From assembly GCF_022008365.1 (NCBI RefSeq), contig NZ_JAIRBA010000010.1:1-64000 (forward strand): a stretch of DNA of 64,000 nt, read 5' to 3'. Positions 1 through 64,000 of this stretch are shown here, piece after piece; positions within the stretch are counted from its first letter, which is position 1, and each line of letters starts with the position of its first letter. Source of the DNA: Aequorivita vitellina. GTDB taxonomy: Bacteria > Bacteroidota > Bacteroidia > Flavobacteriales > Flavobacteriaceae. Made by a program: the position numbers and the translations under genes. Below the pieces are notes generated by a model. The model worked only from the letters and a program-made list of their open reading frames with translations, searched no databases and was not told the origin of the DNA.

Positions 1-46
1 AACTGTAAATTTGTCACGTTCTTATCTTTTTGACCAATAAATCTAA

Positions 47-90
47 GGGGGGTCAATATGCCCGGAATGGGGGGTCAGTATCACCGGAAT
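47..90. repeat. 22-bp tandem repeat, probable IS21-family terminal repeats
   Basis: Two 22-bp units (47-68 and 69-90) follow each other directly. Both begin GGGGGGTCA and end CCGGAAT, differing at three positions. Multiple closely spaced terminal repeats of this kind are a feature of IS21-family ends, and similar sequences occur at IS21-type ends in Bacteroidota. The transposase genes would lie left of the window. The exact IS end cannot be placed from here. Confidence 0.5.
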
Positions 91-115
91 ATCCATCACG
101 ATTCACGACCCTCGT

Positions 116-143
116 CCTCCATAGCTCGACAGAGCGAAGGAGG
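116..143. repeat. Short intergenic hairpin repeat
   Basis: CCTCC at 116-120 pairs with GGAGG at 139-143 around a GC-richer middle (TAGCTCGACAGAGCGA). It resembles the CCACC/GGTGG hairpin at 29431-29454 and the small interspersed hairpins around 15.5-17.3 kb. It is probably a dispersed intergenic repeat, not a gene-specific signal. Confidence 0.4.
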
Positions 144-146
144 AAC

Positions 147-190
147 AAAAAAAAGGCCCTCACACCCTGTTGCGCAACGTGTGAAAGGCC
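147..190 (-). terminator. Minus-strand Rho-independent terminator-like hairpin
   Basis: Read on the minus strand, a stem (GGCC and TCACAC paired with GTGTGA and GGCC) is followed by eight T residues (complement of 147-154). The plus-strand side has no T tract, so it would stop only leftward transcription. No minus-strand gene lies just to the right, so it may be left over from a lost gene or may end a short antisense leader of the SusC gene. Confidence 0.45.
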
Positions 191-228
191 GTAGTTAAAT
201 CAGTTGTCTAACTTAACAATACAAAAGT

Positions 229-3228
229 ATGAAAAATTACTACAGGCGAAGCTATGCCTATGCACTATCTTTTGCCCTTTTCCTAACCTACAACTCCCCT
301 ACTTTTTCACAGAACCAGCCACAAAAAACAATCAGTGGTAGTATTACCTCTGGCGCGGCCCCGCTTAGTGGCGTCAACGTCTTGGTAAAGAACACCGCCC
401 GGGGGAGCATTAGTGATCTGGAGGGGCGTTATTCCGTTAGTGCCTCCGCAAACGATACGCTTGTGTTTACGTACGTAGGCTACAAGCTGCGGGAAGTTGC
501 AGTTGGCAGTGCCCCTATTTTAAATGTTGTTATGGAGGTGGATGCGCAGGCATTGGATGCGGTGGTTATTAATGCGGGCTACTACAAAGTTTCCGATAGG
601 GAGAAAACAGGGAGTATCACTCGTGTTACCGCTACCGAAATTGAGAACCAACCCGTTTCCAACCCTCTTGCCGCTATGCAGGGTAGGATGGCGGGGGTGA
701 ATATTGTGCAGAACACAGGCGTGCCGGGCGGTGGGTTTTCGGTGCGTATCCGAGGACGTAACAGCATTCGGGCGGATGGCAGCGAACCGCTTTATATTGT
801 AGATGGGGTGCCGTATTCATCCTTGTCGCTCGGAAATATAAATATTTCTACTGTGCTGGGCGGGGTACAAAATCCATTGAACGGTATCAATCCAGATGAC
901 ATTGAAAGCATATCCGTGCTCAAAGATGCCGATGCCACTGCCATTTATGGGTCCCGGGGCGCAAATGGCGTAGTCTTGATTACAACAAAGAAAGGAAAAG
1001 CCGGCACCACAAGGTTTCAGGTCAGTACCTCCACCGGTGTCGGGAGCATCACGCGGCGGATGCAGTTGCTCAATACAGAACAATATTTAAATATGCGTCG
1101 GCAAGCCTTTGCCAACGATGGCATCACCGAATATCCGGTATACGCTTATGATATAAACGGTACTTGGGATCAAAATCGATATACCGATTGGCAGGAGGAA
1201 CTAATGGGGGAAACGGCCTATTATACCACCGCCAGTACCTCCGTTCAGGGAGGCAGTGAGGAGACCCAATTTCTGGTCCGTGGAAATTATGAGGAACAAA
1301 CCACCGTGTTTCCCGGTGATTTCAAATACCAAAAAGGGGGTGCCTTGGTTAACCTCAACCATACTGCCAAGAATGACAAATTCAGCCTGCAATTGAGCGC
1401 AAATTTCGTCACCGATAAAAATAAACTGCCCCCAACCAACTTGGTGTATGATGCCTATTCCCTTGCTCCAAACGCGCCTTCATTGTTTCTTGAAAATGGC
1501 GACCTGAATTGGGAAGAGGGAACGTTCACCAATCCTTTGGCACAATTGAATGGGGATTACCAATCCAAAACCACTACCCTAATTGGAAATGCCGTTATTG
1601 CCTATCGTCCCTTTAAAGGCGTGGAATTAAAAGCCAATCTTGGCTATACAAAGAATGAACTGGAAGAGGATAAGACGTCCCCGCACACTATCTATAACCC
1701 CGACTTTGGGCTGGACAGCAGCTATTCCTCCATATTTCTGAACAATGGTAACAGACGTTCCTATATTGTGGAGCCCCAATTGGCATACAACTTTAAAATT
1801 GGCAAGGGACGGGTGGACGTGCTCGCCGGGGGTACGGTACAACACGAACTGACTGCTAAAGCGGTGCAGTTTGCGAGCGGCTTTGCCAGTAACAATTTAA
1901 TATATAACGTTGCGGCAGCCTCCAACATTTCCATCCTAAACGATACTGAAGAAATTTATAAATACCGCGCCCTTTTTGGCAGGCTAAATTTCAATTGGGA
2001 CCATAAATACATTCTGAACCTAACGGGAAGGCGGGATGGTTCAAGCCGCTTTGGTCCTGGCAAGCAATACTCCAATTTTGGAGCCGTAGGAGCGGCTTGG
2101 GTCTTCAGCGAAGAGCCACTTATAAAAAATAATATCGCCTTTTTAAGCTTCGGAAAACTCCGCGGCAGTTATGGTACCACCGGAAACGACCAAATAGGAA
2201 ATTATGGTTTTCTGGACACCTATACTTTTGGAGGGCTTTCCTATCAAGGGATGCAGGGCTTATCCCCTACCCAATTGTTCAATCCAGATTATGGATGGGA
2301 AACAAATAAAAAACTGGAAGCTGCACTCGAACTGGGGTTATTTAACGATAAGCTCAATATGAGCGCCTCCTATTATAGAAATCGCTCCTCCAACCAATTG
2401 GTAGGCATTCCATTACCTGGCACAACTGGATTTACCTCCATACTGGCAAACCTTCCCGCTACGGTTGAAAATACCGGCTGGGAGTTTGAACTTACCACCA
2501 CCAATTTTCAGAACGACACCTTTTCGTGGAAGACCTTTATTAACCTTTCGTTGCCCCGCAATGAACTCATTGCCTTTCCAAACCTTGAGGGTTCTACATA
2601 TGCCAATCAATACGTTATTGGGGAACCGCTGGACATACTGTTGCTCTATAACGCCACAGGAGTTGACCCGCAGACTGGCTTGTATACTTTTGAGGATGTG
2701 GATGGCGATGGCAGCATTACCAAACCCAACGACGCCAAAACAATCGCCAATATGGCTCCGAAATATTTTGGGGGTTTTGGCAACTCGCTAACATATGCCA
2801 ACTTTTCACTGGATTTTCTGTTCCAGTTCGTAAAACAAAAGGGCAGGAATTTTTTCGCCGGAGGAACACTGCCAGGATCAATGACAAACCAGCCTGTGGA
2901 AGTTTTGGACAATTGGCAACAACCCGGGGATGATGCGTCCATTCAACTTTTTACTACGGGCATTAACCAAGAGGCCACCTTGGCCTATGTAAATAATTCC
3001 GCAAGTACCGCCAGCGTAAGTGATGCCTCCTTTATTCGCTTAAAAAACATTTCGCTTTCCTACACCATCCCCGCTCCCCAAAACCTCAATATAGGCTGTA
3101 GGGTGCATCTTCGGGCCCAGAACTTACTCACCTTCACCAAATACAAGGGTCCGGATCCGGAAACGCAGGTGTTCAATAACCTGCCCCCACTTAAACTTAT
3201 AACAGCTGGAATTGACTTTAATTTTTAA
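229..3228 (+). CDS. SusC/RagA family TonB-linked outer membrane receptor
   Basis: TonB-dependent outer-membrane channel that imports large substrates as a pair with the lipoprotein encoded next. The 999-residue length is typical. In order: an N-terminal signal peptide (about residues 1-27, ending TFSQ), a carboxypeptidase-D-regulatory-like beta domain (about 33-105), a TonB-box-like stretch (DAVVINAGYYKV, about 110-121), a plug domain with the IRGRNS and GANGVVLITTKKG motifs, then a beta barrel ending in an aromatic residue (INFNF-type end). The SusD gene starts 11 bp downstream and an S9 peptidase overlaps that gene, which suggests peptide or protein-derived substrates. That substrate assignment is inference, since no polysaccharide enzymes are nearby. 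Confidence 0.95.
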   Translation: MKNYYRRSYAYALSFALFLTYNSPTFSQNQPQKTISGSITSGAAPLSGVNVLVKNTARGSISDLEGRYSVSASANDTLVFTYVGYKLREVAVGSAPILNVVMEVDAQALDAVVINAGYYKVSDREKTGSITRVTATEIENQPVSNPLAAMQGRMAGVNIVQNTGVPGGGFSVRIRGRNSIRADGSEPLYIVDGVPYSSLSLGNINISTVLGGVQNPLNGINPDDIESISVLKDADATAIYGSRGANGVVLITTKKGKAGTTRFQVSTSTGVGSITRRMQLLNTEQYLNMRRQAFANDGITEYPVYAYDINGTWDQNRYTDWQEELMGETAYYTTASTSVQGGSEETQFLVRGNYEEQTTVFPGDFKYQKGGALVNLNHTAKNDKFSLQLSANFVTDKNKLPPTNLVYDAYSLAPNAPSLFLENGDLNWEEGTFTNPLAQLNGDYQSKTTTLIGNAVIAYRPFKGVELKANLGYTKNELEEDKTSPHTIYNPDFGLDSSYSSIFLNNGNRRSYIVEPQLAYNFKIGKGRVDVLAGGTVQHELTAKAVQFASGFASNNLIYNVAAASNISILNDTEEIYKYRALFGRLNFNWDHKYILNLTGRRDGSSRFGPGKQYSNFGAVGAAWVFSEEPLIKNNIAFLSFGKLRGSYGTTGNDQIGNYGFLDTYTFGGLSYQGMQGLSPTQLFNPDYGWETNKKLEAALELGLFNDKLNMSASYYRNRSSNQLVGIPLPGTTGFTSILANLPATVENTGWEFELTTTNFQNDTFSWKTFINLSLPRNELIAFPNLEGSTYANQYVIGEPLDILLLYNATGVDPQTGLYTFEDVDGDGSITKPNDAKTIANMAPKYFGGFGNSLTYANFSLDFLFQFVKQKGRNFFAGGTLPGSMTNQPVEVLDNWQQPGDDASIQLFTTGINQEATLAYVNNSASTASVSDASFIRLKNISLSYTIPAPQNLNIGCRVHLRAQNLLTFTKYKGPDPETQVFNNLPPLKLITAGIDFNF

Positions 3229-3239
3229 AACAACGCAAT

Positions 3240-4625
3240 ATGAAAAAAATAGAAATAAAAATTAGAAACACCGCCCTACCCCTGGCCGCCTGCATATTGA
3301 TTTTGCTGCTCGGTTGCGACAGCATTGAAGTGGAAACACCAAGCCATTTGCTGAGTGGCGAGAATGTATATACCGATGCCAAGACCGTTGAGGCAGCCAT
3401 GATAGCCATCTATGCAAATTTAAGGGATTCCGGGCTGCTCACGGGTACCCCCCAAGGAGTATCGACGCTTATGGGGAACTATGCCGATGAACTTGACTAC
3501 TACAGTTCTATACGGCTGGCGGAGGAACCTTTCAATAAGAATTCCTTAACGGCAGCGGAACCCTCCATTGCCGAATTATGGAACGGGGCATATAACCAAA
3601 TATACCAAGCCAATGCAATTTTGGAAGGGGTTCGGGATTCCCGCTTTTTTACAGTTGAGGAACAAAACCAATTTACGGGAGAGTCCCTTTTCGTTAGGGC
3701 CTTGATACACTTTTATCTGATGAACCTATACGGGGATATTCCCTACATAACCACTACCAATTATCTGGAAAATAAAATTGTCTCCAGAATGCCTGAGCAG
3801 GAAGTCTATTCGGCAATTGTCGAGGATCTTATGGCGGCACAGGAACTGCTTCCCGAAATGGATGTCACTGCCCAACATCTAAGGCCCAATAAATATACTG
3901 CCCTCGCCCTCTTGGCCAGGGTGCACCTCTATAACAAAAATTGGGAACTCGCCAATCAATATTCAAGTGTGGTAATTGATAATAACGGATGGGAAGAAAA
4001 TATTGAAAATGTATTCCTGAACACTAGTTATTCAACACTATGGCAGTTTAGTCCCAATGAAGTGGGTGGCAATACCCTTGAGGCAAACACCTTTATAATC
4101 CTATCGGCACCGCCTTCGGAAAGGGCATTAAGCAATCGTGTGGTGGATGCATTTGAGGCCGAAGACCTCCGAAGAGTACATTGGGTGGGCGAAATAAGCG
4201 ATGGTACCACTACCTGGTTTTTTCCCTATAAGTATAAAATTGGATTGGGTGCCGGCACCTCACAGGAATATTCCATAGTCCTTCGGATGGCGGAACAATA
4301 TTTAATTCGGGCAGAAGCAAGAACAATGCTGGGCGATCTTGCCGGAGCACAGGCTGACATTAATAAAATAAGGAACCGGGCGGGATTGGTAGCTACTTCC
4401 GCATTTTCAGAAGCTGAGCTTTTGAAAGCCATTAGGCAGGAACGACAAACGGAACTCTTTACGGAATTTGGCCATCGCTTTTTCGATTTAAAAAGGTGGG
4501 GATTATTGGATGAAATACTAAATGGCGTAAAACCTGGGTGGAATTCAACAGATAGAGTATTGCCATTGCCCGAAAAGGAATTATTGGTAAATCCTAACCT
4601 ACAGCCCCAAAATGATGGTTATTGA
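3240..4625 (+). CDS. RagB/SusD family nutrient-uptake lipoprotein
   Basis: Surface lipoprotein that caps the SusC barrel and binds substrate. The signal peptide ends in a lipobox (ILLLGC, Cys about residue 26) followed by an acidic/Ser start of the mature protein. The body has the SusD-like helical (TPR) layout, with the usual GESLFVRALIHFYLMNLYGD segment about one third in and the C-terminal ERQTELFTEFGHRFFDLKRWG motif. At 461 residues it is at the short end of the family. It lies 11 bp after SusC and overlaps the peptidase start by 14 bp, so the three genes are almost certainly one operon. Confidence 0.95.
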   Translation: MKKIEIKIRNTALPLAACILILLLGCDSIEVETPSHLLSGENVYTDAKTVEAAMIAIYANLRDSGLLTGTPQGVSTLMGNYADELDYYSSIRLAEEPFNKNSLTAAEPSIAELWNGAYNQIYQANAILEGVRDSRFFTVEEQNQFTGESLFVRALIHFYLMNLYGDIPYITTTNYLENKIVSRMPEQEVYSAIVEDLMAAQELLPEMDVTAQHLRPNKYTALALLARVHLYNKNWELANQYSSVVIDNNGWEENIENVFLNTSYSTLWQFSPNEVGGNTLEANTFIILSAPPSERALSNRVVDAFEAEDLRRVHWVGEISDGTTTWFFPYKYKIGLGAGTSQEYSIVLRMAEQYLIRAEARTMLGDLAGAQADINKIRNRAGLVATSAFSEAELLKAIRQERQTELFTEFGHRFFDLKRWGLLDEILNGVKPGWNSTDRVLPLPEKELLVNPNLQPQNDGY

Positions 4626-4626
4626 T

Positions 4627-7266
4627 ATGAAACTCCCTCTCCCAAATAGATTACTTTGGATTAGCAGAAAAGTAATTTTTTTCATTTTTTTCCTATCGGC
4701 CTGCTCCTTCTGGGGGCAGGTGGATAGTAAATCTGGAAAGTCGCCCATAAATGACCCTAGGTGGCACACCATGGTACCCCAGCAAATAGCGTCCGATGGA
4801 AAATGGACTTCCTTTTCGCTTTATTACCCAAAACAAGCCGATACACTTTTCCTTTTGAATACCCAGACAAGAAAGAAATTTGAAATCCCAAATGGCACTT
4901 ACCACCAATTTTCAAATGATTCAAAATGGTTCTTTGCAATTGATTCAAAAAAACGGCTAAGCATAATTGACCTTATGGCTGAAAACCATAGCTATACCCC
5001 TAATGTACCCACCTTTAAAATTACCGACGATTCTAAATATCTTGCCTTTTTGGAAGACACGGAAACCGCTAAAGGGAATAAATTAATACTAAGGGATCTG
5101 GATAAAGGCGCTTCCCTACCAATGGAAAATGTTACCGATTTTATATTTAATAAAAGCGGAAGTCAACTGGCATGTGTTGTAAAAGACAAAGAAGAAAGCA
5201 AACTAATTGTGAGGGACTTAGCCAACAAAAGGGACGTCGTTCTTGCCCGCAGTAAAAATGACTATGATAATATTACTTGGGCAACTACGGGGAATGGACT
5301 TGCATTTTATGAAAGGTTTTCAGATAATACCATCCTCCATTGGATAGCGGATTTAAATAACCCGACAATTATCAAAAAGTTTGACCCCAAAAAAGTAGGT
5401 CTAAAAATTTCTGAAATTACTTCGGAATCCCTATATATTTCGCCAGACTTAAAGACAGTATTCTTTTATGCCTCCCATGCTAAAAGCATCCCTGCCAAAA
5501 CAACTAAAGACAATGACCCAGCAACAGTGGAAATCTGGAATACCAAGGATGAATTTTTATATCCTGCTTATAAGAAAATTAAAAAAAATCTTGAAAATCC
5601 GGATATATTGGTTTCTTGGAATCCTTCCTCTGGGTTTTGGCAATTTCTGGGCGATAGCCTCCATAGCAAAACAATTTTAGGAAAGGATGCAAAATTCGCC
5701 TATGCCACTACCAATAAAAATGCCTTTATTCCAGCAAATGATTTAGCAATTGCTTCGGATATTTTAATTTATAATTTGGAAACAAAAAAGGAAAAAAGGG
5801 TAATGGAAAAGCCCCATAATTTGGAATTTCACGTTTCCCCTTATGGCGATTTTATGGTGTATTTCAAGGAAGGTAATTGGTGGTGCTACAATGCCAAAAC
5901 GCAACAGCATACCAACCTAACAAAAGATATTTTTATAGATTTCACTAATAAAAATGCACGAACCTTCCCCACTCCTTCCTTCGGTTTATCCGGTTGGTCC
6001 AGTGACGGAACCCATGTATTCCTGTATGATGAATTCGACGTTTGGACAATAAACTTATATGACCAAAAGGCTGAAAGAATAACCAGTGGAAGAAAGGAGA
6101 AAACAGTTTTTAGATTTTACACTCACTTGGCAAGTCCGTATCAAAACATTGAAGGCTTGCGTTCCCATGCCCCAACTTTCGATCTAAAGGAAGGGGTCGT
6201 TTTCAACGCCAGAAATCTGGGTGATGAGCGAACTGGGTATTTTACCTTTAATAGCAATGAGGGATTAAGGGAAATAATTTTTGGAAATAGCCTTTTCTCC
6301 AACTTGCGGCTTGCCGACAATGGTACGACCGTTGTTTATACTGAGGAACGGTATGACTTGCCGCCACGGTTGATTTATAAAAACTTGAGTTCGAAGGAGC
6401 CCTCTATTTTATTTCAGTCCAATTCACAGCGCTTTGAATATAATTGGGGAAAATCAGAATTAGTTTCCTTTCAAACCGAAAAGGATAGTTTAAAGGGTGT
6501 TTTGTATTATCCTTCCAATTTTGACCCTAAAAAAAAGTACCCTATGATTGTTCATTATTATGAGGAATGGTCCCATAAATTAAACAATTTCATATTCCCA
6601 TCCAATGAGGTCGAGTATGGGTTTAATATTGCAAATTATACCTCTCAGGATTATTTTGTTTTCAGTCCCGATATTGTGTATGAAATCGGTAATCCGGGAA
6701 TGTCTATGGTTGAATGTATTACGGCGGGGGTCGATAAAGTGTTGGAGCTCCCATTTATAGATTCAAAAAAAATGGGCGCCTATGGGCATTCGTGGGGTGG
6801 TTATGAAACCATGTTCCTGATAACCCAAACAGATATGTTTGCTACAGCTGTGGCCGGAGCAGGATTTAGCGATTTGCGAAGTTTTTATTTCTCAATGGCA
6901 TGGTTGTGGGACGTGCCACAATCTTGGCGCTTTGAAAAGTTTAGCATCCGGTTTGGCAAAGGTTATTTTGATGAACCCAATGCCTATGAATCAAATTCTC
7001 CCATTAATTTTACGGAAAACATTAAAACTCCTTTTTTAAGTTGGACCGGGGAGCAGGACACCAATGCAAATTGGGAACAGACAGTAGCATTTTTTCTCGC
7101 CCTGCGAAAACTGAATAAAGAACATATTATGTTGTTATATAGGAATGAAGGACATGTAATGGCTAACCAAAAAAATGCGCTGGATTTAACGGAAAAAATA
7201 AATCAATGGTTCGATTTCTATTTAAAGGATTTACCTCCTCCCGCTTGGATTACGGAAACGCATTAA
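4627..7266 (+). CDS. S9 family (prolyl oligopeptidase-type) serine peptidase, probable lipoprotein
   Basis: Exported alpha/beta-hydrolase peptidase. The reading frame opens at 4612, but ATG at 4627 gives a clean signal peptide (MKLPLPNRLLWISRKVIFF) with a lipobox-like LSAC at about residue 25, so I prefer it. The first ~600 residues are a WD/beta-propeller-like gate with repeated strand patterns. The catalytic domain has the nucleophile motif GHSWGG (about 720), GEQD for the Asp and EGH for the His. Its start lies at the SusD stop, indicating translational coupling. It is expected to trim peptides at the cell surface or in the periplasm for import. The specificity for proline is not visible. 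Confidence 0.88.
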   Translation: MKLPLPNRLLWISRKVIFFIFFLSACSFWGQVDSKSGKSPINDPRWHTMVPQQIASDGKWTSFSLYYPKQADTLFLLNTQTRKKFEIPNGTYHQFSNDSKWFFAIDSKKRLSIIDLMAENHSYTPNVPTFKITDDSKYLAFLEDTETAKGNKLILRDLDKGASLPMENVTDFIFNKSGSQLACVVKDKEESKLIVRDLANKRDVVLARSKNDYDNITWATTGNGLAFYERFSDNTILHWIADLNNPTIIKKFDPKKVGLKISEITSESLYISPDLKTVFFYASHAKSIPAKTTKDNDPATVEIWNTKDEFLYPAYKKIKKNLENPDILVSWNPSSGFWQFLGDSLHSKTILGKDAKFAYATTNKNAFIPANDLAIASDILIYNLETKKEKRVMEKPHNLEFHVSPYGDFMVYFKEGNWWCYNAKTQQHTNLTKDIFIDFTNKNARTFPTPSFGLSGWSSDGTHVFLYDEFDVWTINLYDQKAERITSGRKEKTVFRFYTHLASPYQNIEGLRSHAPTFDLKEGVVFNARNLGDERTGYFTFNSNEGLREIIFGNSLFSNLRLADNGTTVVYTEERYDLPPRLIYKNLSSKEPSILFQSNSQRFEYNWGKSELVSFQTEKDSLKGVLYYPSNFDPKKKYPMIVHYYEEWSHKLNNFIFPSNEVEYGFNIANYTSQDYFVFSPDIVYEIGNPGMSMVECITAGVDKVLELPFIDSKKMGAYGHSWGGYETMFLITQTDMFATAVAGAGFSDLRSFYFSMAWLWDVPQSWRFEKFSIRFGKGYFDEPNAYESNSPINFTENIKTPFLSWTGEQDTNANWEQTVAFFLALRKLNKEHIMLLYRNEGHVMANQKNALDLTEKINQWFDFYLKDLPPPAWITETH

Positions 7267-7293
7267 AAAAGGCCGGCGATACGCCGGCCTTTT
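7266..7293. terminator. Bidirectional terminator between convergent genes
   Basis: AAAAAGGCCGGCG, a three-base loop (ATA) and CGCCGGCCTTTT form a near-perfect stem with A and T tracts on either side. It starts at the S9 peptidase stop codon and lies 12 bp before the end of the convergent DUF6520 gene, so it can serve both. Confidence 0.9.
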
Positions 7294-7305
7294 CTACCCA
7301 TTTCA

Positions 7306-7563
7306 TTAGGGCATAAAAAGTAAGTTTGGACAATGTCCATCAGTAGGGTTATTCTTACCCCACGCTTGCTGTCCTCCTGGTGCCCGACATACTGGATTTG
7401 GAATGGTCGAACAAGATACTTGCGTATCACAAGGTTTCTGTAAAGTAGCATAGCCGATTGGCACTGCACTTTCCGTCGATTCGATATTGGTCGCAAAAGC
7501 GCCACCAATAGCTATGGCAAAAGCCAAAATTGGCAATAACCATTTTTTTCTCATCTGTTTCAT
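7306..7563 (-). CDS. DUF6520-type small secreted Cys-containing protein
   Basis: An 85-residue protein with a typical export signal (MKQMRKKWLLPILAFAIAIG, cleavage near AFA at about 24) and a ~60-residue mature part. The mature part holds four cysteines (KPCDTQVSC, PVCRAPGG, GHCPNL) and ends in a short GHCPNLLFMP tail. It resembles the DUF6520 and NVEALA small exported proteins found in Bacteroidota beside MauE/DoxX genes, whose function is unknown. It lies upstream of the MauE gene's 3' end in the same orientation (80 bp apart). A disulfide-containing secreted peptide handled by the neighbouring redox membrane protein is my inference. Confidence 0.7.
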   Translation of the reverse strand: MKQMRKKWLLPILAFAIAIGGAFATNIESTESAVPIGYATLQKPCDTQVSCSTIPNPVCRAPGGQQAWGKNNPTDGHCPNLLFMP

Positions 7564-7643
7564 TATATATAAATTTAAATTAATTATCGACCTACTCTCT
7601 TCTACAGGTTTTCAGTCTCATCCCTGTCACTACGTAGTATTTT

Positions 7644-9149
7644 TTAAATTTTTGAATCCATTTTAAATAACGTGTTATCCAAATGGTATTCAATGAGGTA
7701 ATGATCCACCAGCGCATAGAGGGTTAAACCATCAACCCTAAACTCCTTGAGCTTTTCTAATCCAGGATGGTATAGATAAAAACTGAAGTCATAAGTTTTT
7801 GATTGCAGATTATAAACATCTATAATAGAAGCACCCTTTAGCATCTTTTCAGATTCATATTTACCTAACCGATCACTCTGTATAAAAAGATATTTTCCGT
7901 GCGTGGCCGCTTGAAGATTTACTCTAATAGGATTTTTCCCTAGCTTCTTTTCATTCTTTGTTTCAATTGTTCTTACATCCAGTTGTGCCACTGATATGGT
8001 GTCTATGGTTCGGCCTCGGTAATCCAACGAAAAATCGCGGTTGGCTACATCATATTCATTTCTGTAGAAATACACATAAAGTGCCTTTTGAAGTAGCTTG
8101 TTGTATAGCAATATACCATCTGTATCAAAGAAGACATCTCCCTTGGCCTGCAGGATATTTGGATAGTATTCGATTTTTGTTTCGGCATCCAAACTAAACT
8201 GACCAATAATATTTCCCCCTGTTTGGGCATCAAAGGCCCGGAAAACAAAGGCTTTTCCCTTAATGGGTACAGCATTTATAAATTGTGGGATTTTAAAAGG
8301 TTGCTGCATACCATTTAAATTTGCTAGGTCTCCTTGAAAAATTACAGGAACAGTGCCATCCATACTATAGACGGTACTAGAATCTACATGGGTTTGCAGA
8401 TAGCGAAAGGCAAGATTGGGATTTGAAATTGTAAGGACCCGATGTATTGTATCAAGCCGGTCTCGATCAAGGGCCAATAAATGCATTGGAGCGGAAGCAT
8501 TTCCCAGATATAGGCTGTCCTGATTAAACCCTCCAAAATAATAGGAGTTGAATTCCAAGTCCAATTTATGGATTTCATTGGCGGGATGATGCGGATACCT
8601 CCGCTGAAACGCATTGTTCCGATGCATCTTCTTCTCCGAAAACGCAAACAACAGCGTGACGGCAGCAACACCAAAAATGGCAAGGGTGGCATGCAAAAGC
8701 AAGGTCTTTTTGATATTCCTTTGCGCAGTAAAAAAGATCGCCACTCCCGCCAGGATTATAAAAACAATATTAAAAATAAGGTGTTGTGTCCAGCTAAGTT
8801 TTTCGAGTACCCCGCCACAGGAGCAGGGAATAAATTCGGAGAAATTAAGAATGATATAGATATAGGCCGTAAACATAATCATTAAGGTAAAGGAGGCATA
8901 AAGGGCTGGGATTCTATATTTTGGAATGTTTAGTAAAACAGCAATAAGTATTTCCAGACCTGGAACTGCCCAAGCTACAATGGCAGCGTAAGCACTGAGG
9001 AGCGGCGACTGCGCCAATTGCACCGTAAAAGTCTCAAAATCCAAAGCTTTACTTACTGCAGCATAAACAAACAACAAGACAAATAAATAAGATACTCCAC
9101 CTACGAAGTGCTTTTTCAGAAATATCAATATGGATTTTACAAAGGTCAT
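7644..9149 (-). CDS. MauE/DoxX family redox-associated membrane protein with a long extracytoplasmic domain
   Basis: 501 residues. The first ~155 form four transmembrane helices of the MauE/DoxX type with a CSCGG motif near residue 110, as expected for a membrane thiol-redox protein related to MauE (needed for disulfide formation in methylamine dehydrogenase). A further helix at ~165-185 leads to a ~310-residue soluble C-terminal domain of repeated short strands (for example LYLGNASAPMHLLALDRD) that could be propeller-like and that I cannot assign. It is transcribed toward the DUF6520 gene. The likely role is thiol oxidation or reduction of exported proteins; the partner is not shown. Confidence 0.75.
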   Translation of the reverse strand: MTFVKSILIFLKKHFVGGVSYLFVLLFVYAAVSKALDFETFTVQLAQSPLLSAYAAIVAWAVPGLEILIAVLLNIPKYRIPALYASFTLMIMFTAYIYIILNFSEFIPCSCGGVLEKLSWTQHLIFNIVFIILAGVAIFFTAQRNIKKTLLLHATLAIFGVAAVTLLFAFSEKKMHRNNAFQRRYPHHPANEIHKLDLEFNSYYFGGFNQDSLYLGNASAPMHLLALDRDRLDTIHRVLTISNPNLAFRYLQTHVDSSTVYSMDGTVPVIFQGDLANLNGMQQPFKIPQFINAVPIKGKAFVFRAFDAQTGGNIIGQFSLDAETKIEYYPNILQAKGDVFFDTDGILLYNKLLQKALYVYFYRNEYDVANRDFSLDYRGRTIDTISVAQLDVRTIETKNEKKLGKNPIRVNLQAATHGKYLFIQSDRLGKYESEKMLKGASIIDVYNLQSKTYDFSFYLYHPGLEKLKEFRVDGLTLYALVDHYLIEYHLDNTLFKMDSKI

Positions 9150-9405
9150 TTTTTGAATTTAAGTCTATGCTTTACTTAACATTCACAAAATTAACCAACT
9201 AGAGAACGAACATAGGTTGTTTCTGCCTTACTATATAGAGGGTTTAACCTTTCAGTTTGTAAGGAATTTCCGCCAAAAGTAAAATTGAGATAACGAAAAA
9301 GTAAGGAGTCTTAAATAATTTTTGAAGTCTTATATCTTATGTCTAAAGGTCCTACATTCACAATTCTAAATATAATTAAACCTTAAAAATTTGCGATAGA
9401 ACAAT

Positions 9406-10089
9406 TCAAATAAACCCAAGCTCCCGGGCCTTTAATAAAAGTTGTCGATCATCAGCTTCTTCTATATCGAAAAGTAATTTTATATGCCGTTTCCTTTTTT
9501 CGATGGCCGCAATAGAAAAGGGTAAGATTTCAGGTAGCTCTTTCATTTTTATGCCTTGCGAAAGTTCATACAATAACATCCTATCCCATTTATCAAGTAA
9601 AAAATCATGACTTACAGATTTCCGCAAGGATTTCAGTACACTTTTACTGTAGAAAGGAGGATCACTCAAAACATCTAGAATTGCTGGTAATAAAATGCCC
9701 GTACTAATATCCCCCTTGATTAAAAAACCATCTGGATTAATGCTTTTAAAAATGGTGTGTATTCTGTAATTATTGTTAAACGTAGTGGCTATAATTATCT
9801 TTGAATTTGGAAAACGCGCTCTAATCTCTAAACCAATATCTTCTCCAGATAAATGAGTCCCATCTTTCGACTCTGGAATTTTTATGTCCAAAAATACCAA
9901 ATCGATATGCTGTCCTGTAGACTGTATCCTGTCAAGAAGTTCCAACGCCGTATCGCAACTATTTGCTTCCGAAATAGTAAAGTTCAATGCATCATTAGCT
10001 GCCTCAATATCCATTAAAGAATTTCTATAAGCTTCAATAAGCAATGGATGGTCATCTATAATTATAGTATTTAAATTTTTTGGGTTCAT
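9406..10089 (-). CDS. NarL/LuxR-family response regulator
   Basis: 227 residues. The receiver domain (1-130) has the acidic pair IIIDDHPL near residue 12, the phospho-acceptor Asp in LVFLDIKIP and the conserved Thr/Lys positions (IIATT, FLIKGD). The C-terminal ~70 residues form a LuxR-like helix-turn-helix (LLYELSQGIKMKELPEIL, SIAAIEKRKRHIK). The start codon overlaps the stop of the histidine kinase by 4 bp (ATGA), so the two form a coupled two-component system. The target genes are unknown, but the nearby DUF6520/MauE or SusCD genes are candidates. Confidence 0.9.
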   Translation of the reverse strand: MNPKNLNTIIIDDHPLLIEAYRNSLMDIEAANDALNFTISEANSCDTALELLDRIQSTGQHIDLVFLDIKIPESKDGTHLSGEDIGLEIRARFPNSKIIIATTFNNNYRIHTIFKSINPDGFLIKGDISTGILLPAILDVLSDPPFYSKSVLKSLRKSVSHDFLLDKWDRMLLYELSQGIKMKELPEILPFSIAAIEKRKRHIKLLFDIEEADDRQLLLKARELGFI

Positions 10090-12119
10090 AATTTATCATT
10101 ATTTGGAATTGTTACGGTGATATCCGTCCCCTTTCCTACTTCACTGGAAATATTAAATATCCCTTTTAACTTTTTTGTCCGGGATTTCATATTGCGCAAA
10201 CCAATCCCATTTGTGCGTATGGAACTCGTGAAACCTTTTCCAGTATCACTTATTTTCAATACAACAAAATCACCTTCTTTTCTAAGGGAAACACAAACTA
10301 GTTTGGCTTCCGAATGTTTTATGCAATTTTGTAACGCCTCCTCCAAAATTCTATAAATATTGGTTTTAAAATAATCATCAAAACCCTCCCAATCTACGCT
10401 AGGATCTGCATAATATTCATATTCAAAACCGCCACTATCGGCCCTCTCTTTAATCAACTGTTCCATCCATCGAATAAATCGTGTATCACTCAGCATAATC
10501 TCATTTTGTAAGTCGTGGCTAATTCTTCTAATTTCTCTTTCCACCAAATCTAAATGATTAAGCAACTTCCAATGCGCTTCTAAAACCTCCCTATCCCCTT
10601 CTAGCTTTAAACGCTCCCAATTCAATCTAATCCCTAAAATTCTTGCTAGAATCCCATCGTGTAGCTCTTCCGAAATTCTGCGTCTTTCCTCAAGCTTCCC
10701 CTTCTCAATACTTGCTATTTCCTTTAATGTCAGTAAATAAATCTGTTCATCCGCTTGTTGCTGCTTAACCTCAAACTCCAATGCCTTATTTTTAGATCGT
10801 TGCCTAAGAAGCACTACAATCAAAATCAAAATTGTTATCAAAAAAATACTGCCAATAACTATCCACAATCGTGTTCGTTCCAGTCTTTCGGCTCGATGGA
10901 TATAGCTATCGGTTTCATAGTGTATCCTGGCAAATTTATTTCGAACCTTCCTTTCATCTTGATTCAATTCTTTAGTTAACGATATATGTTTTTTCAAATA
11001 AAAGTTACGCTCCTCAGTATTCGTTTTCGCTAAAAGTAAAAGAGCATTCAAAGCGTCCCGCTTTAAATCAATTTTATTTGCCAAATCAAAAGCAGTTTCA
11101 GCATTAGCTCTAGCATTTACTGTATCTCCTACTACCAAGTAATATTGTGAAAGATGGACGTAGCTCATCACAAGACCTTCTTTATTTCCAATACTATCGC
11201 GTAACTGTAATGCTTTGTAAAACGGACTAGGCAAGGTTCCAAATTCCCCTAATAATAGTAAGCTCATAGCCCTATTATCCAAAATCCTGGCATATAATGC
11301 AGGGTCCAAGCTTCCTATCTCTTTATTGGAAACAACGCGATCAAATGCCTCTATGGCTTCTTTTTGATTTCCTGTTTTCTGATATACCATCCCAATATTA
11401 TTTTGGGTGTCAAAATAGTAAATTGGTCTGCGTGTTGTTTTTTGCCAATAATTTAGAGCAGTATCATAATTCCGAAGTGCCTCATCATATTCCCCTAAAT
11501 TTTTATGGACTACCCCCAAATGGTTATAGCATAAATATAATTGAGTGTACTTCTTGTCTTTTTCAAAAAGAGCAATGGCTAGGTATAATAAATTTTCGCT
11601 TGCAGTGTACTCTTTCAATCGCCCACTGATAAAAGCCATATTATATAGCATTTTTCCAGCATAATAATCATTGCTTTCTTGAAAAAACCTGTATGCCTTC
11701 CGGTAATGAAAATAGCTGCTGTCAAGTTTATTTCTCTCCAAATAATAAATTCCATAATTCCAATGAACATTTCCTAAGACGAGGGTATCATTCCGCTTTT
11801 TGGCCAATAATAGTCCCTTTTTACCGGAATCTAAAAAAAGCGCAGTATCACTTTGGGAAGCAGCCAAATATGAAATTTTGCTATAATAAACCATTCGAAC
11901 ACTATCATCTTTAGCCAAAGTATTTTGGTGATAGGCAGTTCTTAGATTTTTCAATCTTTCTTCAGGTATTAATCTTGGATCCTTTGCCTTAACAAGAAGT
12001 GAATCTATTTTTGTCGTAGCTGGCACAACTCCAGAAGATCTTTCATTACAATTTAAAATGAATGTGCTTAAAGTAACTACTGCTATGCCGCGAATAAGAA
12101 AAGAAGGATACGCTTTCAA
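10086..12119 (-). CDS. TPR-containing sensor histidine kinase (HisKA_3 type)
   Basis: 677 residues. There is an N-terminal hydrophobic export segment, possibly a lipoprotein-like signal (STFILNC), then about 350 residues of tetratricopeptide repeats predicted outside the membrane. One transmembrane helix follows (about 420-440, IVIGSIFLITILILIVVLL), then a HisKA_3 dimerisation domain with the phospho-acceptor box RRRISEELHDG and an HATPase_c domain (EEALQNCIKHSEA, DTGKGF, GIGLRNM). The start is TTG at 12119, the only reasonable start ahead of the signal sequence, with a TAAATTTG -7 box about 25 bp upstream. It partners the overlapping LuxR-type regulator. Confidence 0.88.
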   Translation of the reverse strand: MKAYPSFLIRGIAVVTLSTFILNCNERSSGVVPATTKIDSLLVKAKDPRLIPEERLKNLRTAYHQNTLAKDDSVRMVYYSKISYLAASQSDTALFLDSGKKGLLLAKKRNDTLVLGNVHWNYGIYYLERNKLDSSYFHYRKAYRFFQESNDYYAGKMLYNMAFISGRLKEYTASENLLYLAIALFEKDKKYTQLYLCYNHLGVVHKNLGEYDEALRNYDTALNYWQKTTRRPIYYFDTQNNIGMVYQKTGNQKEAIEAFDRVVSNKEIGSLDPALYARILDNRAMSLLLLGEFGTLPSPFYKALQLRDSIGNKEGLVMSYVHLSQYYLVVGDTVNARANAETAFDLANKIDLKRDALNALLLLAKTNTEERNFYLKKHISLTKELNQDERKVRNKFARIHYETDSYIHRAERLERTRLWIVIGSIFLITILILIVVLLRQRSKNKALEFEVKQQQADEQIYLLTLKEIASIEKGKLEERRRISEELHDGILARILGIRLNWERLKLEGDREVLEAHWKLLNHLDLVEREIRRISHDLQNEIMLSDTRFIRWMEQLIKERADSGGFEYEYYADPSVDWEGFDDYFKTNIYRILEEALQNCIKHSEAKLVCVSLRKEGDFVVLKISDTGKGFTSSIRTNGIGLRNMKSRTKKLKGIFNISSEVGKGTDITVTIPNNDKL

Positions 12120-12142
12120 AACAATTCATATTTGGGGTAACA

Positions 12143-12150
12143 CAAATTTA
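12143..12150 (-). promoter_or_regulatory. Candidate Bacteroidota -7 box
   Basis: On the minus strand this reads TAAATTTG, a perfect match to the Bacteroidota TAnnTTTG element, 24 bp before the TTG start of the histidine kinase. No clear -33 TTTG was found, so it is a candidate only. Confidence 0.4.
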
Positions 12151-12154
12151 GTAA

Positions 12155-12178
12155 AGCCTTTCCATTTAAGAAAAGGCT
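12155..12178 (-). terminator. Hairpin after the small lipoprotein gene
   Basis: AGCCTTT and AAAGGCT pair across a 10-nt loop, 19 bp downstream of the 50-residue lipoprotein stop codon. The T content after the stem on the minus strand is weak (TTACTAAATTT), so termination may be partial. Confidence 0.4.
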
Positions 12179-12197
12179 CTACTTTGTAAGTCATACT

Positions 12198-12350
12198 TTA
12201 GTCCTTATCGTTATCGGGCCTTACACTGTCATCATCTCCTGTGTTTACAACTGTTCGTACTTCGTTGGTTTCAGTTAATGCAGTAGGTGTGCACGAGACA
12301 AATAATCCTGATAATAATAGTATCAGACATAAAAGTGATAAAATTTTCAT
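12198..12350 (-). CDS. Small putative lipoprotein (50 residues)
   Basis: ATG at 12350 gives a compact lipoprotein: a signal peptide (MKILSLLCLILLLSGLFVSC, Cys at residue 20) and a 30-residue hydrophilic tail ending in an Asp-rich stretch (GDDDSVRPDNDKD). The open frame extends upstream to 12413, but that extension is hydrophilic and has no reason to be translated. No known family recognised. It lies upstream of the histidine kinase in the same orientation, with a hairpin between them. Confidence 0.55.
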   Translation of the reverse strand: MKILSLLCLILLLSGLFVSCTPTALTETNEVRTVVNTGDDDSVRPDNDKD

Positions 12351-12570
12351 GATAAAATTATTTAAGTGAAATAATAGATAGTTCAGATCACCGCTTTGAT
12401 AATCTATATTCACTTGTGCACAAGGAAAACCGGTCGGGGAATACCAGCTAGGAGAGCAACTTCCTTACATCGAAAATAAATTGATAACTTAATTAAATAA
12501 GTAAGTTTTAACCTGTTTCTTGTGAAACCATACCTCCCCATGGTATAACCTCCAATTTCCATGGTAAAAC

Positions 12571-13287
12571 TTAAAATGAACGAGTTCCTATTAAGCGTTC
12601 CAAAACTTCCATATTATTTAAATATTTCTCCGAAAAAGGAATCCGCTCCTTTCTCTTTTTTAGCATTATAAAATGCTTACAACGGTTAATCCTAAAGATC
12701 TGGGATGCATTTATTATATAGCTCTTTTGAATTCGCACAAAGGGAGCCGAAAGTCTATTTTCAAAATGCTTAAGGGAATTAAAAACAGGTAGTATCCTCC
12801 CATCTTTTAAATGGATATCAACATTGTTGTTATCTGCTTTGAAATAAAGAATGTCCGATACACGAATATAGTACGCCTCCTTCGGTGAGGAAACTGTCAG
12901 AATCCTGTCTTCCTTGCTAATTTGATTTCTGCAGATTGATAAAGCTTCAAATAATGCTTCCCTTGAGTAAGGCTTCATTCTAACATCAGTAAACCCCTTT
13001 TTTAGAGCATAAAATGCCCTTTTATAATCAGAAGTCAGACCTACAAGACAAGCACTCTTAAAAAACCTATTGTTCAGAATATTTTCTTCTTGAAAGTCAA
13101 TGTCTAAAATATCCAAATCCAGCAGTATAATATTTGGATCATAAGTCATTAAAGACGCCAAAGAAAAACACAAATCCATTGATTTGCCCACCATTTTATA
13201 ATCCGAAGAATTTAAACAAAATTCCGTCATATAATCGCCAAGTTTTGAATCGTCGGATATTGTGAAGATGGTTATCAAAACTGTCAT
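12571..13287 (-). CDS. LytR/AlgR-family (LytTR) response regulator
   Basis: 238 residues from ATG at 13287; the frame also opens at a TTG four codons upstream. The N-terminal ~120 residues form a receiver-like domain (IFTISDDSK, ILLDLDILD with the candidate phospho-Asp, VGLTSDY, DVRMKPYS), somewhat diverged at the acidic pair. The C-terminal ~100 residues are a LytTR DNA-binding domain (VSDILYFKADNNNVDIHLKDG, FVRIQKSYIINASQI). No cognate kinase is adjacent. It is divergent from the RteC-like gene, with 167 bp between them, and could regulate it. Confidence 0.85.
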   Translation of the reverse strand: MTVLITIFTISDDSKLGDYMTEFCLNSSDYKMVGKSMDLCFSLASLMTYDPNIILLDLDILDIDFQEENILNNRFFKSACLVGLTSDYKRAFYALKKGFTDVRMKPYSREALFEALSICRNQISKEDRILTVSSPKEAYYIRVSDILYFKADNNNVDIHLKDGRILPVFNSLKHFENRLSAPFVRIQKSYIINASQIFRINRCKHFIMLKKRKERIPFSEKYLNNMEVLERLIGTRSF

Positions 13288-13393
13288 TTTCCAGTTCAAT
13301 AATAATATCCACTTTTATAAAAAGAAAAGTAGGGTTTCCCCTTACTTTTTGTATGGAAAAACCTTCGCATTTATTCTTTTTGTCCCGCTATCT

Positions 13394-13401
13394 TAGTTTT
13401 G
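13394..13401 (+). promoter_or_regulatory. Candidate -7 box of the RteC-like gene
   Basis: TAGTTTTG matches TAnnTTTG exactly and lies 53 bp upstream of the RteC-like start in the divergent intergenic region. A TTTTTG at 13377-13382 lies closer than the usual -33 spacing, so only the -7 element is supported. Confidence 0.4.
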
Positions 13402-13454
13402 ATAGAACTCCCCAATCTATCTAAAACTAAAAATACTTCAACCGCTAACCTACC

Positions 13455-14288
13455 ATGAAATACTGTAACCGAATTGTAGCAAATTTGGAACGGAAAATTC
13501 AAAAAATAAATTCCGAATCCAAAAATGTCTTTGAGGAAATCGAATTGGGAATCTTTCACAGTAAAAAAACATTGAGAAAGCTACGTGTCAAAATCACAAC
13601 TGAAGGTTTTTTATCTCCTGCAGAGGAATGCCTATTCTTTAAGACCATAAAACCAAAACCCCTGGGATACTTAATATATTATCTCATGCTGGCTACCTTT
13701 CAAACAAACCGGCCCCAAAACAGTAATAAAAAGATTAAAAAACATATAGAAAACCACATAATGCTATATCAAAGCTATTTTATGGAACATAAGGCGTTCT
13801 ACCAGTATCTAGAACGCAAAAGAACGGATAGGGATATAGAATATTTTTTTCGTTACAACGGCATAATAAAGTTTCATCCAGATGCTTTATCCTATTGTAT
13901 CGACGAAGGTTTTTCGACCTCCCACGATTTTATTGCAGCAAAAATTTTCGCACATAAGTTGCTTATCGAAAGACTCAATAATGAGTTGAAAAATCTAAAT
14001 AATCCTATTATCGTAGAAGCTCCTTCCATAACAACAAATATGAACTGGACAGGAACAAAATCAGATTTAATTGAATTAATTTACGCACTCCACGAAACGG
14101 GAAGTATCAACAACGGCAGTACAGATATAAAAGACTTGGCAGACCTATTTCAGCAAGTTTTAAATATTGACCTTGGTGAATACTACCGCACCTACATAGA
14201 AATTCGCTCCCGCAAAATCAACCAAACCAAATTCCTGGACCGAATGAAAAAAAATCTAGAGAAAAAAATGGCCGATGCCGATCAATAA
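13455..14288 (+). CDS. RteC-domain protein
   Basis: 277 residues, resembling RteC, the regulator of excision in Bacteroides conjugative transposons (CTnDOT). Features seen: a basic, helical N-terminal half (NLERKIQKINSESKN, FHSKKTLRKLRVKI), the family-like KPLGYLIYYLMLATFQTNRP segment, and a C-terminal helical domain with LIELIYALHETGSINNGSTDIKDLA, a winged-helix-like segment. The end is very basic (RKINQTKFLDRMKKNLEKK). It starts a block of element-type genes. It could control the expression of the HTH and replication-like genes that follow, which is inference from the CTnDOT case. Confidence 0.8.
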   Translation: MKYCNRIVANLERKIQKINSESKNVFEEIELGIFHSKKTLRKLRVKITTEGFLSPAEECLFFKTIKPKPLGYLIYYLMLATFQTNRPQNSNKKIKKHIENHIMLYQSYFMEHKAFYQYLERKRTDRDIEYFFRYNGIIKFHPDALSYCIDEGFSTSHDFIAAKIFAHKLLIERLNNELKNLNNPIIVEAPSITTNMNWTGTKSDLIELIYALHETGSINNGSTDIKDLADLFQQVLNIDLGEYYRTYIEIRSRKINQTKFLDRMKKNLEKKMADADQ

Positions 14289-14308
14289 ATAAGAATCACA
14301 CTACAACC

Positions 14309-14332
14309 TCTCACTTCTCACTTCTCACTTCT
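14309..14332. repeat. (TCTCACT)n short tandem repeat
   Basis: Three and a half copies of a 7-bp unit lie 20 bp after the RteC-like gene. It is a simple-sequence tract of the kind common in flavobacterial intergenic DNA, with no evidence of function. Confidence 0.7.
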
Positions 14333-14433
14333 AAAAAACACCCACCTTGGGCACACCTTGTGAATTTTATTCCCTCAATCTTCAAATCTTTGTCCCACGA
14401 AGGTCAAATCGTGGAAAAAGTTACCAATCAAAA

Positions 14434-14489
14434 AAAGCCATAACCTTTGGTAGCTTTTTAAAATCCCCGCCTTTGAGCGGGGATTTTTT
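14434..14489 (+). terminator. Tandem hairpins ending in a strong terminator
   Basis: The first hairpin pairs AAAAAGC with GCTTTTT around an ACC/GGT inner stem (about 14434-14461). The second, AAATCCCCGC - CTTTGA - GCGGGGATTTTTT (14461-14489), is a textbook Rho-independent terminator. They lie between the RteC-like gene and the HTH gene, so these are likely separate transcripts or an attenuated unit. Confidence 0.85.
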
Positions 14490-14510
14490 CTCATCTAAAA
14501 TCTAATTCTT

Positions 14511-14789
14511 ATGCCAGCCACTATTATTACAACGGAAGATTTAATGGAATTTAAACTCGAACTCTTCAATGAAATTAAAAAATTAGTAGAGCAACTATCT
14601 GCTCCTTCAGAAACAAAAGTATATCTCAAATCTGCTGAGGTAATGGAAATGCTCTCCATCAGTCCAGGAACTTTGCAGAACCTCCGAATAAATGGTACAC
14701 TACCCTACTCAAAAATTGGAGGAATTATTCTATATGAACTTAAAGAAATTGAACGGGTAATGGAAGAAAATAAAGTTTCAAGCTATTAA
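14511..14789 (+). CDS. Helix-turn-helix (excisionase/MerR-like) DNA-binding protein
   Basis: 92 residues. The first ~35 residues are acidic and helical (FKLELFNEIKKLVEQL). Residues ~42-85 form a winged HTH of the HTH_17/excisionase type (VYLKSAEVMEMLSISPGTLQNLRINGTLPYSKIGGIILYELKEIE). Such proteins are standard in Bacteroidota mobile elements next to RteC or replication genes. It follows the terminator by 22 bp and precedes the initiator-like gene by 43 bp. Confidence 0.82.
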   Translation: MPATIITTEDLMEFKLELFNEIKKLVEQLSAPSETKVYLKSAEVMEMLSISPGTLQNLRINGTLPYSKIGGIILYELKEIERVMEENKVSSY

Positions 14790-14832
14790 ATCGCTCTCAA
14801 TCAGTATGCGAATATTATTATAATACAAACCA

Positions 14833-15498
14833 ATGTCCAATGTCAACTACATCGCACACTTAAACGCTTTCTTTATGACTATCGCCAAAGATTCCCGTCT
14901 TAACCCAACCCACATAAGCCTTTATATGGCCTTATTCAACATTTGGAACATCAACCGCTTTCCAGAAGACTTTATCATAATCCGCGATGAAATTATGAAG
15001 CTGTCAAAAATCGGCTCAAAATCAACATACCACCGTTGTTTAAAACAATTGGATAGCTGGAAATATATTCGATACATTCCTTCCCACAATTCCTTTATAG
15101 GCAGTAGGGTTAGCTTGTTCATTTTCGGGACAACCTCTAAACAACCCTTGAACTCGCCCGTCCCAAATCAAGGACAACCCTTAGTACCATATATAAACAA
15201 TAACAAACAAAATCAAAACCTATTTAAACGGGAACTCCCACAAAACGAAGAAATAGTAATTTCATTTTTTTCTGAAAATGATTGGCCAAAAATCGAGGCC
15301 CAAAAATTCTATGCCCATTACAGCGCCATAGGATGGCGTATTGGCGGAAAAATAAAAATGATGGATTGGTACGCCTCCGCCAAAAGTTGGATGCTAAAAG
15401 CCAAAGACCTCAACCTAAAGCAAACCCCACTCCCCCAGTCCCAAAATCGGGACAACTTAAAAACCACCAAATCCAAAAACTATAAAGAACCCCTTTAA
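14833..15498 (+). CDS. DnaD/replisome-organiser-like protein
   Basis: 221 residues. Residues ~1-100 look like a winged helix (LNPTHISLYMALFNIWNINRF, MKLSKIGSKSTYHRCLKQLD). After a Pro/Gln/Asn-rich linker comes a C-terminal segment (FYAHYSAIGWRIGG, MMDWYASAKSWML) that follows the phage replisome-organiser/DnaD pattern of a GW..G motif followed by dW.....W. With the DnaC-like ATPase downstream it would form an initiator plus helicase-loader pair. Homologues are usually labelled transcriptional regulator, so the replication role is inference from the C-terminal pattern and the neighbour. Confidence 0.6.
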   Translation: MSNVNYIAHLNAFFMTIAKDSRLNPTHISLYMALFNIWNINRFPEDFIIIRDEIMKLSKIGSKSTYHRCLKQLDSWKYIRYIPSHNSFIGSRVSLFIFGTTSKQPLNSPVPNQGQPLVPYINNNKQNQNLFKRELPQNEEIVISFFSENDWPKIEAQKFYAHYSAIGWRIGGKIKMMDWYASAKSWMLKAKDLNLKQTPLPQSQNRDNLKTTKSKNYKEPL

Positions 15499-15535
15499 TC
15501 GAAAAAAACGAAGTACTAATAACAGTCACGACAAA

Positions 15536-15587
15536 GGTTCTTGAGTGTTTTCTTTAGCTCGGAGAGCAAAAGAAAAAGTACCGTAAG
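15536..15587. repeat. Interspersed hairpin repeat, copy A
   Basis: Unit of the form TGAGTGT - hairpin - AGTA(T/C)CG. Here the stem is TTTTCTTTAGCTC paired with GAGCAAAAGAAAA (15548-15576) and the tail is AAGTACCGTAAG. Related copies lie at 16427-16464, 16479-16526 and, inverted, 17264-17288. Confidence 0.75.
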
Positions 15588-15613
15588 ACAAACAAAGGTT
15601 CCTGGGCCGTGAT

Positions 15614-15633
15614 CCCTAAGCAGAGTTGAAGGG
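15614..15633. repeat. Degenerate copy of the CCCTGAGCGGAGTCGAAGGG repeat
   Basis: CCCTAAGCAGAGTTGAAGGG differs at three positions from a short palindromic motif that I recall as widespread in flavobacterial intergenic DNA. The same motif family occurs in frame inside the next gene (16236-16255). Confidence 0.55.
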
Positions 15634-15687
15634 AGTCGAAGAAAGCCGAAGGCCCACAACCGACAACTGATAACTCACAACCCACAA

Positions 15688-16386
15688 ATGAAAACCCTAC
15701 CCAAATACCACCCAACCACCCCGCACATCCTCATCGAAGGTGGCGTAGAATTTCATTTAGGTAAAATGAAAGGAGACACCATCAATTACGATTTTTCGAA
15801 AATGCTCATATACCTCAACGCAAAAGGAAAACTACTATTCGGAAAAGAATTCAAAATCCACGAAGAAGACCATCAAATAATCTATCAGCTATGCCTCTAC
15901 TTCATCAAAGATGACGTCAGTTGTCCAAAATTCAATATCGACCCAACTAAGGGAATACTACTCAGTGGCCCCGTAGGCTGTGGCAAAACAACATTAATGA
16001 AATTAATGCGACACCTAGTCCCCCATCGTCGTCCCTATGATATCATCCCCACCAGAAATATCGTATTCGGCTTCAACAACCTCGGATATTCCATTATCGA
16101 ACAATATGGCAACAGCAATTTCTACTGTTTTGACGACCTAGGCGTAGAACCCGAAGGAAAGCACTTTGGCAAAGACTGTAATGTAATGGGAGAAATCCTC
16201 CTCTCACGTCACGAATTATTTCTAAAAAACCCGGTCCCCGAGCGGAGCCGAGGGGTAACTCACATAACCACAAACCTCAACGCCGAAGAAATCGAAAACC
16301 GCTACGGCAACCGAGTACGCAGCCGTCTCCGCGAAATGGTAAACGTAATAGGCTTCGACAAAACCACAAAAGACAAACGAAAATGA
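15688..16386 (+). CDS. DnaC-like AAA+ ATPase with an in-frame repeat insertion
   Basis: 232 residues. Walker A is GPVGCGKTTLM (about residue 94). The Walker B region is FYCFDDLGVEPEG, sensor 1 is THITTNL, and the arginine-rich end is YGNRVRSRLREM. This layout matches DnaC/IstB-like helicase-loader or primosomal ATPases. Between LLSRHELFLKN and THITTNL there is an extra PVPERSRGV stretch encoded by CCCCGAGCGGAGCCGAGGGG (16236-16255), a palindromic intergenic repeat type. The frame is kept, and the site is a loop just before sensor 1, so the protein is probably functional. It follows the initiator-like gene by 189 bp. Confidence 0.8.
   Translation: MKTLPKYHPTTPHILIEGGVEFHLGKMKGDTINYDFSKMLIYLNAKGKLLFGKEFKIHEEDHQIIYQLCLYFIKDDVSCPKFNIDPTKGILLSGPVGCGKTTLMKLMRHLVPHRRPYDIIPTRNIVFGFNNLGYSIIEQYGNSNFYCFDDLGVEPEGKHFGKDCNVMGEILLSRHELFLKNPVPERSRGVTHITTNLNAEEIENRYGNRVRSRLREMVNVIGFDKTTKDKRK
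16236..16255. repeat. Palindromic repeat inserted inside the ATPase gene
   Basis: CCCCGAGCGGAGCCGAGGGG reads as PERSRG in frame. It belongs to the same family as the degenerate intergenic copy at 15614-15633 and adds about eight residues (24 bp) relative to the usual spacing between these ATPase motifs, as judged from family memory. Confidence 0.7.
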
Positions 16387-16426
16387 AACTAAAAAAGTTT
16401 TACCGTTTCCAAACCAATTCCAGGTA

Positions 16427-16464
16427 CCTGAGTGTCCCGATTTTTCTGCGGGACGTATCGAAGG
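16427..16464. repeat. Interspersed hairpin repeat, copy B
   Basis: CCTGAGTGT, then a hairpin with stem GTCCCG/CGGGAC (16434-16439 with 16449-16454), then GTATCGAAGG. The flanks match copy C almost exactly although the hairpin sequence differs. Confidence 0.75.
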
Positions 16465-16478
16465 TCCAATTTAAGGTG

Positions 16479-16526
16479 CCTGAGTGTTTTCTCTTGCCAG
16501 TAGAGCAAGAGAAAAAGTATCGAAGG
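16479..16526. repeat. Interspersed hairpin repeat, copy C
   Basis: CCTGAGTGT, then a perfect 11-bp stem TTTTCTCTTGC/GCAAGAGAAAA, then GTATCGAAGG. It lies only 14 bp after copy B, between the ATPase gene and the acidic protein gene. Confidence 0.8.
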
Positions 16527-16603
16527 CCTCAACTCATAACCTCATAAACTTTTAACCTCCTAACCACTAAACTCATCAACATCAAACCCCAAAAAATAAA
16601 CTA

Positions 16604-17215
16604 ATGAACACCACCCCCTTCTGGCACTGGTTCACCGCCAACGAAAAAACACTCCGAAACATCCACTCCCTTTCAGACAAAGGAAGAGAAGAACTACTCT
16701 ATTGGTTCTCTAAGCATCTCGAATACTACAGCCCTAAAATAGGCTATAGATTTATAATTCCTCCCGAAAATCAAGACCTACCCACCCTAGCCTTTTCCAC
16801 CTGTGGAGATCCCGAAGTCGGAGCCCTCATTCTTCACCTAATGGAATCAGCCCCAAAAAATAAAGACTGGATCATCACTGCCTACATAACCTCTCTGGCA
16901 GACCAAGATCCAGACTACTTCGAAAAGGAATATTGCTTAAATGGAATTTGTCTCAAACCCTCCAATATAAAATTCTGGGCCCTGCTCATTGACCCCGACA
17001 CCGATCAATTTATCTTGGGAATCATTCTCGATTTTCCAATCAACAAGTACGATTCTGATTTACTTCGCGAAATTGTGGGGATTATACTCAACGACACCCT
17101 TGGAGAAGAACGCTTTAAACACTACATAGAAGACTTTATCATCAAATCCCAAATCCCCCAAGATGAAGAATTATTCGAGTTAAAAGATTTAAAATTATTT
17201 CTGGAAGGCTTATAA
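16604..17215 (+). CDS. Uncharacterised acidic protein (FWHWF N-terminus)
   Basis: 203 residues, acidic (many Asp/Glu, low Lys/Arg), with no signal peptide or transmembrane helix. The opening TPFWHWFTANEKTL, the middle EVGALILHLMESAPKNKDWIITAY and the late GIILNDTLGEERF segment recall a loosely defined family of FW.WF.. proteins sometimes seen with polymorphic toxin or mobile loci. I cannot name it securely. It is the last gene of the element-like block and is flanked on both sides by the interspersed hairpin repeats. Confidence 0.6.
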   Translation: MNTTPFWHWFTANEKTLRNIHSLSDKGREELLYWFSKHLEYYSPKIGYRFIIPPENQDLPTLAFSTCGDPEVGALILHLMESAPKNKDWIITAYITSLADQDPDYFEKEYCLNGICLKPSNIKFWALLIDPDTDQFILGIILDFPINKYDSDLLREIVGIILNDTLGEERFKHYIEDFIIKSQIPQDEELFELKDLKLFLEGL

Positions 17216-17263
17216 CTATTTCAAGCAGTTTATTGTACTCATTAATACATACTGAGCGTAGGT

Positions 17264-17288
17264 GCCTGAAGAGAAAACACTCAGGCCT
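17264..17288. repeat. Interspersed hairpin repeat, copy D (inverted, partial)
   Basis: The reverse complement contains CCTGAGTGTTTTCTCTT, matching the left part of copy C. It lies in the gap between the acidic-protein gene and the convergent lipid kinase gene and closes the repeat-flanked block. Confidence 0.6.
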
Positions 17289-17396
17289 GAACACTGACCA
17301 CTGTAAGCGAAGTCTGAGGCAGAGTTTTAATATTGTTGCATAAAACTAGGACCTAATTCTTAAGAAAATTTAAAGTGTTACCCTTTCCGAAAAAAA

Positions 17397-18278
17397 TTAA
17401 GCTAGGACTATTAGTGAAGATTGCAAAATATCGATATCAACAGACGAACTGGGAATTTCCACAAGTTCCCCATCAATTTGTGATTGGAAATAACCCCTAC
17501 TCTTTTTGAAAAGTTTTATTTCCTTAGCCTGGAAACAGCGCACTTCTTTTTGGAAATCGGGTCTTTTGAGAAGCATTAGCAAACCGAAAACCAACATTTT
17601 CAATTTGGGAAGTTTGGGGACAATCACAACGTCAAAAAGACCGTCTTGAAGAGATGCTTTGGGAGTTAGGCTCATTCCGTATCCCATCATATTGGAATTT
17701 GATATGAAAATAAGAAACGGATTTACCATCTGAGTGGTACCGTTGATTTCAATTATAATTTCGTCCTGTCTGTGGTATTCCTTAAAGGATTGTAGAGAAG
17801 CTTTAACATAGGTTAAAAGCGAGCGGCGCTGGGATGCTTCGTAATTCTTGATAACACTGGCATCAAAACCAAAACCGGTGTTGCTGAAAAAATAGGAATC
17901 ATTGACACGACCCACGTCAATAGAAACATATTTATTTCTTAGGATTACCCCTATCGCCTTTTCCAACTGTTTCGGAATTTTCAGATTGGAGGCCAATCCA
18001 TTGCCGGAGCCCATCGGAATAATACCTAAGGGAATACCCGTATTCACCAGAGCAGAGGCAACCTCATTGATGGTGCCATCCCCGCCACAGGCCACGATAA
18101 TTTGGGCCTCTTCTCTTATGGATTCTGCTGTAAGGGTGATGGCATGCCTTTTATATTCTGAAATTTTAGTGGTGATTGAATATTTCTCCTGAGAAAAATA
18201 ATTCCCCAAAAAGGCTTCAGAAAGTTCGTTCTTTCCCGATCCAGAAATTGGATTTATTATGAAATGGATATGGATCAA
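17397..18278 (-). CDS. Diacylglycerol/lipid kinase family protein (YegS-like)
   Basis: 293 residues. It has the N-terminal FIINPISGSGK motif, the catalytic GGDGTINEV (about 76-84) and PMGSGNGLA (about 100-108), plus the C-terminal beta-sandwich domain with DGELVE. It would phosphorylate a membrane lipid using ATP in the cytoplasm. The start is TTG at 18278, one base after the stop of the upstream LTA-synthase-like gene, implying coupled translation; no ATG is available before the motif. This pairing suggests a role in envelope lipid metabolism. Confidence 0.88.
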   Translation of the reverse strand: MIHIHFIINPISGSGKNELSEAFLGNYFSQEKYSITTKISEYKRHAITLTAESIREEAQIIVACGGDGTINEVASALVNTGIPLGIIPMGSGNGLASNLKIPKQLEKAIGVILRNKYVSIDVGRVNDSYFFSNTGFGFDASVIKNYEASQRRSLLTYVKASLQSFKEYHRQDEIIIEINGTTQMVNPFLIFISNSNMMGYGMSLTPKASLQDGLFDVVIVPKLPKLKMLVFGLLMLLKRPDFQKEVRCFQAKEIKLFKKSRGYFQSQIDGELVEIPSSSVDIDILQSSLIVLA

Positions 18279-18279
18279 C

Positions 18280-20256
18280 CTATTTGTTTTTGAGTTTTAA
18301 ACCTCCACTTTCATATAGGTCATCCGCTACTTCATAATAAGAAATCGTTTTTTTCATAAACTCTTCGTTTAAAGGTTCGGGAGAAAGAGCGTTGTCCACA
18401 GGATTCCAAGAATAGAAATTGGCCTTTCCAAGTTCATCCAGGATCATAACCGTATTGTCTTTTAAAAGTCCCAACTTCCTGTAGTTACCTATAAACGTCC
18501 GTTGCTCGGCAGGGTCCATTTTCAAAATATTCTGGCCGAAGAGATTGGAATTATAATCCCACCCAAATTGTGCGAAGAGGGTCGGGAATAAATCGATTTG
18601 TGATGCAAGCTGGTTCAATTTTAAGGGGGATTTATTTGGTAAGTTTATAATAAATGCAGGAATGTGATAATTCTTAATATCCAGCTCCCAACGTCCAGCA
18701 CTACTGGCACAATGGTCACTCATAATAACGAAAACGGTGTTTTTATACCAAGGTTTTTCTTTCGCCTGTTTTAGAAATTCATTAATCGCATAATCTGTAT
18801 ATTTTACGGCTCCATCCCTACCCGTCCCTGATGGGATATCTATCTTGCCTTCGGGATAAGTATAAGGCTTGTGGTTGGAGGTGGTCATTACAAAATCGAA
18901 AAATGGTTTCTTGTTGTCGTACGCTTTATCCGCCTCTTTTAATACTTTGTTATAAATATCCATATCGCAAACGCCCCAAGCGTTTTCAAATGTTACCTCA
19001 CCATCATCAATATTGGTTCTTGTTGTGTTAATACTGGCATCCAATAGAAAACCACGTCCTCTATCAATAATATTAAACCCGTTGCCCCCAAAATAAGTGT
19101 TCATATTGTCGAAATAACCATCGCCCCCATAAAAGAAATTGCGACTATATCCTTTTTCCTTAAACACTTCTCCAATGGTAAATAAGCCTTGATTATCCTT
19201 CCGCTTTACGATGCTTCTTCCCGGAGTTGGTGGAATGGAAAGTGTTATGGCTTCCATCCCTCTCACTGTTCGGGTTCCTGTAGCATATAAATTCTCAAAA
19301 AAGAGGCTGTTATTTGCGAGAGAATCTAATGTGGGAGTAATGTTCTTTTCGTTTCCGAAGGTTTTTAGAAAATCGCCACTTAGGCTTTCAACACAAATAA
19401 ATATTACATTAGGGCGAATCTGTTTATCAATACTATCGCGGTTTACAATTTTTCTATAAATTGAATTTGCTTGGGGATTGATCAAACTATCGCCGGCATT
19501 GGTATAAACCGACTTTAAATAAGCAAAAGCCTCCTCCTCAGGGATGGTTTTATAAAAATCTCTATAGGGCAATTCGTTATTTCTGAAGGCTGCAAAAAAA
19601 GAATAAATCCCCGCCTTTGCCAATTCATTATTATACCTGTTTTCTGAAAAGTCCGCCTTACTGTTTGTTATAAACAATCCGGTTATCAACGCAATTATGA
19701 ACCAGGGCAAGGCTGCGTAAAGTTTTGCCAAAAAGGAAGTTTGGCTAGTAAAAGTGCTTTTGAAATATCCTAATTTCGAGACTATAAAGATACTCCCCAA
19801 AACCATTAATACCATCCCAGAAATAAGAAGTGGCAAGGGATAACTTTCGTTAATGTTCTTTACAACTTCATAGGTATAGATCAAATAATCAACCGCTATA
19901 AAGTTGAATCGTCTGTGGAATTCATCCCAAAAGGTGAACTCCCCGAAAAAGGAAAAGAAAACTATAAGTGTAACCAAGGAAAATCCAAAATAGGTCACTA
20001 TCCTATCCAAAATGGAGCCGTAGAACTTTTTGGGAATCAGAAGGAGATAGATAAGATAAGGGATGGTAAAAAATGAAATAGTGGCAATGTCGAATAAAAA
20101 ACCAATCACGAATGTATTTCCCAACTTAAAAAACCCCTTATCCACTTCGGAAAAATTCCAAATTAAAAAACTCACTCTCGCTACAAAAGAGAGAATCAGA
20201 AATAACAAGACAAAGCCTTTTAACAATGTAAACCGTTTTGGAAATGTTATTTTCAT
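18280..20256 (-). CDS. LTA-synthase-like membrane phosphotransferase (alkaline phosphatase superfamily)
   Basis: 658 residues from ATG at 20256, which overlaps the stop of the HD-domain gene as ATGA. Five transmembrane helices in the first ~230 residues are followed by a large periplasmic sulfatase-fold domain: NVIFICVESLSGDF (metal-binding Glu), the catalytic Thr region ATGTRTVRGMEA, and VFVIMSDHCAS near the metal-binding His. In Gram-negatives such proteins transfer phosphoglycerol or phosphoethanolamine to glycans or lipids. The substrate here is unknown. The frame extends 39 residues further upstream, into the HD gene, and that extension is rejected. Confidence 0.88.
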   Translation of the reverse strand: MKITFPKRFTLLKGFVLLFLILSFVARVSFLIWNFSEVDKGFFKLGNTFVIGFLFDIATISFFTIPYLIYLLLIPKKFYGSILDRIVTYFGFSLVTLIVFFSFFGEFTFWDEFHRRFNFIAVDYLIYTYEVVKNINESYPLPLLISGMVLMVLGSIFIVSKLGYFKSTFTSQTSFLAKLYAALPWFIIALITGLFITNSKADFSENRYNNELAKAGIYSFFAAFRNNELPYRDFYKTIPEEEAFAYLKSVYTNAGDSLINPQANSIYRKIVNRDSIDKQIRPNVIFICVESLSGDFLKTFGNEKNITPTLDSLANNSLFFENLYATGTRTVRGMEAITLSIPPTPGRSIVKRKDNQGLFTIGEVFKEKGYSRNFFYGGDGYFDNMNTYFGGNGFNIIDRGRGFLLDASINTTRTNIDDGEVTFENAWGVCDMDIYNKVLKEADKAYDNKKPFFDFVMTTSNHKPYTYPEGKIDIPSGTGRDGAVKYTDYAINEFLKQAKEKPWYKNTVFVIMSDHCASSAGRWELDIKNYHIPAFIINLPNKSPLKLNQLASQIDLFPTLFAQFGWDYNSNLFGQNILKMDPAEQRTFIGNYRKLGLLKDNTVMILDELGKANFYSWNPVDNALSPEPLNEEFMKKTISYYEVADDLYESGGLKLKNK

Positions 20257-20837
20257 CGTATCAATTGTTTTAGTTTCTTTAAATTTTCCTGCTTTCCTTT
20301 TTCCAAAACCTCTCTCCCATAAGTAGTCTTGAATCGGTGCTCCTCCAAAAACGCAATATTGTGCAGCAACCATGTGTCATCCGTCATAGCAATGCCACGG
20401 AACAGTTCCCATTCCTTTCGCAAGAGCATATTCCTATAAAAAAAATTGAGTGTTCCCAAGTGGAACAAATCGGCATCACAAAGTATCTCCCCATAAATGT
20501 CATGGGGGTTCTGAGGCATTTTTGTAGCCTCTATGCAAGAGAGAACCCTCTCAATTTCTGTTTTGGTAAAATTTGCTTTTTCCATATACTGCGCAGCAAG
20601 TCTTTTGCTCACTTCCTCGTGGCCTTCATAATTTTCCGAGAAGCCGGTATCGTGAAAGCAGGCCGCAATAGCTATAAGATCTGCATCTTCGGGCTTCATT
20701 CCTATGATATTGGAAATCAAAAAGACATTGTCGATTACCTCTTGCGTATGCGCAAAGTTGTGAAAAGGAAGACTCACACATTTATCGCTATGAAGTATGT
20801 TTGAACAATTGTCCGTAATGTTTTTAATCGTCATCAT
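20253..20837 (-). CDS. HD-domain phosphohydrolase
   Basis: 194 residues from ATG at 20837 (a TTG eight codons earlier is less likely). The metal-binding pattern of HD proteins is visible: PFHNFAHTQEV, CFHDTGF (the HD pair) and DADLFHLG. The family hydrolyses phosphomonoesters or nucleotides; the substrate here is unknown. It overlaps the DUF2231 gene by about 14 bp and the LTA-synthase-like gene by 4 bp, so the group 21315-17397 is probably one transcript. Confidence 0.85.
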   Translation of the reverse strand: MMTIKNITDNCSNILHSDKCVSLPFHNFAHTQEVIDNVFLISNIIGMKPEDADLIAIAACFHDTGFSENYEGHEEVSKRLAAQYMEKANFTKTEIERVLSCIEATKMPQNPHDIYGEILCDADLFHLGTLNFFYRNMLLRKEWELFRGIAMTDDTWLLHNIAFLEEHRFKTTYGREVLEKGKQENLKKLKQLIR

Positions 20838-21315
20838 GGTCGTGATGGGAATCAAGTTCAATTAAATTGTTGGGATCGTTTCTGATTTCAACATGGGTAA
20901 TTTCGCCACCACTGGTACCCACAAATTTGGACATAACAAAACTGCTTATAGACAGGAACAGTACTGCGATAAAACCGTATTTAGCAAAAGCGAATTTTTT
21001 GTAGTGAATAAACATGGTCACTAGGGAAACACCCCCTAAAACCAGCATCATTGTATAAAAAAGTTCTGCCTGTTCTTCGTGCGTATGGATAAGGGTTTCA
21101 CTCACTCCCGGTAGATTCTCTACGATATCCTCCGCAGCTTCCCCTGTATAAAAAGCAGCAATAGCCGCTAGGGCACTAAATATGAAAATACCCAGTGCCG
21201 TTGCCTTTACCTGGGGGCTCTTTGTGATATACCCTGTGAGTAAGACCAAAAACCCAATCAATACGCCCACAATGGGAAGATGGGTTACTACTAAATGAAA
21301 ATGTACATCGTTCAT
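20824..21315 (-). CDS. DUF2231-type membrane protein with His/Asp-rich tail
   Basis: 163 residues with four predicted transmembrane helices (HFHLVVTHLPIVGVLIGFLVLL, ALGIFIFSALAAIAAFYTGEAAE, LFYTMMLVLGGVSLVTMF, YGFIAVLFLSISSFVMS). The HLPIVG start and TGEAAED motif are typical of DUF2231 proteins. The C-terminus DSHHDHDDD could bind metal and fits the metal-efflux operon upstream, although a hairpin separates the two. Confidence 0.75.
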   Translation of the reverse strand: MNDVHFHLVVTHLPIVGVLIGFLVLLTGYITKSPQVKATALGIFIFSALAAIAAFYTGEAAEDIVENLPGVSETLIHTHEEQAELFYTMMLVLGGVSLVTMFIHYKKFAFAKYGFIAVLFLSISSFVMSKFVGTSGGEITHVEIRNDPNNLIELDSHHDHDDD

Positions 21316-21414
21316 AATTCTTTTATTTAAAATGTTAAAGGCTTTAGGTTAATTCAGATTTGATATTTGTGATTGTCAATAGTAACAATGTTGTTTTTAA
21401 TCACCGTGAACATA

Positions 21415-21464
21415 GAAAATCCGATTGCACCCTTTTAGGGGCGGGGCAAAACAATCGGATTTTC
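21415..21464 (-). terminator. Long-stem terminator after the RND operon
   Basis: A perfect 13-bp stem, GAAAATCCGATTG with CAATCGGATTTTC, closes a loop that itself contains a small CCC/GGG hairpin. It lies 23 bp downstream of the adaptor gene stop. Confidence 0.8.
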
Positions 21465-21486
21465 GATCTTTTCTTTCGACCACGAC

Positions 21487-22653
21487 TTACTCTGTTATTA
21501 AATTAAATGCTCCTTTGGTCAAAAACTCCATATTTGGTTCAAAATCAGCTGCATTGAGTATTTGGGTAAACCCATTGTTCGTGGCTCCTATTTTCACCAA
21601 TACCCTTTTGAAATTTGTGCTATCTTCTTTCACAAGCACGAAAAAGTCATTGTCAATGTTTGCGACCGCTTCTGATGGCAATGCAGGATGTTCTGCAGTT
21701 GTGGTCAGGATTTCTGCTTCAATGTACATTCCGGGAGCAAAAAGTTTTACTTCTTCTTCATTCGCCAAATCCCCGTGAATATTTACGGTCCTATCCTGTG
21801 CGTTTATTGTCTTGTTGACCAAATGGACTACACCCTTATATACTTTGTCCGTGTCGTTTTGCAATCTCACATTGATTTGCTGACCTACTTTTACAATAGG
21901 AAGGTCCTTTTCAAAAATCTTCAATTCTATATGGAGGTCGTCTGTATTGGTAACAGTTACGGCAATATCCGAAGGGTTTAGGTACATTCCTTTACTTGCA
22001 TTTACCGAAGTTGCATAACCTGATAATGGCGAAGTCACACTGATTACCGACCTAATGTTTTCGCCAGTTAGGGTATTCGGATTAATGTTCATAAGGCTCA
22101 ACCTCTTTTTAAGGGATTGGTATTGTGCCATAGTCACGGTATAATCCGATTCCGCCTTTAAAAAAACCTTTTTTGAAGTCACATTATCGGTCATCAGCTC
22201 TTTCTGGCGTTCATAATCCGATTTCAAATAGCTCAAACGTCCTTGGGCTTCTAGGAAATCCTGTTGTACCTGGACATATTCCGGATTTTCAATTGTGAAC
22301 AATACCTGTCCTTGTTTTACCGCATTCCCCGGCAATAGATTGATTTCCTTTACGTAGCCGGCAAAGTAGGCACTAACATCTGCTTGGTTCTGTGGCGGCA
22401 CTGCGAACATGCCGTTGGCTTTCACAACAGTGTTAAACTTCTGCATCGATATTTTGCCCAATTCCATTTTGCCGGATCTGAACTGGTTTTCGGTTATGGT
22501 AATTACTTCTTGGTCTGTATTCTCTATGGTGGTTTCTGTATTGGCCGCTTCTGTTTTTCCTTTTGAATTACAGGAAGCCAGCGTTAACATTAGCAATAGA
22601 AGAATGCTTGTTAAGATTTTCAAATTGGTGAAATTGTTGACTGTATTTTTCAT
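21487..22653 (-). CDS. RND efflux periplasmic adaptor, CzcB/CusB type
   Basis: 388 residues. Lipoprotein signal with lipobox LTLASC (about residue 28). The order is a membrane-proximal/barrel part, a biotinyl-lipoyl half (YVKEINLLPGNAVKQGQVLFTIENPEY), an alpha-hairpin coiled coil (about 130-190), the second lipoyl half (SVTSPLSGYATSVNASKGMYL) and the beta-barrel region (DDLHIELKIFEKDLPIVKVGQ). It links the inner-membrane pump to the outer-membrane factor. Its start lies 2 bp after the pump gene stop, so the genes are one operon. The metal is discussed under the pump. Confidence 0.92.
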   Translation of the reverse strand: MKNTVNNFTNLKILTSILLLLMLTLASCNSKGKTEAANTETTIENTDQEVITITENQFRSGKMELGKISMQKFNTVVKANGMFAVPPQNQADVSAYFAGYVKEINLLPGNAVKQGQVLFTIENPEYVQVQQDFLEAQGRLSYLKSDYERQKELMTDNVTSKKVFLKAESDYTVTMAQYQSLKKRLSLMNINPNTLTGENIRSVISVTSPLSGYATSVNASKGMYLNPSDIAVTVTNTDDLHIELKIFEKDLPIVKVGQQINVRLQNDTDKVYKGVVHLVNKTINAQDRTVNIHGDLANEEEVKLFAPGMYIEAEILTTTAEHPALPSEAVANIDNDFFVLVKEDSTNFKRVLVKIGATNNGFTQILNAADFEPNMEFLTKGAFNLITE

Positions 22654-22655
22654 CG

Positions 22656-25600
22656 TTAATTGATTAAATAGTTTAATTCTAAAACCGTTGCGTTATACGC
22701 GTTCAGGTTTTGTAAATAGTTTATTTGAATGTTTTTTGCACTTTCCAATAGCTGCACATACTGCAGGAAATCTATCTCTCCGTTTTGAAATGATTTTGAT
22801 GCACTCGTAGTTAGTTCTTTTGCAAGTTTGCCACCTGTGGTTTCATAATAATCAACGCCTTCCTGAAATTTGTTTAAATCGGACAACAGGCCTTGATACC
22901 TTGATTCCAGTTGAATCTTGTAATTTTCAGATTCATCAATCATTATCATAGTTTCTGTTTTTGCGGCATTGATTTTCGCTTTGTTCGCCCCAAACCATAA
23001 GGGAATCGATACGCCCGCTTGAAATCCATTATATCGCTTTGCATCCAATCCATTGTTGGTGCCCTGGAAGACTGATATATGCAAGTCGGGAAGCAATCTT
23101 TGCCTTTCCAAAGAGAGGGAGGCTTTGCTCAATTTTTGAGCTGTATCATAGTAAAGAATCCCGGGATGCTTACTAAAATTAGGTGGTTGCAATTCCAGTC
23201 TGGGCAAACGGTTCTCCTCTATGGTAACCAACGAATCCGTCTGCATCCATTGATGTAGCATCGTAAATGCCTTTGCTACGTCTTCTTCTGTTTGTGAAAG
23301 CAAGATGGATATTTCTTTTTGCTTGGTCTCTGCCGTTAGTTTTTCCAATAAATTGGTTTCCCCCACATCATATCGCTTATTGGCAGCTCTGGAGAATTGC
23401 CCATAAAGACTGTCCAAAAAAGTGTATTGTTGCACAAGACTATTATAGTAAACCACATTGTAATAGGCTTTATAAACCTCTTTGGTCAAGATTCTTTCAT
23501 TTAACAGATACTGTTGGGTGGACAACTCAACTTTTTGTTTTTCTACCTTTCGTTGTGCCCCATAAATAGTTGGGAACTGTATGGATTGAGTCACCCCAAA
23601 AACATCCAATGGACGACCGTTTTCGGCAATGTTGTTTTCGTCATAATTATAATATACCTGAGTTTTGTCCAAATTGAAGGCGCTTCCTACCAACTGTTTG
23701 GATTGGTCTATCCTTTTGGCAGAAGCCTTAAGTCCGTTATTGTTTTCAATGGCTATTAGTACTGCTTGTTGGGCATTAATAGGGTTTTGTTGGGCAATGG
23801 CAAAAACAGGCAAGAACAAAAAGGCAATAACTCCAAGAGCTTTAAAATTTACTTTTTTCTTAACCTTAGGATGATGTCCCTTTCTGTCGAACATTGCATA
23901 TAAAATTGGCAATACCACTAGAGTTAGTGCAGTAGCAGTTATCAATCCTCCTACAACAACTGTTGCCAACGGCCTTTGCACCTCTGCACCGGCCGAAGTT
24001 GAAATTGCCATCGGCAAAAAGCCTAAAGCTGCTGCCGATGCTGTTAATAATACAGGACGTAACCTATTCTTTGTACCCATTAAAATTCGCTTGTTAATAT
24101 TGGTTATCCCGTGTGCTTTGAGTTCCTTAAATTCTTCGATCAATACAATACCGTTTAGCACGGCAATTCCAAAAAGAGCAATAAAGCCAACACCTGCCGA
24201 AATACTAAAGGGCAGATCCCGTATATACAGTAACATCACGCCTCCAATGGCAGATAAAGGAATGGCACTATAAATCATCAAGGCTTCTTTTACGGAATTG
24301 AATGCAAAGTAGAGTAAGACGAAAATCAGAACCAGCGCAATAGGTACGGCAATTTTTAATCTTGCCGTTGCCGTACGAAGATTCTCAAATTGCCCTCCAT
24401 AGCTTATCGAATAGCCAGTTGGCAACTTTATATCTCTTTCAATAATGGTTTGAACATCTTTTACTACCGATTCCAGATCACGGTTACGGACGTTCACCCC
24501 TACAACTATACGTCGCTTGGTATCATCGCGCGAAATTTTTGCCGGTCCCTTGGTGTAACCTATTTTGGCGAATTCACTTAATGGCAGCTGCATTCCATTG
24601 GGAAGAGCAATCGAAGCCATCTCTAAATTTTCGATATCCTTTCTTTGGTCTTGGTCATAACGAAGCACCAGATCAAATTGCTTTTCACCTTCGAAAACTG
24701 TTCCTGCGGTCATTCCTGCAAAACCCATTGTGACGACCTTGTTCAAGTCTTCAATGTTCAATCCGTATTTTGCAATTTTTATGCGGTCGTACTTCACGGA
24801 CATCTGGGGCAGTCCCGCAGTTTTCTCTACAATAATATCGGCAGCTCCTTCCACGTTTTGGATCGCCTTTTCAATTTCCAAAGCTTTTTTGTAGAGTATG
24901 TCCAGATCCTCTCCAAAAACCTTAATGGCCAAATCGGCACGTACACCCGTAATCAGCTCGTTAAATCGCATTTCTATAGGCTGGGTAAATTCAAAATCAA
25001 CACCTGCTATCTCCGATAAGGCCTCTTTAAATTTATCTGCCAGTTCATTTTTAGTCTTGGCAGATACCCATTCGCCTTTTGGTTTTAGTTTGATTATAAC
25101 ATCACTTTCTTCCATGGACATTGGGTCTGTAGGTACTTCGGCAGCACCGATCCGACTGACAACTTGCTCTACTTCTGGAAACTTTTTCAGTATTTTTTCC
25201 ATTCGGGTTGTTGCTTCGATAGTTTTGCTCAATGAAGTTCCGGTTTTCAATACAGGTTGAATTACAAAATCTCCTTCATCTAAGGTTGGCACGAATTCCC
25301 CTCCCATTCTCGTAAATAGAAATCCGGTAAACACCAATAGTCCTACTGCAATGCCCAGAACCAATTTCTTTTTACGCAACGCCCAGGAGATGGTAGGCTG
25401 GTATTTCCTTTCCAAAAAATTGATCAGTCTGGATGAAATAGTCCTTTTTTCGGTATTGGTAGGTTTGATGAACAGAGAAGCCATTACCGGGATATAGGTA
25501 AAACACAGCACCATAGCGCCAATAAGGGCAAAAGTGAATACCAATGCCATAGGCCGGAACATTTTACCTTCTACATTGACCAAGGATAAAATGGGTATAA

Positions 25601-26990
25601 ATACGATGATTATGATTATTTGCCCGAAAACGGCGGAGTTCATCATTTTAGTAGCACCTTGAAAAGTAATGCTATCTATTAATCCTTGTCTTTCGTTTTT
25701 GGGAAGTGCCAATATCTTAGCTCGTTGACTTGTTATTTTAAAAGCAATAAATTCAACAATAATTACTGCACCATCGATGATAATCCCGAAGTCTATCGCC
25801 CCTAAGCTCATCAAGTTGGCATCTACGCCGAAGAGGTACATCAGGGAAAGTGCAAATAGCAACGATAATGGAATGACGGAGGCAACGACCAAGCCAGAAC
25901 GCAGGTTACCCAAGAGTACCACCACAACGAATATCACAATTAAACTCCCCAGTATCAGGTTTTCGGCAATTGTAAAAGTGGTTTTCGCGATAAGTTCACT
26001 TCGCTCTAGAAAGGGATTAATGGAAATGCCTGGGGGCAATGAGGATTGTATTTCGGCCACGCGTTCTTTTATCGCTTCGATAACAGCATTGGAATTGGCA
26101 TCTTTGAGCATCATTACCTGGCCCAATACTTTTTCTCCTTCACCATTTCCCGTGATCGCACCAAAACGGTTGGCGTGACCAAAACCTACTTTAGCAATGT
26201 CTCCAACATAGACCGGCACGTCTCCTTTATTTGTTACTACAATATCTTCAATGTCCTGTAAGGAACCCACAAGACCCTCGCCCCTGATAAAGTAACTCTC
26301 ATTCGCTTTCTCAATATAACCGCCGCCAGCAACGCTATTGTTTTTTTCCAATGCATTGAACACATCAAAGATGGAAACGTCCATAGCACGGAGCCGTTCA
26401 GGATTAATGGTCACTTCGTATGTCTTTAGATAACCTCCCCAAGTATTTACTTCTACCACACCCGGAATGCCGGAAAGTTGCCGTTTTACCACCCAATCCT
26501 GAATGGTGCGCACATCGGATAATGAATACCGTTCCTTGTATTTTGGATCAACGTCGATTATATATTGATATATTTCACCCAAACCTGTGGAAACTGGACC
26601 CATAAAAGGTGAGCCAAAGCCTTCCGGTATTTTTTCTTCAGCACTTTTAATTTTCTCCGCGATAAGCTGACGGGGTAAGTATGTACCCATATTATCATTG
26701 AAAACAACGGTAACTACGGATAGGCCAAACTTTGATACCGAACGGATTTCTTTTACTCCAGGCAAATTCGCCATTTCCAATTCCACGGGATAGGTCAAAA
26801 ACTTTTCTACGTCTTCCGTAGCTAAGTTTCTGGAGGTGGTAATTACCTGGACTTGATTGTTGGTTACATCCGGTACGGCGCCAATGGGAATATTGGATAG
26901 GGAATAAAGACCAAAGCCAACGATACCCGCAGTAAACAAGAGTACAATAAGTTTGTGGTGGATGCTGTATTGGATTATACGTTCTAACAT
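22656..26990 (-). CDS. CzcA/CusA-type heavy-metal RND pump fused to a TolC/CzcC-like outer-membrane factor
   Basis: 1444 residues. About 1-1045 is a complete HME-RND pump: a first transmembrane helix, two large periplasmic loops, and the TM4 proton-relay signature AIDFGIIIDGAVIIVEF with Asp, Asp and Glu. That signature resembles divalent-cation (CzcA/CnrA) pumps more than Cu/Ag CusA pumps. A second signal-like segment follows (KALGVIAFLFLPVFAIAQ, about 1050-1068) and then a ~375-residue OEP/TolC domain (NAQQAVLIAIENN, VGETNLLEKLTAETKQKEIS, coiled coils, YVQLLESAKNIQINYLQNLNAYNATV). The internal signal peptide suggests the product is cut into pump and outer-membrane parts. It is preceded by response-regulator-type repeats at 27058-27080. 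Confidence 0.93.
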   Translation of the reverse strand: MLERIIQYSIHHKLIVLLFTAGIVGFGLYSLSNIPIGAVPDVTNNQVQVITTSRNLATEDVEKFLTYPVELEMANLPGVKEIRSVSKFGLSVVTVVFNDNMGTYLPRQLIAEKIKSAEEKIPEGFGSPFMGPVSTGLGEIYQYIIDVDPKYKERYSLSDVRTIQDWVVKRQLSGIPGVVEVNTWGGYLKTYEVTINPERLRAMDVSIFDVFNALEKNNSVAGGGYIEKANESYFIRGEGLVGSLQDIEDIVVTNKGDVPVYVGDIAKVGFGHANRFGAITGNGEGEKVLGQVMMLKDANSNAVIEAIKERVAEIQSSLPPGISINPFLERSELIAKTTFTIAENLILGSLIVIFVVVVLLGNLRSGLVVASVIPLSLLFALSLMYLFGVDANLMSLGAIDFGIIIDGAVIIVEFIAFKITSQRAKILALPKNERQGLIDSITFQGATKMMNSAVFGQIIIIIVFIPILSLVNVEGKMFRPMALVFTFALIGAMVLCFTYIPVMASLFIKPTNTEKRTISSRLINFLERKYQPTISWALRKKKLVLGIAVGLLVFTGFLFTRMGGEFVPTLDEGDFVIQPVLKTGTSLSKTIEATTRMEKILKKFPEVEQVVSRIGAAEVPTDPMSMEESDVIIKLKPKGEWVSAKTKNELADKFKEALSEIAGVDFEFTQPIEMRFNELITGVRADLAIKVFGEDLDILYKKALEIEKAIQNVEGAADIIVEKTAGLPQMSVKYDRIKIAKYGLNIEDLNKVVTMGFAGMTAGTVFEGEKQFDLVLRYDQDQRKDIENLEMASIALPNGMQLPLSEFAKIGYTKGPAKISRDDTKRRIVVGVNVRNRDLESVVKDVQTIIERDIKLPTGYSISYGGQFENLRTATARLKIAVPIALVLIFVLLYFAFNSVKEALMIYSAIPLSAIGGVMLLYIRDLPFSISAGVGFIALFGIAVLNGIVLIEEFKELKAHGITNINKRILMGTKNRLRPVLLTASAAALGFLPMAISTSAGAEVQRPLATVVVGGLITATALTLVVLPILYAMFDRKGHHPKVKKKVNFKALGVIAFLFLPVFAIAQQNPINAQQAVLIAIENNNGLKASAKRIDQSKQLVGSAFNLDKTQVYYNYDENNIAENGRPLDVFGVTQSIQFPTIYGAQRKVEKQKVELSTQQYLLNERILTKEVYKAYYNVVYYNSLVQQYTFLDSLYGQFSRAANKRYDVGETNLLEKLTAETKQKEISILLSQTEEDVAKAFTMLHQWMQTDSLVTIEENRLPRLELQPPNFSKHPGILYYDTAQKLSKASLSLERQRLLPDLHISVFQGTNNGLDAKRYNGFQAGVSIPLWFGANKAKINAAKTETMIMIDESENYKIQLESRYQGLLSDLNKFQEGVDYYETTGGKLAKELTTSASKSFQNGEIDFLQYVQLLESAKNIQINYLQNLNAYNATVLELNYLIN

Positions 26991-27057
26991 TTTATGCTGG
27001 TTTATTAAAAATTATATCACAAATGTATTTGGCGCATCTAAGAGCCATCTAAACGGT

Positions 27058-27080
27058 TTCTTAAGATTCGCTTAAGAATT
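27058..27080 (-). promoter_or_regulatory. Predicted response-regulator operator, site 1 (RND operon)
   Basis: TTCTTAAGATTCGCTTAAGAATT contains CTTAA twice, 11 bp apart, the direct-repeat geometry used by OmpR/CusR-family regulators. It lies 68 bp upstream of the pump start codon. Near-identical copies occur at 27266, 30066 and 33935. Confidence 0.7.
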
Positions 27081-27100
27081 ATTATTCCTTGGTTTACCAT

Positions 27101-27136
27101 AAAAACAAAAGCCCCGAACATTGTTCAGAGCCTTTG
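27101..27136 (-). terminator. Terminator downstream of the sensor kinase gene
   Basis: On the minus strand AAAGGCTCTGAACA pairs over 14 positions (including three G-T pairs) with TGTTCGGGGCTTTT, followed by GTTTTT. It separates the two-component genes from the pump operon. Confidence 0.85.
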
Positions 27137-27240
27137 CCAATCAACCATTAAAAACCAACCATAACATCTAATGGTCAACAGGGGGAATCTATTTTCCTTT
27201 TCAAGTGTAGTGTTGCTAATTCTTATATAAAAGTAATAGC
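27101..27240 (-). ncRNA. Candidate short transcript between operator site 2 and the terminator
   Basis: Operator site 2 (27266-27288) has the same orientation as the sites in front of other minus-strand genes, yet only ~130 bp of non-coding DNA lie between it and the terminator at 27136-27101. The interval includes a small stem (CCATTA/TAATGG) and an eight-codon reading frame (MLWLVFNG). A small RNA or leader made under response-regulator control would fit, but no RNA family was recognised. Confidence 0.3.
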
Positions 27241-27265
27241 GTATTATAAAGTCTTACTAAGGAAA

Positions 27266-27288
27266 TTCTTAAGATTCGCTTAAAATTT
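27266..27288 (-). promoter_or_regulatory. Predicted response-regulator operator, site 2
   Basis: TTCTTAAGATTCGCTTAAAATTT, with the same 11-bp direct repeat as site 1, overlaps the stop codon of the sensor kinase gene (27280-27282). The reading frame ends inside the site. Confidence 0.65.
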
Positions 27289-28653
27289 AATCGTGAAAGT
27301 AGTTCCCAGACCAAATTCACTTTCCACGTGAATTTCTGCATTTATCGCATCGGCAGCCTTTTTGGCTATGGAAAGACCTAGGCCATTTCCTGGAATGCTT
27401 CTATGGTTTAGGGCATCGGACCTGAAAAAGTGGTTGAACAAGTTGTTCAAATCCTCTTTTTTAATACCTATCCCTTCATCCTGGACCTTGCAGACAATTT
27501 TGGAATCGGTCTCGGTAATCGTAATATGTAGCGTTTTGTTTTCCTTGGAATATTTTATGGCATTGCCGATAATGTTTTCCAAGATTAGATTGCTGTAATA
27601 TTGGGGTACCAAACTTTCTAGGGCAACGTCATTGTGAAAATCTATTGTGAGGTCTTTTTCTGATATACGTTTTTTACGCCTTGTTAGAATTTCGTCAATT
27701 ATAGTAGTTAATGGCACCAAAGATTCGTCCACTGTATTGGAGTTGGCATCTAACCTCGCCAGTAGTAAAAGTTGTTCTAATGTAGCAGTCATTCGGTCTA
27801 TTTCCGTAAGACTAAACTTTATTTTATCTTCATATTCTGTCCGCTCCCTTGGTTTTCGAATCAACACCTCAAGCGTGCCCTTTAATGTGGCCAAAGGGGT
27901 ACGCAGTTCGTGCGAAGCATCGGAAGTAAATTGCCGCTCTCGCTCAATGGCACTTTCAATACGCTGTAATAACTGGTTGATGCCGGAGGACAATTCGTAG
28001 AGTTCGTCTTTATTTTGGGGCAAAACCACCCTTTCATTCAAATTGTTCTTTGTAATCCTTTTTGTGGTTTCGGTTATAATCTTTACAGGTATGATGCCCC
28101 GTCCTGCCAGATATCTAGACATAAAATACAATCCCACCAAAAGAAATAAATAGGAAACAATCAAAACATTCCGCAGGCTAAGCAATACCATCTTGGATGA
28201 TTCCAATGACATTGCGGCCAGTATAAACCCTTTAATTTTACCGTTTTCCTCAATAGGCACCTGTACTTGCCGAATGGCTATACTGTTCAATGTTTCATTA
28301 AAATGGCCACCGTAGTTTTGTTGTGGGTTGAAGGTTAGGATCTCTTCCTTAAGGTTTGGCGATTTGTCCATAAATTTGCCATTCTTATTCAGGATCTGAA
28401 TAAAGACTGGATTTACCTGAACTTCCCGATGTTCTCTCTCCTCCCACTCTCTTTTGTTTCTTACCTTTATGCTATCTCCAACAATTATAATTTCACCCGT
28501 ATGCCTTTCAGCTTCAAAAGACAAATCGTCATCGAGATTTTGATAGACCGTTTCCTTCACTACAAAATAAACAGCAATAAACGCCACGACCATAATCACG
28601 GCAGTAGCTATCATATAGTGCAATGCAATTCTATTTCTAAAACTTAAGTTCAT
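27280..28653 (-). CDS. Sensor histidine kinase, CusS-like
   Basis: 457 residues. A transmembrane helix (about 13-33), a ~130-residue periplasmic sensor region, a second helix (about 165-180), a HAMP domain, HisKA with the phospho-acceptor ERERQFTSDASHELRTPLATL (H-box), and HATPase_c (LENIIGNAIKYSK, DEGIGIKKEDL, GNGLGLSIAKK). The start overlaps the response-regulator stop by 4 bp (ATGA). Together with the flanking RND operon this is a metal-responsive two-component system; the metal itself is not shown. Confidence 0.92.
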   Translation of the reverse strand: MNLSFRNRIALHYMIATAVIMVVAFIAVYFVVKETVYQNLDDDLSFEAERHTGEIIIVGDSIKVRNKREWEEREHREVQVNPVFIQILNKNGKFMDKSPNLKEEILTFNPQQNYGGHFNETLNSIAIRQVQVPIEENGKIKGFILAAMSLESSKMVLLSLRNVLIVSYLFLLVGLYFMSRYLAGRGIIPVKIITETTKRITKNNLNERVVLPQNKDELYELSSGINQLLQRIESAIERERQFTSDASHELRTPLATLKGTLEVLIRKPRERTEYEDKIKFSLTEIDRMTATLEQLLLLARLDANSNTVDESLVPLTTIIDEILTRRKKRISEKDLTIDFHNDVALESLVPQYYSNLILENIIGNAIKYSKENKTLHITITETDSKIVCKVQDEGIGIKKEDLNNLFNHFFRSDALNHRSIPGNGLGLSIAKKAADAINAEIHVESEFGLGTTFTIKF

Positions 28654-29318
28654 ATTTCTTTTGCTACATAGCCCACTCCACGAACGGTTTGGATATAGTT
28701 TTCATCCTCTCCAAGTTTTAGTTTTTTCCGAAGGGCATTAATATATACATCGATAACCCCAGTGTTGTATTCAAAGTGGATGTCCCAAACACTTTCAATG
28801 ATACGCGACCTTCGGCAAACTATACCCTTGTTGCGCATAAGGTATTCCAGAAGTGCAAATTCTTTTTGCGTAAGACTAATTTCCTCCTCAAATTTAAAGA
28901 CTTGATGGGTGGCGGTATTCAGTATAATGTTTCCAAGTTTAAAAACGGAATGTTCCCCAGATTTAGGACGCAATTGCACCTTGATCCGTTCTAAAAGCTC
29001 TTCAAAATGAAAAGGTTTTTTGATATAGTCGTTAGCACCGGCTTGAAGTCCGAAAATGGTTTCATCAAGGGTGTCCTTTGCCGTTAAAAATATGACAGGT
29101 GTTTCCTTAAACTCCTTTCTGAATTGACGACAAATTTCGATGCCGCTCATTCCCGGAACCATCCAATCCAACAGCAATAAATCATATTCCCCCGAAAGGG
29201 CCAGTTGAAGGCCTTTCTTGCCTTCCTCTGCAATATCTACGGCATAGGACTCCTCCTCCAAGCCTTGTTTGAGGAAATTGTATATGCCGGGTTCATCTTC
29301 TACGATTAAAATTCTCAT
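28650..29318 (-). CDS. OmpR/PhoB-family response regulator, CusR-like
   Basis: 222 residues from ATG at 29318 (the frame also opens two codons earlier at TTG). The receiver has acidic residues in ILIVEDEPG, the phospho-Asp in LLLLDWMVPG, Thr in VIFLTAKD and Lys in YIKKPFHF. The winged-helix effector has SLTQKEFALLEYLMRNKG, SRIIESVWDIHF and YINALRKKL, ending in TVRGVGYV. It heads the two-gene regulator operon. The TTCTTAAGATT(C/G)GCTTAA sites nearby are its probable targets. Confidence 0.94.
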   Translation of the reverse strand: MRILIVEDEPGIYNFLKQGLEEESYAVDIAEEGKKGLQLALSGEYDLLLLDWMVPGMSGIEICRQFRKEFKETPVIFLTAKDTLDETIFGLQAGANDYIKKPFHFEELLERIKVQLRPKSGEHSVFKLGNIILNTATHQVFKFEEEISLTQKEFALLEYLMRNKGIVCRRSRIIESVWDIHFEYNTGVIDVYINALRKKLKLGEDENYIQTVRGVGYVAKEI

Positions 29319-29320
29319 GC

Positions 29321-29368
29321 TCAATTTTCAATGTTCAATTTTCAATGTTTAATACTCAACGTTCAATG
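29321..29368. repeat. 14-bp imperfect tandem repeat
   Basis: TCAATTTTCAATGT occurs twice exactly, then a diverged third copy (TTAATACTCAACGT) and part of a fourth. It is followed by low-complexity TTGCAACCTGAAACC stretches and a CCACC/GGTGG hairpin up to 29475. This is the usual flavobacterial intergenic filler, lying just upstream of the response-regulator start. Confidence 0.75.
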
Positions 29369-29430
29369 CTATTTAGGCATGGACAATGGACAAACTTGCA
29401 ACCTGAAACCTGAAACTTGCAACCCTTGTC

Positions 29431-29454
29431 CACCGAAGCTTCAGCGAAGGTGGA
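29431..29454. repeat. Short intergenic hairpin repeat
   Basis: CCACCGAAGCTTCAGCGAAGGTGG-type element, with CCACC pairing with GGTGG around a CGAAGC/GCGAAG core. It is similar in layout to the hairpin at 116-143. Confidence 0.5.
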
Positions 29455-29475
29455 TGAAACCTGCAACCTGAAACC

Positions 29476-29970
29476 CTATTTAGGTTTCTTCAGACTTTTT
29501 GCTGGATATTCCGATTCCATTTCTTTCATTGTATTTGCCACCCAGGTTTGTACCAATGATTTTTGATCGGCAGTCATCACTGCATCGCGATGGATGAAGG
29601 TGTAGGATTCCATTGGCATTTCACCTTCTTTTACTTCCTTCCCTATTTCCTTGAATTTCTTGTATTGTCGCCAGACCGGATACTCCATAAAGGTAGAAAA
29701 ATTCAATTCATCTTTACCTTCTACTATGTGATCATCAAGCCACCAGGCAACAGGTTGAATATTGGAATACCAAGGATAATGGGTTGTATTGCTATGGCAA
29801 TCGTAACAGGAAACCTTTAGGATTTGCTCTACTTCGGGGGGAATTTGATACTTCGCTGTAATTTGGTTTGCGGCAATTTCTTCACCTGAGTTTTTTGCGG
29901 GCCTTATAAATTGAATCGCAATGAATGCCATAATTACAATTACCAGAATTACTTTTAAAACCTTTTTCAT
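29476..29970 (-). CDS. Haem-binding domain protein (c-type-like, CxxCH)
   Basis: 164 residues from ATG at 29970; the frame extends 20 residues upstream without an export signal of its own. One N-terminal anchor helix (VLKVILVIVIMAFIAIQFI) is followed by a periplasmic domain with SCYDCHSNTTHYPWY (a CxxCH haem-attachment motif) and PVAWWLDDHIVEGKDELNFS, typical of the Bacteroidota haem-bd family. A metal-stress operator lies 96 bp upstream (30066-30088), so it is probably controlled by the CusR-like regulator. The electron partner is unknown. Confidence 0.85.
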   Translation of the reverse strand: MKKVLKVILVIVIMAFIAIQFIRPAKNSGEEIAANQITAKYQIPPEVEQILKVSCYDCHSNTTHYPWYSNIQPVAWWLDDHIVEGKDELNFSTFMEYPVWRQYKKFKEIGKEVKEGEMPMESYTFIHRDAVMTADQKSLVQTWVANTMKEMESEYPAKSLKKPK

Positions 29971-30065
29971 CTTTTTCGTCTTTAAGAGATTAGACATATA
30001 TAAAACATTCAATACTAAAATGTTCCACAAAAGTTGTAATTCTAAATTAAGCTAAGATTTGGTAT

Positions 30066-30088
30066 TTCTTAAGATTGGCTTAAAATTT
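30066..30088 (-). promoter_or_regulatory. Predicted response-regulator operator, site 3
   Basis: TTCTTAAGATTGGCTTAAAATTT, an 11-bp direct repeat of CTTAA, lies 96 bp upstream of the haem-binding protein start. About 35 bp on its left side are also similar to the DNA beside site 4 (AAGTTG.AATT, then GATTTGGTATTT), so the two promoters seem related as a block. Confidence 0.7.
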
Positions 30089-30194
30089 ATCAAATACCAT
30101 TTGGCGGTATTCTTGTCTTAGAGAGCATTGTATTTTATGATTCATTTATAGCTATTCGTTTAAAATCTACCAATCTGCAATGTGTCGAAAACAA

Positions 30195-30602
30195 TCAGAC
30201 ATTGCTAATAGTGTTTATAGTGCCTGAAATTGAACAAGACAATTTTACTGTATTATAGATGGTTCCAAACTTTTCAATGTTCTTTTTAAGTAGGTCTGTA
30301 TTAAGTTTTTTATCATTGCTGAAAATTGTCAAACTGTAACTTATACCGTCCATTCGTGGCGGATTTTCAAGGCGTGTTGCATTGACTTCAACAGTAGCTT
30401 TTGTATAGGAAAATTTCATCATCTCTGAAAAGCGTTCAACATTCTTCAACATACACGCAGCAAAAGCTCCCAAGAATAATTCGGCTGGATTGGGCAGCGT
30501 TTCAGCAGTTTTTGAAGTAGTTCCAAAATCTATATCCGACTGTTTTATATGAATAACAGCATCCTGATTTGAAGTGGATGAGGCTGTGATTTGATATTTC
30601 AT
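30195..30602 (-). CDS. OsmC family protein
   Basis: 135 residues, a typical short OsmC/Ohr-fold protein. It has the two characteristic cysteines, in GAFAACMLKNVERF (about 53) and VKLSCSISG (about 126), and the NPAELFLGAFAAC signature. OsmC proteins reduce organic or lipid hydroperoxides using these thiols. It lies downstream of the cytochrome b gene on the same strand (113 bp gap), in keeping with a stress-response neighbourhood. Confidence 0.9.
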   Translation of the reverse strand: MKYQITASSTSNQDAVIHIKQSDIDFGTTSKTAETLPNPAELFLGAFAACMLKNVERFSEMMKFSYTKATVEVNATRLENPPRMDGISYSLTIFSNDKKLNTDLLKKNIEKFGTIYNTVKLSCSISGTINTISNV

Positions 30603-30715
30603 GGTATGTGTTTCAACTAGTTTAAAAGTGACAATACTTCACAATATAACTTAGAACCTGCCGGCTGGTAAGTCTTTCGTCTTTTTTCTTTTACCTACCC
30701 TGCTTCTGCCCTTAT

Positions 30716-31294
30716 CTAATCTTCCTTTTTAGTGCCACTCACTATCTTCGAGACTATTCCTTTATGGACTGTAAATTCAGCTAGAAGTACACCTGAAATA
30801 TGGATTACAATAAATCCAATCAAGTAATAAAGGCCCAGCACATGTATTTCTTCCATCGGTTTTTTTAACTCTTTTGAACCCAATTCAATTATAAGTCCGG
30901 TAATTAATGAAGTAACCACACAGAGGTAAAAAATGATATATGTCCATTTTTGAAATTTCTCCTTTATGGATAGATTTTTAGCAAAAGGATTTTGGATTCG
31001 CATATGTCCAAATGCAGGAAGTATGAAACGAATACTAAATAATCCAACCAATACATAACCAACGTAAATGTGCCAATCCCACATGGGCTGTCTTATCTTT
31101 TTTGCCAGAGCAATGAGTTGGTCCTGAGTTAAAACCTGATCGGTACCACTCAAATAATCTTGTATGATTTCTGCCACATTATACTTGTTCATCCATGTTA
31201 ACCGCAAAAAAATCGTAATCAACAGCAGCAGGAATGAAACTGCTATCGCCCAATGGATTATTCGATAGATTTTAGAATACTTTGTTTTTTCCAT
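30716..31294 (-). CDS. Cytochrome b/b6-type membrane protein
   Basis: 192 residues with four transmembrane helices. Candidate haem-ligand histidines are in YRIIHWAIAVSF (helix 1), WDWHIYVGYVLVG (helix 2) and HVLGLYYLIGFIVIHISGV (helix 4). This is the layout of the Ni/Fe-hydrogenase-type or DUF4405-like cytochrome b561 group that passes electrons across the inner membrane. It follows the ferric-reductase-like gene in the same direction, 123 bp apart, so the two may act in one electron path. The partner is an inference. Confidence 0.82.
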   Translation of the reverse strand: MEKTKYSKIYRIIHWAIAVSFLLLLITIFLRLTWMNKYNVAEIIQDYLSGTDQVLTQDQLIALAKKIRQPMWDWHIYVGYVLVGLFSIRFILPAFGHMRIQNPFAKNLSIKEKFQKWTYIIFYLCVVTSLITGLIIELGSKELKKPMEEIHVLGLYYLIGFIVIHISGVLLAEFTVHKGIVSKIVSGTKKED

Positions 31295-31417
31295 GATGTT
31301 TGTTTTTAATAATGTTTATTTTCTTTTTCAGATAATATTATCTTGTGCAACCTATGCGTGTTTCGTTGGGAGTAAAGTATTAAAAGAAAAATACCTCTCA
31401 TCCAAAAAATAATTTAG

Positions 31418-32713
31418 CTAGATAAAATCGAAATCCTCAAAAATTATATTTTCCTTCGGTATCTTAAGGCCCTTAAAATCTTTCAATAGCGCACTCCTCA
31501 TTTCCTTTGGTCCGCAAATAAAAATGGTCATATTCTTGGTCTCCCCGATATCCCTTACTTTTAAAAATCCGCTTTTATCTGAGCACGATAATGTAACTCG
31601 AAAATTGGGCGGTGCTTTTTCCAGCTTTTGGAATTCGTGTAGATGAAAGGCCTCTGCCTCACTATTTACACAGTAGTATAACTCAACTTCCAGCCCTGGC
31701 ATAGAGTTCTTTTCTAAATCTCTACACCAACTTATAAATGGGGCTATTCCAACCCCTCCGCCTATCCATATTTGCTTCTCTTTGCCTAATTTATAATCAA
31801 AACAGCCATAAGGTCCCTCAACCAAGGCAGCACTGTCCAGGGTCAATTTTTTATAAAGATTATTGGTATAGTCTCCCAAAGACTTAACGAGTATATTAAT
31901 CTCTCCTTCCTTTGAAGCACCACAAATGGTGAATGGATGCGATTCCATGCTAATCCCTTCGTTGACAAATTGGAAGAAACAAAACTGTCCAGGAATATAA
32001 TCGAAATCAGCAGATTCATTCCGTAAGGTAATTTCCATTGTCCTCTCATTCAACTTGTCGATTTTTACTACTGTGAACGGATATTTTTTCACCGCCCACT
32101 TGTGAAATATTGCTTTATACATAAATGCGGACACCCCAAGAATAGAAATAATTATAAAGTAAATTGCCAGCAAGGGTTTTTCTTCATAAAAACCAGCCAC
32201 ACCAAACACATGGGCGATGCCTAAAATAAAAAACAAACCCATGAATTTGTGGGTTATTTTCCACTTGTCATAAGGTAGTTTTATAACCAAGGTAAATAAC
32301 AATAATGTGGTCAATCCCAACAATGCCCAACTGCCCAAATTTATTTCCATCTTTCTATGGACCGGCAAGAGATACCAAAACGTTTTTGCGATGTTGTCTG
32401 GCAACCATCTCACTGCTAACACCACAGGATGAATCAACAACGCAAAAAATGCTAGTTTGCCAATGGTGTGGTGGATCCGATATAACTTATCAAGCCCTCC
32501 AAAATATTTTTCTATCACTTTAATCCGGGTAGATAACATAAAGGAAAAGGCGAACAAGGAGAATCCAATTACAGCGAAAAGTTGACTACCATATACAATA
32601 ATTGGATAGGCATTGTGCTTTATTGTTGTTTGTGGGAAGCTTAACCCCCAAAGAAAAATGGGTAACACAATTACCAGAAAAATCAAAATTAAATATCTAT
32701 CTCTATTCTTCAT
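31418..32713 (-). CDS. Ferric-reductase-like flavoprotein with NAD(P)H/FAD domains
   Basis: 431 residues. About 1-205 is a six-helix ferric-reductase-like membrane domain with haem-ligand histidines (YRIHHTIGKLAFFALLIHP; KITHKFMGLFFILGIAHVFG). About 210-310 is an FAD-binding barrel (DYIPGQFCFFQF, ESHPFTICGA, EGPYGCF). About 315-431 is a nucleotide-binding domain (WIGGGVGIAPF, FICGPKEM, ending FEDFDFI). It would move electrons from NAD(P)H to an external acceptor such as ferric iron. Placement between a VIT transporter and a cytochrome b suggests iron or metal redox handling. Confidence 0.88.
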   Translation of the reverse strand: MKNRDRYLILIFLVIVLPIFLWGLSFPQTTIKHNAYPIIVYGSQLFAVIGFSLFAFSFMLSTRIKVIEKYFGGLDKLYRIHHTIGKLAFFALLIHPVVLAVRWLPDNIAKTFWYLLPVHRKMEINLGSWALLGLTTLLLFTLVIKLPYDKWKITHKFMGLFFILGIAHVFGVAGFYEEKPLLAIYFIIISILGVSAFMYKAIFHKWAVKKYPFTVVKIDKLNERTMEITLRNESADFDYIPGQFCFFQFVNEGISMESHPFTICGASKEGEINILVKSLGDYTNNLYKKLTLDSAALVEGPYGCFDYKLGKEKQIWIGGGVGIAPFISWCRDLEKNSMPGLEVELYYCVNSEAEAFHLHEFQKLEKAPPNFRVTLSCSDKSGFLKVRDIGETKNMTIFICGPKEMRSALLKDFKGLKIPKENIIFEDFDFI

Positions 32714-32775
32714 GAGTATTTATATTTTCCAGAGCCTCCGTTCATATCATATAAGGGCTCGCGGTGTGTCTCTTA

Positions 32776-33480
32776 TCACACATTCACGTTAAACAAATAA
32801 CCCACCAATGCTGTCAATCCCATTGCGACAGTACCCCAGAAAGTTATTCTAATTACAGCCCTTTTTACACTAGAGCCTCCTGTTTTGGCAGCTAAGCCTC
32901 CTAAAATAATTAGGAATAAAATGGCAGAACCGTAGAGGTAATATTCCAAGTGTTCAAATGGCAGAAATAATGCTACCAACAACGGGAGCACGCCTCCTGC
33001 CGTAAAGGCAGCTCCAGAGGCAAGGGCGGCTTGTATGGGGTTGGCCTGACTAATTTCATTAATACCCAGCTCATCCCTAACGTGGGCGGCGAGGGCGTCC
33101 TTTTCCGTGAGTTCTTTGGCAACGGTCAGGGCGGTTTGCTTCTTTAACCCTCTTTTTTCATAAATTTCTGCGAGGCGTTGCAATTCAATTTCGGGCATTT
33201 CCTCCAATTCTTTTCTTTCCCTCTCAATATCCGCTGTTTCAATATCCGTTTGTGAACTCACAGAAACATATTCTCCCGCGGCCATAGATAAAGCACCGGC
33301 CACTAATCCAGCTACCGTCGCCAAGATAACAGGCTCTCTAAAATCACTTGCGGCAGCAACACCTATTGCGATACTTGCCGTTGATAAAATCCCGTCATTT
33401 GCTCCCAGTACGGCTGCCCTTAACCAATTGCTACGGTGTATGTAATGACTGTCTAAATAATCATCTGCTAATTCTGACAT
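32776..33480 (-). CDS. VIT1/CCC1-family iron/manganese transporter
   Basis: 234 residues. N-terminal SNWLRAAVLGANDGILSTASIAIGVAAA and AGALSMAAGEYVSVSSQTD are family signatures. A hydrophilic metal-binding-type loop with many Glu (IERERKELEEMPEIELQRL) and three C-terminal helices follow. Homologues move Fe2+ or Mn2+ out of the cytosol. It lies downstream of a tiny membrane protein gene that has a metal-stress operator, and upstream of the ferric-reductase-like gene, so these may share regulation. Confidence 0.92.
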   Translation of the reverse strand: MSELADDYLDSHYIHRSNWLRAAVLGANDGILSTASIAIGVAAASDFREPVILATVAGLVAGALSMAAGEYVSVSSQTDIETADIERERKELEEMPEIELQRLAEIYEKRGLKKQTALTVAKELTEKDALAAHVRDELGINEISQANPIQAALASGAAFTAGGVLPLLVALFLPFEHLEYYLYGSAILFLIILGGLAAKTGGSSVKRAVIRITFWGTVAMGLTALVGYLFNVNV

Positions 33481-33607
33481 CTTGTAATTTCTTTTCTGTT
33501 ATAGTAAATATACAATAGCGATTTGGGCAAGAATGTGACAAAAATCACTTTTGGAAAATTTATAGATATTACTTTTTATTTAACCAACATGCACGGTGAA
33601 TCCTCGA

Positions 33608-33781
33608 CTAGAGAACTATAAAGTACTTTAGGAAAATTAAGAACAGTTGAAAGCAGATTAAAATGATAATGGCGATTAAAATAATAAACCAAACTATTTT
33701 ATCTTTCTTGGTAATACTGCACTTTACAGCCTCTACCTTGTTGTTCCCTTTGGCACGTTTTATCCGCCTACTTTCTGACAT
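33608..33781 (-). CDS. Tiny membrane protein (57 residues) of the TKKDK family, copy 1
   Basis: ATG at 33781 to TAG at 33608-33610. Layout: a basic N-terminus (MSESRRIKRAKGNNKVEA), the motif SITKKDKIVWF, one long hydrophobic helix (IILIAIIILICFQLFLIFL), and the end KYFIVL. It is clearly related to the product of 50656-50838: SITKKDKI, LICF, LFL and FLKYFI all match, and the DNA also aligns. Fewer than 60 codons make it easy to miss. A response-regulator-type operator lies 154 bp upstream and the VIT transporter gene 127 bp downstream. No known family recognised; a small regulator or accessory subunit of metal transporters is an inference. Confidence 0.75.
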   Translation of the reverse strand: MSESRRIKRAKGNNKVEAVKCSITKKDKIVWFIILIAIIILICFQLFLIFLKYFIVL

Positions 33782-33934
33782 AAAATGTCTTTTTTGTTTG
33801 AAACTTCACCTATACGTATCAAAACATCAAATTCTCCACCTTAAACCTGATTTGACCATAAACCAACTACTTGATAGCATCAATTCATTTACCCAGTAAA
33901 AGTTGCAATTATTAATTAAGATTGGATTTGGTAT

Positions 33935-33957
33935 TTCTTAAGATTGGCTTAAAATTT
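33935..33957 (-). promoter_or_regulatory. Predicted response-regulator operator, site 4
   Basis: TTCTTAAGATTGGCTTAAAATTT is identical to site 3 over the whole 23 bp and lies 154 bp upstream of the 57-residue membrane protein. The left flank is also similar to that of site 3. Confidence 0.7.
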
Positions 33958-34707
33958 AAAAAGAATGGGTAACAGCTCGATATTTTTATTCTACTGAAAA
34001 TATTATTCAATAAAAAATTTAGTTTAATAAACTAAATTTAATATCATATCCAATTTCTTCCAAAGTTTCCCATCACGATTACGGGTAGATCAACGTTTTG
34101 AACTTCGCCCCGATAGCTCTCAAGATAATCTTTCTCAATAAAGATTTCAACAATTTCAAAATGTTGGATTAGCCTTAGTAGCAGGTGGAATGAGCACTAC
34201 CGGCAGACAAGAAGGAGATGAACCAAGATCGAAGCAAACGGATATATCCAGGGCCAACTTTTATACTCTCTACAAGCCAACTGATCACTGAATAATGAAA
34301 AGGTAATTGAACCTGGCCAAGGGAGGATATTCCGAATTTACTTCCGGATGCACAGAAGTCCGGGCCTATTGGCTATGATACTAAAATATATTGTTCGAAT
34401 CGCAATTTTCTCGGCAATCATTTCATTTGAATTCAGGCAAGAAATAGGTTCCATTGTAATCTTTAAATCTTTTCTTGTCAGGTCTTTCAAAAGTACCGAT
34501 TTTAGGTCAAAATGCTTTGCCGCTTAGATATTCATTCCCAAAAAAATGAACACTCTGAAGTTCAGTTAGAGATAGAATGTTTGGCCGTATTTCAAGATAA
34601 GTAATTGCAAACGTTCCCACATTTGTCGTTTGCCTTTCCAGTTCAAGCTATATAATTACCTCACTAATTATTTCTGGTTTGAAAAAAGTCTTTATAATAT
34701 TCGTTAA
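33958..34707. other. 750-bp stretch without an intact gene, probably decayed coding DNA
   Basis: No complete gene on either strand. The left part has a 25-bp palindrome (34015-34039, AAATTTAGTTTA and its complement). On the minus strand several protein-like but interrupted frames occur: one ending YRGEVQNVDLPVIVMGNFGR just before a stop near 34050, one around 34110-34380, and one around 34430-34680 with in-frame stops. I could not assign a family. With the broken gene next door this reads as genome decay. Confidence 0.45.
34015..34039. terminator. 25-bp AT-rich palindrome
   Basis: AAATTTAGTTTA, one central A, then TAAACTAAATTT: a perfect 12-bp inverted repeat. It could be a weak terminator or a regulator-binding palindrome; neither can be decided from sequence. 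Confidence 0.35.
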
Positions 34708-35544
34708 TTATCCATCGTCTTTTACCATTTCAGTCCTTCTATCCGTTACAGAGCGGTCTTCAGCCACCCCTGATTTCCAATAAGAGTAGGCATAAAGTTC
34801 CTCCCGCTCCCAGCCCTGCTCTTTGCGTAAATAGTTCCGGATTTCCTTTATGGTCGAAAATTCGGCCGCTACATAAGCAAATCTTGAGGCTATAGGCAAT
34901 TCTCGTTGTTTTAAAATAGAAGCGAGATTACTACCTTTCTGGGGATGAGAATTGTGTGTCCAGATTATTTCAATATCTGCCTTGGTATCCAAAAACTGTT
35001 CTTCATTTTCTCCGTACACCTCCAAAATAGCCACTCCCCTTGCCGATTCAGGAAGATCTTCGAGAATGGCGCCTATCACAGGAATGGCAGTAGCATCACC
35101 CACTAAAACATAATGTTCGGCAGGTGAATAAAGTTCTTTTTTTCCTCGCTTCATCATCACCCCTAAAGCATCTCCAGGTTTTGAATTTGCGGCCCAAGCA
35201 GATGCTGGTCCTTCATCGCCGTGAACCACAAAATCAATCCAGATTTCCTTTTTTTCCAAGTCAATTCCGCGGTGGGTATATGTACGTATGATGGGTTTTG
35301 AATACGTACGGGGATATTCCCAAGATCGAGTTTCAGAATTCATTTTTGGCATTGTGAAATTTTATGTCCCAGCCGGAGGAATGATTATTTTATTGTTAAT
35401 CCCTACCGTGGTATCCGCGATTTCAGTCACACTTTCACCTGTTAAGAAAATTCTCAGGTAGTGCGGTGTAATATATTCTTTGCGCACTACAGTAAAGGGA
35501 GCGGCAATAAAGGGATTTGCCGAAGGGATGGTGCTGTCTTTCAT
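34708..35544 (-). pseudogene. Siderophore-interacting protein (SIP/ViuB-like) gene split by an in-frame TAA
   Basis: The two parts lie in the same frame. The first (from ATG at 35544) has the FAD-binding barrel start ANPFIAAPFTVVRKEYITPHYLRIFLTGE and ends IIPPAG-T-TAA at 35362-35364. The second resumes with NFT and then MPKMNSETRSWEYPRTYSKPI, continuing through PASAWAANSKPGD, HYVLVGDATAIP and the conserved YAYSYWKSG end. One base change (for example AAA to TAA) explains the stop. ATG at 35352 could restart the C-terminal NAD(P)H domain (214 residues), but without the FAD part it should not be a working ferric-siderophore reductase. Confidence 0.8.
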
Positions 35545-35651
35545 ATTTTCTTCTATAATATTTATGCGTGAAGTATTTGAAAATGAACCGAGGACTACAA
35601 CTTTAGACCAATCTATTTCATCATTCATTTTGCTTATTCTGCAGTTTTCAA

Positions 35652-35877
35652 ACGTATCATTTGGTTCCTGAAAAAAAGTAGCATTCGCCCAAGTGCCACT
35701 TACACGTACATGAGCAGGTGCAAGTCCTTTTGCCAAATTCATCAACCTTTTATCGGTAAGATTAATGGGCGACAGTTTTCGGTACAGCGCCTCGTCCTTT
35801 TGAGAAATGTCATACGATGAAACGTCTGCCAATTGAGGCAAGCTGTCCATCAGATCATATGGTTCCGTCAGCCCCAC
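35652..35877 (-). pseudogene. Fragment of a GH79/heparanase-like glycoside hydrolase
   Basis: About 75 codons from a GTG at 35877 encode LYRKLSPINLTDKRLMNLAK and GLAPAHVRVSGTWANATFF, which match the conserved N-terminal part of glycoside hydrolase family 79 (pattern: LR.La..L.P..lRvsGTWA). The frame runs straight on into the siderophore-interacting protein gene, with a ~35-codon linker of no clear homology. No signal peptide, catalytic glutamates or remaining domain are present, so this is a truncated relic joined by deletion. Confidence 0.55.
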
Positions 35878-36230
35878 TATTGTAAATACGATATTGGCGG
35901 TTCGGCTTTTTAATATTTTATTCCTTGTTGTGGCAGTTAGTTTATTGTCAATTTGAAGTGTTTATTAGATCTAATATAAAAACAAAGTCCTTAAAAGTAA
36001 TGACGTTTGCCTTTGAGGACTATTTAAATTGATTTGTGATTAAATCAAGTAGTCGACCAATAAAAATGCAAAATATTATGCTGGAAACGCAACGTTGCTA
36101 CTTGCTGTTTTGTCCGCGAATACCTTTCACGTTCTCATGTTTTTGTTTGCCGCTGATTTTTATACTCGTATTATAAACGGATACACTAATAATTTCATGT
36201 ATATAAATCTGTAAATAAATTCTTTATCTT
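35878..36230. other. 353-bp intergenic region
   Basis: Between the GH79 fragment and the patatin gene. The GH79 frame stays open for about 28 more codons to a TAA near 35962, but without recognisable motifs. A small inverted repeat, TTGATTT...AAATCAA, lies at 36029-36048. I see no other gene, RNA or clear promoter. Confidence 0.5.
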
Positions 36231-38474
36231 TTAAAAATTTAAAGAATAACCTATGTTAAAACTGGCTGAAATATTATTATTTATATCATTATACATTAAA
36301 ATAGCTTCTAGTGGTCCGATAAATGACCTATAGCCTGCAGCCAATGCGACACCCCAAACGGAACTGTTCCCGTGATTCTCATCTATGATAATATTAGATT
36401 TAATAAAATCGTATTTCAGAAAGCTTGATGTAGCTGTTACAACAAGTTTTTTGGTAACGGAATAATGTAATCCTACTTGTGGAGCAATCACGCTTGAGCT
36501 AAAAATGGAATTAGTACGAAAACCAGGAAATAAGATCTGATTCCGTATTACCAAATCGTTGCCTCCGACAATAAAATCGTTGAGAAAAGGTTGCTTATTT
36601 CCAAAATGCATACCTGAATGTAATTTAAAAAATAGGGAATGTTTATGAATAGGCAAATAGTGAGCTGAATAATATTTTATCGAATAATATGCTTTTTTAC
36701 TGAATAAGGGAGAAGATTGTGGCGTTGCTGAATTCCCATCATCATACTTAAAATCGGGGTGTTGATTATAGTTTACGCCGGCTTCAAAGTCAATAATATT
36801 ACCACTGTTTGGATAGGAAGGACTATTTAAGTTATTAAAATGCAAATCAACGAATCCGGTAAGGAAATTGATTTTCCCATAAACCTTTGGGAATGTTTCT
36901 ATCTCGGGTGAATATTTTAGATATTCATACCGAGAACCTATTCCTGCTGTAAAATTGCCCGTAATAAGCTTGTTGGCTTTTACCTCAAATGAAAAATGTT
37001 TTTGATTATATAGACCTGATTTTTTAAGATTCTCATTATATACGGATATGTCTGTATATTCTCCTTTTACAGTAGATTCCAGATACCAGTTTCTTTTGCT
37101 ATTAAAGAAATAATGATTGCGGATATTAAACTGTGGATTTTCACCAATCGCAATTTCAGCAGAGGTTTCAGAAAATGGATTAGAATACCCCAATACCGTA
37201 TAACCAAGTATCAATGCAATCCCTCGCTCTGAATTATAACTCAACCCCGTTTTAATAAGATGCTGCGGTTCTTTTTCAAAATTAATATTTACCGTTACAC
37301 GGTCACTTTCATTGTTTGGTATAAACTCATAATTTATTTTTCTGAAATTTCCCGACCCAAAAACTTCCCTGATCTTATCGGAGAATACATCGGAGGTATA
37401 ACTTTTATTATCTTGAAAATCCATCATATTCATAAAAAAATCGGCCTCTCTTTTACTGAGTCCGTTGGCATGAACTTTTGAAACAAACAATTCATTTGTC
37501 ATTTTACGCTTCTCATTGTGTACGGGTTCTTTGCCATAAATTGCATCAAGCGAATCCTTGAACCGCTTCAACTGAGGATATATTTCTTTTCCTCTCTTGA
37601 TCCCTAGGCTAATGATTTCATTTGAGGACGAAAAACTTGATGCATTGTATTTTTCAATGGGATAATCAACAAAAATGTCGGTAGATTTTACTTGCTGCTG
37701 AAAATCCTTATTCTCCTTATAGAATGCAAGTTGAGAAATCATCTGAAATGGATTATCGATATCTTTTCTTTGCAATAAAATACCCGAAACGGAACTTCCA
37801 ATAACAAAATCCGCGCCCATATCCTTGACTTCTGACACTGGAAAATTCATGGCGATACCGCCGTCAATAAGGGTTTTTTCATCAATTTCGACTGGAGTAA
37901 AGGCGACTGGAATTGCCATACTTGCACGAATAGCTTTAACGATATTACCGTTTTTAAGAACTACGGCATCTCCATTTTCAATGTCTGCTGCAACACAGCG
38001 AAATCCTTTCTGAAATTTACTAAAATCGGCGGTTGTCAGGTAGGGAAAAAACAATTCGTTGAGCGTCAACCAAAGTTCATTGGATTCCAAAGCTCCTTTT
38101 CGGAAAGATACTTTCCCATCTATCAAAGGGATTTCAAGATATTTTCCCATGTTATTTTTCTTTGGGAGTATCAGTAAATCATAGGGTGATCTATTTGTGA
38201 GTATCTTATCCCAATCTATTTTGCGCGCAATATCTTCTATTTCTTGGCCGCTGTAACCCACAGCATAAAGTCCGCCAACAATAGCGCCCATACTCGTTCC
38301 TGTGACATAATCCACTTTAACTCCGGCCGAATCAATAGCCTGTAACAATCCTATGTGAGCAAGCCCTTTAGCACCACCGCCACTCAGGGTAAGCCCAATT
38401 TTGGGACGTTCGCTTTCTTGGGAAAAAGCAATATTACACACCAGGCATAAAAGAAATAGTAAATAGTTTTTCAT
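36231..38474 (-). CDS. Patatin-like phospholipase with outer-membrane beta barrel
   Basis: 747 residues. Signal peptide (about 1-18, ending IAFSQ). The patatin domain (about 25-300) has the oxyanion GGGAKGLAHIG, nucleophile GTSMG and catalytic DGG (LIDGGIAMNFP). Then comes a POTRA-like segment (about 330-390) and a ~340-residue beta-barrel ending NIGYSLNF with a C-terminal Phe. This is the Vd-type autotransporter layout (PlpD/RssA-like), common in Bacteroidota. It would hydrolyse phospholipids at or outside the outer membrane. The Kdo-kinase-like gene 38 bp upstream may share its transcript. Confidence 0.92.
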   Translation of the reverse strand: MKNYLLFLLCLVCNIAFSQESERPKIGLTLSGGGAKGLAHIGLLQAIDSAGVKVDYVTGTSMGAIVGGLYAVGYSGQEIEDIARKIDWDKILTNRSPYDLLILPKKNNMGKYLEIPLIDGKVSFRKGALESNELWLTLNELFFPYLTTADFSKFQKGFRCVAADIENGDAVVLKNGNIVKAIRASMAIPVAFTPVEIDEKTLIDGGIAMNFPVSEVKDMGADFVIGSSVSGILLQRKDIDNPFQMISQLAFYKENKDFQQQVKSTDIFVDYPIEKYNASSFSSSNEIISLGIKRGKEIYPQLKRFKDSLDAIYGKEPVHNEKRKMTNELFVSKVHANGLSKREADFFMNMMDFQDNKSYTSDVFSDKIREVFGSGNFRKINYEFIPNNESDRVTVNINFEKEPQHLIKTGLSYNSERGIALILGYTVLGYSNPFSETSAEIAIGENPQFNIRNHYFFNSKRNWYLESTVKGEYTDISVYNENLKKSGLYNQKHFSFEVKANKLITGNFTAGIGSRYEYLKYSPEIETFPKVYGKINFLTGFVDLHFNNLNSPSYPNSGNIIDFEAGVNYNQHPDFKYDDGNSATPQSSPLFSKKAYYSIKYYSAHYLPIHKHSLFFKLHSGMHFGNKQPFLNDFIVGGNDLVIRNQILFPGFRTNSIFSSSVIAPQVGLHYSVTKKLVVTATSSFLKYDFIKSNIIIDENHGNSSVWGVALAAGYRSFIGPLEAILMYNDINNNISASFNIGYSLNF

Positions 38475-38512
38475 TCGTAAAAGTTCAGTCGCCAGCTTCT
38501 TTTTGCGTATTT

Positions 38513-39274
38513 CTACTTATTGCAGTTGCCACTTTTTTTATATAAATCTTTAAACAGGCTTTTTATTTGTCTAAAAATCTGATATTTTTTTCTCTGATAT
38601 AATTGTTTGTGAGCAAATGAGAAAACATCAAACTCAGCCATTTCTGCATATTTTGAGATAAGAATTGAATATTGATCAAAAGGTAAAGAGAGTCGATTCA
38701 AATTCTTAACTCTTCTCTGTTTAGTTGGTTTTTTGAATTTTAATCGATTAATGTCAACCAGGCAGAAATCAATTTTTCCTTTACTGTCTTTTGTCGTTAA
38801 TATATTAGATGTATGTAGATCATAATGAAATACTTCCTTTTTATGAAGATTAAATAAAAACGCTCCCATAGCTTCTAAAAATGGCACATCAGAACTCTCT
38901 ATTAGATGCTTATCGGTTGTTTCATGTTCCACAAAACAACTTATAAAATAAGAGTTCTTTAAGAATAATCCAGAGCTCTCTTCCACATAAGCAACGGGAA
39001 AAGGTGTACCTATTTTGAGATCCAATAATCTAAGGGCATTTTCATACGAGCGTCTGGCTTTAGATTTTCTAAGAAATTTATAAATAATCCTATTGGCTAT
39101 GGTAATCTTTTTAAAAGATTTTACAACAAACTTATTTTTTTGGTATTCAAAAATCTTAATTTCATTTCTATGGTTTTGAATAATATGTCCCTGTGTAGCA
39201 AAATTGTCAATAGTGTCTGCTATAAATCCATTTAGATGTAAGTAATCTAAATGGATTTTCATCTTTCTCTTCAT
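38513..39274 (-). CDS. Lipopolysaccharide (Kdo/WaaP-type) kinase-like protein
   Basis: 253 residues with a protein-kinase-like fold. The Lys of the N-lobe is probably in KNKFVVKSFKK. The catalytic loop is VFHYDLHTSNIL (H-D-L-x-x-x-N form, as in Kdo kinase and WaaP). The metal-binding Asp is in FCLVDINRLKF. The family phosphorylates lipid A core sugars (Kdo or heptose) at the inner face. The start is ATG at 39274, with an in-frame ATG four codons later. It precedes the patatin gene by 38 bp and is likely envelope-related. Confidence 0.75.
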   Translation of the reverse strand: MKRKMKIHLDYLHLNGFIADTIDNFATQGHIIQNHRNEIKIFEYQKNKFVVKSFKKITIANRIIYKFLRKSKARRSYENALRLLDLKIGTPFPVAYVEESSGLFLKNSYFISCFVEHETTDKHLIESSDVPFLEAMGAFLFNLHKKEVFHYDLHTSNILTTKDSKGKIDFCLVDINRLKFKKPTKQRRVKNLNRLSLPFDQYSILISKYAEMAEFDVFSFAHKQLYQRKKYQIFRQIKSLFKDLYKKSGNCNK

Positions 39275-39420
39275 TTCTCATCAATTTTTCCATTATTAAA
39301 TTTATAACAGCATCTTCTTTGTGATAAAATCATAAAATTTATCTCCCCGTTGTCTGAAGATAATGTGTTAGGTCAACTTGTATTCATTTTGCAGTTCTTC
39401 GATTTTTTCTTTAAGTTCTT

Positions 39421-39543
39421 TTAGTAATTTTTCGCGAAAAGCTTTTCAGTTTCTTTAGCCGAAAAAGTCTTACCATTCTTAGATGGCCTATAGAAATAAA
39501 GGCAAGAACTTACCGTTTTAGACTTGCTTAAAAATGCAATCAT
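39421..39543 (-). CDS. Unrecognised 40-codon reading frame
   Basis: ATG at 39543 to TAA at 39421 encodes a short basic product (MIAFLSKSKTVSSCLYFYRP start, SAKETEKLFAKNY end). It starts inside the loop-side arm of a perfect hairpin (39539-39568). Immediately after it, in another frame, lies EKLLKELKEKIEELQNEY (stop at 39368-39370), which resembles the C-terminal tail of the HdeD protein encoded at 40608. I regard the area as relics of coding DNA. Confidence 0.3.
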   Translation of the reverse strand: MIAFLSKSKTVSSCLYFYRPSKNGKTFSAKETEKLFAKNY

Positions 39544-39568
39544 AGCTTTAAGATATTAAAGCTATGAT
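39539..39568. other. Perfect 13-bp hairpin with tetraloop
   Basis: ATCATAGCTTTAA - GATA - TTAAAGCTATGAT. There is no T tract on either side, so it is more likely a protein-binding palindrome or RNA structure than a terminator. It lies within the 437-bp gap between the Kdo-kinase-like and SDR genes. Confidence 0.5.
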
Positions 39569-39711
39569 CAACCAATTTTTTAGTTTTTAAAATAAGTAAT
39601 CCCTTCCCGCTACACAAATGAGCTTCAATCTCTACCTGATTGGCGGACAGATGTGACTACTAGGAAATCCATCTCACTCTCAATAGTGACTTTCATTCCT
39701 AACGTTAATTA

Positions 39712-40461
39712 CTATTGGATACTCATTCCTCCATCAATGATTTGCTCTGTCCCTGTTAGGTAGGAAGATTCATCAGATGCCAGAAATACAACCAGATTGC
39801 TTACCTCCGAAGTCTCAGCTAATCGACCCAATGGAATAAATTGTGTTGCACTTCCTCCGCCTTCGTCGGTAGCATCAGCCATCATTGGAGTTTTAATGAA
39901 TCCTGGATGAACGGAATTTGCACGTATATTTTTATTTGCAAATTCAACCGCAACTGCCTTTGTCATTCCTCTAACAGCAAATTTGCTTCCCATATAAGCC
40001 AAACTCGGATAACCATAAATGGCCACTATACCTGCAATGGATGAGATATTAACGATAGAACCAATACCAGCCTTTATCATAGATGGCAAAGTATATTTCA
40101 TGCCATAATAAACGCTGTCTTGATTAACTTCGATTACTTTTTGATACTGCTCTTCATCCAGTTCTATCGCATTGGCTATAGGCCCCAAAATACCAGCATT
40201 ATTTACCAAAACATTCACCGGTCCAAACTTAAGTTCAGCTTGTTCAATAACATTTTTCCAGTCTTCAACTTTGCTTACATCTTGTTTTATAAACAGCGAA
40301 TTGTCTAACCCTAATTCCTCAGCAATAGCATTGCCACGCGCTTCGTTAAGGTCTGTCAATACGACTTTTGCTCCCTCAGCAACAAATGCTCTTGCATGAG
40401 ATTCTCCCATTCCTTGCGATGCTCCTGTAATTATTGCAATTTTTCCTTTTAAACGTTCCAT
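39712..40461 (-). CDS. Short-chain dehydrogenase/reductase (SDR)
   Basis: 249 residues, classical SDR. The cofactor motif is TGASQGMGESHA (TGxxxGxG) with an acidic residue at the end of strand 2 (VVLTDLNE), favouring NAD. NNAGILG, the catalytic Ser in VNISSIAG, YMGSK (YxxxK) and the C-terminal SYLTGTEQIIDGGMS are present. Substrate unknown; this subgroup is often called glucose-1-dehydrogenase-like. It lies 146 bp after the HdeD gene on the same strand. Confidence 0.93.
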   Translation of the reverse strand: MERLKGKIAIITGASQGMGESHARAFVAEGAKVVLTDLNEARGNAIAEELGLDNSLFIKQDVSKVEDWKNVIEQAELKFGPVNVLVNNAGILGPIANAIELDEEQYQKVIEVNQDSVYYGMKYTLPSMIKAGIGSIVNISSIAGIVAIYGYPSLAYMGSKFAVRGMTKAVAVEFANKNIRANSVHPGFIKTPMMADATDEGGGSATQFIPLGRLAETSEVSNLVVFLASDESSYLTGTEQIIDGGMSIQ

Positions 40462-40607
40462 AGTATTTGATTTTAAATGAATTGATTTATTAAATTATTT
40501 TTCTGAATTTTCTCTACGAGTAGAAGAATTTATAGTTTTTCACAAATTTCTTTTTTCTCATAAAATCTGACCGTTTTTTCGTTAGTCAGTTCCGGGATTA
40601 TTAGTGC

Positions 40608-41255
40608 TTAATCTCTTTTTCTGTCTTCCAGGTGCTCATAATATTCTTCACGTAGATCTTCGATTTTATCTTTAAGTTCTTTAGTGATTTTTTGTGGTAA
40701 GTTTTTTAGTTTTTTTAGCATAAAAGCCATCGAAATCCCCGAAAAACCAACAAAAATGAAAGTAAGCGCAGTCATCACTACCAAAGACATTCCTGTAAAC
40801 GTGGGATTGAAAATCAAAACAAAAGAAAACAGGATCCCTAGAACGCTTGCAATGGCAAGGTTGCCCCATTTCGATACGCCATAATTCTTCAGCTCAAAAG
40901 CAAATCCCAGCCCTTGGAAAGCACGGAACAGCAGACTGAACCCAATAAACATAGGAAGTGTAACGGCTGATATTTCAGGTTTTGTCACCAGTAGAATACC
41001 GATTGCCAGACTGAAAAGACCACTTATCAAATGCCAACCCCAACCTTCCAGTTCTTCCCTGTTTTGAATGGAGAACCAAGTTTCCAATAGCCCCGTAACA
41101 AGAAAAGAGAGGCTGAAAAGAACCGTTAATGTTGCATAGGTTTCCAAAGGTACCGTAAAGAGATAGATACCCAACACAACAAATAAAGCACCGATAATTG
41201 CCGGCACATACCAATATTTTACTGTTTTTCGAATTGTTTTAAAAAATGTTGCCAT
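40608..41255 (-). CDS. HdeD family membrane protein (DUF308)
   Basis: 215 residues with six predicted transmembrane helices in DUF308-type pairs (VPAIIGALFVVLGIYLFTVP, GWGWHLISGLFSLAIGILLV, FVLIFNPTFTG). A coiled, charged tail follows (KITKELKDKIEDLREEYYEHLEDRKRD). Homologues are linked to acid resistance, but the biochemical role is not known. It lies 18 bp after the drug-efflux MFS gene, so it is probably the last or near-last gene of that operon. Confidence 0.85.
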   Translation of the reverse strand: MATFFKTIRKTVKYWYVPAIIGALFVVLGIYLFTVPLETYATLTVLFSLSFLVTGLLETWFSIQNREELEGWGWHLISGLFSLAIGILLVTKPEISAVTLPMFIGFSLLFRAFQGLGFAFELKNYGVSKWGNLAIASVLGILFSFVLIFNPTFTGMSLVVMTALTFIFVGFSGISMAFMLKKLKNLPQKITKELKDKIEDLREEYYEHLEDRKRD

Positions 41256-41273
41256 AGTCTTTGATTTTAATGT

Positions 41274-42833
41274 TTATGTTAATTGATTACTGAATTTATA
41301 ACCCTTAATGCTATTGCCTCTGATTACTTTTCTGAATAAAATCAGTCTTCTGTAATTGAACTGTCCGTAATGGTGCGTTAATACAAAAATAAGTATGGGT
41401 ATAATGAGCCAACACAGAGAGCCTAAGACTATTTTTAAAGAAGCCAGCATCGCATTGATCTGGGTTGTTCCATAGATGCTCATACCGTTGGCAAAATTTC
41501 CCGTATCCAGATGCATAGAAATATCGTTCAGGCTCTGCCATTGACCCTGATAAGTCGCCCAGCCGATGATAACTCCGCCAAAAGCGGTTGCAAGAAAAGT
41601 CCGTACCATCAGCAGAATACCGATAATACCGAGCATATCGTTCATTTCTAAATCCAGCGAGGCGTAAAACCAAATGCCTATAAAGAGAATACCCATTCCC
41701 GCACCTTTTAAAATCATGGGAATGTAGAAATATTCGATATTCATCTGTGGCTGTATAAGCAGGTAAAGCATCAGGGTATGCAGAAAGAATGCTATAAAGC
41801 CCGAAGCTATATAATATTTCAGGTTCCACTTGTTTTTAAAGCTATAAAAAGCAAAAACTCCTCCGATAACAATACCCGGGATCATCCATAAATTCAGTTT
41901 AGCGTTAATCAGGTTATTGTAACCTAAAACACCTACGGTATATTGAACAAAAATGCTTGTACTTGCAAGATAAACACCCAAAAACATCAGTAAGATAAGG
42001 CTATGCGAAATGTTTACTTTTTTAAGTATAAAATCAAATTTTATCAGTTTCCGCTTACGTGTTTTTTGTATTAATATAGTCGCCAATAACAATACTATTC
42101 CTAATAACAGCGCCCATATAATTAAAGACGAACTGAACCAACCTTGCTGACGCATAAAGGTAAGACCTACGTTAAAGCACATGGCAGAAATAGCTAACAA
42201 TCCCAAGGATAACCAGTCAATCTGGTACAGGGGCATTTTGAAAGAGAAACGCTGGTTGTGTTGAAATATTAAAGATAAAGCAGCAATAACAAGCATCAGT
42301 GCGGCCATAAAGAAATAAGGAGCTTGCCAGCTGCTGGTAAAGACAAGATTGGACATTAGATAAGCAGATAATTGCCCGATGCCTATTGTCAAAGGATAGA
42401 ATATTGCGTAGAATTTTCCTCTGTCTCCTGTCGGAGATAAAATAAACATAACGGGCAAAATCATCTCAATCATTGGAAACATTTTAAAGAAGCCAATAAA
42501 AAAACTTGCTGTAACAACCACCAACGGATTGTCTGTTGTTCCGATCACAAAAGAAAGTATGGCTAATATGATAGCACTGCCGGCAATGATTTCTTTTGAA
42601 CGGAAACGCATTTTTATACGTAAGACGATCATAACAGCGATAGCCATACCAATTGTGGTGGCGTTGTTTGCCAGCGAAATATATTCCGAATAGGTTGCCA
42701 GTGCTCCCGCGATATCTGTCGTATTGCTAGTATAAACCCCCATCACCGCTAACATCGGAAACAGGAAGATTATAATTAGCAGCAACATGAGCGGTTTAGG
42801 AACCCAGTCGGCAAACGGACCTTTATTGTACAT
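41274..42833 (-). CDS. MFS multidrug transporter, EmrB/DHA2 type
   Basis: 519 residues with about 14 hydrophobic helices (for example PLMLLLIIIFLFPMLAVMGV, PLVVVTASFFIGFFKMFPMI, LIIWALLLGIVLLLATILIQ), in the range expected for proton-driven DHA2 pumps. It starts 7 bp after the stop of the adaptor gene and is followed by HdeD. With the adaptor and TolC-like genes it would form an EmrAB-TolC tripartite efflux complex through both membranes. The exported compound is unknown. Confidence 0.9.
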   Translation of the reverse strand: MYNKGPFADWVPKPLMLLLIIIFLFPMLAVMGVYTSNTTDIAGALATYSEYISLANNATTIGMAIAVMIVLRIKMRFRSKEIIAGSAIILAILSFVIGTTDNPLVVVTASFFIGFFKMFPMIEMILPVMFILSPTGDRGKFYAIFYPLTIGIGQLSAYLMSNLVFTSSWQAPYFFMAALMLVIAALSLIFQHNQRFSFKMPLYQIDWLSLGLLAISAMCFNVGLTFMRQQGWFSSSLIIWALLLGIVLLLATILIQKTRKRKLIKFDFILKKVNISHSLILLMFLGVYLASTSIFVQYTVGVLGYNNLINAKLNLWMIPGIVIGGVFAFYSFKNKWNLKYYIASGFIAFFLHTLMLYLLIQPQMNIEYFYIPMILKGAGMGILFIGIWFYASLDLEMNDMLGIIGILLMVRTFLATAFGGVIIGWATYQGQWQSLNDISMHLDTGNFANGMSIYGTTQINAMLASLKIVLGSLCWLIIPILIFVLTHHYGQFNYRRLILFRKVIRGNSIKGYKFSNQLT

Positions 42834-42840
42834 AATGTTG

Positions 42841-43995
42841 TTACTTTAAGGTTACTTCTACATTCATTCCTGTTCGAAGCAATTTCACTTCCTCAGGTTT
42901 ATTGTTTTCTGTAAATTCAATCCGAACAGGGATACGTTGTTGTACTTTTACAAAATTTCCCGTTGAATTGTCCACAGGCACAGCCGCATATCTAGCTCCG
43001 GTAGCTCCTGAAACAGCTGTTATTTTCCCTTCAAATTCTTTCCCGCCCAAAGCATCTACTTTTATTTTTGCCAAACCACCGATAGTTACTTTTTCCATTT
43101 GTTTTTCACGGTAATTAGCTGTAATCCAAACATTGTTATCATCTACAATCGTAGCCACCTGTTGGCCTGGACTTAACAACTGACCGATATTTATGGTTCT
43201 TCTTCCCATAATTCCATCGTGCGGGGCAGTAATCACCGTGTAAGAAAGATTGAGCTTTGCCATTTCAAGTGCATTTTCGGCACGTTTTATTTCGGCATCG
43301 TTCATTCCTAATCTGGATTGCACTTCGTTTACGGACAATTCACTGGTTGTTTTGGAATTAATAACAGATTGATATTGCGAAACCTGAGCTTGCAACTGGG
43401 CCTTTTGGGCATCATAATCCGTTTTTACCTGGTCGAATTGCTGGCGTGTTACCGCTTCGTCTTTCAGCAGGTTTTGATAACGGTTGAAATTTTGTTCCGT
43501 ATTCCACAGCCGGGCTTCTGCCGCTTCAATGTTTGCTTTCGCTGCGGCAACATTTGCGCCTACGGTATTCACATTATTGCTTGCTGTTATTACCGATGTA
43601 GCAGTTGCGTTTCTGGAAGCCTGCGCAGCCATATAAGCAGCTTCGGCCTGTCCTAGCTGAGTTTGTATTTCCCTGTCGTCCAAAATAACGAGCGTATCTC
43701 CTTTTTTGACATACTGATGGTCAACAAACCTGATTTCCTTTATATAAGCCGAAACACGGGTGTTGATAGGATTGATGAAAGATTCTACCTGAGCAGAGTT
43801 GGTATAACGTTCATTTCCTACGTTAAAATAGGATTTCACGACCCAATACAGACCTATGAGAACAAATACCAGAATTACCATATTGATGACCCTTCCCTTG
43901 GTGTTCTTATTCTTATGGTTTGATTTTTTAGGCTTTTCGGTATCTTTCTGTGCAGGTTGCTGCGCTGTACTTTCTTGTGTTTTATCTTGTGACAT
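42841..43995 (-). CDS. HlyD/EmrA-type membrane-fusion adaptor
   Basis: 384 residues. Cytoplasmic Gln/Lys-rich N-terminus, one transmembrane helix (about 35-55, VINMVILVFVLIGLYWVV), a lipoyl half (NTRVSAYIKEIRFVDHQYVKKGDTLVILD), a coiled-coil hairpin (about 120-225), the second lipoyl half (TVITAPHDGIMGRRTINIGQL) and beta-barrel (DDNNVWITANYREKQMEKV). It connects the EmrB-like pump (7 bp downstream) to the TolC-like channel (42 bp upstream). Confidence 0.93.
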   Translation of the reverse strand: MSQDKTQESTAQQPAQKDTEKPKKSNHKNKNTKGRVINMVILVFVLIGLYWVVKSYFNVGNERYTNSAQVESFINPINTRVSAYIKEIRFVDHQYVKKGDTLVILDDREIQTQLGQAEAAYMAAQASRNATATSVITASNNVNTVGANVAAAKANIEAAEARLWNTEQNFNRYQNLLKDEAVTRQQFDQVKTDYDAQKAQLQAQVSQYQSVINSKTTSELSVNEVQSRLGMNDAEIKRAENALEMAKLNLSYTVITAPHDGIMGRRTINIGQLLSPGQQVATIVDDNNVWITANYREKQMEKVTIGGLAKIKVDALGGKEFEGKITAVSGATGARYAAVPVDNSTGNFVKVQQRIPVRIEFTENNKPEEVKLLRTGMNVEVTLK

Positions 43996-44037
43996 TACTT
44001 TGTTTATTTGAATTTGAAAAAATGGATAAGGAGGTAA

Positions 44038-45357
44038 TTATAGCTTTCCGCTTTCTTTTAAAAGTTTGTAATAAGCGAAAATGATGTTTATATCAGAGTT
44101 TGTGTATTGCAATTCCGCATCTAATTTTGCATTACTTGCATCTATCATATCCAGCAAAATTGCCAACTGATTATTGTATTTACTTTCCATAATCCGGTAA
44201 TTTTCATCCGCTAATTCTTGGTTTTTCTCCAGGGTTTTATTTTGAGTGATGCTCTCTTTGTATTTAATATAAGCGGCATTTACGGCAACGCCGATCATTT
44301 GTTCGGTTTCATAAGCTTGGGCTTCGGCTCTTTCCACTTCATATTTATTTAGCCGGATTTCTTTTGAAGTTTTATAGAGAGAACCGATATCATAACTAAG
44401 TGATAATCCCACATTCCAGCCGTTGGAATACATATCCAGAACTGGAGATGAAGTCGTGATCGGCCGTTGAAGACTGTTTCCTGCAAAAGCTACCAAAGCG
44501 GGCATACGCTCTGATTTGGTGATTTTTTCAGAAGTTTCATAGATTTCTACTGATTTTTGAGCCATTAATAGAGAAGGATGGCTTTGTACATCGTTCTGAT
44601 TTATCTCTAAAAGGGGAATCTCTGGATGCTCTCTTAAAGCCGAATCATCGGCCACAATCTGCGTTTCTTCGGGCAAGCCCATCGCTACCGTAAGCTGTTT
44701 ATTTAAAATCTGTATGTTGTTCTCAATCACCTGTAAAGTGAGATTTAGATTGGAAATCTGTAGCTCACCACGGATAACATCATTCCGAGTCACCATTCCT
44801 TGCTCATAGAAACGGTTGATATTCTCTATACGTTGCTGAGCAAGTGCTATATTCTGGCGATAAACATCGGCCTGATTTTGCAGTTTATATAAGTCCAAAT
44901 AGTACCCTAAAGCAAGTAGTTTGATATTTTGCTCATTAGAGAGATGACTAAGAGATGCTAAATCTTCCTGAAGTGATTTTACCTGAATCGTATTTCGCAC
45001 GATATTTCCCTTCCAAATCAATTGTGTTGCTTCTAAGGATAGGGTGTTTCCGAAGTGTGGCATATCGATTTTTGTTGCGTTGGAAAAGTCTTTGTCTAAA
45101 ATAGTTGCATCTCCAATATATAAGGCGTTAGCACTAATATTAAGATCAGGAAGCTGCATATTCCTAGCGACTTTGACATCTTGTTCGGCGATTTTGAAAT
45201 TTGCTTTAGAGACGGATAAAGACGGATTGTTTTCTAAAGTCAGCGAGAAAAGCTCCGCAATAGTAATCTTTTTCTCCAAGTTTTTTTGGGCAAATAAAGA
45301 ACCCGAAAAAGACACACAGATTATCAAAAACAGATAACTGATTGGTTTTGTTTTCAT
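44038..45357 (-). CDS. TolC family outer-membrane efflux protein
   Basis: 439 residues. Signal peptide (about 1-23, ending LFAQ), then two OEP repeats with long coiled-coil helices (ITIAELFSLTLENNPSLSVSK; VEIYETSEKITKSERMPALVAF; LSYDIGSLYKTSKEIRLNKYEVERAEAQAYE). This is the duct of the EmrAB-type pump encoded downstream. It follows the AraC gene in the same orientation by 84 bp, and a direct repeat at 45361-45383 just before its start may be an operator. Confidence 0.93.
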   Translation of the reverse strand: MKTKPISYLFLIICVSFSGSLFAQKNLEKKITIAELFSLTLENNPSLSVSKANFKIAEQDVKVARNMQLPDLNISANALYIGDATILDKDFSNATKIDMPHFGNTLSLEATQLIWKGNIVRNTIQVKSLQEDLASLSHLSNEQNIKLLALGYYLDLYKLQNQADVYRQNIALAQQRIENINRFYEQGMVTRNDVIRGELQISNLNLTLQVIENNIQILNKQLTVAMGLPEETQIVADDSALREHPEIPLLEINQNDVQSHPSLLMAQKSVEIYETSEKITKSERMPALVAFAGNSLQRPITTSSPVLDMYSNGWNVGLSLSYDIGSLYKTSKEIRLNKYEVERAEAQAYETEQMIGVAVNAAYIKYKESITQNKTLEKNQELADENYRIMESKYNNQLAILLDMIDASNAKLDAELQYTNSDINIIFAYYKLLKESGKL

Positions 45358-45360
45358 TGT

Positions 45361-45383
45361 ATTCTACGTTTATAAATTCTACG
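45361..45383 (-). promoter_or_regulatory. Direct repeat ATTCTACG, possible AraC-type operator
   Basis: ATTCTACG occurs at 45361-45368 and 45376-45383, 15 bp apart on the same strand, directly upstream of the TolC-like start codon. AraC-family regulators bind direct repeats, and an AraC-type gene lies upstream, so it is a plausible site. Confidence 0.35.
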
Positions 45384-45441
45384 GTGCAAAATTCGAAATA
45401 ATCGTAGTTTTTAAAAAGGTTGAGAAAACAGGGAAAGAGGT

Positions 45442-46284
45442 TCAAATGGTATTTGCTGAAGCGATATTTTTTCTAAAGTTGCGAGGACTTAATCCAGTAT
45501 GTTTCTTAAAAAATTTTCCAAAGGCATATTGATCCGAAAAATTAAGCTGGTCTGCTATAATGGAAATATTCAGCTCGGTAGTGGTCAGCTTCAGTTTTGC
45601 CTCATCCAAAAGTGTGTTTGCAATTAAGACTCGAGGTGCAATTCCAGTGACCTCTTTAACACAAACCGACAGGTATTTAATGGATATAAAAAGCTTGTCC
45701 GCATAAAACTTCAATTCTCTTTCTCTAGTGAAATGACTGGAGAGCAGATCTAAAAAACTTATCACAATAGCTTCTTTTCTCGTATTTTGTTCTATATTCA
45801 GAGGGTTATTTTTCATTATGGCATCCACAACCATATAAACAATAACAGTAAAATTATGAATAACAACTTGCTCGTTAAATTTTGAATAATCAGGATTTTT
45901 CAAGTAAAAATCTAACTGCTTAGCGATATTCCAAAAATGGCTAAATGCTTCTTTGGACAGTGAATATGAAACCTTACTTTGCTCCATGTTCATCAGTTGA
46001 ATCACGGAAAACTTATTGAAGCTTACATTGATTCGCTCTTTTAAAGCTTCCTGCTTATATAAAATAAAATATGCCTTGAGGTGTTCTGAACAATGAATGA
46101 GTTTATACATTTTCATCGGAGAGAACAAGATCAATTCTGAACTTTGATACGTCGTCCGCAAACTATTCACTTCAAGCTCAATAGTGCCTTTTTGAATTAA
46201 AAGAAAACATGACTGTGAAGGCCGAACGAGTTCTCCTTCAACTACTTTATCAAGTATGATTCTTTCATCAAAGATTTTAAGCAT
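45442..46284 (-). CDS. AraC family transcriptional regulator
   Basis: 280 residues. An N-terminal ~160-residue effector domain (cupin-like, with CFLLIQKGTIELEVNSL) is followed by a C-terminal two-helix-turn-helix AraC domain (ELKFYADKLFISIKYLSVCVKEVTG; INISIIADQLNFSDQYAFGKFFKKHTGLSPRNFRKN). It is placed upstream of the efflux operon in the same direction and is most likely its regulator. A TATATTTG -7 box lies about 31 bp upstream. Confidence 0.9.
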   Translation of the reverse strand: MLKIFDERIILDKVVEGELVRPSQSCFLLIQKGTIELEVNSLRTTYQSSELILFSPMKMYKLIHCSEHLKAYFILYKQEALKERINVSFNKFSVIQLMNMEQSKVSYSLSKEAFSHFWNIAKQLDFYLKNPDYSKFNEQVVIHNFTVIVYMVVDAIMKNNPLNIEQNTRKEAIVISFLDLLSSHFTRERELKFYADKLFISIKYLSVCVKEVTGIAPRVLIANTLLDEAKLKLTTTELNISIIADQLNFSDQYAFGKFFKKHTGLSPRNFRKNIASANTI

Positions 46285-46314
46285 TTATTTTATTGAAGTG
46301 TTTACAATTTTTTT

Positions 46315-46322
46315 CAAATATA
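46315..46322 (-). promoter_or_regulatory. Candidate -7 box of the AraC-type gene
   Basis: Reads TATATTTG on the minus strand, a full TAnnTTTG match 31 bp before the start codon. No convincing -33 element was seen. Confidence 0.45.
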
Positions 46323-46383
46323 AAGATTTATAAACGACCTTATGAACAACATGGATAACCTTACAAATCGACCCACGCTGGTG

Positions 46384-46399
46384 CGCGAGTCCCCTCGCG
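46384..46399. repeat. CGCGAG hairpin
   Basis: CGCGAG - TCCC - CTCGCG forms a GC-rich stem in an AT-rich gap. It is preceded by ACGCTGGTG, a sequence context I associate with dispersed Bacteroidota repeats. It lies 50 bp left of the IS3 element. Confidence 0.45.
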
Positions 46400-46513
46400 T
46401 TCCTTACAACTTAAATTATAATTCACCCCCACTATAAAGAAATCCCCCTGTAAGCTTCCCTTAAAACCGAACTGTTTAAAAGTAGAATAATTATCTTAAT
46501 TTTAAACAGTATT

Positions 46514-46780
46514 ATGAGACGAAGTAAATTTTCACCGCAACAGATTGCAAAGATTTTAAAGGAATTCGACAACGGAAAGAGTGTTGATGAGATCAGCCGT
46601 GAGCACGGGGTCAGCCCTGCCACCTTCTACAAGTGGCGTTCAAGGTATGCCGGAATGAGCTCCAAGGAGCTCAAGCGCCTCAAGGAGCTGGAAGAAGAGA
46701 ACGCCCGGCTCAAACAGATGTATGCCACCTTGGCCCTTGACCACCAGATGGCCAAGGAGATCATCGAAAAAAAGCTCTAA
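46514..46780 (+). CDS. IS3-family transposase OrfA
   Basis: 88 residues: a helix-turn-helix ([40 protein letters not shown]) followed by a leucine-zipper helix ([20 protein letters not shown]). The end runs through GAAAAAAAGC at 46766-46775, where a -1 slip on A_AAA_AAG would join it to OrfB. Confidence 0.92.
46768..46774 (+). promoter_or_regulatory. A_AAA_AAG programmed -1 frameshift site
   Basis: The codons here are GAA AAA AAG CTC TAA in the OrfA frame. The heptamer A_AAA_AAG is the classic IS3-group slippery site, and the -1 frame continues openly into OrfB ([16 protein letters not shown], then [10 protein letters not shown]). The full transposase is therefore probably an OrfAB fusion. 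Confidence 0.8.
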
Positions 46781-46845
46781 AGCCCTGCAGGAAGCGAACC
46801 ATTGCCAAGGAACTTATTCATTACGGCATCTGCAGGGCGTGCCGT

Positions 46846-47643
46846 GTGCTCAACATGAGCAAGAGTGTTTATTATTATAGGCCTTTGCCCAAGGATGACA
46901 GCGAGATAGAACAAGCCTTGCAACAAAAGGCAAAGGAACATTCAGAGGAAGGTTTTTGGAAGGCCTATGACCGTTTGCGCGAAGAGGGGAAACCCTGGAA
47001 CCACAAGCGCATGCACCGCGTCTATGTGGCATTGGGGCTCCCCTTGCGCAGAAAGGTGAAGAAACGCTTGCCCGCAAGGGTAAAGGAGCCTTTAGAGGTT
47101 CCGAATGAACTCAACCATACCTGGAGTATGGATTTTGTAACAGACGTCCTGGAGAACAAAAGACGCTTTAGGGCATTTAATATAATTGATGACTTTAACA
47201 GAGAGGCGCTCCATATTGAGGTAGACTTCTCCCTGACGAGCAACCGCGTGGTCTGGGTGCTCAACCACCTTATCAACAAAAAGGGCAAGCCAAAAGAGAT
47301 ACGGATGGACAACGGCCCTGAATTTATAGCCAAGATCGCCTCGGAATGGAGCATGATGCACGATATCGAGTTCAAGTACATACAGCCGGGGAAGCCCACG
47401 CAAAATGCATTTGTGGAAAGGTTCAATGGGAGTTACAGAAGAGGGGTACTAAACAAATACATCTTTGAAAACATAGACCAGGTAAGGGAACAGACACAGA
47501 TATGGATGCACGATTACAACCATCACCGCCCACACGATGGGCTGGGTAAAATCCCGCCAATAAAATATGCGGAACTTAATTCTCTTGGGGCTAGCCCCAA
47601 GAGAATTAAAAATAATAAGTTTGTAGAAGTATTAGAAGAATGA
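46846..47643 (+). CDS. IS3-family transposase OrfB (DDE integrase core)
   Basis: 265 residues from the internal ATG; the frame is open upstream to the slip site. An HTH_21-like region ([34 protein letters not shown]) is followed by the rve catalytic core. Catalytic Asp 1 is in [11 protein letters not shown], Asp 2 in [11 protein letters not shown], and the Glu in [13 protein letters not shown]. All catalytic residues are intact, so the element could be active. Confidence 0.93.
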
Positions 47644-47653
47644 GCAGTTCTAA

Positions 47654-48001
47654 TTAGGGGAAGCTTACACCAAATTGCATATCTTCATTAAAGTTATCTG
47701 GATATAGAAGGATGCCACTTAAATTAGTGTAATGCCATTCTTTAAAGCCAAAAACAGGAATCACAGCACTTACTACAATCAAAATTTTGTCTAATTCTTC
47801 CAATTCAAACTGTACACCCTCTATATAAACCTCACTTAAAAACTGCATCATCCGTTGTTGAAAAACAAGTTGCCTGCCTTTAGAAAGATTTCTATAATAA
47901 AGAACATTCTCCAACAATAATTTGTGCCAATGATATGGAAAAGGTTGGACTCTCCGACGTTTTGCTTTTCGATAAAAATGAATAACAAACAGGAGAATCA
48001 C
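47654..48001 (-). pseudogene. Truncated MtfA-like zinc-dependent peptidase
   Basis: From GTG at 48001, about 110 native codons encode the N-terminal part of the MtfA/DgsA-anti-repressor family (PFPYHWHKLLLENVLYYRNL; IVVSAVIPVFGFKEWHYTNL). The last residues (GVSFP and stop) are read from the IS3 end. The zinc-binding HExxH part, normally further on in a ~250-residue protein, is missing and was not found left of the IS. It is therefore non-functional as a peptidase. Confidence 0.8.
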
Positions 48002-48038
48002 AACCTAAATTAAAACATAAGCCATATTGAAAGAGGAA

Positions 48039-48251
48039 TTAATCCACAGGTTCAGCTTTAAAGCCTACTTTTTGCAATGTTGTCTTTATATCTTCTTCTG
48101 AAGCACCATCACTTTCTATGGTTAAAATTTTATCAGGATTGGCGGTATCCACTTTCCAACTTTCAACACCTTCTTGCTTATTTAAAAAAGGAGTTACTTT
48201 TGAAACACAACCACCACAATTGATATTCGTTTTAAATTTTAAAGTTTTCAT
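48039..48251 (-). CDS. CopZ-like heavy-metal-associated (HMA) chaperone
   Basis: 70 residues, a single HMA ferredoxin-like fold with the metal-binding CGGC (TNINCGGCVSKVTPFL), where CxxC binds Cu(I). The rest (VESWKVDTANPDKILTIESDG, EEDIKTTLQKVGFKAEPVD) follows the usual beta-alpha-beta pattern. It lies 23 bp after the Cu-type ATPase gene, so it is the expected copper chaperone delivering Cu(I) to that pump. Confidence 0.9.
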   Translation of the reverse strand: MKTLKFKTNINCGGCVSKVTPFLNKQEGVESWKVDTANPDKILTIESDGASEEDIKTTLQKVGFKAEPVD

Positions 48252-48274
48252 CGTATTTGAATTTATAATTAATA

Positions 48275-50533
48275 TTAAAGGTTTACTCGTTTAAGTCTTA
48301 AACTATTTGCAACTACAGAGACACTACTGAATGCCATTGCTGCTCCTGCAATCATTGGGTCTAATAAGAACCCATTTACTGGATACAGAACTCCTACCGC
48401 AATTGGGATTCCAATAATATTATAGATGAATGCCCAAAATAGATTCTGACGTATGCCCAATACGGTTCTTTTTGATAGTTCCAACGCTTTTGGAATAGAT
48501 TGCAAATCAGACGTTATCAATGTCATTTTCGCAACGTCCATTGCTATGTCCGAACCTTTACCCATTGCGATACTTACATTGGCTTGTGCCAAAGCGTGGG
48601 AATCATTGATGCCATCACCAACCATAGCTACTATCTTACCATCAGCTTGCAGTTTTTCCACAAAAGCTGCTTTCTCTGAAGGCATCACTTCGCCTTGGTA
48701 ATTTGTTATCCCTAATTGTTTTGCGACAGCAGATGCGGTTTTATTATTATCTCCTGTAAGCATATAGACATCAATGCCTCGTTCTTGAAGCGTTGCTATG
48801 GCCTTTTTTGAAGTTTGCTTAATCTTGTCTGCAATAGCGAGTATCGCCAGCACTTGTTCATCATTTCCATAGAAAATGACTGTTTTCGCTTGCTCTTCGA
48901 GGCTTTCTGCTGTTTGCATTAAGGTAGCGTCAATTTGAATATTTTTCTCAAACATTAGTTTATGATTCCCCACATAGTATTTCGACCCATTTTTTGCTTG
49001 AGCTTTCACACCCATCCCTGTAATACTTTCAAACGAAGCAATATCCACTTTTTCAATATTTTCATTTTTTAAGTGGTTGACTACCGCTTCAGCCAAAGGA
49101 TGTTCTGATTGTGCTTCTATTGCCAAAAGAATTTGTTTGTATTGATTTTGATTTTCAAGTTTATCCTTCCAAAGTATATCAGTTACTAACGGTTTCCCTT
49201 CTGTAATTGTGCCTGTTTTGTCGAGAATGACCGCATTCACTTTATGACCGAGTTCTAAACTCTCGGCATCTTTTATAAGAATATTGTTTTCTGCACCTTT
49301 ACCAATACCCACCATAATGGCAGTAGGTGTTGCCAAACCTAACGCACAAGGACAGGCTATAACCAATACTGCTACAGATGTCAACAAGGCTTGTGAAAAT
49401 GCATTATCCCCTCCAGCCGACATCCAAACAATAAAGGTAATAACAGAAATCCCTAATACAATCGGAACAAATATTCCTGCGATTTTATCAACTAGTTTCT
49501 GTACAGGTGCTTTACTTCCTTGGGCTTCCTGAACCATTTTAATGATTTGGGAAAGCAAGGTTTCTCCACCTACTTTTTCAGCAATAAATTGGAAACTACC
49601 TTTTTGGTTTACCGTACCCGCAAATACTTTTCCACCATCTGATTTTTCTACTGGAACTGGTTCTCCCGTAATCATACTTTCATCTACATAAGAGCTTCCT
49701 TTAGACACCAACCCATCTACAGGAATTTTATCTCCAGGTTTTACCAAAATAGTTTGACCTACTTGCACAGTCGAAATAGGAATCTCCTTTTCTTCCCCAT
49801 TCTCAATAATCTTTAGCGTTTTGGGTTGTAAACCCATCAGCTTTTTAATGGCTGAAGAGGTATTGGATTTTGCCTTTTCTTCCAAGAGTTTCCCCAAGGA
49901 AATAAAGGTTATAATGACAGTAGCCGCCTCATAATAGACGTGAGGCTCGATACCACGACTCAACCAAAATTCAGGAAAAAAGGTGTTGAAAACACTAAAC
50001 AAAAATGCAATTCCGGTACTCAAGGCCACCAAGGTATCCATATTCGCCTTACCGTGTTTGGCTTGCTTGAAAGCATTGATAAAAAAGCTACGCCCGAACC
50101 AAAAAAGAATGGGAAAGGCCAATACCAATGAAATCCACTTACCTGGTTCCCATTGCATAAAAAACATTCCTAATACAAAAATTGGAAGCGTAAGAATGGC
50201 TGACCAAATAGTGCGATTTTTTATGTCTTGATAGTGCTTTTGCTGTAGTTCTTGTTGTACTTCCGAAGGATTCTCCGCATCAATGATAATATCATAGCCC
50301 ACTTCGCGAAGTGCATTTTGAAGTTGATTAGGACTCAACTCTTTGTCGTACTCTACAAGAACAGAGCTATTGGCAAAATTTACGCTTGCATCAAAAACGC
50401 CTTTCGTATGTTTTAATACAGATTCAACGCTTGCTGCACACGATGCGCAGGTCATTCCTGTAACCGGGAATGATTCTTTTATTCCTTGTTTATGGCTCTT
50501 TTCTTTGGTTTCAAATATGTTAATTGTCTCCAT
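48275..50533 (-). CDS. copA: Copper-translocating P1B-1 ATPase (CopA-type)
   Basis: 752 residues. An N-terminal HMA domain ([14 protein letters not shown]) and eight transmembrane helices are present. The transport motif is [12 protein letters not shown] in TM6, with IYN in TM7 and [12 protein letters not shown] in TM8; together these mark a Cu(I)/Ag(I) P1B-1 pump. The A-domain motif is [11 protein letters not shown], phosphorylation [10 protein letters not shown], the nucleotide motif SEHPLA and the hinge [10 protein letters not shown] (His where most have Pro). It lies upstream of CopZ by 23 bp and would export Cu(I) from the cytoplasm. Confidence 0.95.
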
Positions 50534-50655
50534 AGTCCTATTCTAATTTGTACTCTGCAAATTTCAGGATTAAAAGACTTTAATGTATTATGTTATTTGC
50601 TGAATGATTTGTAGAATTTGCTGAATTCGGTTCATCTATTGCAAAAGCGTTGTAT

Positions 50656-50838
50656 CTAAACAGATATAAAATACTTTAGGAACTGTAAGAACAGTACAAA
50701 GCAGATTAACAGGATAACAACGATTAGAATACCAATCCAAATTATTTTATCTTTTTTGGTAATGCTATTTTTTACAGACGGTACTTTAGTGTTTTTTTTA
50801 TTTCGTCTATCTCGTCTATTTCGTCTATTTTCTAACAT
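50656..50838 (-). CDS. Tiny membrane protein (60 residues) of the TKKDK family, copy 2
   Basis: Very basic N-terminus (MLENRRNRRDRRNKKNTKV), then NSITKKDKIIWIG and a single helix (ILIVVILLICFVLFLQFL) ending KYFISV. It shares the layout and much of the sequence with copy 1 (33608-33781) and more distantly with copy 3 (50940-51107). It lies between the Cu-type and Zn-type P-ATPase genes, 122 bp before the former. No named family recognised. Confidence 0.75.
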   Translation of the reverse strand: MLENRRNRRDRRNKKNTKVPSVKNSITKKDKIIWIGILIVVILLICFVLFLQFLKYFISV

Positions 50839-50939
50839 AGAATATCATTTTTGCTATGAACCAACCAACCAATCAACCACTTCCACTTCATCTGCTGTAA
50901 CCCCAAAAACCACTTGGAACATTATATTCTCGTAGTTCA

Positions 50940-51107
50940 TCAATGCTTATGAATATTCCCTTTTAGCACAAAATAGTATAATAGGAATGCGGTTATTACC
51001 ACAAAGATTATTGCAAGAATCCCATTGAACTTATCTTTTTTTGTGATTTTGTTATTCGATGATTTACTAACCTTTTTATTTCTTTTATTTCTCTGTTTTT
51101 GATACAT
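50940..51107 (-). CDS. Tiny membrane protein (55 residues) of the TKKDK family, copy 3
   Basis: ATG at 51107 to TGA at 50940-50942. Layout: basic N-terminus (MYQKQRNKRNKKVSKSSNN), KITKKDKFNGI, a single helix (LAIIFVVITAFLLYYFVL), then a His-containing tail (KGNIHKH). The ITKKDK motif lies at the same place as in copies 1 and 2. It starts 9 bp after the stop of the Zn/Cd-type ATPase gene, so it is surely in the same operon. The His at the end could bind metal, which is speculation. Confidence 0.72.
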   Translation of the reverse strand: MYQKQRNKRNKKVSKSSNNKITKKDKFNGILAIIFVVITAFLLYYFVLKGNIHKH

Positions 51108-51116
51108 CTTTTTTGA

Positions 51117-53075
51117 TTATTTCCACTTCATCTTCTGCAACCTAACTGCATTCAATATTGCTAACAAAGCCACACCAACATCCGCAAACACAGCCTCCCA
51201 CATTGTCGCCAGGCCTCCTGCTCCCAAAACAAGTACCACAGCTTTTACTCCAAAAGCAAGCGCAATATTTTGATATACAATACGTCTGGTTGAACGACCA
51301 ATTTTAATTGCTTTTGCAATTTTGCTCGGTTGGTCTGTTTGGATGATAACGTCTGCCGTTTCTATCGCTACATCACTTCCCAAGCCGCCCATTGCGATAC
51401 CAACATCGCTTACTGCCAATACTGGGGCATCGTTGATGCCATCGCCAATGAAAGCTACTCTTCCGTCATTTTCGGACATTAGTTTTTCGACTTCCTTCAA
51501 TTTATCTTCTGGAAGCAATCCACCTTTTGCCCAATCTACACCCATTTCTTTGGCAACTTGTTGAGTAATGGAATCCTTATCGCCCGAAAGCATTATGATT
51601 TTTGAAATACCCGATTCCCGAATTTGATTAATGGCTTCGTGGGCATCATCCTTTAACTCGTCTGCAATGATTACATAGCCTGCAAATTTGCCTTCAATGG
51701 AAACCATCACGATAGATTCTACAATGTTGTCGGTTTCAGATGGAACTTCGATATTGTTTGAAATCATCAATGGTTTATTCCCAACCAATACGGTTTTGCC
51801 GTTTACTGTTCCCTTTAAGCCTTTTCCTGCTACTTCACTTACTTCGGAAGCTTGAAAATCTTCGCCATCGGCTTTATAATCCATAATTGCCTTGGCAATG
51901 GGATGGGTAGATTGTTCTTCCATCGCCATTAGGTATTTCATAAATTCAGGTTCTTTCCAGCCAATGGCTTTTATTTCTTTGATTTTAAAAACACCTTTGG
52001 TTACAGTTCCTGTTTTGTCCATAACAACGGTATTAACCTTCGTCATTTCATCCAAATAAGATGCGCCTTTGAACAAAATCCCGTTTTTTGAAGCTGCTCC
52101 CAATCCACCAAAATAGCCCAACGGAATAGAGATAACCAAAGCACACGGACAGGAAATAACCAAGAAAATCAATGCTCTATACAACCAATCGCTAAAAACA
52201 TAATCGTCCACAAAAAAGTAAGGTAGAAATGTCAAGGCAATTGCCAAGAATACCACGATAGGCGTATAGATTTTTGCAAACTTTCTAATGAACAATTCGG
52301 TCTTTGATTTCCGTGCGGTGGCGTTTTGCACCATATCCAAAATTCTTGCAATAGAACTATCCTTAAATTCTTTAGTAGTTTTTATTTCAATTACACCGTC
52401 CAAGTTTATGCTTCCAGCAAATACTTTTTCGCCTTTTGCAATGGTATCAGGTTTGCTTTCGCCCGTTAATGCTGCGGTATTGAACGAGCCTTTTTCGGAC
52501 AATAAAATACCATCTAAAGGAATTTTTTCGCCCACACGTACTTGCACTTTTTCGCCAATAGCAACGGTTTCGGGATTTACAGAAACATAATTGTTGTCCC
52601 GATAAACCAAAGCTTCATTGGGTCTTACATCCAGTAATGCCTTGATGCTTCCTTTGGCTCTTTTAACCGCGGCACTTTGGAATAATTCGCCTACCGCATA
52701 AAACAACATTACTGCCACACCTTCCGGATATTCGCCAATGGCGAATGCACCTATGGTTGCGATGGACATCAATAGAAATTCGGTAAAGAAATCGCCATTT
52801 TTGATGCTGTTCCAACCTTCCTTTATCACAGGAAAACCTACAGGAAGGTATGCGACTGCATACCAGACGATACGTATCCAATCTTTAAAAAATGCTACGT
52901 CAAAATAATCCATCGCAATGCCAATAATCAGCATTACAAAGCTGAAAATTGCTGGTACATAAACTTTAAATTTCCCTATGCTTTCTGCGCTGCTTTGGTT
53001 GTGGGCATCATTGCGCTTGTGAGTATCTGAAGAAGTTTTATTCAAATCTCTTAAATTGACTTTCTTTTTTTTCAT
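51117..53075 (-). CDS. Zn/Cd-type P1B-2 ATPase
   Basis: 652 residues, without an N-terminal CxxC HMA domain (a short Lys/Asn/His-rich start instead). Metal motifs: SCPCALVISIP in TM6, a Lys in TM7 (ALAFGVKAVVLVLG) and Asp in TM8 (FADVGVALLAILNA, DxG form), the set described for Zn2+/Cd2+/Pb2+ P1B-2 pumps. Catalytic motifs: ALTGESKPD, DKTGTVTKG, STHPIA, GDGINDAPVL. It is followed 9 bp on by a tiny membrane protein gene and preceded by a YceI-like gene 32 bp upstream. The likely role is Zn/Cd export. Confidence 0.93.
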   Translation of the reverse strand: MKKKKVNLRDLNKTSSDTHKRNDAHNQSSAESIGKFKVYVPAIFSFVMLIIGIAMDYFDVAFFKDWIRIVWYAVAYLPVGFPVIKEGWNSIKNGDFFTEFLLMSIATIGAFAIGEYPEGVAVMLFYAVGELFQSAAVKRAKGSIKALLDVRPNEALVYRDNNYVSVNPETVAIGEKVQVRVGEKIPLDGILLSEKGSFNTAALTGESKPDTIAKGEKVFAGSINLDGVIEIKTTKEFKDSSIARILDMVQNATARKSKTELFIRKFAKIYTPIVVFLAIALTFLPYFFVDDYVFSDWLYRALIFLVISCPCALVISIPLGYFGGLGAASKNGILFKGASYLDEMTKVNTVVMDKTGTVTKGVFKIKEIKAIGWKEPEFMKYLMAMEEQSTHPIAKAIMDYKADGEDFQASEVSEVAGKGLKGTVNGKTVLVGNKPLMISNNIEVPSETDNIVESIVMVSIEGKFAGYVIIADELKDDAHEAINQIRESGISKIIMLSGDKDSITQQVAKEMGVDWAKGGLLPEDKLKEVEKLMSENDGRVAFIGDGINDAPVLAVSDVGIAMGGLGSDVAIETADVIIQTDQPSKIAKAIKIGRSTRRIVYQNIALAFGVKAVVLVLGAGGLATMWEAVFADVGVALLAILNAVRLQKMKWK

Positions 53076-53107
53076 TAGTTTGATAATAATTTTATTTTAA
53101 TTCACAG

Positions 53108-53650
53108 TTATTCCAATCTCAACACCAATTGCGCAAACTGCACTTCTATGGTATCATCGATACCCTCTATTAAGAAATCCAAACCAGTATTTGAAACCAA
53201 TAATTGTCCGGTTGCACTTATCAAGCAGGACATACTTACTCCTTGTTCTATATGGGTAATGGTTGCTTTAAATTGTGATTTAAAGGATTTTCCTTGATAA
53301 GTAACATCTATCAGCCAATTAAAGTTGATAGGGTCGTGCCGTTTTGATAAAAAATCCTGTGATGGAATAGTGCCCGTGAACCGAAGCATCAAAGGGGCTT
53401 CCTGCTGTTGTAAAATGGTATTGATTTCAGGAATATCTGTTGATAAAGTCTTAAGGTCGAGTACACCATTAACCACTTTGGAATCATAATCAAGATATAA
53501 GGCCAATTTATGGCTTTCTGCCTTGACGGGTTTAGAGTTAACCAAAGTCATCATCATAATATGACCTTCTTCAGTTGTATAAATTTTTTGGGCGTTTACT
53601 TTATAATAACTAACCAACAAGATTATTAAAATACAATGTTTAACATTCAT
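53108..53650 (-). CDS. YceI-like exported protein
   Basis: 180 residues from ATG at 53650, which gives a signal peptide (MNVKHCILIILLVSYYKVNAQ). ATG at 53659 is also possible. The frame opens at 53719, but that region contains a terminator. The mature part has the lipocalin-like strand order of YceI proteins (SKVVNGVLDLKTLSTDIPEI; PINFNWLIDVTYQGKSFKSQF), although divergent. YceI-like proteins bind isoprenoid-type lipids. It lies 32 bp before the Zn/Cd ATPase gene. The link to metal resistance is by position only. Confidence 0.6.
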   Translation of the reverse strand: MNVKHCILIILLVSYYKVNAQKIYTTEEGHIMMMTLVNSKPVKAESHKLALYLDYDSKVVNGVLDLKTLSTDIPEINTILQQQEAPLMLRFTGTIPSQDFLSKRHDPINFNWLIDVTYQGKSFKSQFKATITHIEQGVSMSCLISATGQLLVSNTGLDFLIEGIDDTIEVQFAQLVLRLE

Positions 53651-53675
53651 AATATCCATCTTTAATTGTATAATT

Positions 53676-53748
53676 AAAAAAAAGCAGCTTCTACTTTTGC
53701 TTTTAATGCTATTAATCATTTTGCTTTAAGAAGCATCATAAAAGCTGC
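53676..53748 (-). terminator. Terminator upstream of the YceI-like gene
   Basis: On the minus strand GCAGCTT pairs with AAGCTGC across a ~51-nt loop that has its own ATGCT/AGCAT stem, followed by eight T residues (complement of 53676-53683). It supports the later start choice for the YceI-like gene and ends the transcript that carries the 88-residue membrane protein. Confidence 0.6.
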
Positions 53749-53820
53749 CTGCTATTAATTAAGTTTTCACTTAATTTATTTTAAATAAAAAATTTCACTC
53801 TTTCACATAACCACTTACCG

Positions 53821-54087
53821 CTATTTATTATCTATATCCTTTTCTCTTTTACCGAAATAATACATCAGAGCAACACTTGCACCTAATAGTCCAAACAGAA
53901 TATTCTCGAAAATTTGATTCCCATTGATATTCACAATTTCAATGAAATTATTTATTAAATATTGCCACCAATTAATTTCATAATTCTGACTGCTAATCGT
54001 GAAAATTGTTATCCCCAAAGGTTGAAGGATAAAAACACCTATGGCAAACCCAATTAGTATGGTAATAAGAATATTCTTTTTATTCAT
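53821..54087 (-). CDS. Small membrane protein (88 residues), unknown
   Basis: Two predicted transmembrane helices (ILITILIGFAIGVFILQPLG at the N-terminus and NILFGLLGASVALMYYFG near the C-terminus) separated by a ~30-residue extracytoplasmic loop (NYEINWWQYLINNFIEIVN). The end is charged (KREKDIDNK). I do not recognise a family. It follows the STAS/SEC14 gene by 24 bp and lies in the metal-resistance cluster. Confidence 0.6.
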   Translation of the reverse strand: MNKKNILITILIGFAIGVFILQPLGITIFTISSQNYEINWWQYLINNFIEIVNINGNQIFENILFGLLGASVALMYYFGKREKDIDNK

Positions 54088-54111
54088 CGTCTGTCTTTTA
54101 CGGAAGTAAGC

Positions 54112-54471
54112 TTACTGGCTCTCAATCCAACTTTTGGCATCTTCCTTTTGGTCTATATTGAAATACTTAATTTCGGCGTTGGTAAAAGGCTTCATAAATT
54201 GGGTTATCCATTCTTGCCATTTTTTATCTCCTACCATTGCTATTTTTTCATAGTCTCTGGCGTGGGCCGTATCCATTTTGAGGTCTTCCCATAAACTAGG
54301 CAAGTCCCAACCCGTAAAATTGTCCATCTCAAAATACCAACGAACCTTCATCCCCTTGTCCAGTATAGCGTGGATAAGTGGATGGATTTTTTCGATGTCT
54401 TCTTTTCTCAATTTGCCCGAAGCTTTTGTTGCAACAATATTTTTTTCCTTTAACTCAATTATCTGTAACAT
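54112..54471 (-). CDS. STAS/SEC14-domain (SpoIIAA-like) protein, paralogue 1
   Basis: 119 residues. The fold signs are a strand-helix order with LREDIEKIHPLIHAILDKGMK-type helix, then VRWYFEMDNFTGWDLPSLWED and YEKIAMVGDKKWQEWITQF, as in SpoIIAA-like proteins of Pfam STAS/SEC14. It shares the WY.EM.NF.GW and FTNAEIKYF motifs with the product of 59103-59456. No ligand can be deduced. It lies 23 bp after a 58-codon gene and near Fur and APC-permease genes. Confidence 0.85.
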   Translation of the reverse strand: MLQIIELKEKNIVATKASGKLRKEDIEKIHPLIHAILDKGMKVRWYFEMDNFTGWDLPSLWEDLKMDTAHARDYEKIAMVGDKKWQEWITQFMKPFTNAEIKYFNIDQKEDAKSWIESQ

Positions 54472-54494
54472 TTTATATAGTTTTTAATTAATTA

Positions 54495-54671
54495 TTATCC
54501 TTCTAAATCGTAAAACCATTCTTCAGCCATTACAATTGCTTTTTTGATGGCCTTTTCTTTTGAAAAGTCTTCCTTTTCGATTAATTCTTTCGCAATTTCA
54601 ATTGCCTTTTTTCTTACCGATGGATTAAGGGTGTCAAGCTCTGCTCTAAATTCTTCAAATGTCCAGTCCAT
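54495..54671 (-). CDS. Small acidic protein (58 residues), unknown
   Basis: ATG at 54671 to TAA at 54495-54497 encodes a helical protein (MDWTFEEFRAELDTLNPSVR start; AIVMAEEWFYDLEG end) with many Glu/Lys. Similar short proteins occur in flavobacteria next to stress or STAS genes, but I know no function. It starts 10 bp after the APC-permease stop and ends 23 bp before the STAS start, so it is part of that operon. Confidence 0.6.
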   Translation of the reverse strand: MDWTFEEFRAELDTLNPSVRKKAIEIAKELIEKEDFSKEKAIKKAIVMAEEWFYDLEG

Positions 54672-54681
54672 AAAAAATATA

Positions 54682-55998
54682 TTAGTGGTTAAACAATTCC
54701 TTTTCCTTTTCGGGGTCTATATCTTTTTTTTCTCTTTTATCCAAAAAATAATCCAGCAAGATACCTACTACAATCGCTCCCACAAACGCGGCATAAACTT
54801 TCCAATCAAATTGTATGACCAAAGAGAGGCTTATGATTATCGCCAAAATTGGCAGTATCGGAACTTTCCCAACAGATAAAGGAACTTTAAAGGGCCTGTC
54901 TTTATCTGGTGCTCTGAAACGCAATACGATAAGGGCAATGTTCACGGCGACAAAGACGAGCAACGCACCCAATGACGACATTCCCGCTACGATTTTAATA
55001 TCGCCCAATAGCATAAAACCCGCAACTGCCGCCATAACCACAATGGTAGTAACCCACGGCACTTTATGTGCATTGGTTTTGGTCATAAATTTCGGAAGTT
55101 CGCCCACGCTTGCCATTCCAAACAGCAGCCTGCTGATAGAGATAATACCGCTAAAGGCCGCATTGGCAGTAGCAAAAAGTGCTGCGACCGCCAATGTCAC
55201 GGGCAACCAACTGTTGAGATTTGATGCCGCAAGTGAAAGTGGCGAATCTACTTTTGCCAGTTCTGACGGGTCGGCAATGTTAAGTACCGTAAAAGCTATG
55301 AGCAGATAGATAACGGTTGTAAAAACCATTGTCAGTAGAAAGGCACGAGGAATGGTCTTGCCAGGGTTTTTTACTTCAGAACCCAATGCAGCCATATGCT
55401 CAAAACCTGTATAGACAAAAAACAAGGTTGCGGTAGCCGCCAAAGTACCGGAAAAGGATTCAACTTTAAAAAATTCAGCCTTTGGCGGGCCAGTTTCTGC
55501 AAGCCCGACCACAATAAGAATGAACAATCCCAAAAGTTGTATGCTAACCATTATAATATTGGCAGTAGATGATTTCTTGATTCCCGTAATGCTTATCAAT
55601 GAAAGAATTATCAATACGCCATAACTTATCAATAGGGAAGGCACACTAAAAAAAGTGTTGAAATAACCTGAAAAGGCCAGCAATACAGCGGCTATCGTGG
55701 CAGAACTGTGAAAGGCAATTGTCCAGCCAGTGAGAAAGGAAGGAATGTCAATTTTCGGAAACGCTTTGCGTACAAAAATGAATTCGGCACCTGCATTGGG
55801 ATAGGTAGAGGATAACTCTGCATAAGACAATGCCGAAACGCTGGCAGCAATTGCAGCGAAAACAAAACTCAACCAAAGGTCGGTACCTGCTTGTCCAGCT
55901 GCTGCGCCTATGACAGTATATATTCCTGCACCCACGATAGTGCCTACTCCATAAAAGGTAAGGCGAATTGTTCCCAATGATTTTTTTAATTCTGCCAT
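54682..55998 (-). CDS. APC-family amino-acid permease
   Basis: 438 residues with about 12 transmembrane helices. It opens with LGTIRLTFYGVGTIVGAGIYTVIGAAAG (the APC GxG unwound region) and has LSYAELSSTYPNAGAEFIF and PRAFLLTMVFTTVIYLLIAFT. It ends in a charged cytoplasmic tail. Substrate unknown; such permeases in metal loci could import an amino acid used in stress defence, which is speculation. It is transcribed with the small acidic and STAS genes downstream. Confidence 0.9.
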   Translation of the reverse strand: MAELKKSLGTIRLTFYGVGTIVGAGIYTVIGAAAGQAGTDLWLSFVFAAIAASVSALSYAELSSTYPNAGAEFIFVRKAFPKIDIPSFLTGWTIAFHSSATIAAVLLAFSGYFNTFFSVPSLLISYGVLIILSLISITGIKKSSTANIIMVSIQLLGLFILIVVGLAETGPPKAEFFKVESFSGTLAATATLFFVYTGFEHMAALGSEVKNPGKTIPRAFLLTMVFTTVIYLLIAFTVLNIADPSELAKVDSPLSLAASNLNSWLPVTLAVAALFATANAAFSGIISISRLLFGMASVGELPKFMTKTNAHKVPWVTTIVVMAAVAGFMLLGDIKIVAGMSSLGALLVFVAVNIALIVLRFRAPDKDRPFKVPLSVGKVPILPILAIIISLSLVIQFDWKVYAAFVGAIVVGILLDYFLDKREKKDIDPEKEKELFNH

Positions 55999-56079
55999 AA
56001 TATTTTTTAAGTTAGAGAAGGTGGAAGAAACCTGAACCTGACCATTGGACCCAAGGGTTCAGAATTCTGAAACTTCCAT

Positions 56080-56517
56080 CTAATATTTTTGCCTGCATTT
56101 TTCACATATTCCCTTTAATATCAGGTTCACATTTCTCACTTCATAATCGTCTGGCAAGCTTTCTTTCGATATCTTATTCGGTAAACAGATTGTTCTTCTG
56201 CAATCGGTACAATGAAAATGCAGATGTAAATCTATACCGTATTTATCTTTGGCGTTTTCATCAGAAATAGCATATTTTGCCACTCCGACCCCATCATTAA
56301 TCTGATGAATCAGCCCTTTATCCTCGAAAATCTTGAGATTTCGATAAAATGTCGTTCTGTTTGCTGTTTTATTGGTTTCGCTCTTTTGAACAAAAGCCTT
56401 TTTCAAATCGGAAAAGGACACGGCACTTTGCTTCCTTTTCAGGAACTTGTATATCTTCAACCTCATTTGAGTAGGTCGAATACCGTGATTTAATAGTATC
56501 TTTTCCGTTTTAGTCAT
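56080..56517 (-). CDS. Fur-family metalloregulator, paralogue 1
   Basis: 145 residues. N-terminal winged helix (LLNHGIRPTQMRLKIYKFLKR; NRTTFYRNLKIFEDKGLIHQI) and C-terminal metal-binding domain with HLHFHCTDCRRTIC (a His/Cys set plus CxxC) and a final CEKC. The residues correspond to Fur/Zur sensory sites. It shares most of its layout with the product of 59501-59923. It lies 81 bp before the APC-permease gene and after the P1B-4 ATPase gene (50 bp), so it may control this cluster. Confidence 0.9.
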   Translation of the reverse strand: MTKTEKILLNHGIRPTQMRLKIYKFLKRKQSAVSFSDLKKAFVQKSETNKTANRTTFYRNLKIFEDKGLIHQINDGVGVAKYAISDENAKDKYGIDLHLHFHCTDCRRTICLPNKISKESLPDDYEVRNVNLILKGICEKCRQKY

Positions 56518-56567
56518 TGCAATATTAATTCAAAAGCAAACCCTTTTTTCAAAACATATATTTGATG

Positions 56568-59096
56568 CTATTTCTTATAAGCCAAAAGCCTTAACGCATT
56601 AAAAACCACAAGTAATGTTGAGCCTTCGTGGATGACCACTGCAATACCGATATTGGCCCAACCCATAATGGTCGATGGGATAAGCAATGCCACAATACCG
56701 AGGCTTACCCAAAGGTTTTGCTTGATAATTGCCTTTGCCTTCCTGCTCAAGCCTATGGCAAAGGGCAGGGTTTCCAATTTATCGGCCATTAGGGCAATGT
56801 CTGCAGTTTCCAAGGCCACATCACTGCCCGCTGCACCCATTGCGATACCTACTGTGCTGTTTGCCATTGCAGGGGCATCGTTCACACCGTCGCCTACCAT
56901 TGCGACTTTGGATTCCTGTTCTTTTAATTTTTTAATGGCATCTACCTTTTCCTCTGGCAACAGGCTTCCCCAGGCATCGGTCAACCCAATTTCTTTAGCA
57001 ACGGCATCGGCAACCTTTTGATTATCCCCGGTTAGCATTATCATCCGCTTGATACCGATTTCCTTTAATTTTTTCAGTGTTTCCTTGGCCGCTTCCCGTG
57101 GGGTGTCCATCAGGGCGATGATACCTATATATTCTTTGTTCCTTCTTATGAGCATCGTAGTATTTCCACCACCTTCAAGTTCTTTTACTTTATTCGATAT
57201 ATCTTCGGATGGTTTTGCTTCATCGAGGTCTTCGTACAAGTCAAGGTTTCCAATATAGATTTTATCCTTGCCCAAAGAAGCTTTGATACCTTTTCCGAGA
57301 ACTGCTTCCAAATCTGACGCATCGATAATATCAGTACCTTTCAGACGCTCTTTCCCATCCCTTACGACGGCTTTGGCCAAAGGGTGGTCGCTCAAGTTTT
57401 CAACGGCAACGGCTATCTTTAACAGTTCATTTTCTTCAATATCCCCCAATGGTACTACTTCGGTAAGTTTGGGCTTGCCTTCGGTAAGCGTGCCTGTTTT
57501 ATCAAAAGCCAAAGCGGTTATGACCCCTAAATCCTCAAGTGGTCGCCCACCTTTGATGAGCACGCCGCCACGTGCTGCCCTTGCCACACCGCTCAATACG
57601 GCACTTGGTGTTGAAATGGCCAGTGCACAGGGACTTGCAGCTACCAATACCGCCATTGCACGATAAAAGCTGGCACTAAACGGTTCGTCAATGACCAGAA
57701 AGGCAAAGAGTAGGATACCAACCAGTATCAGTACGGATGGCACAAAGTATTTTTCGAACTTATCGGTCAGCAGTTGCGTGGGGGACTTCTGGGTCTGTGC
57801 CTCGTTGACCAATTTGACCAGTCGGGACAGGGTAGAGTCTTTGGCTTCTTTGATTACCTTTATTTCCAGCGTGTTATTACCGTTGATAGTTCCGGCAAAT
57901 ACCCGATTTTCATCCTTGATATCATCGTCTGCCGAATAGTCCCTGCCTGTATCTTCCACGGGAAGTTTATCCACGGGTACACTTTCCCCAGTAATAGGGG
58001 CCTGGTTTACACTGCTTTTTCCGTTGACCACGACGCCATCTGCGGATATTTTACTATTGGGCTTGACCACTATAATATCGCCAATACTCAATTGCTCAAT
58101 TCCAACTTCTTCGGTCTTGCCATCTTTTTTAAGCAATGCTGTTTTTGGTGCAAGGTCTGCAAGCGCAGCAATGCTTTTTCTTGCTTTGTTCATTGCGTAA
58201 TGTTCCAAGGCGTGCCCAAGGCTAAATAAAAACAACAACAGTGCACCTTCTGCCCATTCTCCCAGAATGGCGGCACCAATGGCAGCGACCAGCATTAAAA
58301 AATCAATTTCAAAACCACCCTTGGCCACAGTTTGAACCGCTTCCTTGGCCGTAAAGAAACCACCGAAAAAGTACGCGCCAATGTACAAAGTAAGACTGAC
58401 CCAATCCGGGATGGATTCCACATAAGAAAGCCCGAAACCTATCCCGAGAAGTGCCCCACAGATAATGGAAAAAATAAGCTCCGTATTTTTACCGAAAACC
58501 CCACCATGGGCGTGCTCTTCTCCTTCCTCGTGGGTCTCGCCCTCCTTGTGCTCGTGGCCCTCTGTGGAAGTTTGCTCTTTAGTATCTTCCTTCTTTGAAC
58601 GTTCCTGTTTTTTTTTGGATGCTTCGGTGTAATTATTTTCGTTTGAAGAACTCCGCTGAACCTGAAGGTCTTCCTTTTCAATCTGTTTACTTATTTCATC
58701 AAAATTTGTTTGCTTTTTATCAAACTCAAGGCGCACCATTCCAGAGGCCGAAACGGAAGCCTCCAAAACCCCATTGATTGCCAAAAGACTTTTCTCTATG
58801 GAACGTGCCTGTCTTGTATGTCTGATTCCTTTTACCTCAATGAGCAAATGCCCATATTTTTCGGTAATCTCGGCACCTGTCTGTTCTGCGAGAGATTGAA
58901 TGCGGTCTATGGAAATGATATCTGGGTCATAATGAAAACAGAGCTGTGGCGTGGTATCTTCCTTTGTATCGGTAACGTGTACTTTTTCGATACCCTCTTT
59001 GGCCTGTAGTTCTTGAATAAGCCTTTTAACACAAGTGTCTTTTTCGTTTGGAACTTGCGGTAGGATAACCGGGATTTTTAGTTGTAGTTTTTTCAT
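56568..59096 (-). CDS. P1B-4-type heavy-metal ATPase with His-rich N-terminal linker
   Basis: 842 residues. Two N-terminal HMA-like folds lack CxxC. A His/Glu-rich linker (about 165-195, GHEHKEGETHEEGEEHAHGG) comes before eight helices. The TM6 motif is ASPCALAIS (SPC, not CPC) and TM8 has IHEGSTLLVVFNA; SPC plus HEG(G/S)T mark P1B-4 pumps (Co2+, Zn2+, Fe2+ in studied cases). Catalytic motifs: ITGESVPVDK, DKTGTLTEGK, SDHPLA, GDGVNDAPAM. It starts 6 bp after the second STAS gene, so it is in one operon with STAS2, Fur2 and PII. Confidence 0.92.
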   Translation of the reverse strand: MKKLQLKIPVILPQVPNEKDTCVKRLIQELQAKEGIEKVHVTDTKEDTTPQLCFHYDPDIISIDRIQSLAEQTGAEITEKYGHLLIEVKGIRHTRQARSIEKSLLAINGVLEASVSASGMVRLEFDKKQTNFDEISKQIEKEDLQVQRSSSNENNYTEASKKKQERSKKEDTKEQTSTEGHEHKEGETHEEGEEHAHGGVFGKNTELIFSIICGALLGIGFGLSYVESIPDWVSLTLYIGAYFFGGFFTAKEAVQTVAKGGFEIDFLMLVAAIGAAILGEWAEGALLLFLFSLGHALEHYAMNKARKSIAALADLAPKTALLKKDGKTEEVGIEQLSIGDIIVVKPNSKISADGVVVNGKSSVNQAPITGESVPVDKLPVEDTGRDYSADDDIKDENRVFAGTINGNNTLEIKVIKEAKDSTLSRLVKLVNEAQTQKSPTQLLTDKFEKYFVPSVLILVGILLFAFLVIDEPFSASFYRAMAVLVAASPCALAISTPSAVLSGVARAARGGVLIKGGRPLEDLGVITALAFDKTGTLTEGKPKLTEVVPLGDIEENELLKIAVAVENLSDHPLAKAVVRDGKERLKGTDIIDASDLEAVLGKGIKASLGKDKIYIGNLDLYEDLDEAKPSEDISNKVKELEGGGNTTMLIRRNKEYIGIIALMDTPREAAKETLKKLKEIGIKRMIMLTGDNQKVADAVAKEIGLTDAWGSLLPEEKVDAIKKLKEQESKVAMVGDGVNDAPAMANSTVGIAMGAAGSDVALETADIALMADKLETLPFAIGLSRKAKAIIKQNLWVSLGIVALLIPSTIMGWANIGIAVVIHEGSTLLVVFNALRLLAYKK

Positions 59097-59102
59097 TTTT
59101 CA

Positions 59103-59456
59103 CTATTTTTTTTTAATCCATTCTTTGGCATCGTCTTTTTCTTCTGGCTTATAAAATTTTATATGAGCTTCTGAAAAAGGAAGCAATACCTCGGTAAATT
59201 GCTCCTGCCATTTAACGCTACCCACTAAAGCAACACGCTTTAAATGTGTTTCATTCGGAAGATTCAATTCAATGCCCTTCCAATAGGCACTTACCGTCCA
59301 GCCTTCAAAATTTTGCATTTCAATGTACCAGAACACTTCCTGATAGGCATTTATATGTTCTGTTAAGACCGGTATCAAGTTCTCATAATCCTTGGCATCC
59401 AGCTTGTTTTCAGCCACCATATATACCGTAGCTTCTTTTTTATAGATTGTTATCAT
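59103..59456 (-). CDS. STAS/SEC14-domain protein, paralogue 2
   Basis: 117 residues, paralogous to 54112-54471. It shares VFWYIEMQNFEGWTVSAYWKG with WYFEMDNFTGW, and the LVGSVKWQEQFTEVLLPFSEAHIKFY block with VGDKKWQEWITQFMKPFTNAEIKYF. It lies between the second Fur gene (44 bp upstream) and the P1B-4 ATPase gene (6 bp downstream), so it is translated with the pump. The role is unknown. Confidence 0.85.
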   Translation of the reverse strand: MITIYKKEATVYMVAENKLDAKDYENLIPVLTEHINAYQEVFWYIEMQNFEGWTVSAYWKGIELNLPNETHLKRVALVGSVKWQEQFTEVLLPFSEAHIKFYKPEEKDDAKEWIKKK

Positions 59457-59500
59457 TGCTCATTATTTATAAATGATGATTGAATTGAAAAACCAAACGT

Positions 59501-59923
59501 TTAATCCAGATTGTCGCTGCATTTTTCGCAAATACCCTTTACCACCAAGTTAATGTCCTCGGTAATGTAGCCATCAGGTAAGTTGATATGAGGGATTTTA
59601 TGCTCTGTTAAACAGACAGTTTCATTACAATTGTTGCAATGAAAGTGTAAATGAAGGTCGTTGCCAACCTCGCACTCACAATTTTCTTCGCAAAGGGCGT
59701 ATTTTATAACACCTGTCCCATCCTCAATTTGATGTACAATACCTTTTTCCTCAAACGCTTTCATAGTCCTAAATAGGGTGCTTCTTTCACTGACCTTAAA
59801 ATCCTTTTCCAAATCGCCAAGACTGATGGCCACCTCTAATTCTGCCAAACGTTTGTAGGTCATTAGGCGCATTGCCGTAGGTCGTATTCCTTTGCTTTCC
59901 AGAAGTTGGACTATTTTTTCCAT
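59501..59923 (-). CDS. Fur-family metalloregulator, paralogue 2
   Basis: 140 residues from ATG at 59923 (a GTG two codons earlier is possible). The wHTH is LLESKGIRPTAMRLMTYKRLA and RSTLFRTMKAFEEKGIVHQI. The metal domain has LCEENCECEVG, HLHFHCNNCNETVCL and a C-terminal CEKC. The extra cysteines (C.EN.C.C) before the HLHFH block are not in paralogue 1. It lies 9 bp after the PII-like gene start region, so it is in the same operon as the efflux pump genes it probably regulates. Confidence 0.9.
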   Translation of the reverse strand: MEKIVQLLESKGIRPTAMRLMTYKRLAELEVAISLGDLEKDFKVSERSTLFRTMKAFEEKGIVHQIEDGTGVIKYALCEENCECEVGNDLHLHFHCNNCNETVCLTEHKIPHINLPDGYITEDINLVVKGICEKCSDNLD

Positions 59924-59938
59924 TTGCACTAAAATGTT

Positions 59939-60277
59939 TTATAGGTCGTACCGTTTTAAGGAATCTCCCGTTTTAATCTGAAAGGCATTCTCTATATTGG
60001 CTATGTATATGATACCATCTCCTGGTTCTTCAGTTTTACCATTTTTTAAAATTGTTTCAATGGCTGCTTGGGCTTCCTCATTTTGGCAGACCAGTTCCAG
60101 CTTAACCACTGGACTGTCTGTAACGTGAAAATCCAGCGACGGTCTTGCACCTTTTGATTTGAATGCACCAGTGCCTTCAGCTTGTGAAAGGGTCATACTT
60201 TTGAACCCATTATCAGATAGTGCTTCAATGACTCTTTGGATTCGGTTCGGTTTTATAAATGCTTTTATTTCCTTCAT
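59939..60277 (-). CDS. PII-like protein linked to metal efflux (PII-NG type)
   Basis: 112 residues with the GlnB fold: MKEIKAFIKPNRIQRVIEAL at the start, a T-loop without the uridylylation Tyr (GTGAFKSKGARPSLDF), and GDGIIYIANIENAFQIKTG (the GDG motif of strand 4). PII paralogues beside CusABC/CzcABC pumps have been described as PII-NG and are not part of nitrogen control. It lies between the adaptor gene (116 bp) and the Fur gene (9 bp). A sensor or assembly role for the pump is likely but not shown. Confidence 0.82.
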   Translation of the reverse strand: MKEIKAFIKPNRIQRVIEALSDNGFKSMTLSQAEGTGAFKSKGARPSLDFHVTDSPVVKLELVCQNEEAQAAIETILKNGKTEEPGDGIIYIANIENAFQIKTGDSLKRYDL

Positions 60278-60393
60278 ATTATGAATTTTTTAAATTTTTA
60301 ATCGATTTTGAACCGAGCCTGTTTTCTAATTTTTAACAAACTAATTAAGACGATAAAACAAACTCGGAATCAAAACCTTTGGTTTTTCTTGAA

Positions 60394-61647
60394 TTAATGG
60401 TCGTGTTCCAGTTCGCCTTTAACCATTTCAGAAGACAGGTTATAAGCTCCTTTGATGACCACTTTGGCATCCGTTGAAACTTCGGCAGGAAGATTGACTT
60501 CAACAAAGCCCAAATCAGTTAGTCCAACCGTTACGGGTACCATTTTAAATTTCATTTTGTTCGCTTCCATTGCTTCATCTTCATCCAAAATAAAAATAAA
60601 GGATTGCTCGCCTTCTTTTATAATGGCAGCTTCCGGTACTGCAAAACCTTTTTTCTCGCCCTGCACTATGCGTCCTTCCACGTACATACCCGGCAACAGG
60701 TTTTTATCCTTGTTCTCAATATCTGCCAAAACTTCCAATGCTTTTGGGTCAGTATTGAAGGTTTTGCCAACAGACCTAACGGTTGCCTTAAGCAGTTCGT
60801 CCGGACGAGAAGCCGTTGAAAAATATATCTGTTGCCCTTTCTTGATTTGCTTTATGTCCTTCTCATATACTTTGAAGTTGACATAAATCTTTGAATTATC
60901 GCTTATTGAGAACATTTTGGATTGTTGTGCCACATAATCGCCCAGACTAATCATTACTTCATCCACATAGCCACTTATGGGCGTGATAATGGGAACTGCG
61001 GAATATATTTGGCCTTCAGCCACCTTGTCCGGGTTGATGCCCAACAGTCTCAATTGGGAACGCAAACCATTGACGCTGGATGTTGTGGAACGAAATTTTG
61101 ACTGCGCCATCTGAAATTCCTTGCCAGAAGAAACACCTTTATCATAAAGAGTCTGCTTACGCTCAAAATCCTGTTTCAAAAAGACCAGTTCATCATTTTT
61201 TTCCTGATAATCCTGTTGAATTGCAATGATATCTGGATGCTCAATATACGCAAGCACCTGTCCTTTGCTTACGTTATCTCCAGGTACAACTTTTATGGAA
61301 CTCACATTTCCACCAACAAACGGACTGATGTTCGCCTTGTCCTGTGGGTAAAGTTCCAGCGTACCCGTTACCTTAATGTTGTTCCCTAAATTCCGTTCCT
61401 CCAGAGGTTTCATTTCCAAACCGATGGTTTCAGCCTGTTGCTTTGTAAGTTCTACAACGCCTTCTTCCTCACTATGGCCTCCTTCTTCTTCGTCGTGACC
61501 TTCTTCGCCGTGTGCATCTTCGCCACCTGCTTCGGTTTTTGATACGCCTTCAGCTTCGTTATGCCCAAGTTCAGATTTTTGGCCATCGTTACAACTCATA
61601 AACATAAGTGTAAATAATACGGTACTTACTAATAGTATATTCTTCAT
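60394..61647 (-). CDS. RND efflux adaptor with His/Glu-rich N-terminus
   Basis: 417 residues. Lipobox FMSC (about residue 19), then a His/Glu-rich stretch (about 27-63, DAHGEEGHDEEEGGHSEEEG) likely to bind metal in the periplasm. Next come the lipoyl half (ISPFVGGNVSSIKVVPGDNV), a coiled-coil hairpin, a second lipoyl half (IITPISGYVDEVMISLGDYV), the beta barrel and a C-terminal domain ending GELEHDH. It starts 17 bp after the pump gene stop and is its partner. The metal-binding N-terminus distinguishes it from the adaptor at 21487. Confidence 0.92.
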   Translation of the reverse strand: MKNILLVSTVLFTLMFMSCNDGQKSELGHNEAEGVSKTEAGGEDAHGEEGHDEEEGGHSEEEGVVELTKQQAETIGLEMKPLEERNLGNNIKVTGTLELYPQDKANISPFVGGNVSSIKVVPGDNVSKGQVLAYIEHPDIIAIQQDYQEKNDELVFLKQDFERKQTLYDKGVSSGKEFQMAQSKFRSTTSSVNGLRSQLRLLGINPDKVAEGQIYSAVPIITPISGYVDEVMISLGDYVAQQSKMFSISDNSKIYVNFKVYEKDIKQIKKGQQIYFSTASRPDELLKATVRSVGKTFNTDPKALEVLADIENKDKNLLPGMYVEGRIVQGEKKGFAVPEAAIIKEGEQSFIFILDEDEAMEANKMKFKMVPVTVGLTDLGFVEVNLPAEVSTDAKVVIKGAYNLSSEMVKGELEHDH

Positions 61648-61664
61648 TTTTCTTCTTTATTATA

Positions 61665-64000
61665 TTATAGATTACCCAACTGATATTGTACCTCAATAGA
61701 TTGTTGGTTGTATTGATTGATGTATTCCAAATGTGTTTGCTTTATCCTGATGGCACTGTTAAGGATGGTTATATAGTTGACATAATCTATTTCGCCTTCC
61801 TTGGATGCCAATTCTGCGGTGGTTATTTGTTCTTCCGCCAAAAGCAATGCGCCTTCTTCATAATACTGCAATATTTTCCGCGTTTTTTCAAGGGATTTGA
61901 ACAATTGCGACACCCTACTTTCGGTGGTTGCCTTTTGCTCCAAATATTGATTTTCTGCGACCATTGCATCTGCCTTGGCTGCCTTTACCCTTGATTTCTG
62001 CGGAAAAAACCACAACGGAATACTGATACCTGCCTGATAGGTATTAAAGCCTGAAACATCATCCACAACTTGCCGTCCGAACGATAAATTAAATTTCGGT
62101 AGGAATTGGGATTTTTCAACGCCCACATTTGCTTTACTTACTTCGGCGTTCTGCAACGCATATTGCAACATTGGGTTGTTTGTCACCGAGGTTGAATCCA
62201 ACGTTGCCATAAAATCCAATGGCTCGTAAAAACCATCAACTGTTTCGATGGTTTCATCCGTTCCCAAATATTGTTTTAAGGCACGTTTGGCAATTTCAAT
62301 ATCGTCATAGGCTTGTTGTTTTAATACTTGTATTTGCTGATATTCCGAAGATGCTGCAATAAATTCCAATTTCCCGGTTTCCCCTGTTTCATAACGCAAT
62401 TCAGCAGCCTCCCTAAAATTAATATAAACACTATCCAGCTGTTCTGCAAAACGCAACTGTGCCTTGTAATAATTAATTTGGTCATAGGCTTGCATCACAT
62501 TGCGCACCAACTGTTGTTCATTGGCCACATAAAACTTTTCTCCCAAGGCAATACGCTCTTTGTAAAACTTCGATTTTGAAAATCCTGAAAGCAAATCAAT
62601 GTTGCCCTGTTGCACACCAATGGTAGTCTGTACTCCGGGAAGATTATTGCCATATTCTTCCTTTCCCGTAAAAACTTGCGTACTGCCCAAGTCGAAACTT
62701 GTGCCTTTCATAGCCTGTTCACGTTCTATAAAGGCTTGACTTTCTTTAAGAGAAGGATAATTCTGTTTTGCCAAAGCGATGGCCTCATCCACGGTCAAGG
62801 TTTTTGGAATTGTTCCATCTGCATTGGTGTCTTGGGCAAAAGCAGTTCCAGAAGCCATCAAACCGCCAACCATCAATAATACGGTTACAATGTTAGTTGA
62901 TTTGTTGACATAGCTTATAGCTCCATCGTTATTGTTTCGTTCTTTTCTCGATTCGAGCCAGTAATAAAGAATAGGAATAACCACCAAGGTCAGAAAGGTT
63001 GCCGTAAGCATTCCTCCAATCACTACTGTTGCCAATGGTCGTTGTACTTCGGCACCACCAGAGGTGGAAACCGCCATTGGGATAAAGCCCATAATTGTTG
63101 TAATGGCTGTCAATAAAATTGGACGTAAACGTTCGTGCGTAGCTTCGTATATACGTTTTTTTATATCTGTCATTCCACTGTCTTTTAGTTCATTGAATTT
63201 GTTTATAAGAATCAAGCCGTTTAATACGGCAACTCCGAAGAGTACGATAAACCCGACTCCCGCCGAAATACTGAAAGGCATTCCACGAATCCACAAAACG
63301 AAAACGCCACCTATGGCTGCCAAAGGTACCGCCATATAGATCATCAAGGCTTGTGAAAATGAATTCAAAGCAAAGTAAAGCAGAACAAATATTGTTATTA
63401 AAACGATTGGGACTACGATCATCAATCGGTCTGACGCACGTTGCAGGTTTTCAAATGACCCTCCGTAAGTAACATAATATCCCGGTGGCAGTTTCACTTC
63501 CGTTTCCAGTTTTTGCTGAATCTCCTCAACCATCGATTTTACATCTCGCCCACGAACATTGACACCAACCGAAATACGCCGCGAGGTATTGTCCCTTGAA
63601 ATCTGCATTGGTCCTGGTTTGTAACTGATGTCCGCGACTTCCTTTAAAGGCACTTGCGCTCCGTTTGGCAAATCGATATACAAATTCTTAAGGCTGTTGA
63701 TGTCTTGCCTAAAGTCTTCCGCCAAACGAATGACTACATCAAAGCGTTTTTCGCCCTCAAAAATCACACCTGCGGCTTCTCCTGAAAACGATGCACTCAC
63801 ATAATCATTCAGCTTGTCAACGGTTACTCCGTATTGAGCCATTTTTGCGCGGTTATACACCACGGTCATTTGGGGCAAACCACTTGTAGCCTCTACGTTA
63901 AGGTCTGCAGCACCCGGAACTTTCCGTATGACCGCAGCAATTTCCTGAACCTTATCTGCCAACACGTTTAAATCTTCTCCATATAATTTGATGGCTACGT
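61665..64000 (-). CDS. CzcA/CusA-type RND pump fused to a TolC-like outer-membrane factor (5' end beyond window)
   Basis: The visible 778 codons continue at the edge as AIKLYGEDLNVLADKV, so the start lies right of 64000. Seen: the C-terminal half of an HME-RND pump (periplasmic loop 2; VIVVPIVLITIFVLLYFALNS; SAGVGFIVLFGVAVLNG; GGAEVQRPLATVVIGG). Then an internal signal-like segment (STNIVTVLLMVGGLMASGTAFAQ) and a TolC/OEP domain of ~400 residues. It has the same fused plan as 22656-26990. Downstream are its adaptor, the PII-like protein and the Fur gene. Confidence 0.93.
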   Translation of the reverse strand, partial: VAIKLYGEDLNVLADKVQEIAAVIRKVPGAADLNVEATSGLPQMTVVYNRAKMAQYGVTVDKLNDYVSASFSGEAAGVIFEGEKRFDVVIRLAEDFRQDINSLKNLYIDLPNGAQVPLKEVADISYKPGPMQISRDNTSRRISVGVNVRGRDVKSMVEEIQQKLETEVKLPPGYYVTYGGSFENLQRASDRLMIVVPIVLITIFVLLYFALNSFSQALMIYMAVPLAAIGGVFVLWIRGMPFSISAGVGFIVLFGVAVLNGLILINKFNELKDSGMTDIKKRIYEATHERLRPILLTAITTIMGFIPMAVSTSGGAEVQRPLATVVIGGMLTATFLTLVVIPILYYWLESRKERNNNDGAISYVNKSTNIVTVLLMVGGLMASGTAFAQDTNADGTIPKTLTVDEAIALAKQNYPSLKESQAFIEREQAMKGTSFDLGSTQVFTGKEEYGNNLPGVQTTIGVQQGNIDLLSGFSKSKFYKERIALGEKFYVANEQQLVRNVMQAYDQINYYKAQLRFAEQLDSVYINFREAAELRYETGETGKLEFIAASSEYQQIQVLKQQAYDDIEIAKRALKQYLGTDETIETVDGFYEPLDFMATLDSTSVTNNPMLQYALQNAEVSKANVGVEKSQFLPKFNLSFGRQVVDDVSGFNTYQAGISIPLWFFPQKSRVKAAKADAMVAENQYLEQKATTESRVSQLFKSLEKTRKILQYYEEGALLLAEEQITTAELASKEGEIDYVNYITILNSAIRIKQTHLEYINQYNQQSIEVQYQLGNL

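Follow-up and report, generated by a model that had tools for sequence, protein, structure and literature searches.

Small single-helix ITKKDK proteins encoded in the metal-resistance islands of Flavobacteriaceae

The stretch of Aequorivita vitellina DNA analysed here, 64,000 nucleotides in length and hereafter called the window, contains three very small genes near metal transporters. They raise two questions: whether their products form a family, and whether that family belongs to metal pumps. The first-pass annotation had described three copies with a common layout, placed them in the operons of a VIT transporter, a copper P1B-1 ATPase and a Zn/Cd P1B-2 ATPase, and suggested that they may be pump-specific subunits. 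The features concerned are the following:

32776..33480, minus strand: VIT-family metal transporter behind P0002 (PF01988, E 9e-67)
33608..33781, minus strand: P0002, A-type family member of 57 aa; its stop precedes the VIT gene by 127 nt
48039..48251, minus strand: CopZ-like HMA protein behind copA (PF00403)
48275..50533, minus strand: CopA-like P1B ATPase with an HMA domain (PF00122, PF00403), presumably P1B-1 from its motifs; it adjoins P0001 here, not constantly
50656..50838, minus strand: P0001, B-type family member of 60 aa, with a basic N-terminus, NSITKKDK, one helix and the tail LKYFISV
50881..50902, minus strand: remnant of a zntA 3' end, 22 nt with 20 identical positions, shortly before P0001
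50940..51107, minus strand: P0003, C-type family member of 55 aa with the tail GNIHKH; its start lies 9 nt past the zntA stop
51117..53075, minus strand: ZntA/CadA-like P1B ATPase (PF00122 and PF00702), which we take from its motifs to be P1B-2 (Zn/Cd); partner of P0003 and P0001 by position

All three small ORFs are open in the window sequence. P0001 shares 63% identity with P0002 and 41% with P0003 (alignment A1), and a profile built from 24 family members retrieved the three from their own genome at E 1e-22 to 1e-24, with the next match at E 0.75. The common layout of the three copies was thus borne out: they are open, homologous and the sole strong profile matches in that genome. Neither the profile search nor inspection of the locus revealed a fourth copy there next to the AraC regulator that lies beyond the window. 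An identical copy of P0001 is present in genome G022 and an 85% copy in G010; the P0002-VIT arrangement recurs in G016, and the VIT-like frame of G013 comprises just 54 aa. The AlphaFold model of P0001, a single-helix model that gives helix limits only, predicts a short basic helix (residues 2-15) and a long one (28-59), with a mean pLDDT of 77 and block means of up to 95.

The P0001/P0003 pair is flanked on both sides by E1-E2 ATPases, one with an HMA domain. The own genome has seven E1-E2 ATPase domains, and the chance that a random gene lies within two genes of one is below 1% (about 3,300 genes, estimated at roughly one gene per kb); two of the three window copies do so, the remaining one being next to VIT. 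This genome also has five further P-type ATPase genes with no family gene directly beside them. The metal-transport neighbours of the first-pass annotation stood as regards VIT, the ATPases on both sides of the pair and the HMA domain on one of them, but P0001 does not belong specifically to a copper pump operon, as argued below.

Several other features of the window were recorded. A transposase pair (46514-47643), which we take to be of the IS3 type, abuts a 115-aa M90 peptidase remnant (PF06167) within 46514-48001; the peptidase gene encodes 230-264 aa in relatives, and the insertion seems to have cut the window copy. Two adjacent frames of 171 and 214 aa at 34708-35877, presumably the halves of one siderophore-interacting protein, probably represent a gene broken here. 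The region 54112-59929 holds a repeated set by P-type ATPases, consisting of a SpoIIAA-like protein (PF11964 for the first) and a regulator that we assume to be of the Fur type. A 58-aa ORF without a Pfam match (54495-54671) recurs beside this SpoIIAA-like/regulator set in many relatives.

Homology was assessed with HMMs from which one subtype at a time had been left out (A and B together), each left-out member being compared with 200 shuffles of itself in which tail, helix and end were permuted separately. All 74 distinct members outscored every one of their own shuffles (A, 3 of 3; B, 17 of 17; C, 17 of 17; D, 24 of 24; other, 13 of 13). The median dN/dS was 0.33 for A (2 usable pairs), 0.26 for B (98), 0.26 for C (90) and 0.25 for D (106), and these estimates show the genes to be under purifying selection. 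The consensus reads approximately MSExRRNRR.K..K....ITKKDKII, followed by the helix; the single hydrophobic helix, with a 19-residue hydropathy mean of 3.2, lies in a conserved coding ORF. A conserved metal ligand is absent: of 71 distinct members, 18 contain Cys and 23 have a His among their last eight residues. By these sequence comparisons, the three proteins are members of a single new family whose products, about 50-60 residues long, are predicted to be single-pass inner-membrane proteins.

Searches of P0001-P0003 against Pfam and NCBIfam (limit E 10, with tool filters that drop most matches above 0.1) yielded no match above cut-off, including none to the curated FixS/CcoS, KdpF and AcrZ profiles. 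The PDB search returned nothing above cut-off (best E 0.47), and at the level of titles and abstract openings we found no paper on a small ITKKDK protein family. The earlier remark that no description of the family was known agrees with its absence from curated families.

We then considered its taxonomic distribution. Within Flavobacteriaceae, 45 out of 397 genomes, the own genome included, carry a match at E 1e-5 or better; with P0001 alone as query, 12 of 99 relatives match at E 1e-3. The order sample gave matches at E 1e-3 in 18 out of 395 genomes, eight of which (own genome included) fall below 1e-12 and belong without exception to Flavobacteriaceae, while the other ten range from 4e-5 to 8e-4. 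In the phylum sample, nine out of 395 genomes match; the four strong matches are again from this family, and the five weak ones come from other families and lie in frames of 179 to 1336 aa. Scanning one genome per species revealed at least 19 loci, among them loci of Aequorivita, Arenibacter, Winogradskyella, Olleya, Maribacter, Mesonia, Bizionia and Salegentibacter, and two in bins assigned to order or phylum level only. P0001 had no match in PLSDB (plasmids) or IMG/VR (viral contigs). Members of the family are found in metal-resistance islands of Flavobacteriaceae, and some are carried by conjugative transposons.

Weak matches of this kind are what an explanation by chance similarity among Lys-rich, hydrophobic ORFs would draw on: the five from the phylum sample sit inside longer or interrupted frames, and f7, a different family in this order, contributes four genomes with one-helix, Lys-rich ORFs that match at E about 1e-4 and lie outside metal loci. 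Against it stand the shuffle comparison, by which we consider it already refuted, the dN/dS of about 0.25 and the common gene position; it is hardly credible, and the possibility that the first-pass annotation had itself allowed for, a merely compositional likeness, is excluded. The f7 ORFs (L070-L073) encode a distinct Lys-rich one-helix protein of 54-65 aa with a TTKDY-like motif in non-metal surroundings. We considered the weak matches of that genus as family members and rejected them as a different protein.

To describe the gene neighbourhoods, 92 loci, the window included, were annotated, and 122 family ORFs were detected at E below 1e-6 in 89 of them. Dropping identical 1-kb neighbourhoods left 110, and removing L092 and L160, second copies of counted contigs (L074 was already out), left 105. 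These are genes rather than loci, since a locus may hold two or three; near-copies remain among them, and they encode 74 distinct proteins. The counts cover detectable members, more divergent ones falling outside. Neighbours are ORFs of at least 55 aa picked by length, whose names come from their likeness to proteins of the window or from Pfam searches with representatives; the names of the P1B classes, Fur, IS3 and the siderophore-interacting protein are our own presumptive assignments.

Of the 105 family genes, 96 have a metal transporter or a component of metal efflux no more than three genes away, which upholds the proposed tie to metal loci; five of the remaining nine have an AraC, ArsR or SPW/VKOR-type neighbour. 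Scored by P1B ATPases within two genes, the measure that the first-pass annotation had put forward, the figure is 60 of 105. Counted by distinct protein, the corresponding figures are 65 of 74 for a transporter (three-gene span) and 36 for a P1B ATPase (two-gene span). If other family genes are skipped, the first gene upstream is zntA in 51 of the 105 cases and encodes a CusB-like adaptor in 26; the first one downstream encodes an AraC regulator in 30, RteC in 26, CopA in 19 and VIT in two. A good part of the family thus lies near P1B pumps, but a general tie to them is not supported: a large class lies between the CusB-like adaptor, directly after it, and the AraC regulator, directly upstream of it. 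Pfam domains among representative neighbours include HlyD_D23 with HMBD and DUF3347, HTH_18, PepSY_TM, DUF305 and RteC (PF09357); ATPases, VIT, HMA, ArsP, Na/Ca exchanger, cation efflux and ZIP; and iron-dependent repressor, MerT, ArsR and Usp. Because the islands are dense in metal genes, these proximity figures overstate the case, and the exact gene positions are stronger evidence than the proximity counts.

Those positions differ between subtypes. C and B are found with the Zn/Cd-type P1B ATPase, A with VIT, and D with the CusB-like adaptor and AraC. On a tree of 73 rows (one 39-residue member left out, the fusion described below trimmed to its first 57 residues), context labels change 16 times, compared with a mean of 35.4 for shuffled labels, and none of 200 shuffles was as low. 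AraC-linked labels account for 4 changes, ZntA-linked for 11 and VIT-linked for 1, while mixed 'other' contexts do not cluster (15 changes versus 15.5 when shuffled). Since 62 columns were kept and the tree has long branches and many open forks, only this clustering of labels is taken from it. For the shuffle and dN/dS analyses, subtypes were assigned from tail patterns; the AraC neighbour also helped to define D, which in those analyses is therefore not independent of context.

The clustering also bears on the idea that the family is a passenger of conjugative transposons or a selfish element, such as a small hydrophobic addiction-module toxin, with no role in metal handling. RteC in the downstream position would suit such a passenger, and a basic tail plus one helix also resembles type I toxins. 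It would explain neither the place directly behind zntA or before AraC nor the purifying selection and the context clades, and we regard it as very unlikely.

The C-type gene starts within 13 nt behind zntA in 18 out of 30 cases, a spacing consistent with one transcript and coupled translation, and outside that distance in the other 12. Conversely, among the 30 closest ZntA homologues, 12 have a family gene directly behind and 18 do not; of these 18, G808 has one separated from zntA by an inserted gene, and no family gene lies within 1.5 kb in the other 17. Three further homologues, of 85, 81 and 77% identity (G1101, G828 and G882), carry a divergent family member behind ZntA. Presence beside the pump is therefore not constant, an obligatory pump subunit is not supported, and the protein appears to be optional for the pump. 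The gene was probably lost or gained more than once behind ZntA. GNIHKH had been considered as a zinc-release site of the C-type, and was dropped since the ZntA-linked members of G1101, G828 and G882 lack this tail. Short pieces of the zntA 3' end also lie near family genes in L082, L187 and L202, as traces of recombination.

That close pump homologues exist without a family gene is also expected if these are general metal-stress proteins, made when the island is induced, whose target is the membrane itself or a shared host factor (such as FtsH-type quality control or cardiolipin) rather than the adjacent pump. The working part would then be the basic tail and KKDK, which all subtypes have in common while the neighbours differ. 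Such proteins would not be expected to track particular neighbours on the tree, as the subtypes do, or to have the consistently different tails of B, C and D, which suggest partner-specific parts. We judge this explanation somewhat unlikely, and turn to the individual partners with the optional accessory subunit as the preferred reading.

In the window, P0001 lies 122 nt before copA, after the Zn/Cd-type pump and P0003. However, many loci have the ZntA-C-B unit but no CopA, many with RteC next, and in front of copA homologues of 93-94% identity a different gene takes the place of P0001. We thus rejected P0001 as a CopA subunit, and its earlier assignment to the copper P1B-1 pump has to be given up. 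The B-type gene of G025 and G308 lies 23 nt behind zntA, followed by the C-type. No mononucleotide shuffle out of 300 matched the zntA-end remnant that precedes P0001; when 21 gene pairs were compared, three of them (window included) reached its score, and the remnant was weaker or absent in the others. We read P0001 as a B gene that was probably once placed directly behind a zntA of its own. Three loci (L029, L091 and L163) have a single gene with a C front and a B back, that is, natural hybrids.

D-type genes present a different picture. What lies closest to them is usually a periplasmic-type adaptor and a regulator rather than a pump, and in 24 of 30 the AraC gene starts between -4 and 13 nt relative to the end of the D-type gene. 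We retrieved 60 AraC homologues in 159 genomes, 15 at 66-100% identity and the other 45 at 56% or less. A family match lies directly upstream of 14 of the 15 close homologues, in one of the 14 (G869) this match is interrupted by a stop. The remaining close homologue is the own genome's broken copy, beside which no family gene was found. None of the 45 more distant homologues has a listed family match beside it in the order and own-family searches, nor did any of the 16 that were checked directly. On the own contig, past the window, the AraC gene of a copper-type operon is broken, with two stops in its match (L240, 2978-3424).

The pairing of the D-type with one AraC clade, the tight spacing and the missing family gene where the regulator is broken would all fit a regulatory tether, a protein that holds the operon regulator or senses for it, such as the AraC downstream of the D-type. 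Types A, B and C, though, have no such AraC as nearest neighbour, which makes a tether quite unlikely for the family.

For an accessory subunit, the orientation in the membrane matters. The N-terminal side is more positive than the C-terminal side in 71 out of 71 distinct members and, as the more positive side is cytoplasmic under the positive-inside rule, the proteins are most likely N-in/C-out. A natural fusion in G1042 (L171:4978-5478; 166 residues) begins with a family-like start (E 6e-9) and continues behind the helix into a Cys-rich domain with a GCCNSC motif. Lone relatives of this domain were found in six other genomes of 149, and in all six a family member is encoded 9-29 kb away on that contig. 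The two readable lone-domain frames (L204 and L208) begin with signals that we take to be lipoprotein-like. The C-terminal domain of the fusion (TRASH match at E 0.0076) and L208 (YHS) weakly match Arc_trans_TRASH and YHS-like metal-binding domains, below the cut-offs; the small proteins themselves have no such domain. Because of this domain and its relatives, the C-side of the family would lie outside the cytoplasm, beside metal handling, and the fusion, a single case, supports the N-in/C-out orientation.

Taking these observations together, we consider it an evenly balanced proposition that the ITKKDK proteins are optional accessory or regulatory subunits of metal-export operons at the inner membrane. 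A basic cytoplasmic tail (RRxRRK) would lead through a juxtamembrane (I/V)(T/S)KKDK into one helix and then into a short periplasmic tail particular to each subtype, the subtypes being placed in operons of particular metal-efflux parts. The helix would most likely pack against the transporter, or against some other membrane component encoded in that operon, and tune the stability, the specificity or the periplasmic-side metal release of this partner. Weighing against such a role are the pump genes that have no family gene beside them, the C-type genes farther than 13 nt from zntA, the D-type loci in which a pump is usually not closest, and the lack of a conserved metal ligand. Homology, purifying selection, gene positions and the link between subtype and context are observed directly, while from them we infer the operon structure, topology, partner contact and tuning role.

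Known small proteins indicate that such a way of working exists. AcrZ, a single-helix membrane protein of 49 aa, modulates the RND pump AcrB (PMC10710835, PMC7267776), to which it binds directly (PMC10710835). It resembles the ITKKDK proteins as a small single-helix membrane protein, and it modulates a transporter; it has a bound partner, AcrB, whereas the contact of the ITKKDK family is putative, no sequence match was found between the two, and the ITKKDK family spans several transporter kinds. The CcoS/FixS proteins, also small in size, share with it an inner-membrane location and a gene beside a P1B ATPase. According to PMC8267372, deletion of CcoS, encoded beside the copper P-type ATPase CcoI, abolishes cbb3 oxidase activity, which is partly rescued by copper. 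CcoS/FixS thus serve oxidase biogenesis, whereas the ITKKDK family is found in resistance loci and had no FixS match in the Pfam search. MgtS, MgtR and MgtU (28-31 aa) are described in PMC10710835 as stabilising or destabilising the P-type ATPases MgtA/MgtB, with MgtS and MgtU protecting P-type ATPases from FtsH, and KdpF is given as 30 aa in PMC3618439. These four are about half as long as the ITKKDK proteins, with no Pfam or NCBIfam match between them. They are also not known to have a basic cytoplasmic tail. The likeness to AcrZ or CcoS would be one of function, the sequences being unrelated, and none of these systems was matched in the searches.

A broader view, which we offer as speculative and rather unlikely, is that of a modular plug-in family, in which the RRxRRK...ITKKDK module would dock to a shared host factor while swappable helices and periplasmic tails would fit exporters, adaptors or regulators. 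The matched systems would be the Zn/Cd P1B, VIT, CusB-AraC and CDF systems, mobile islands would bring along a separate accessory subunit for each of their metal systems, and the hybrid C/B genes and the Cys-rich fusion would be natural module swaps.

The observation made in the window was right yet understated: the family is wider than three members, ordered in subtypes and mobile, and it marks genes that are unnamed in the family libraries searched. To our knowledge, one-helix small proteins that tune transporters have mostly been described one partner at a time. The natural subtypes, losses, hybrids and one fusion offer material for finding the partner. If a single family does span several unrelated metal-export operons, mobile metal-resistance islands would bring their own transporter helpers with them.
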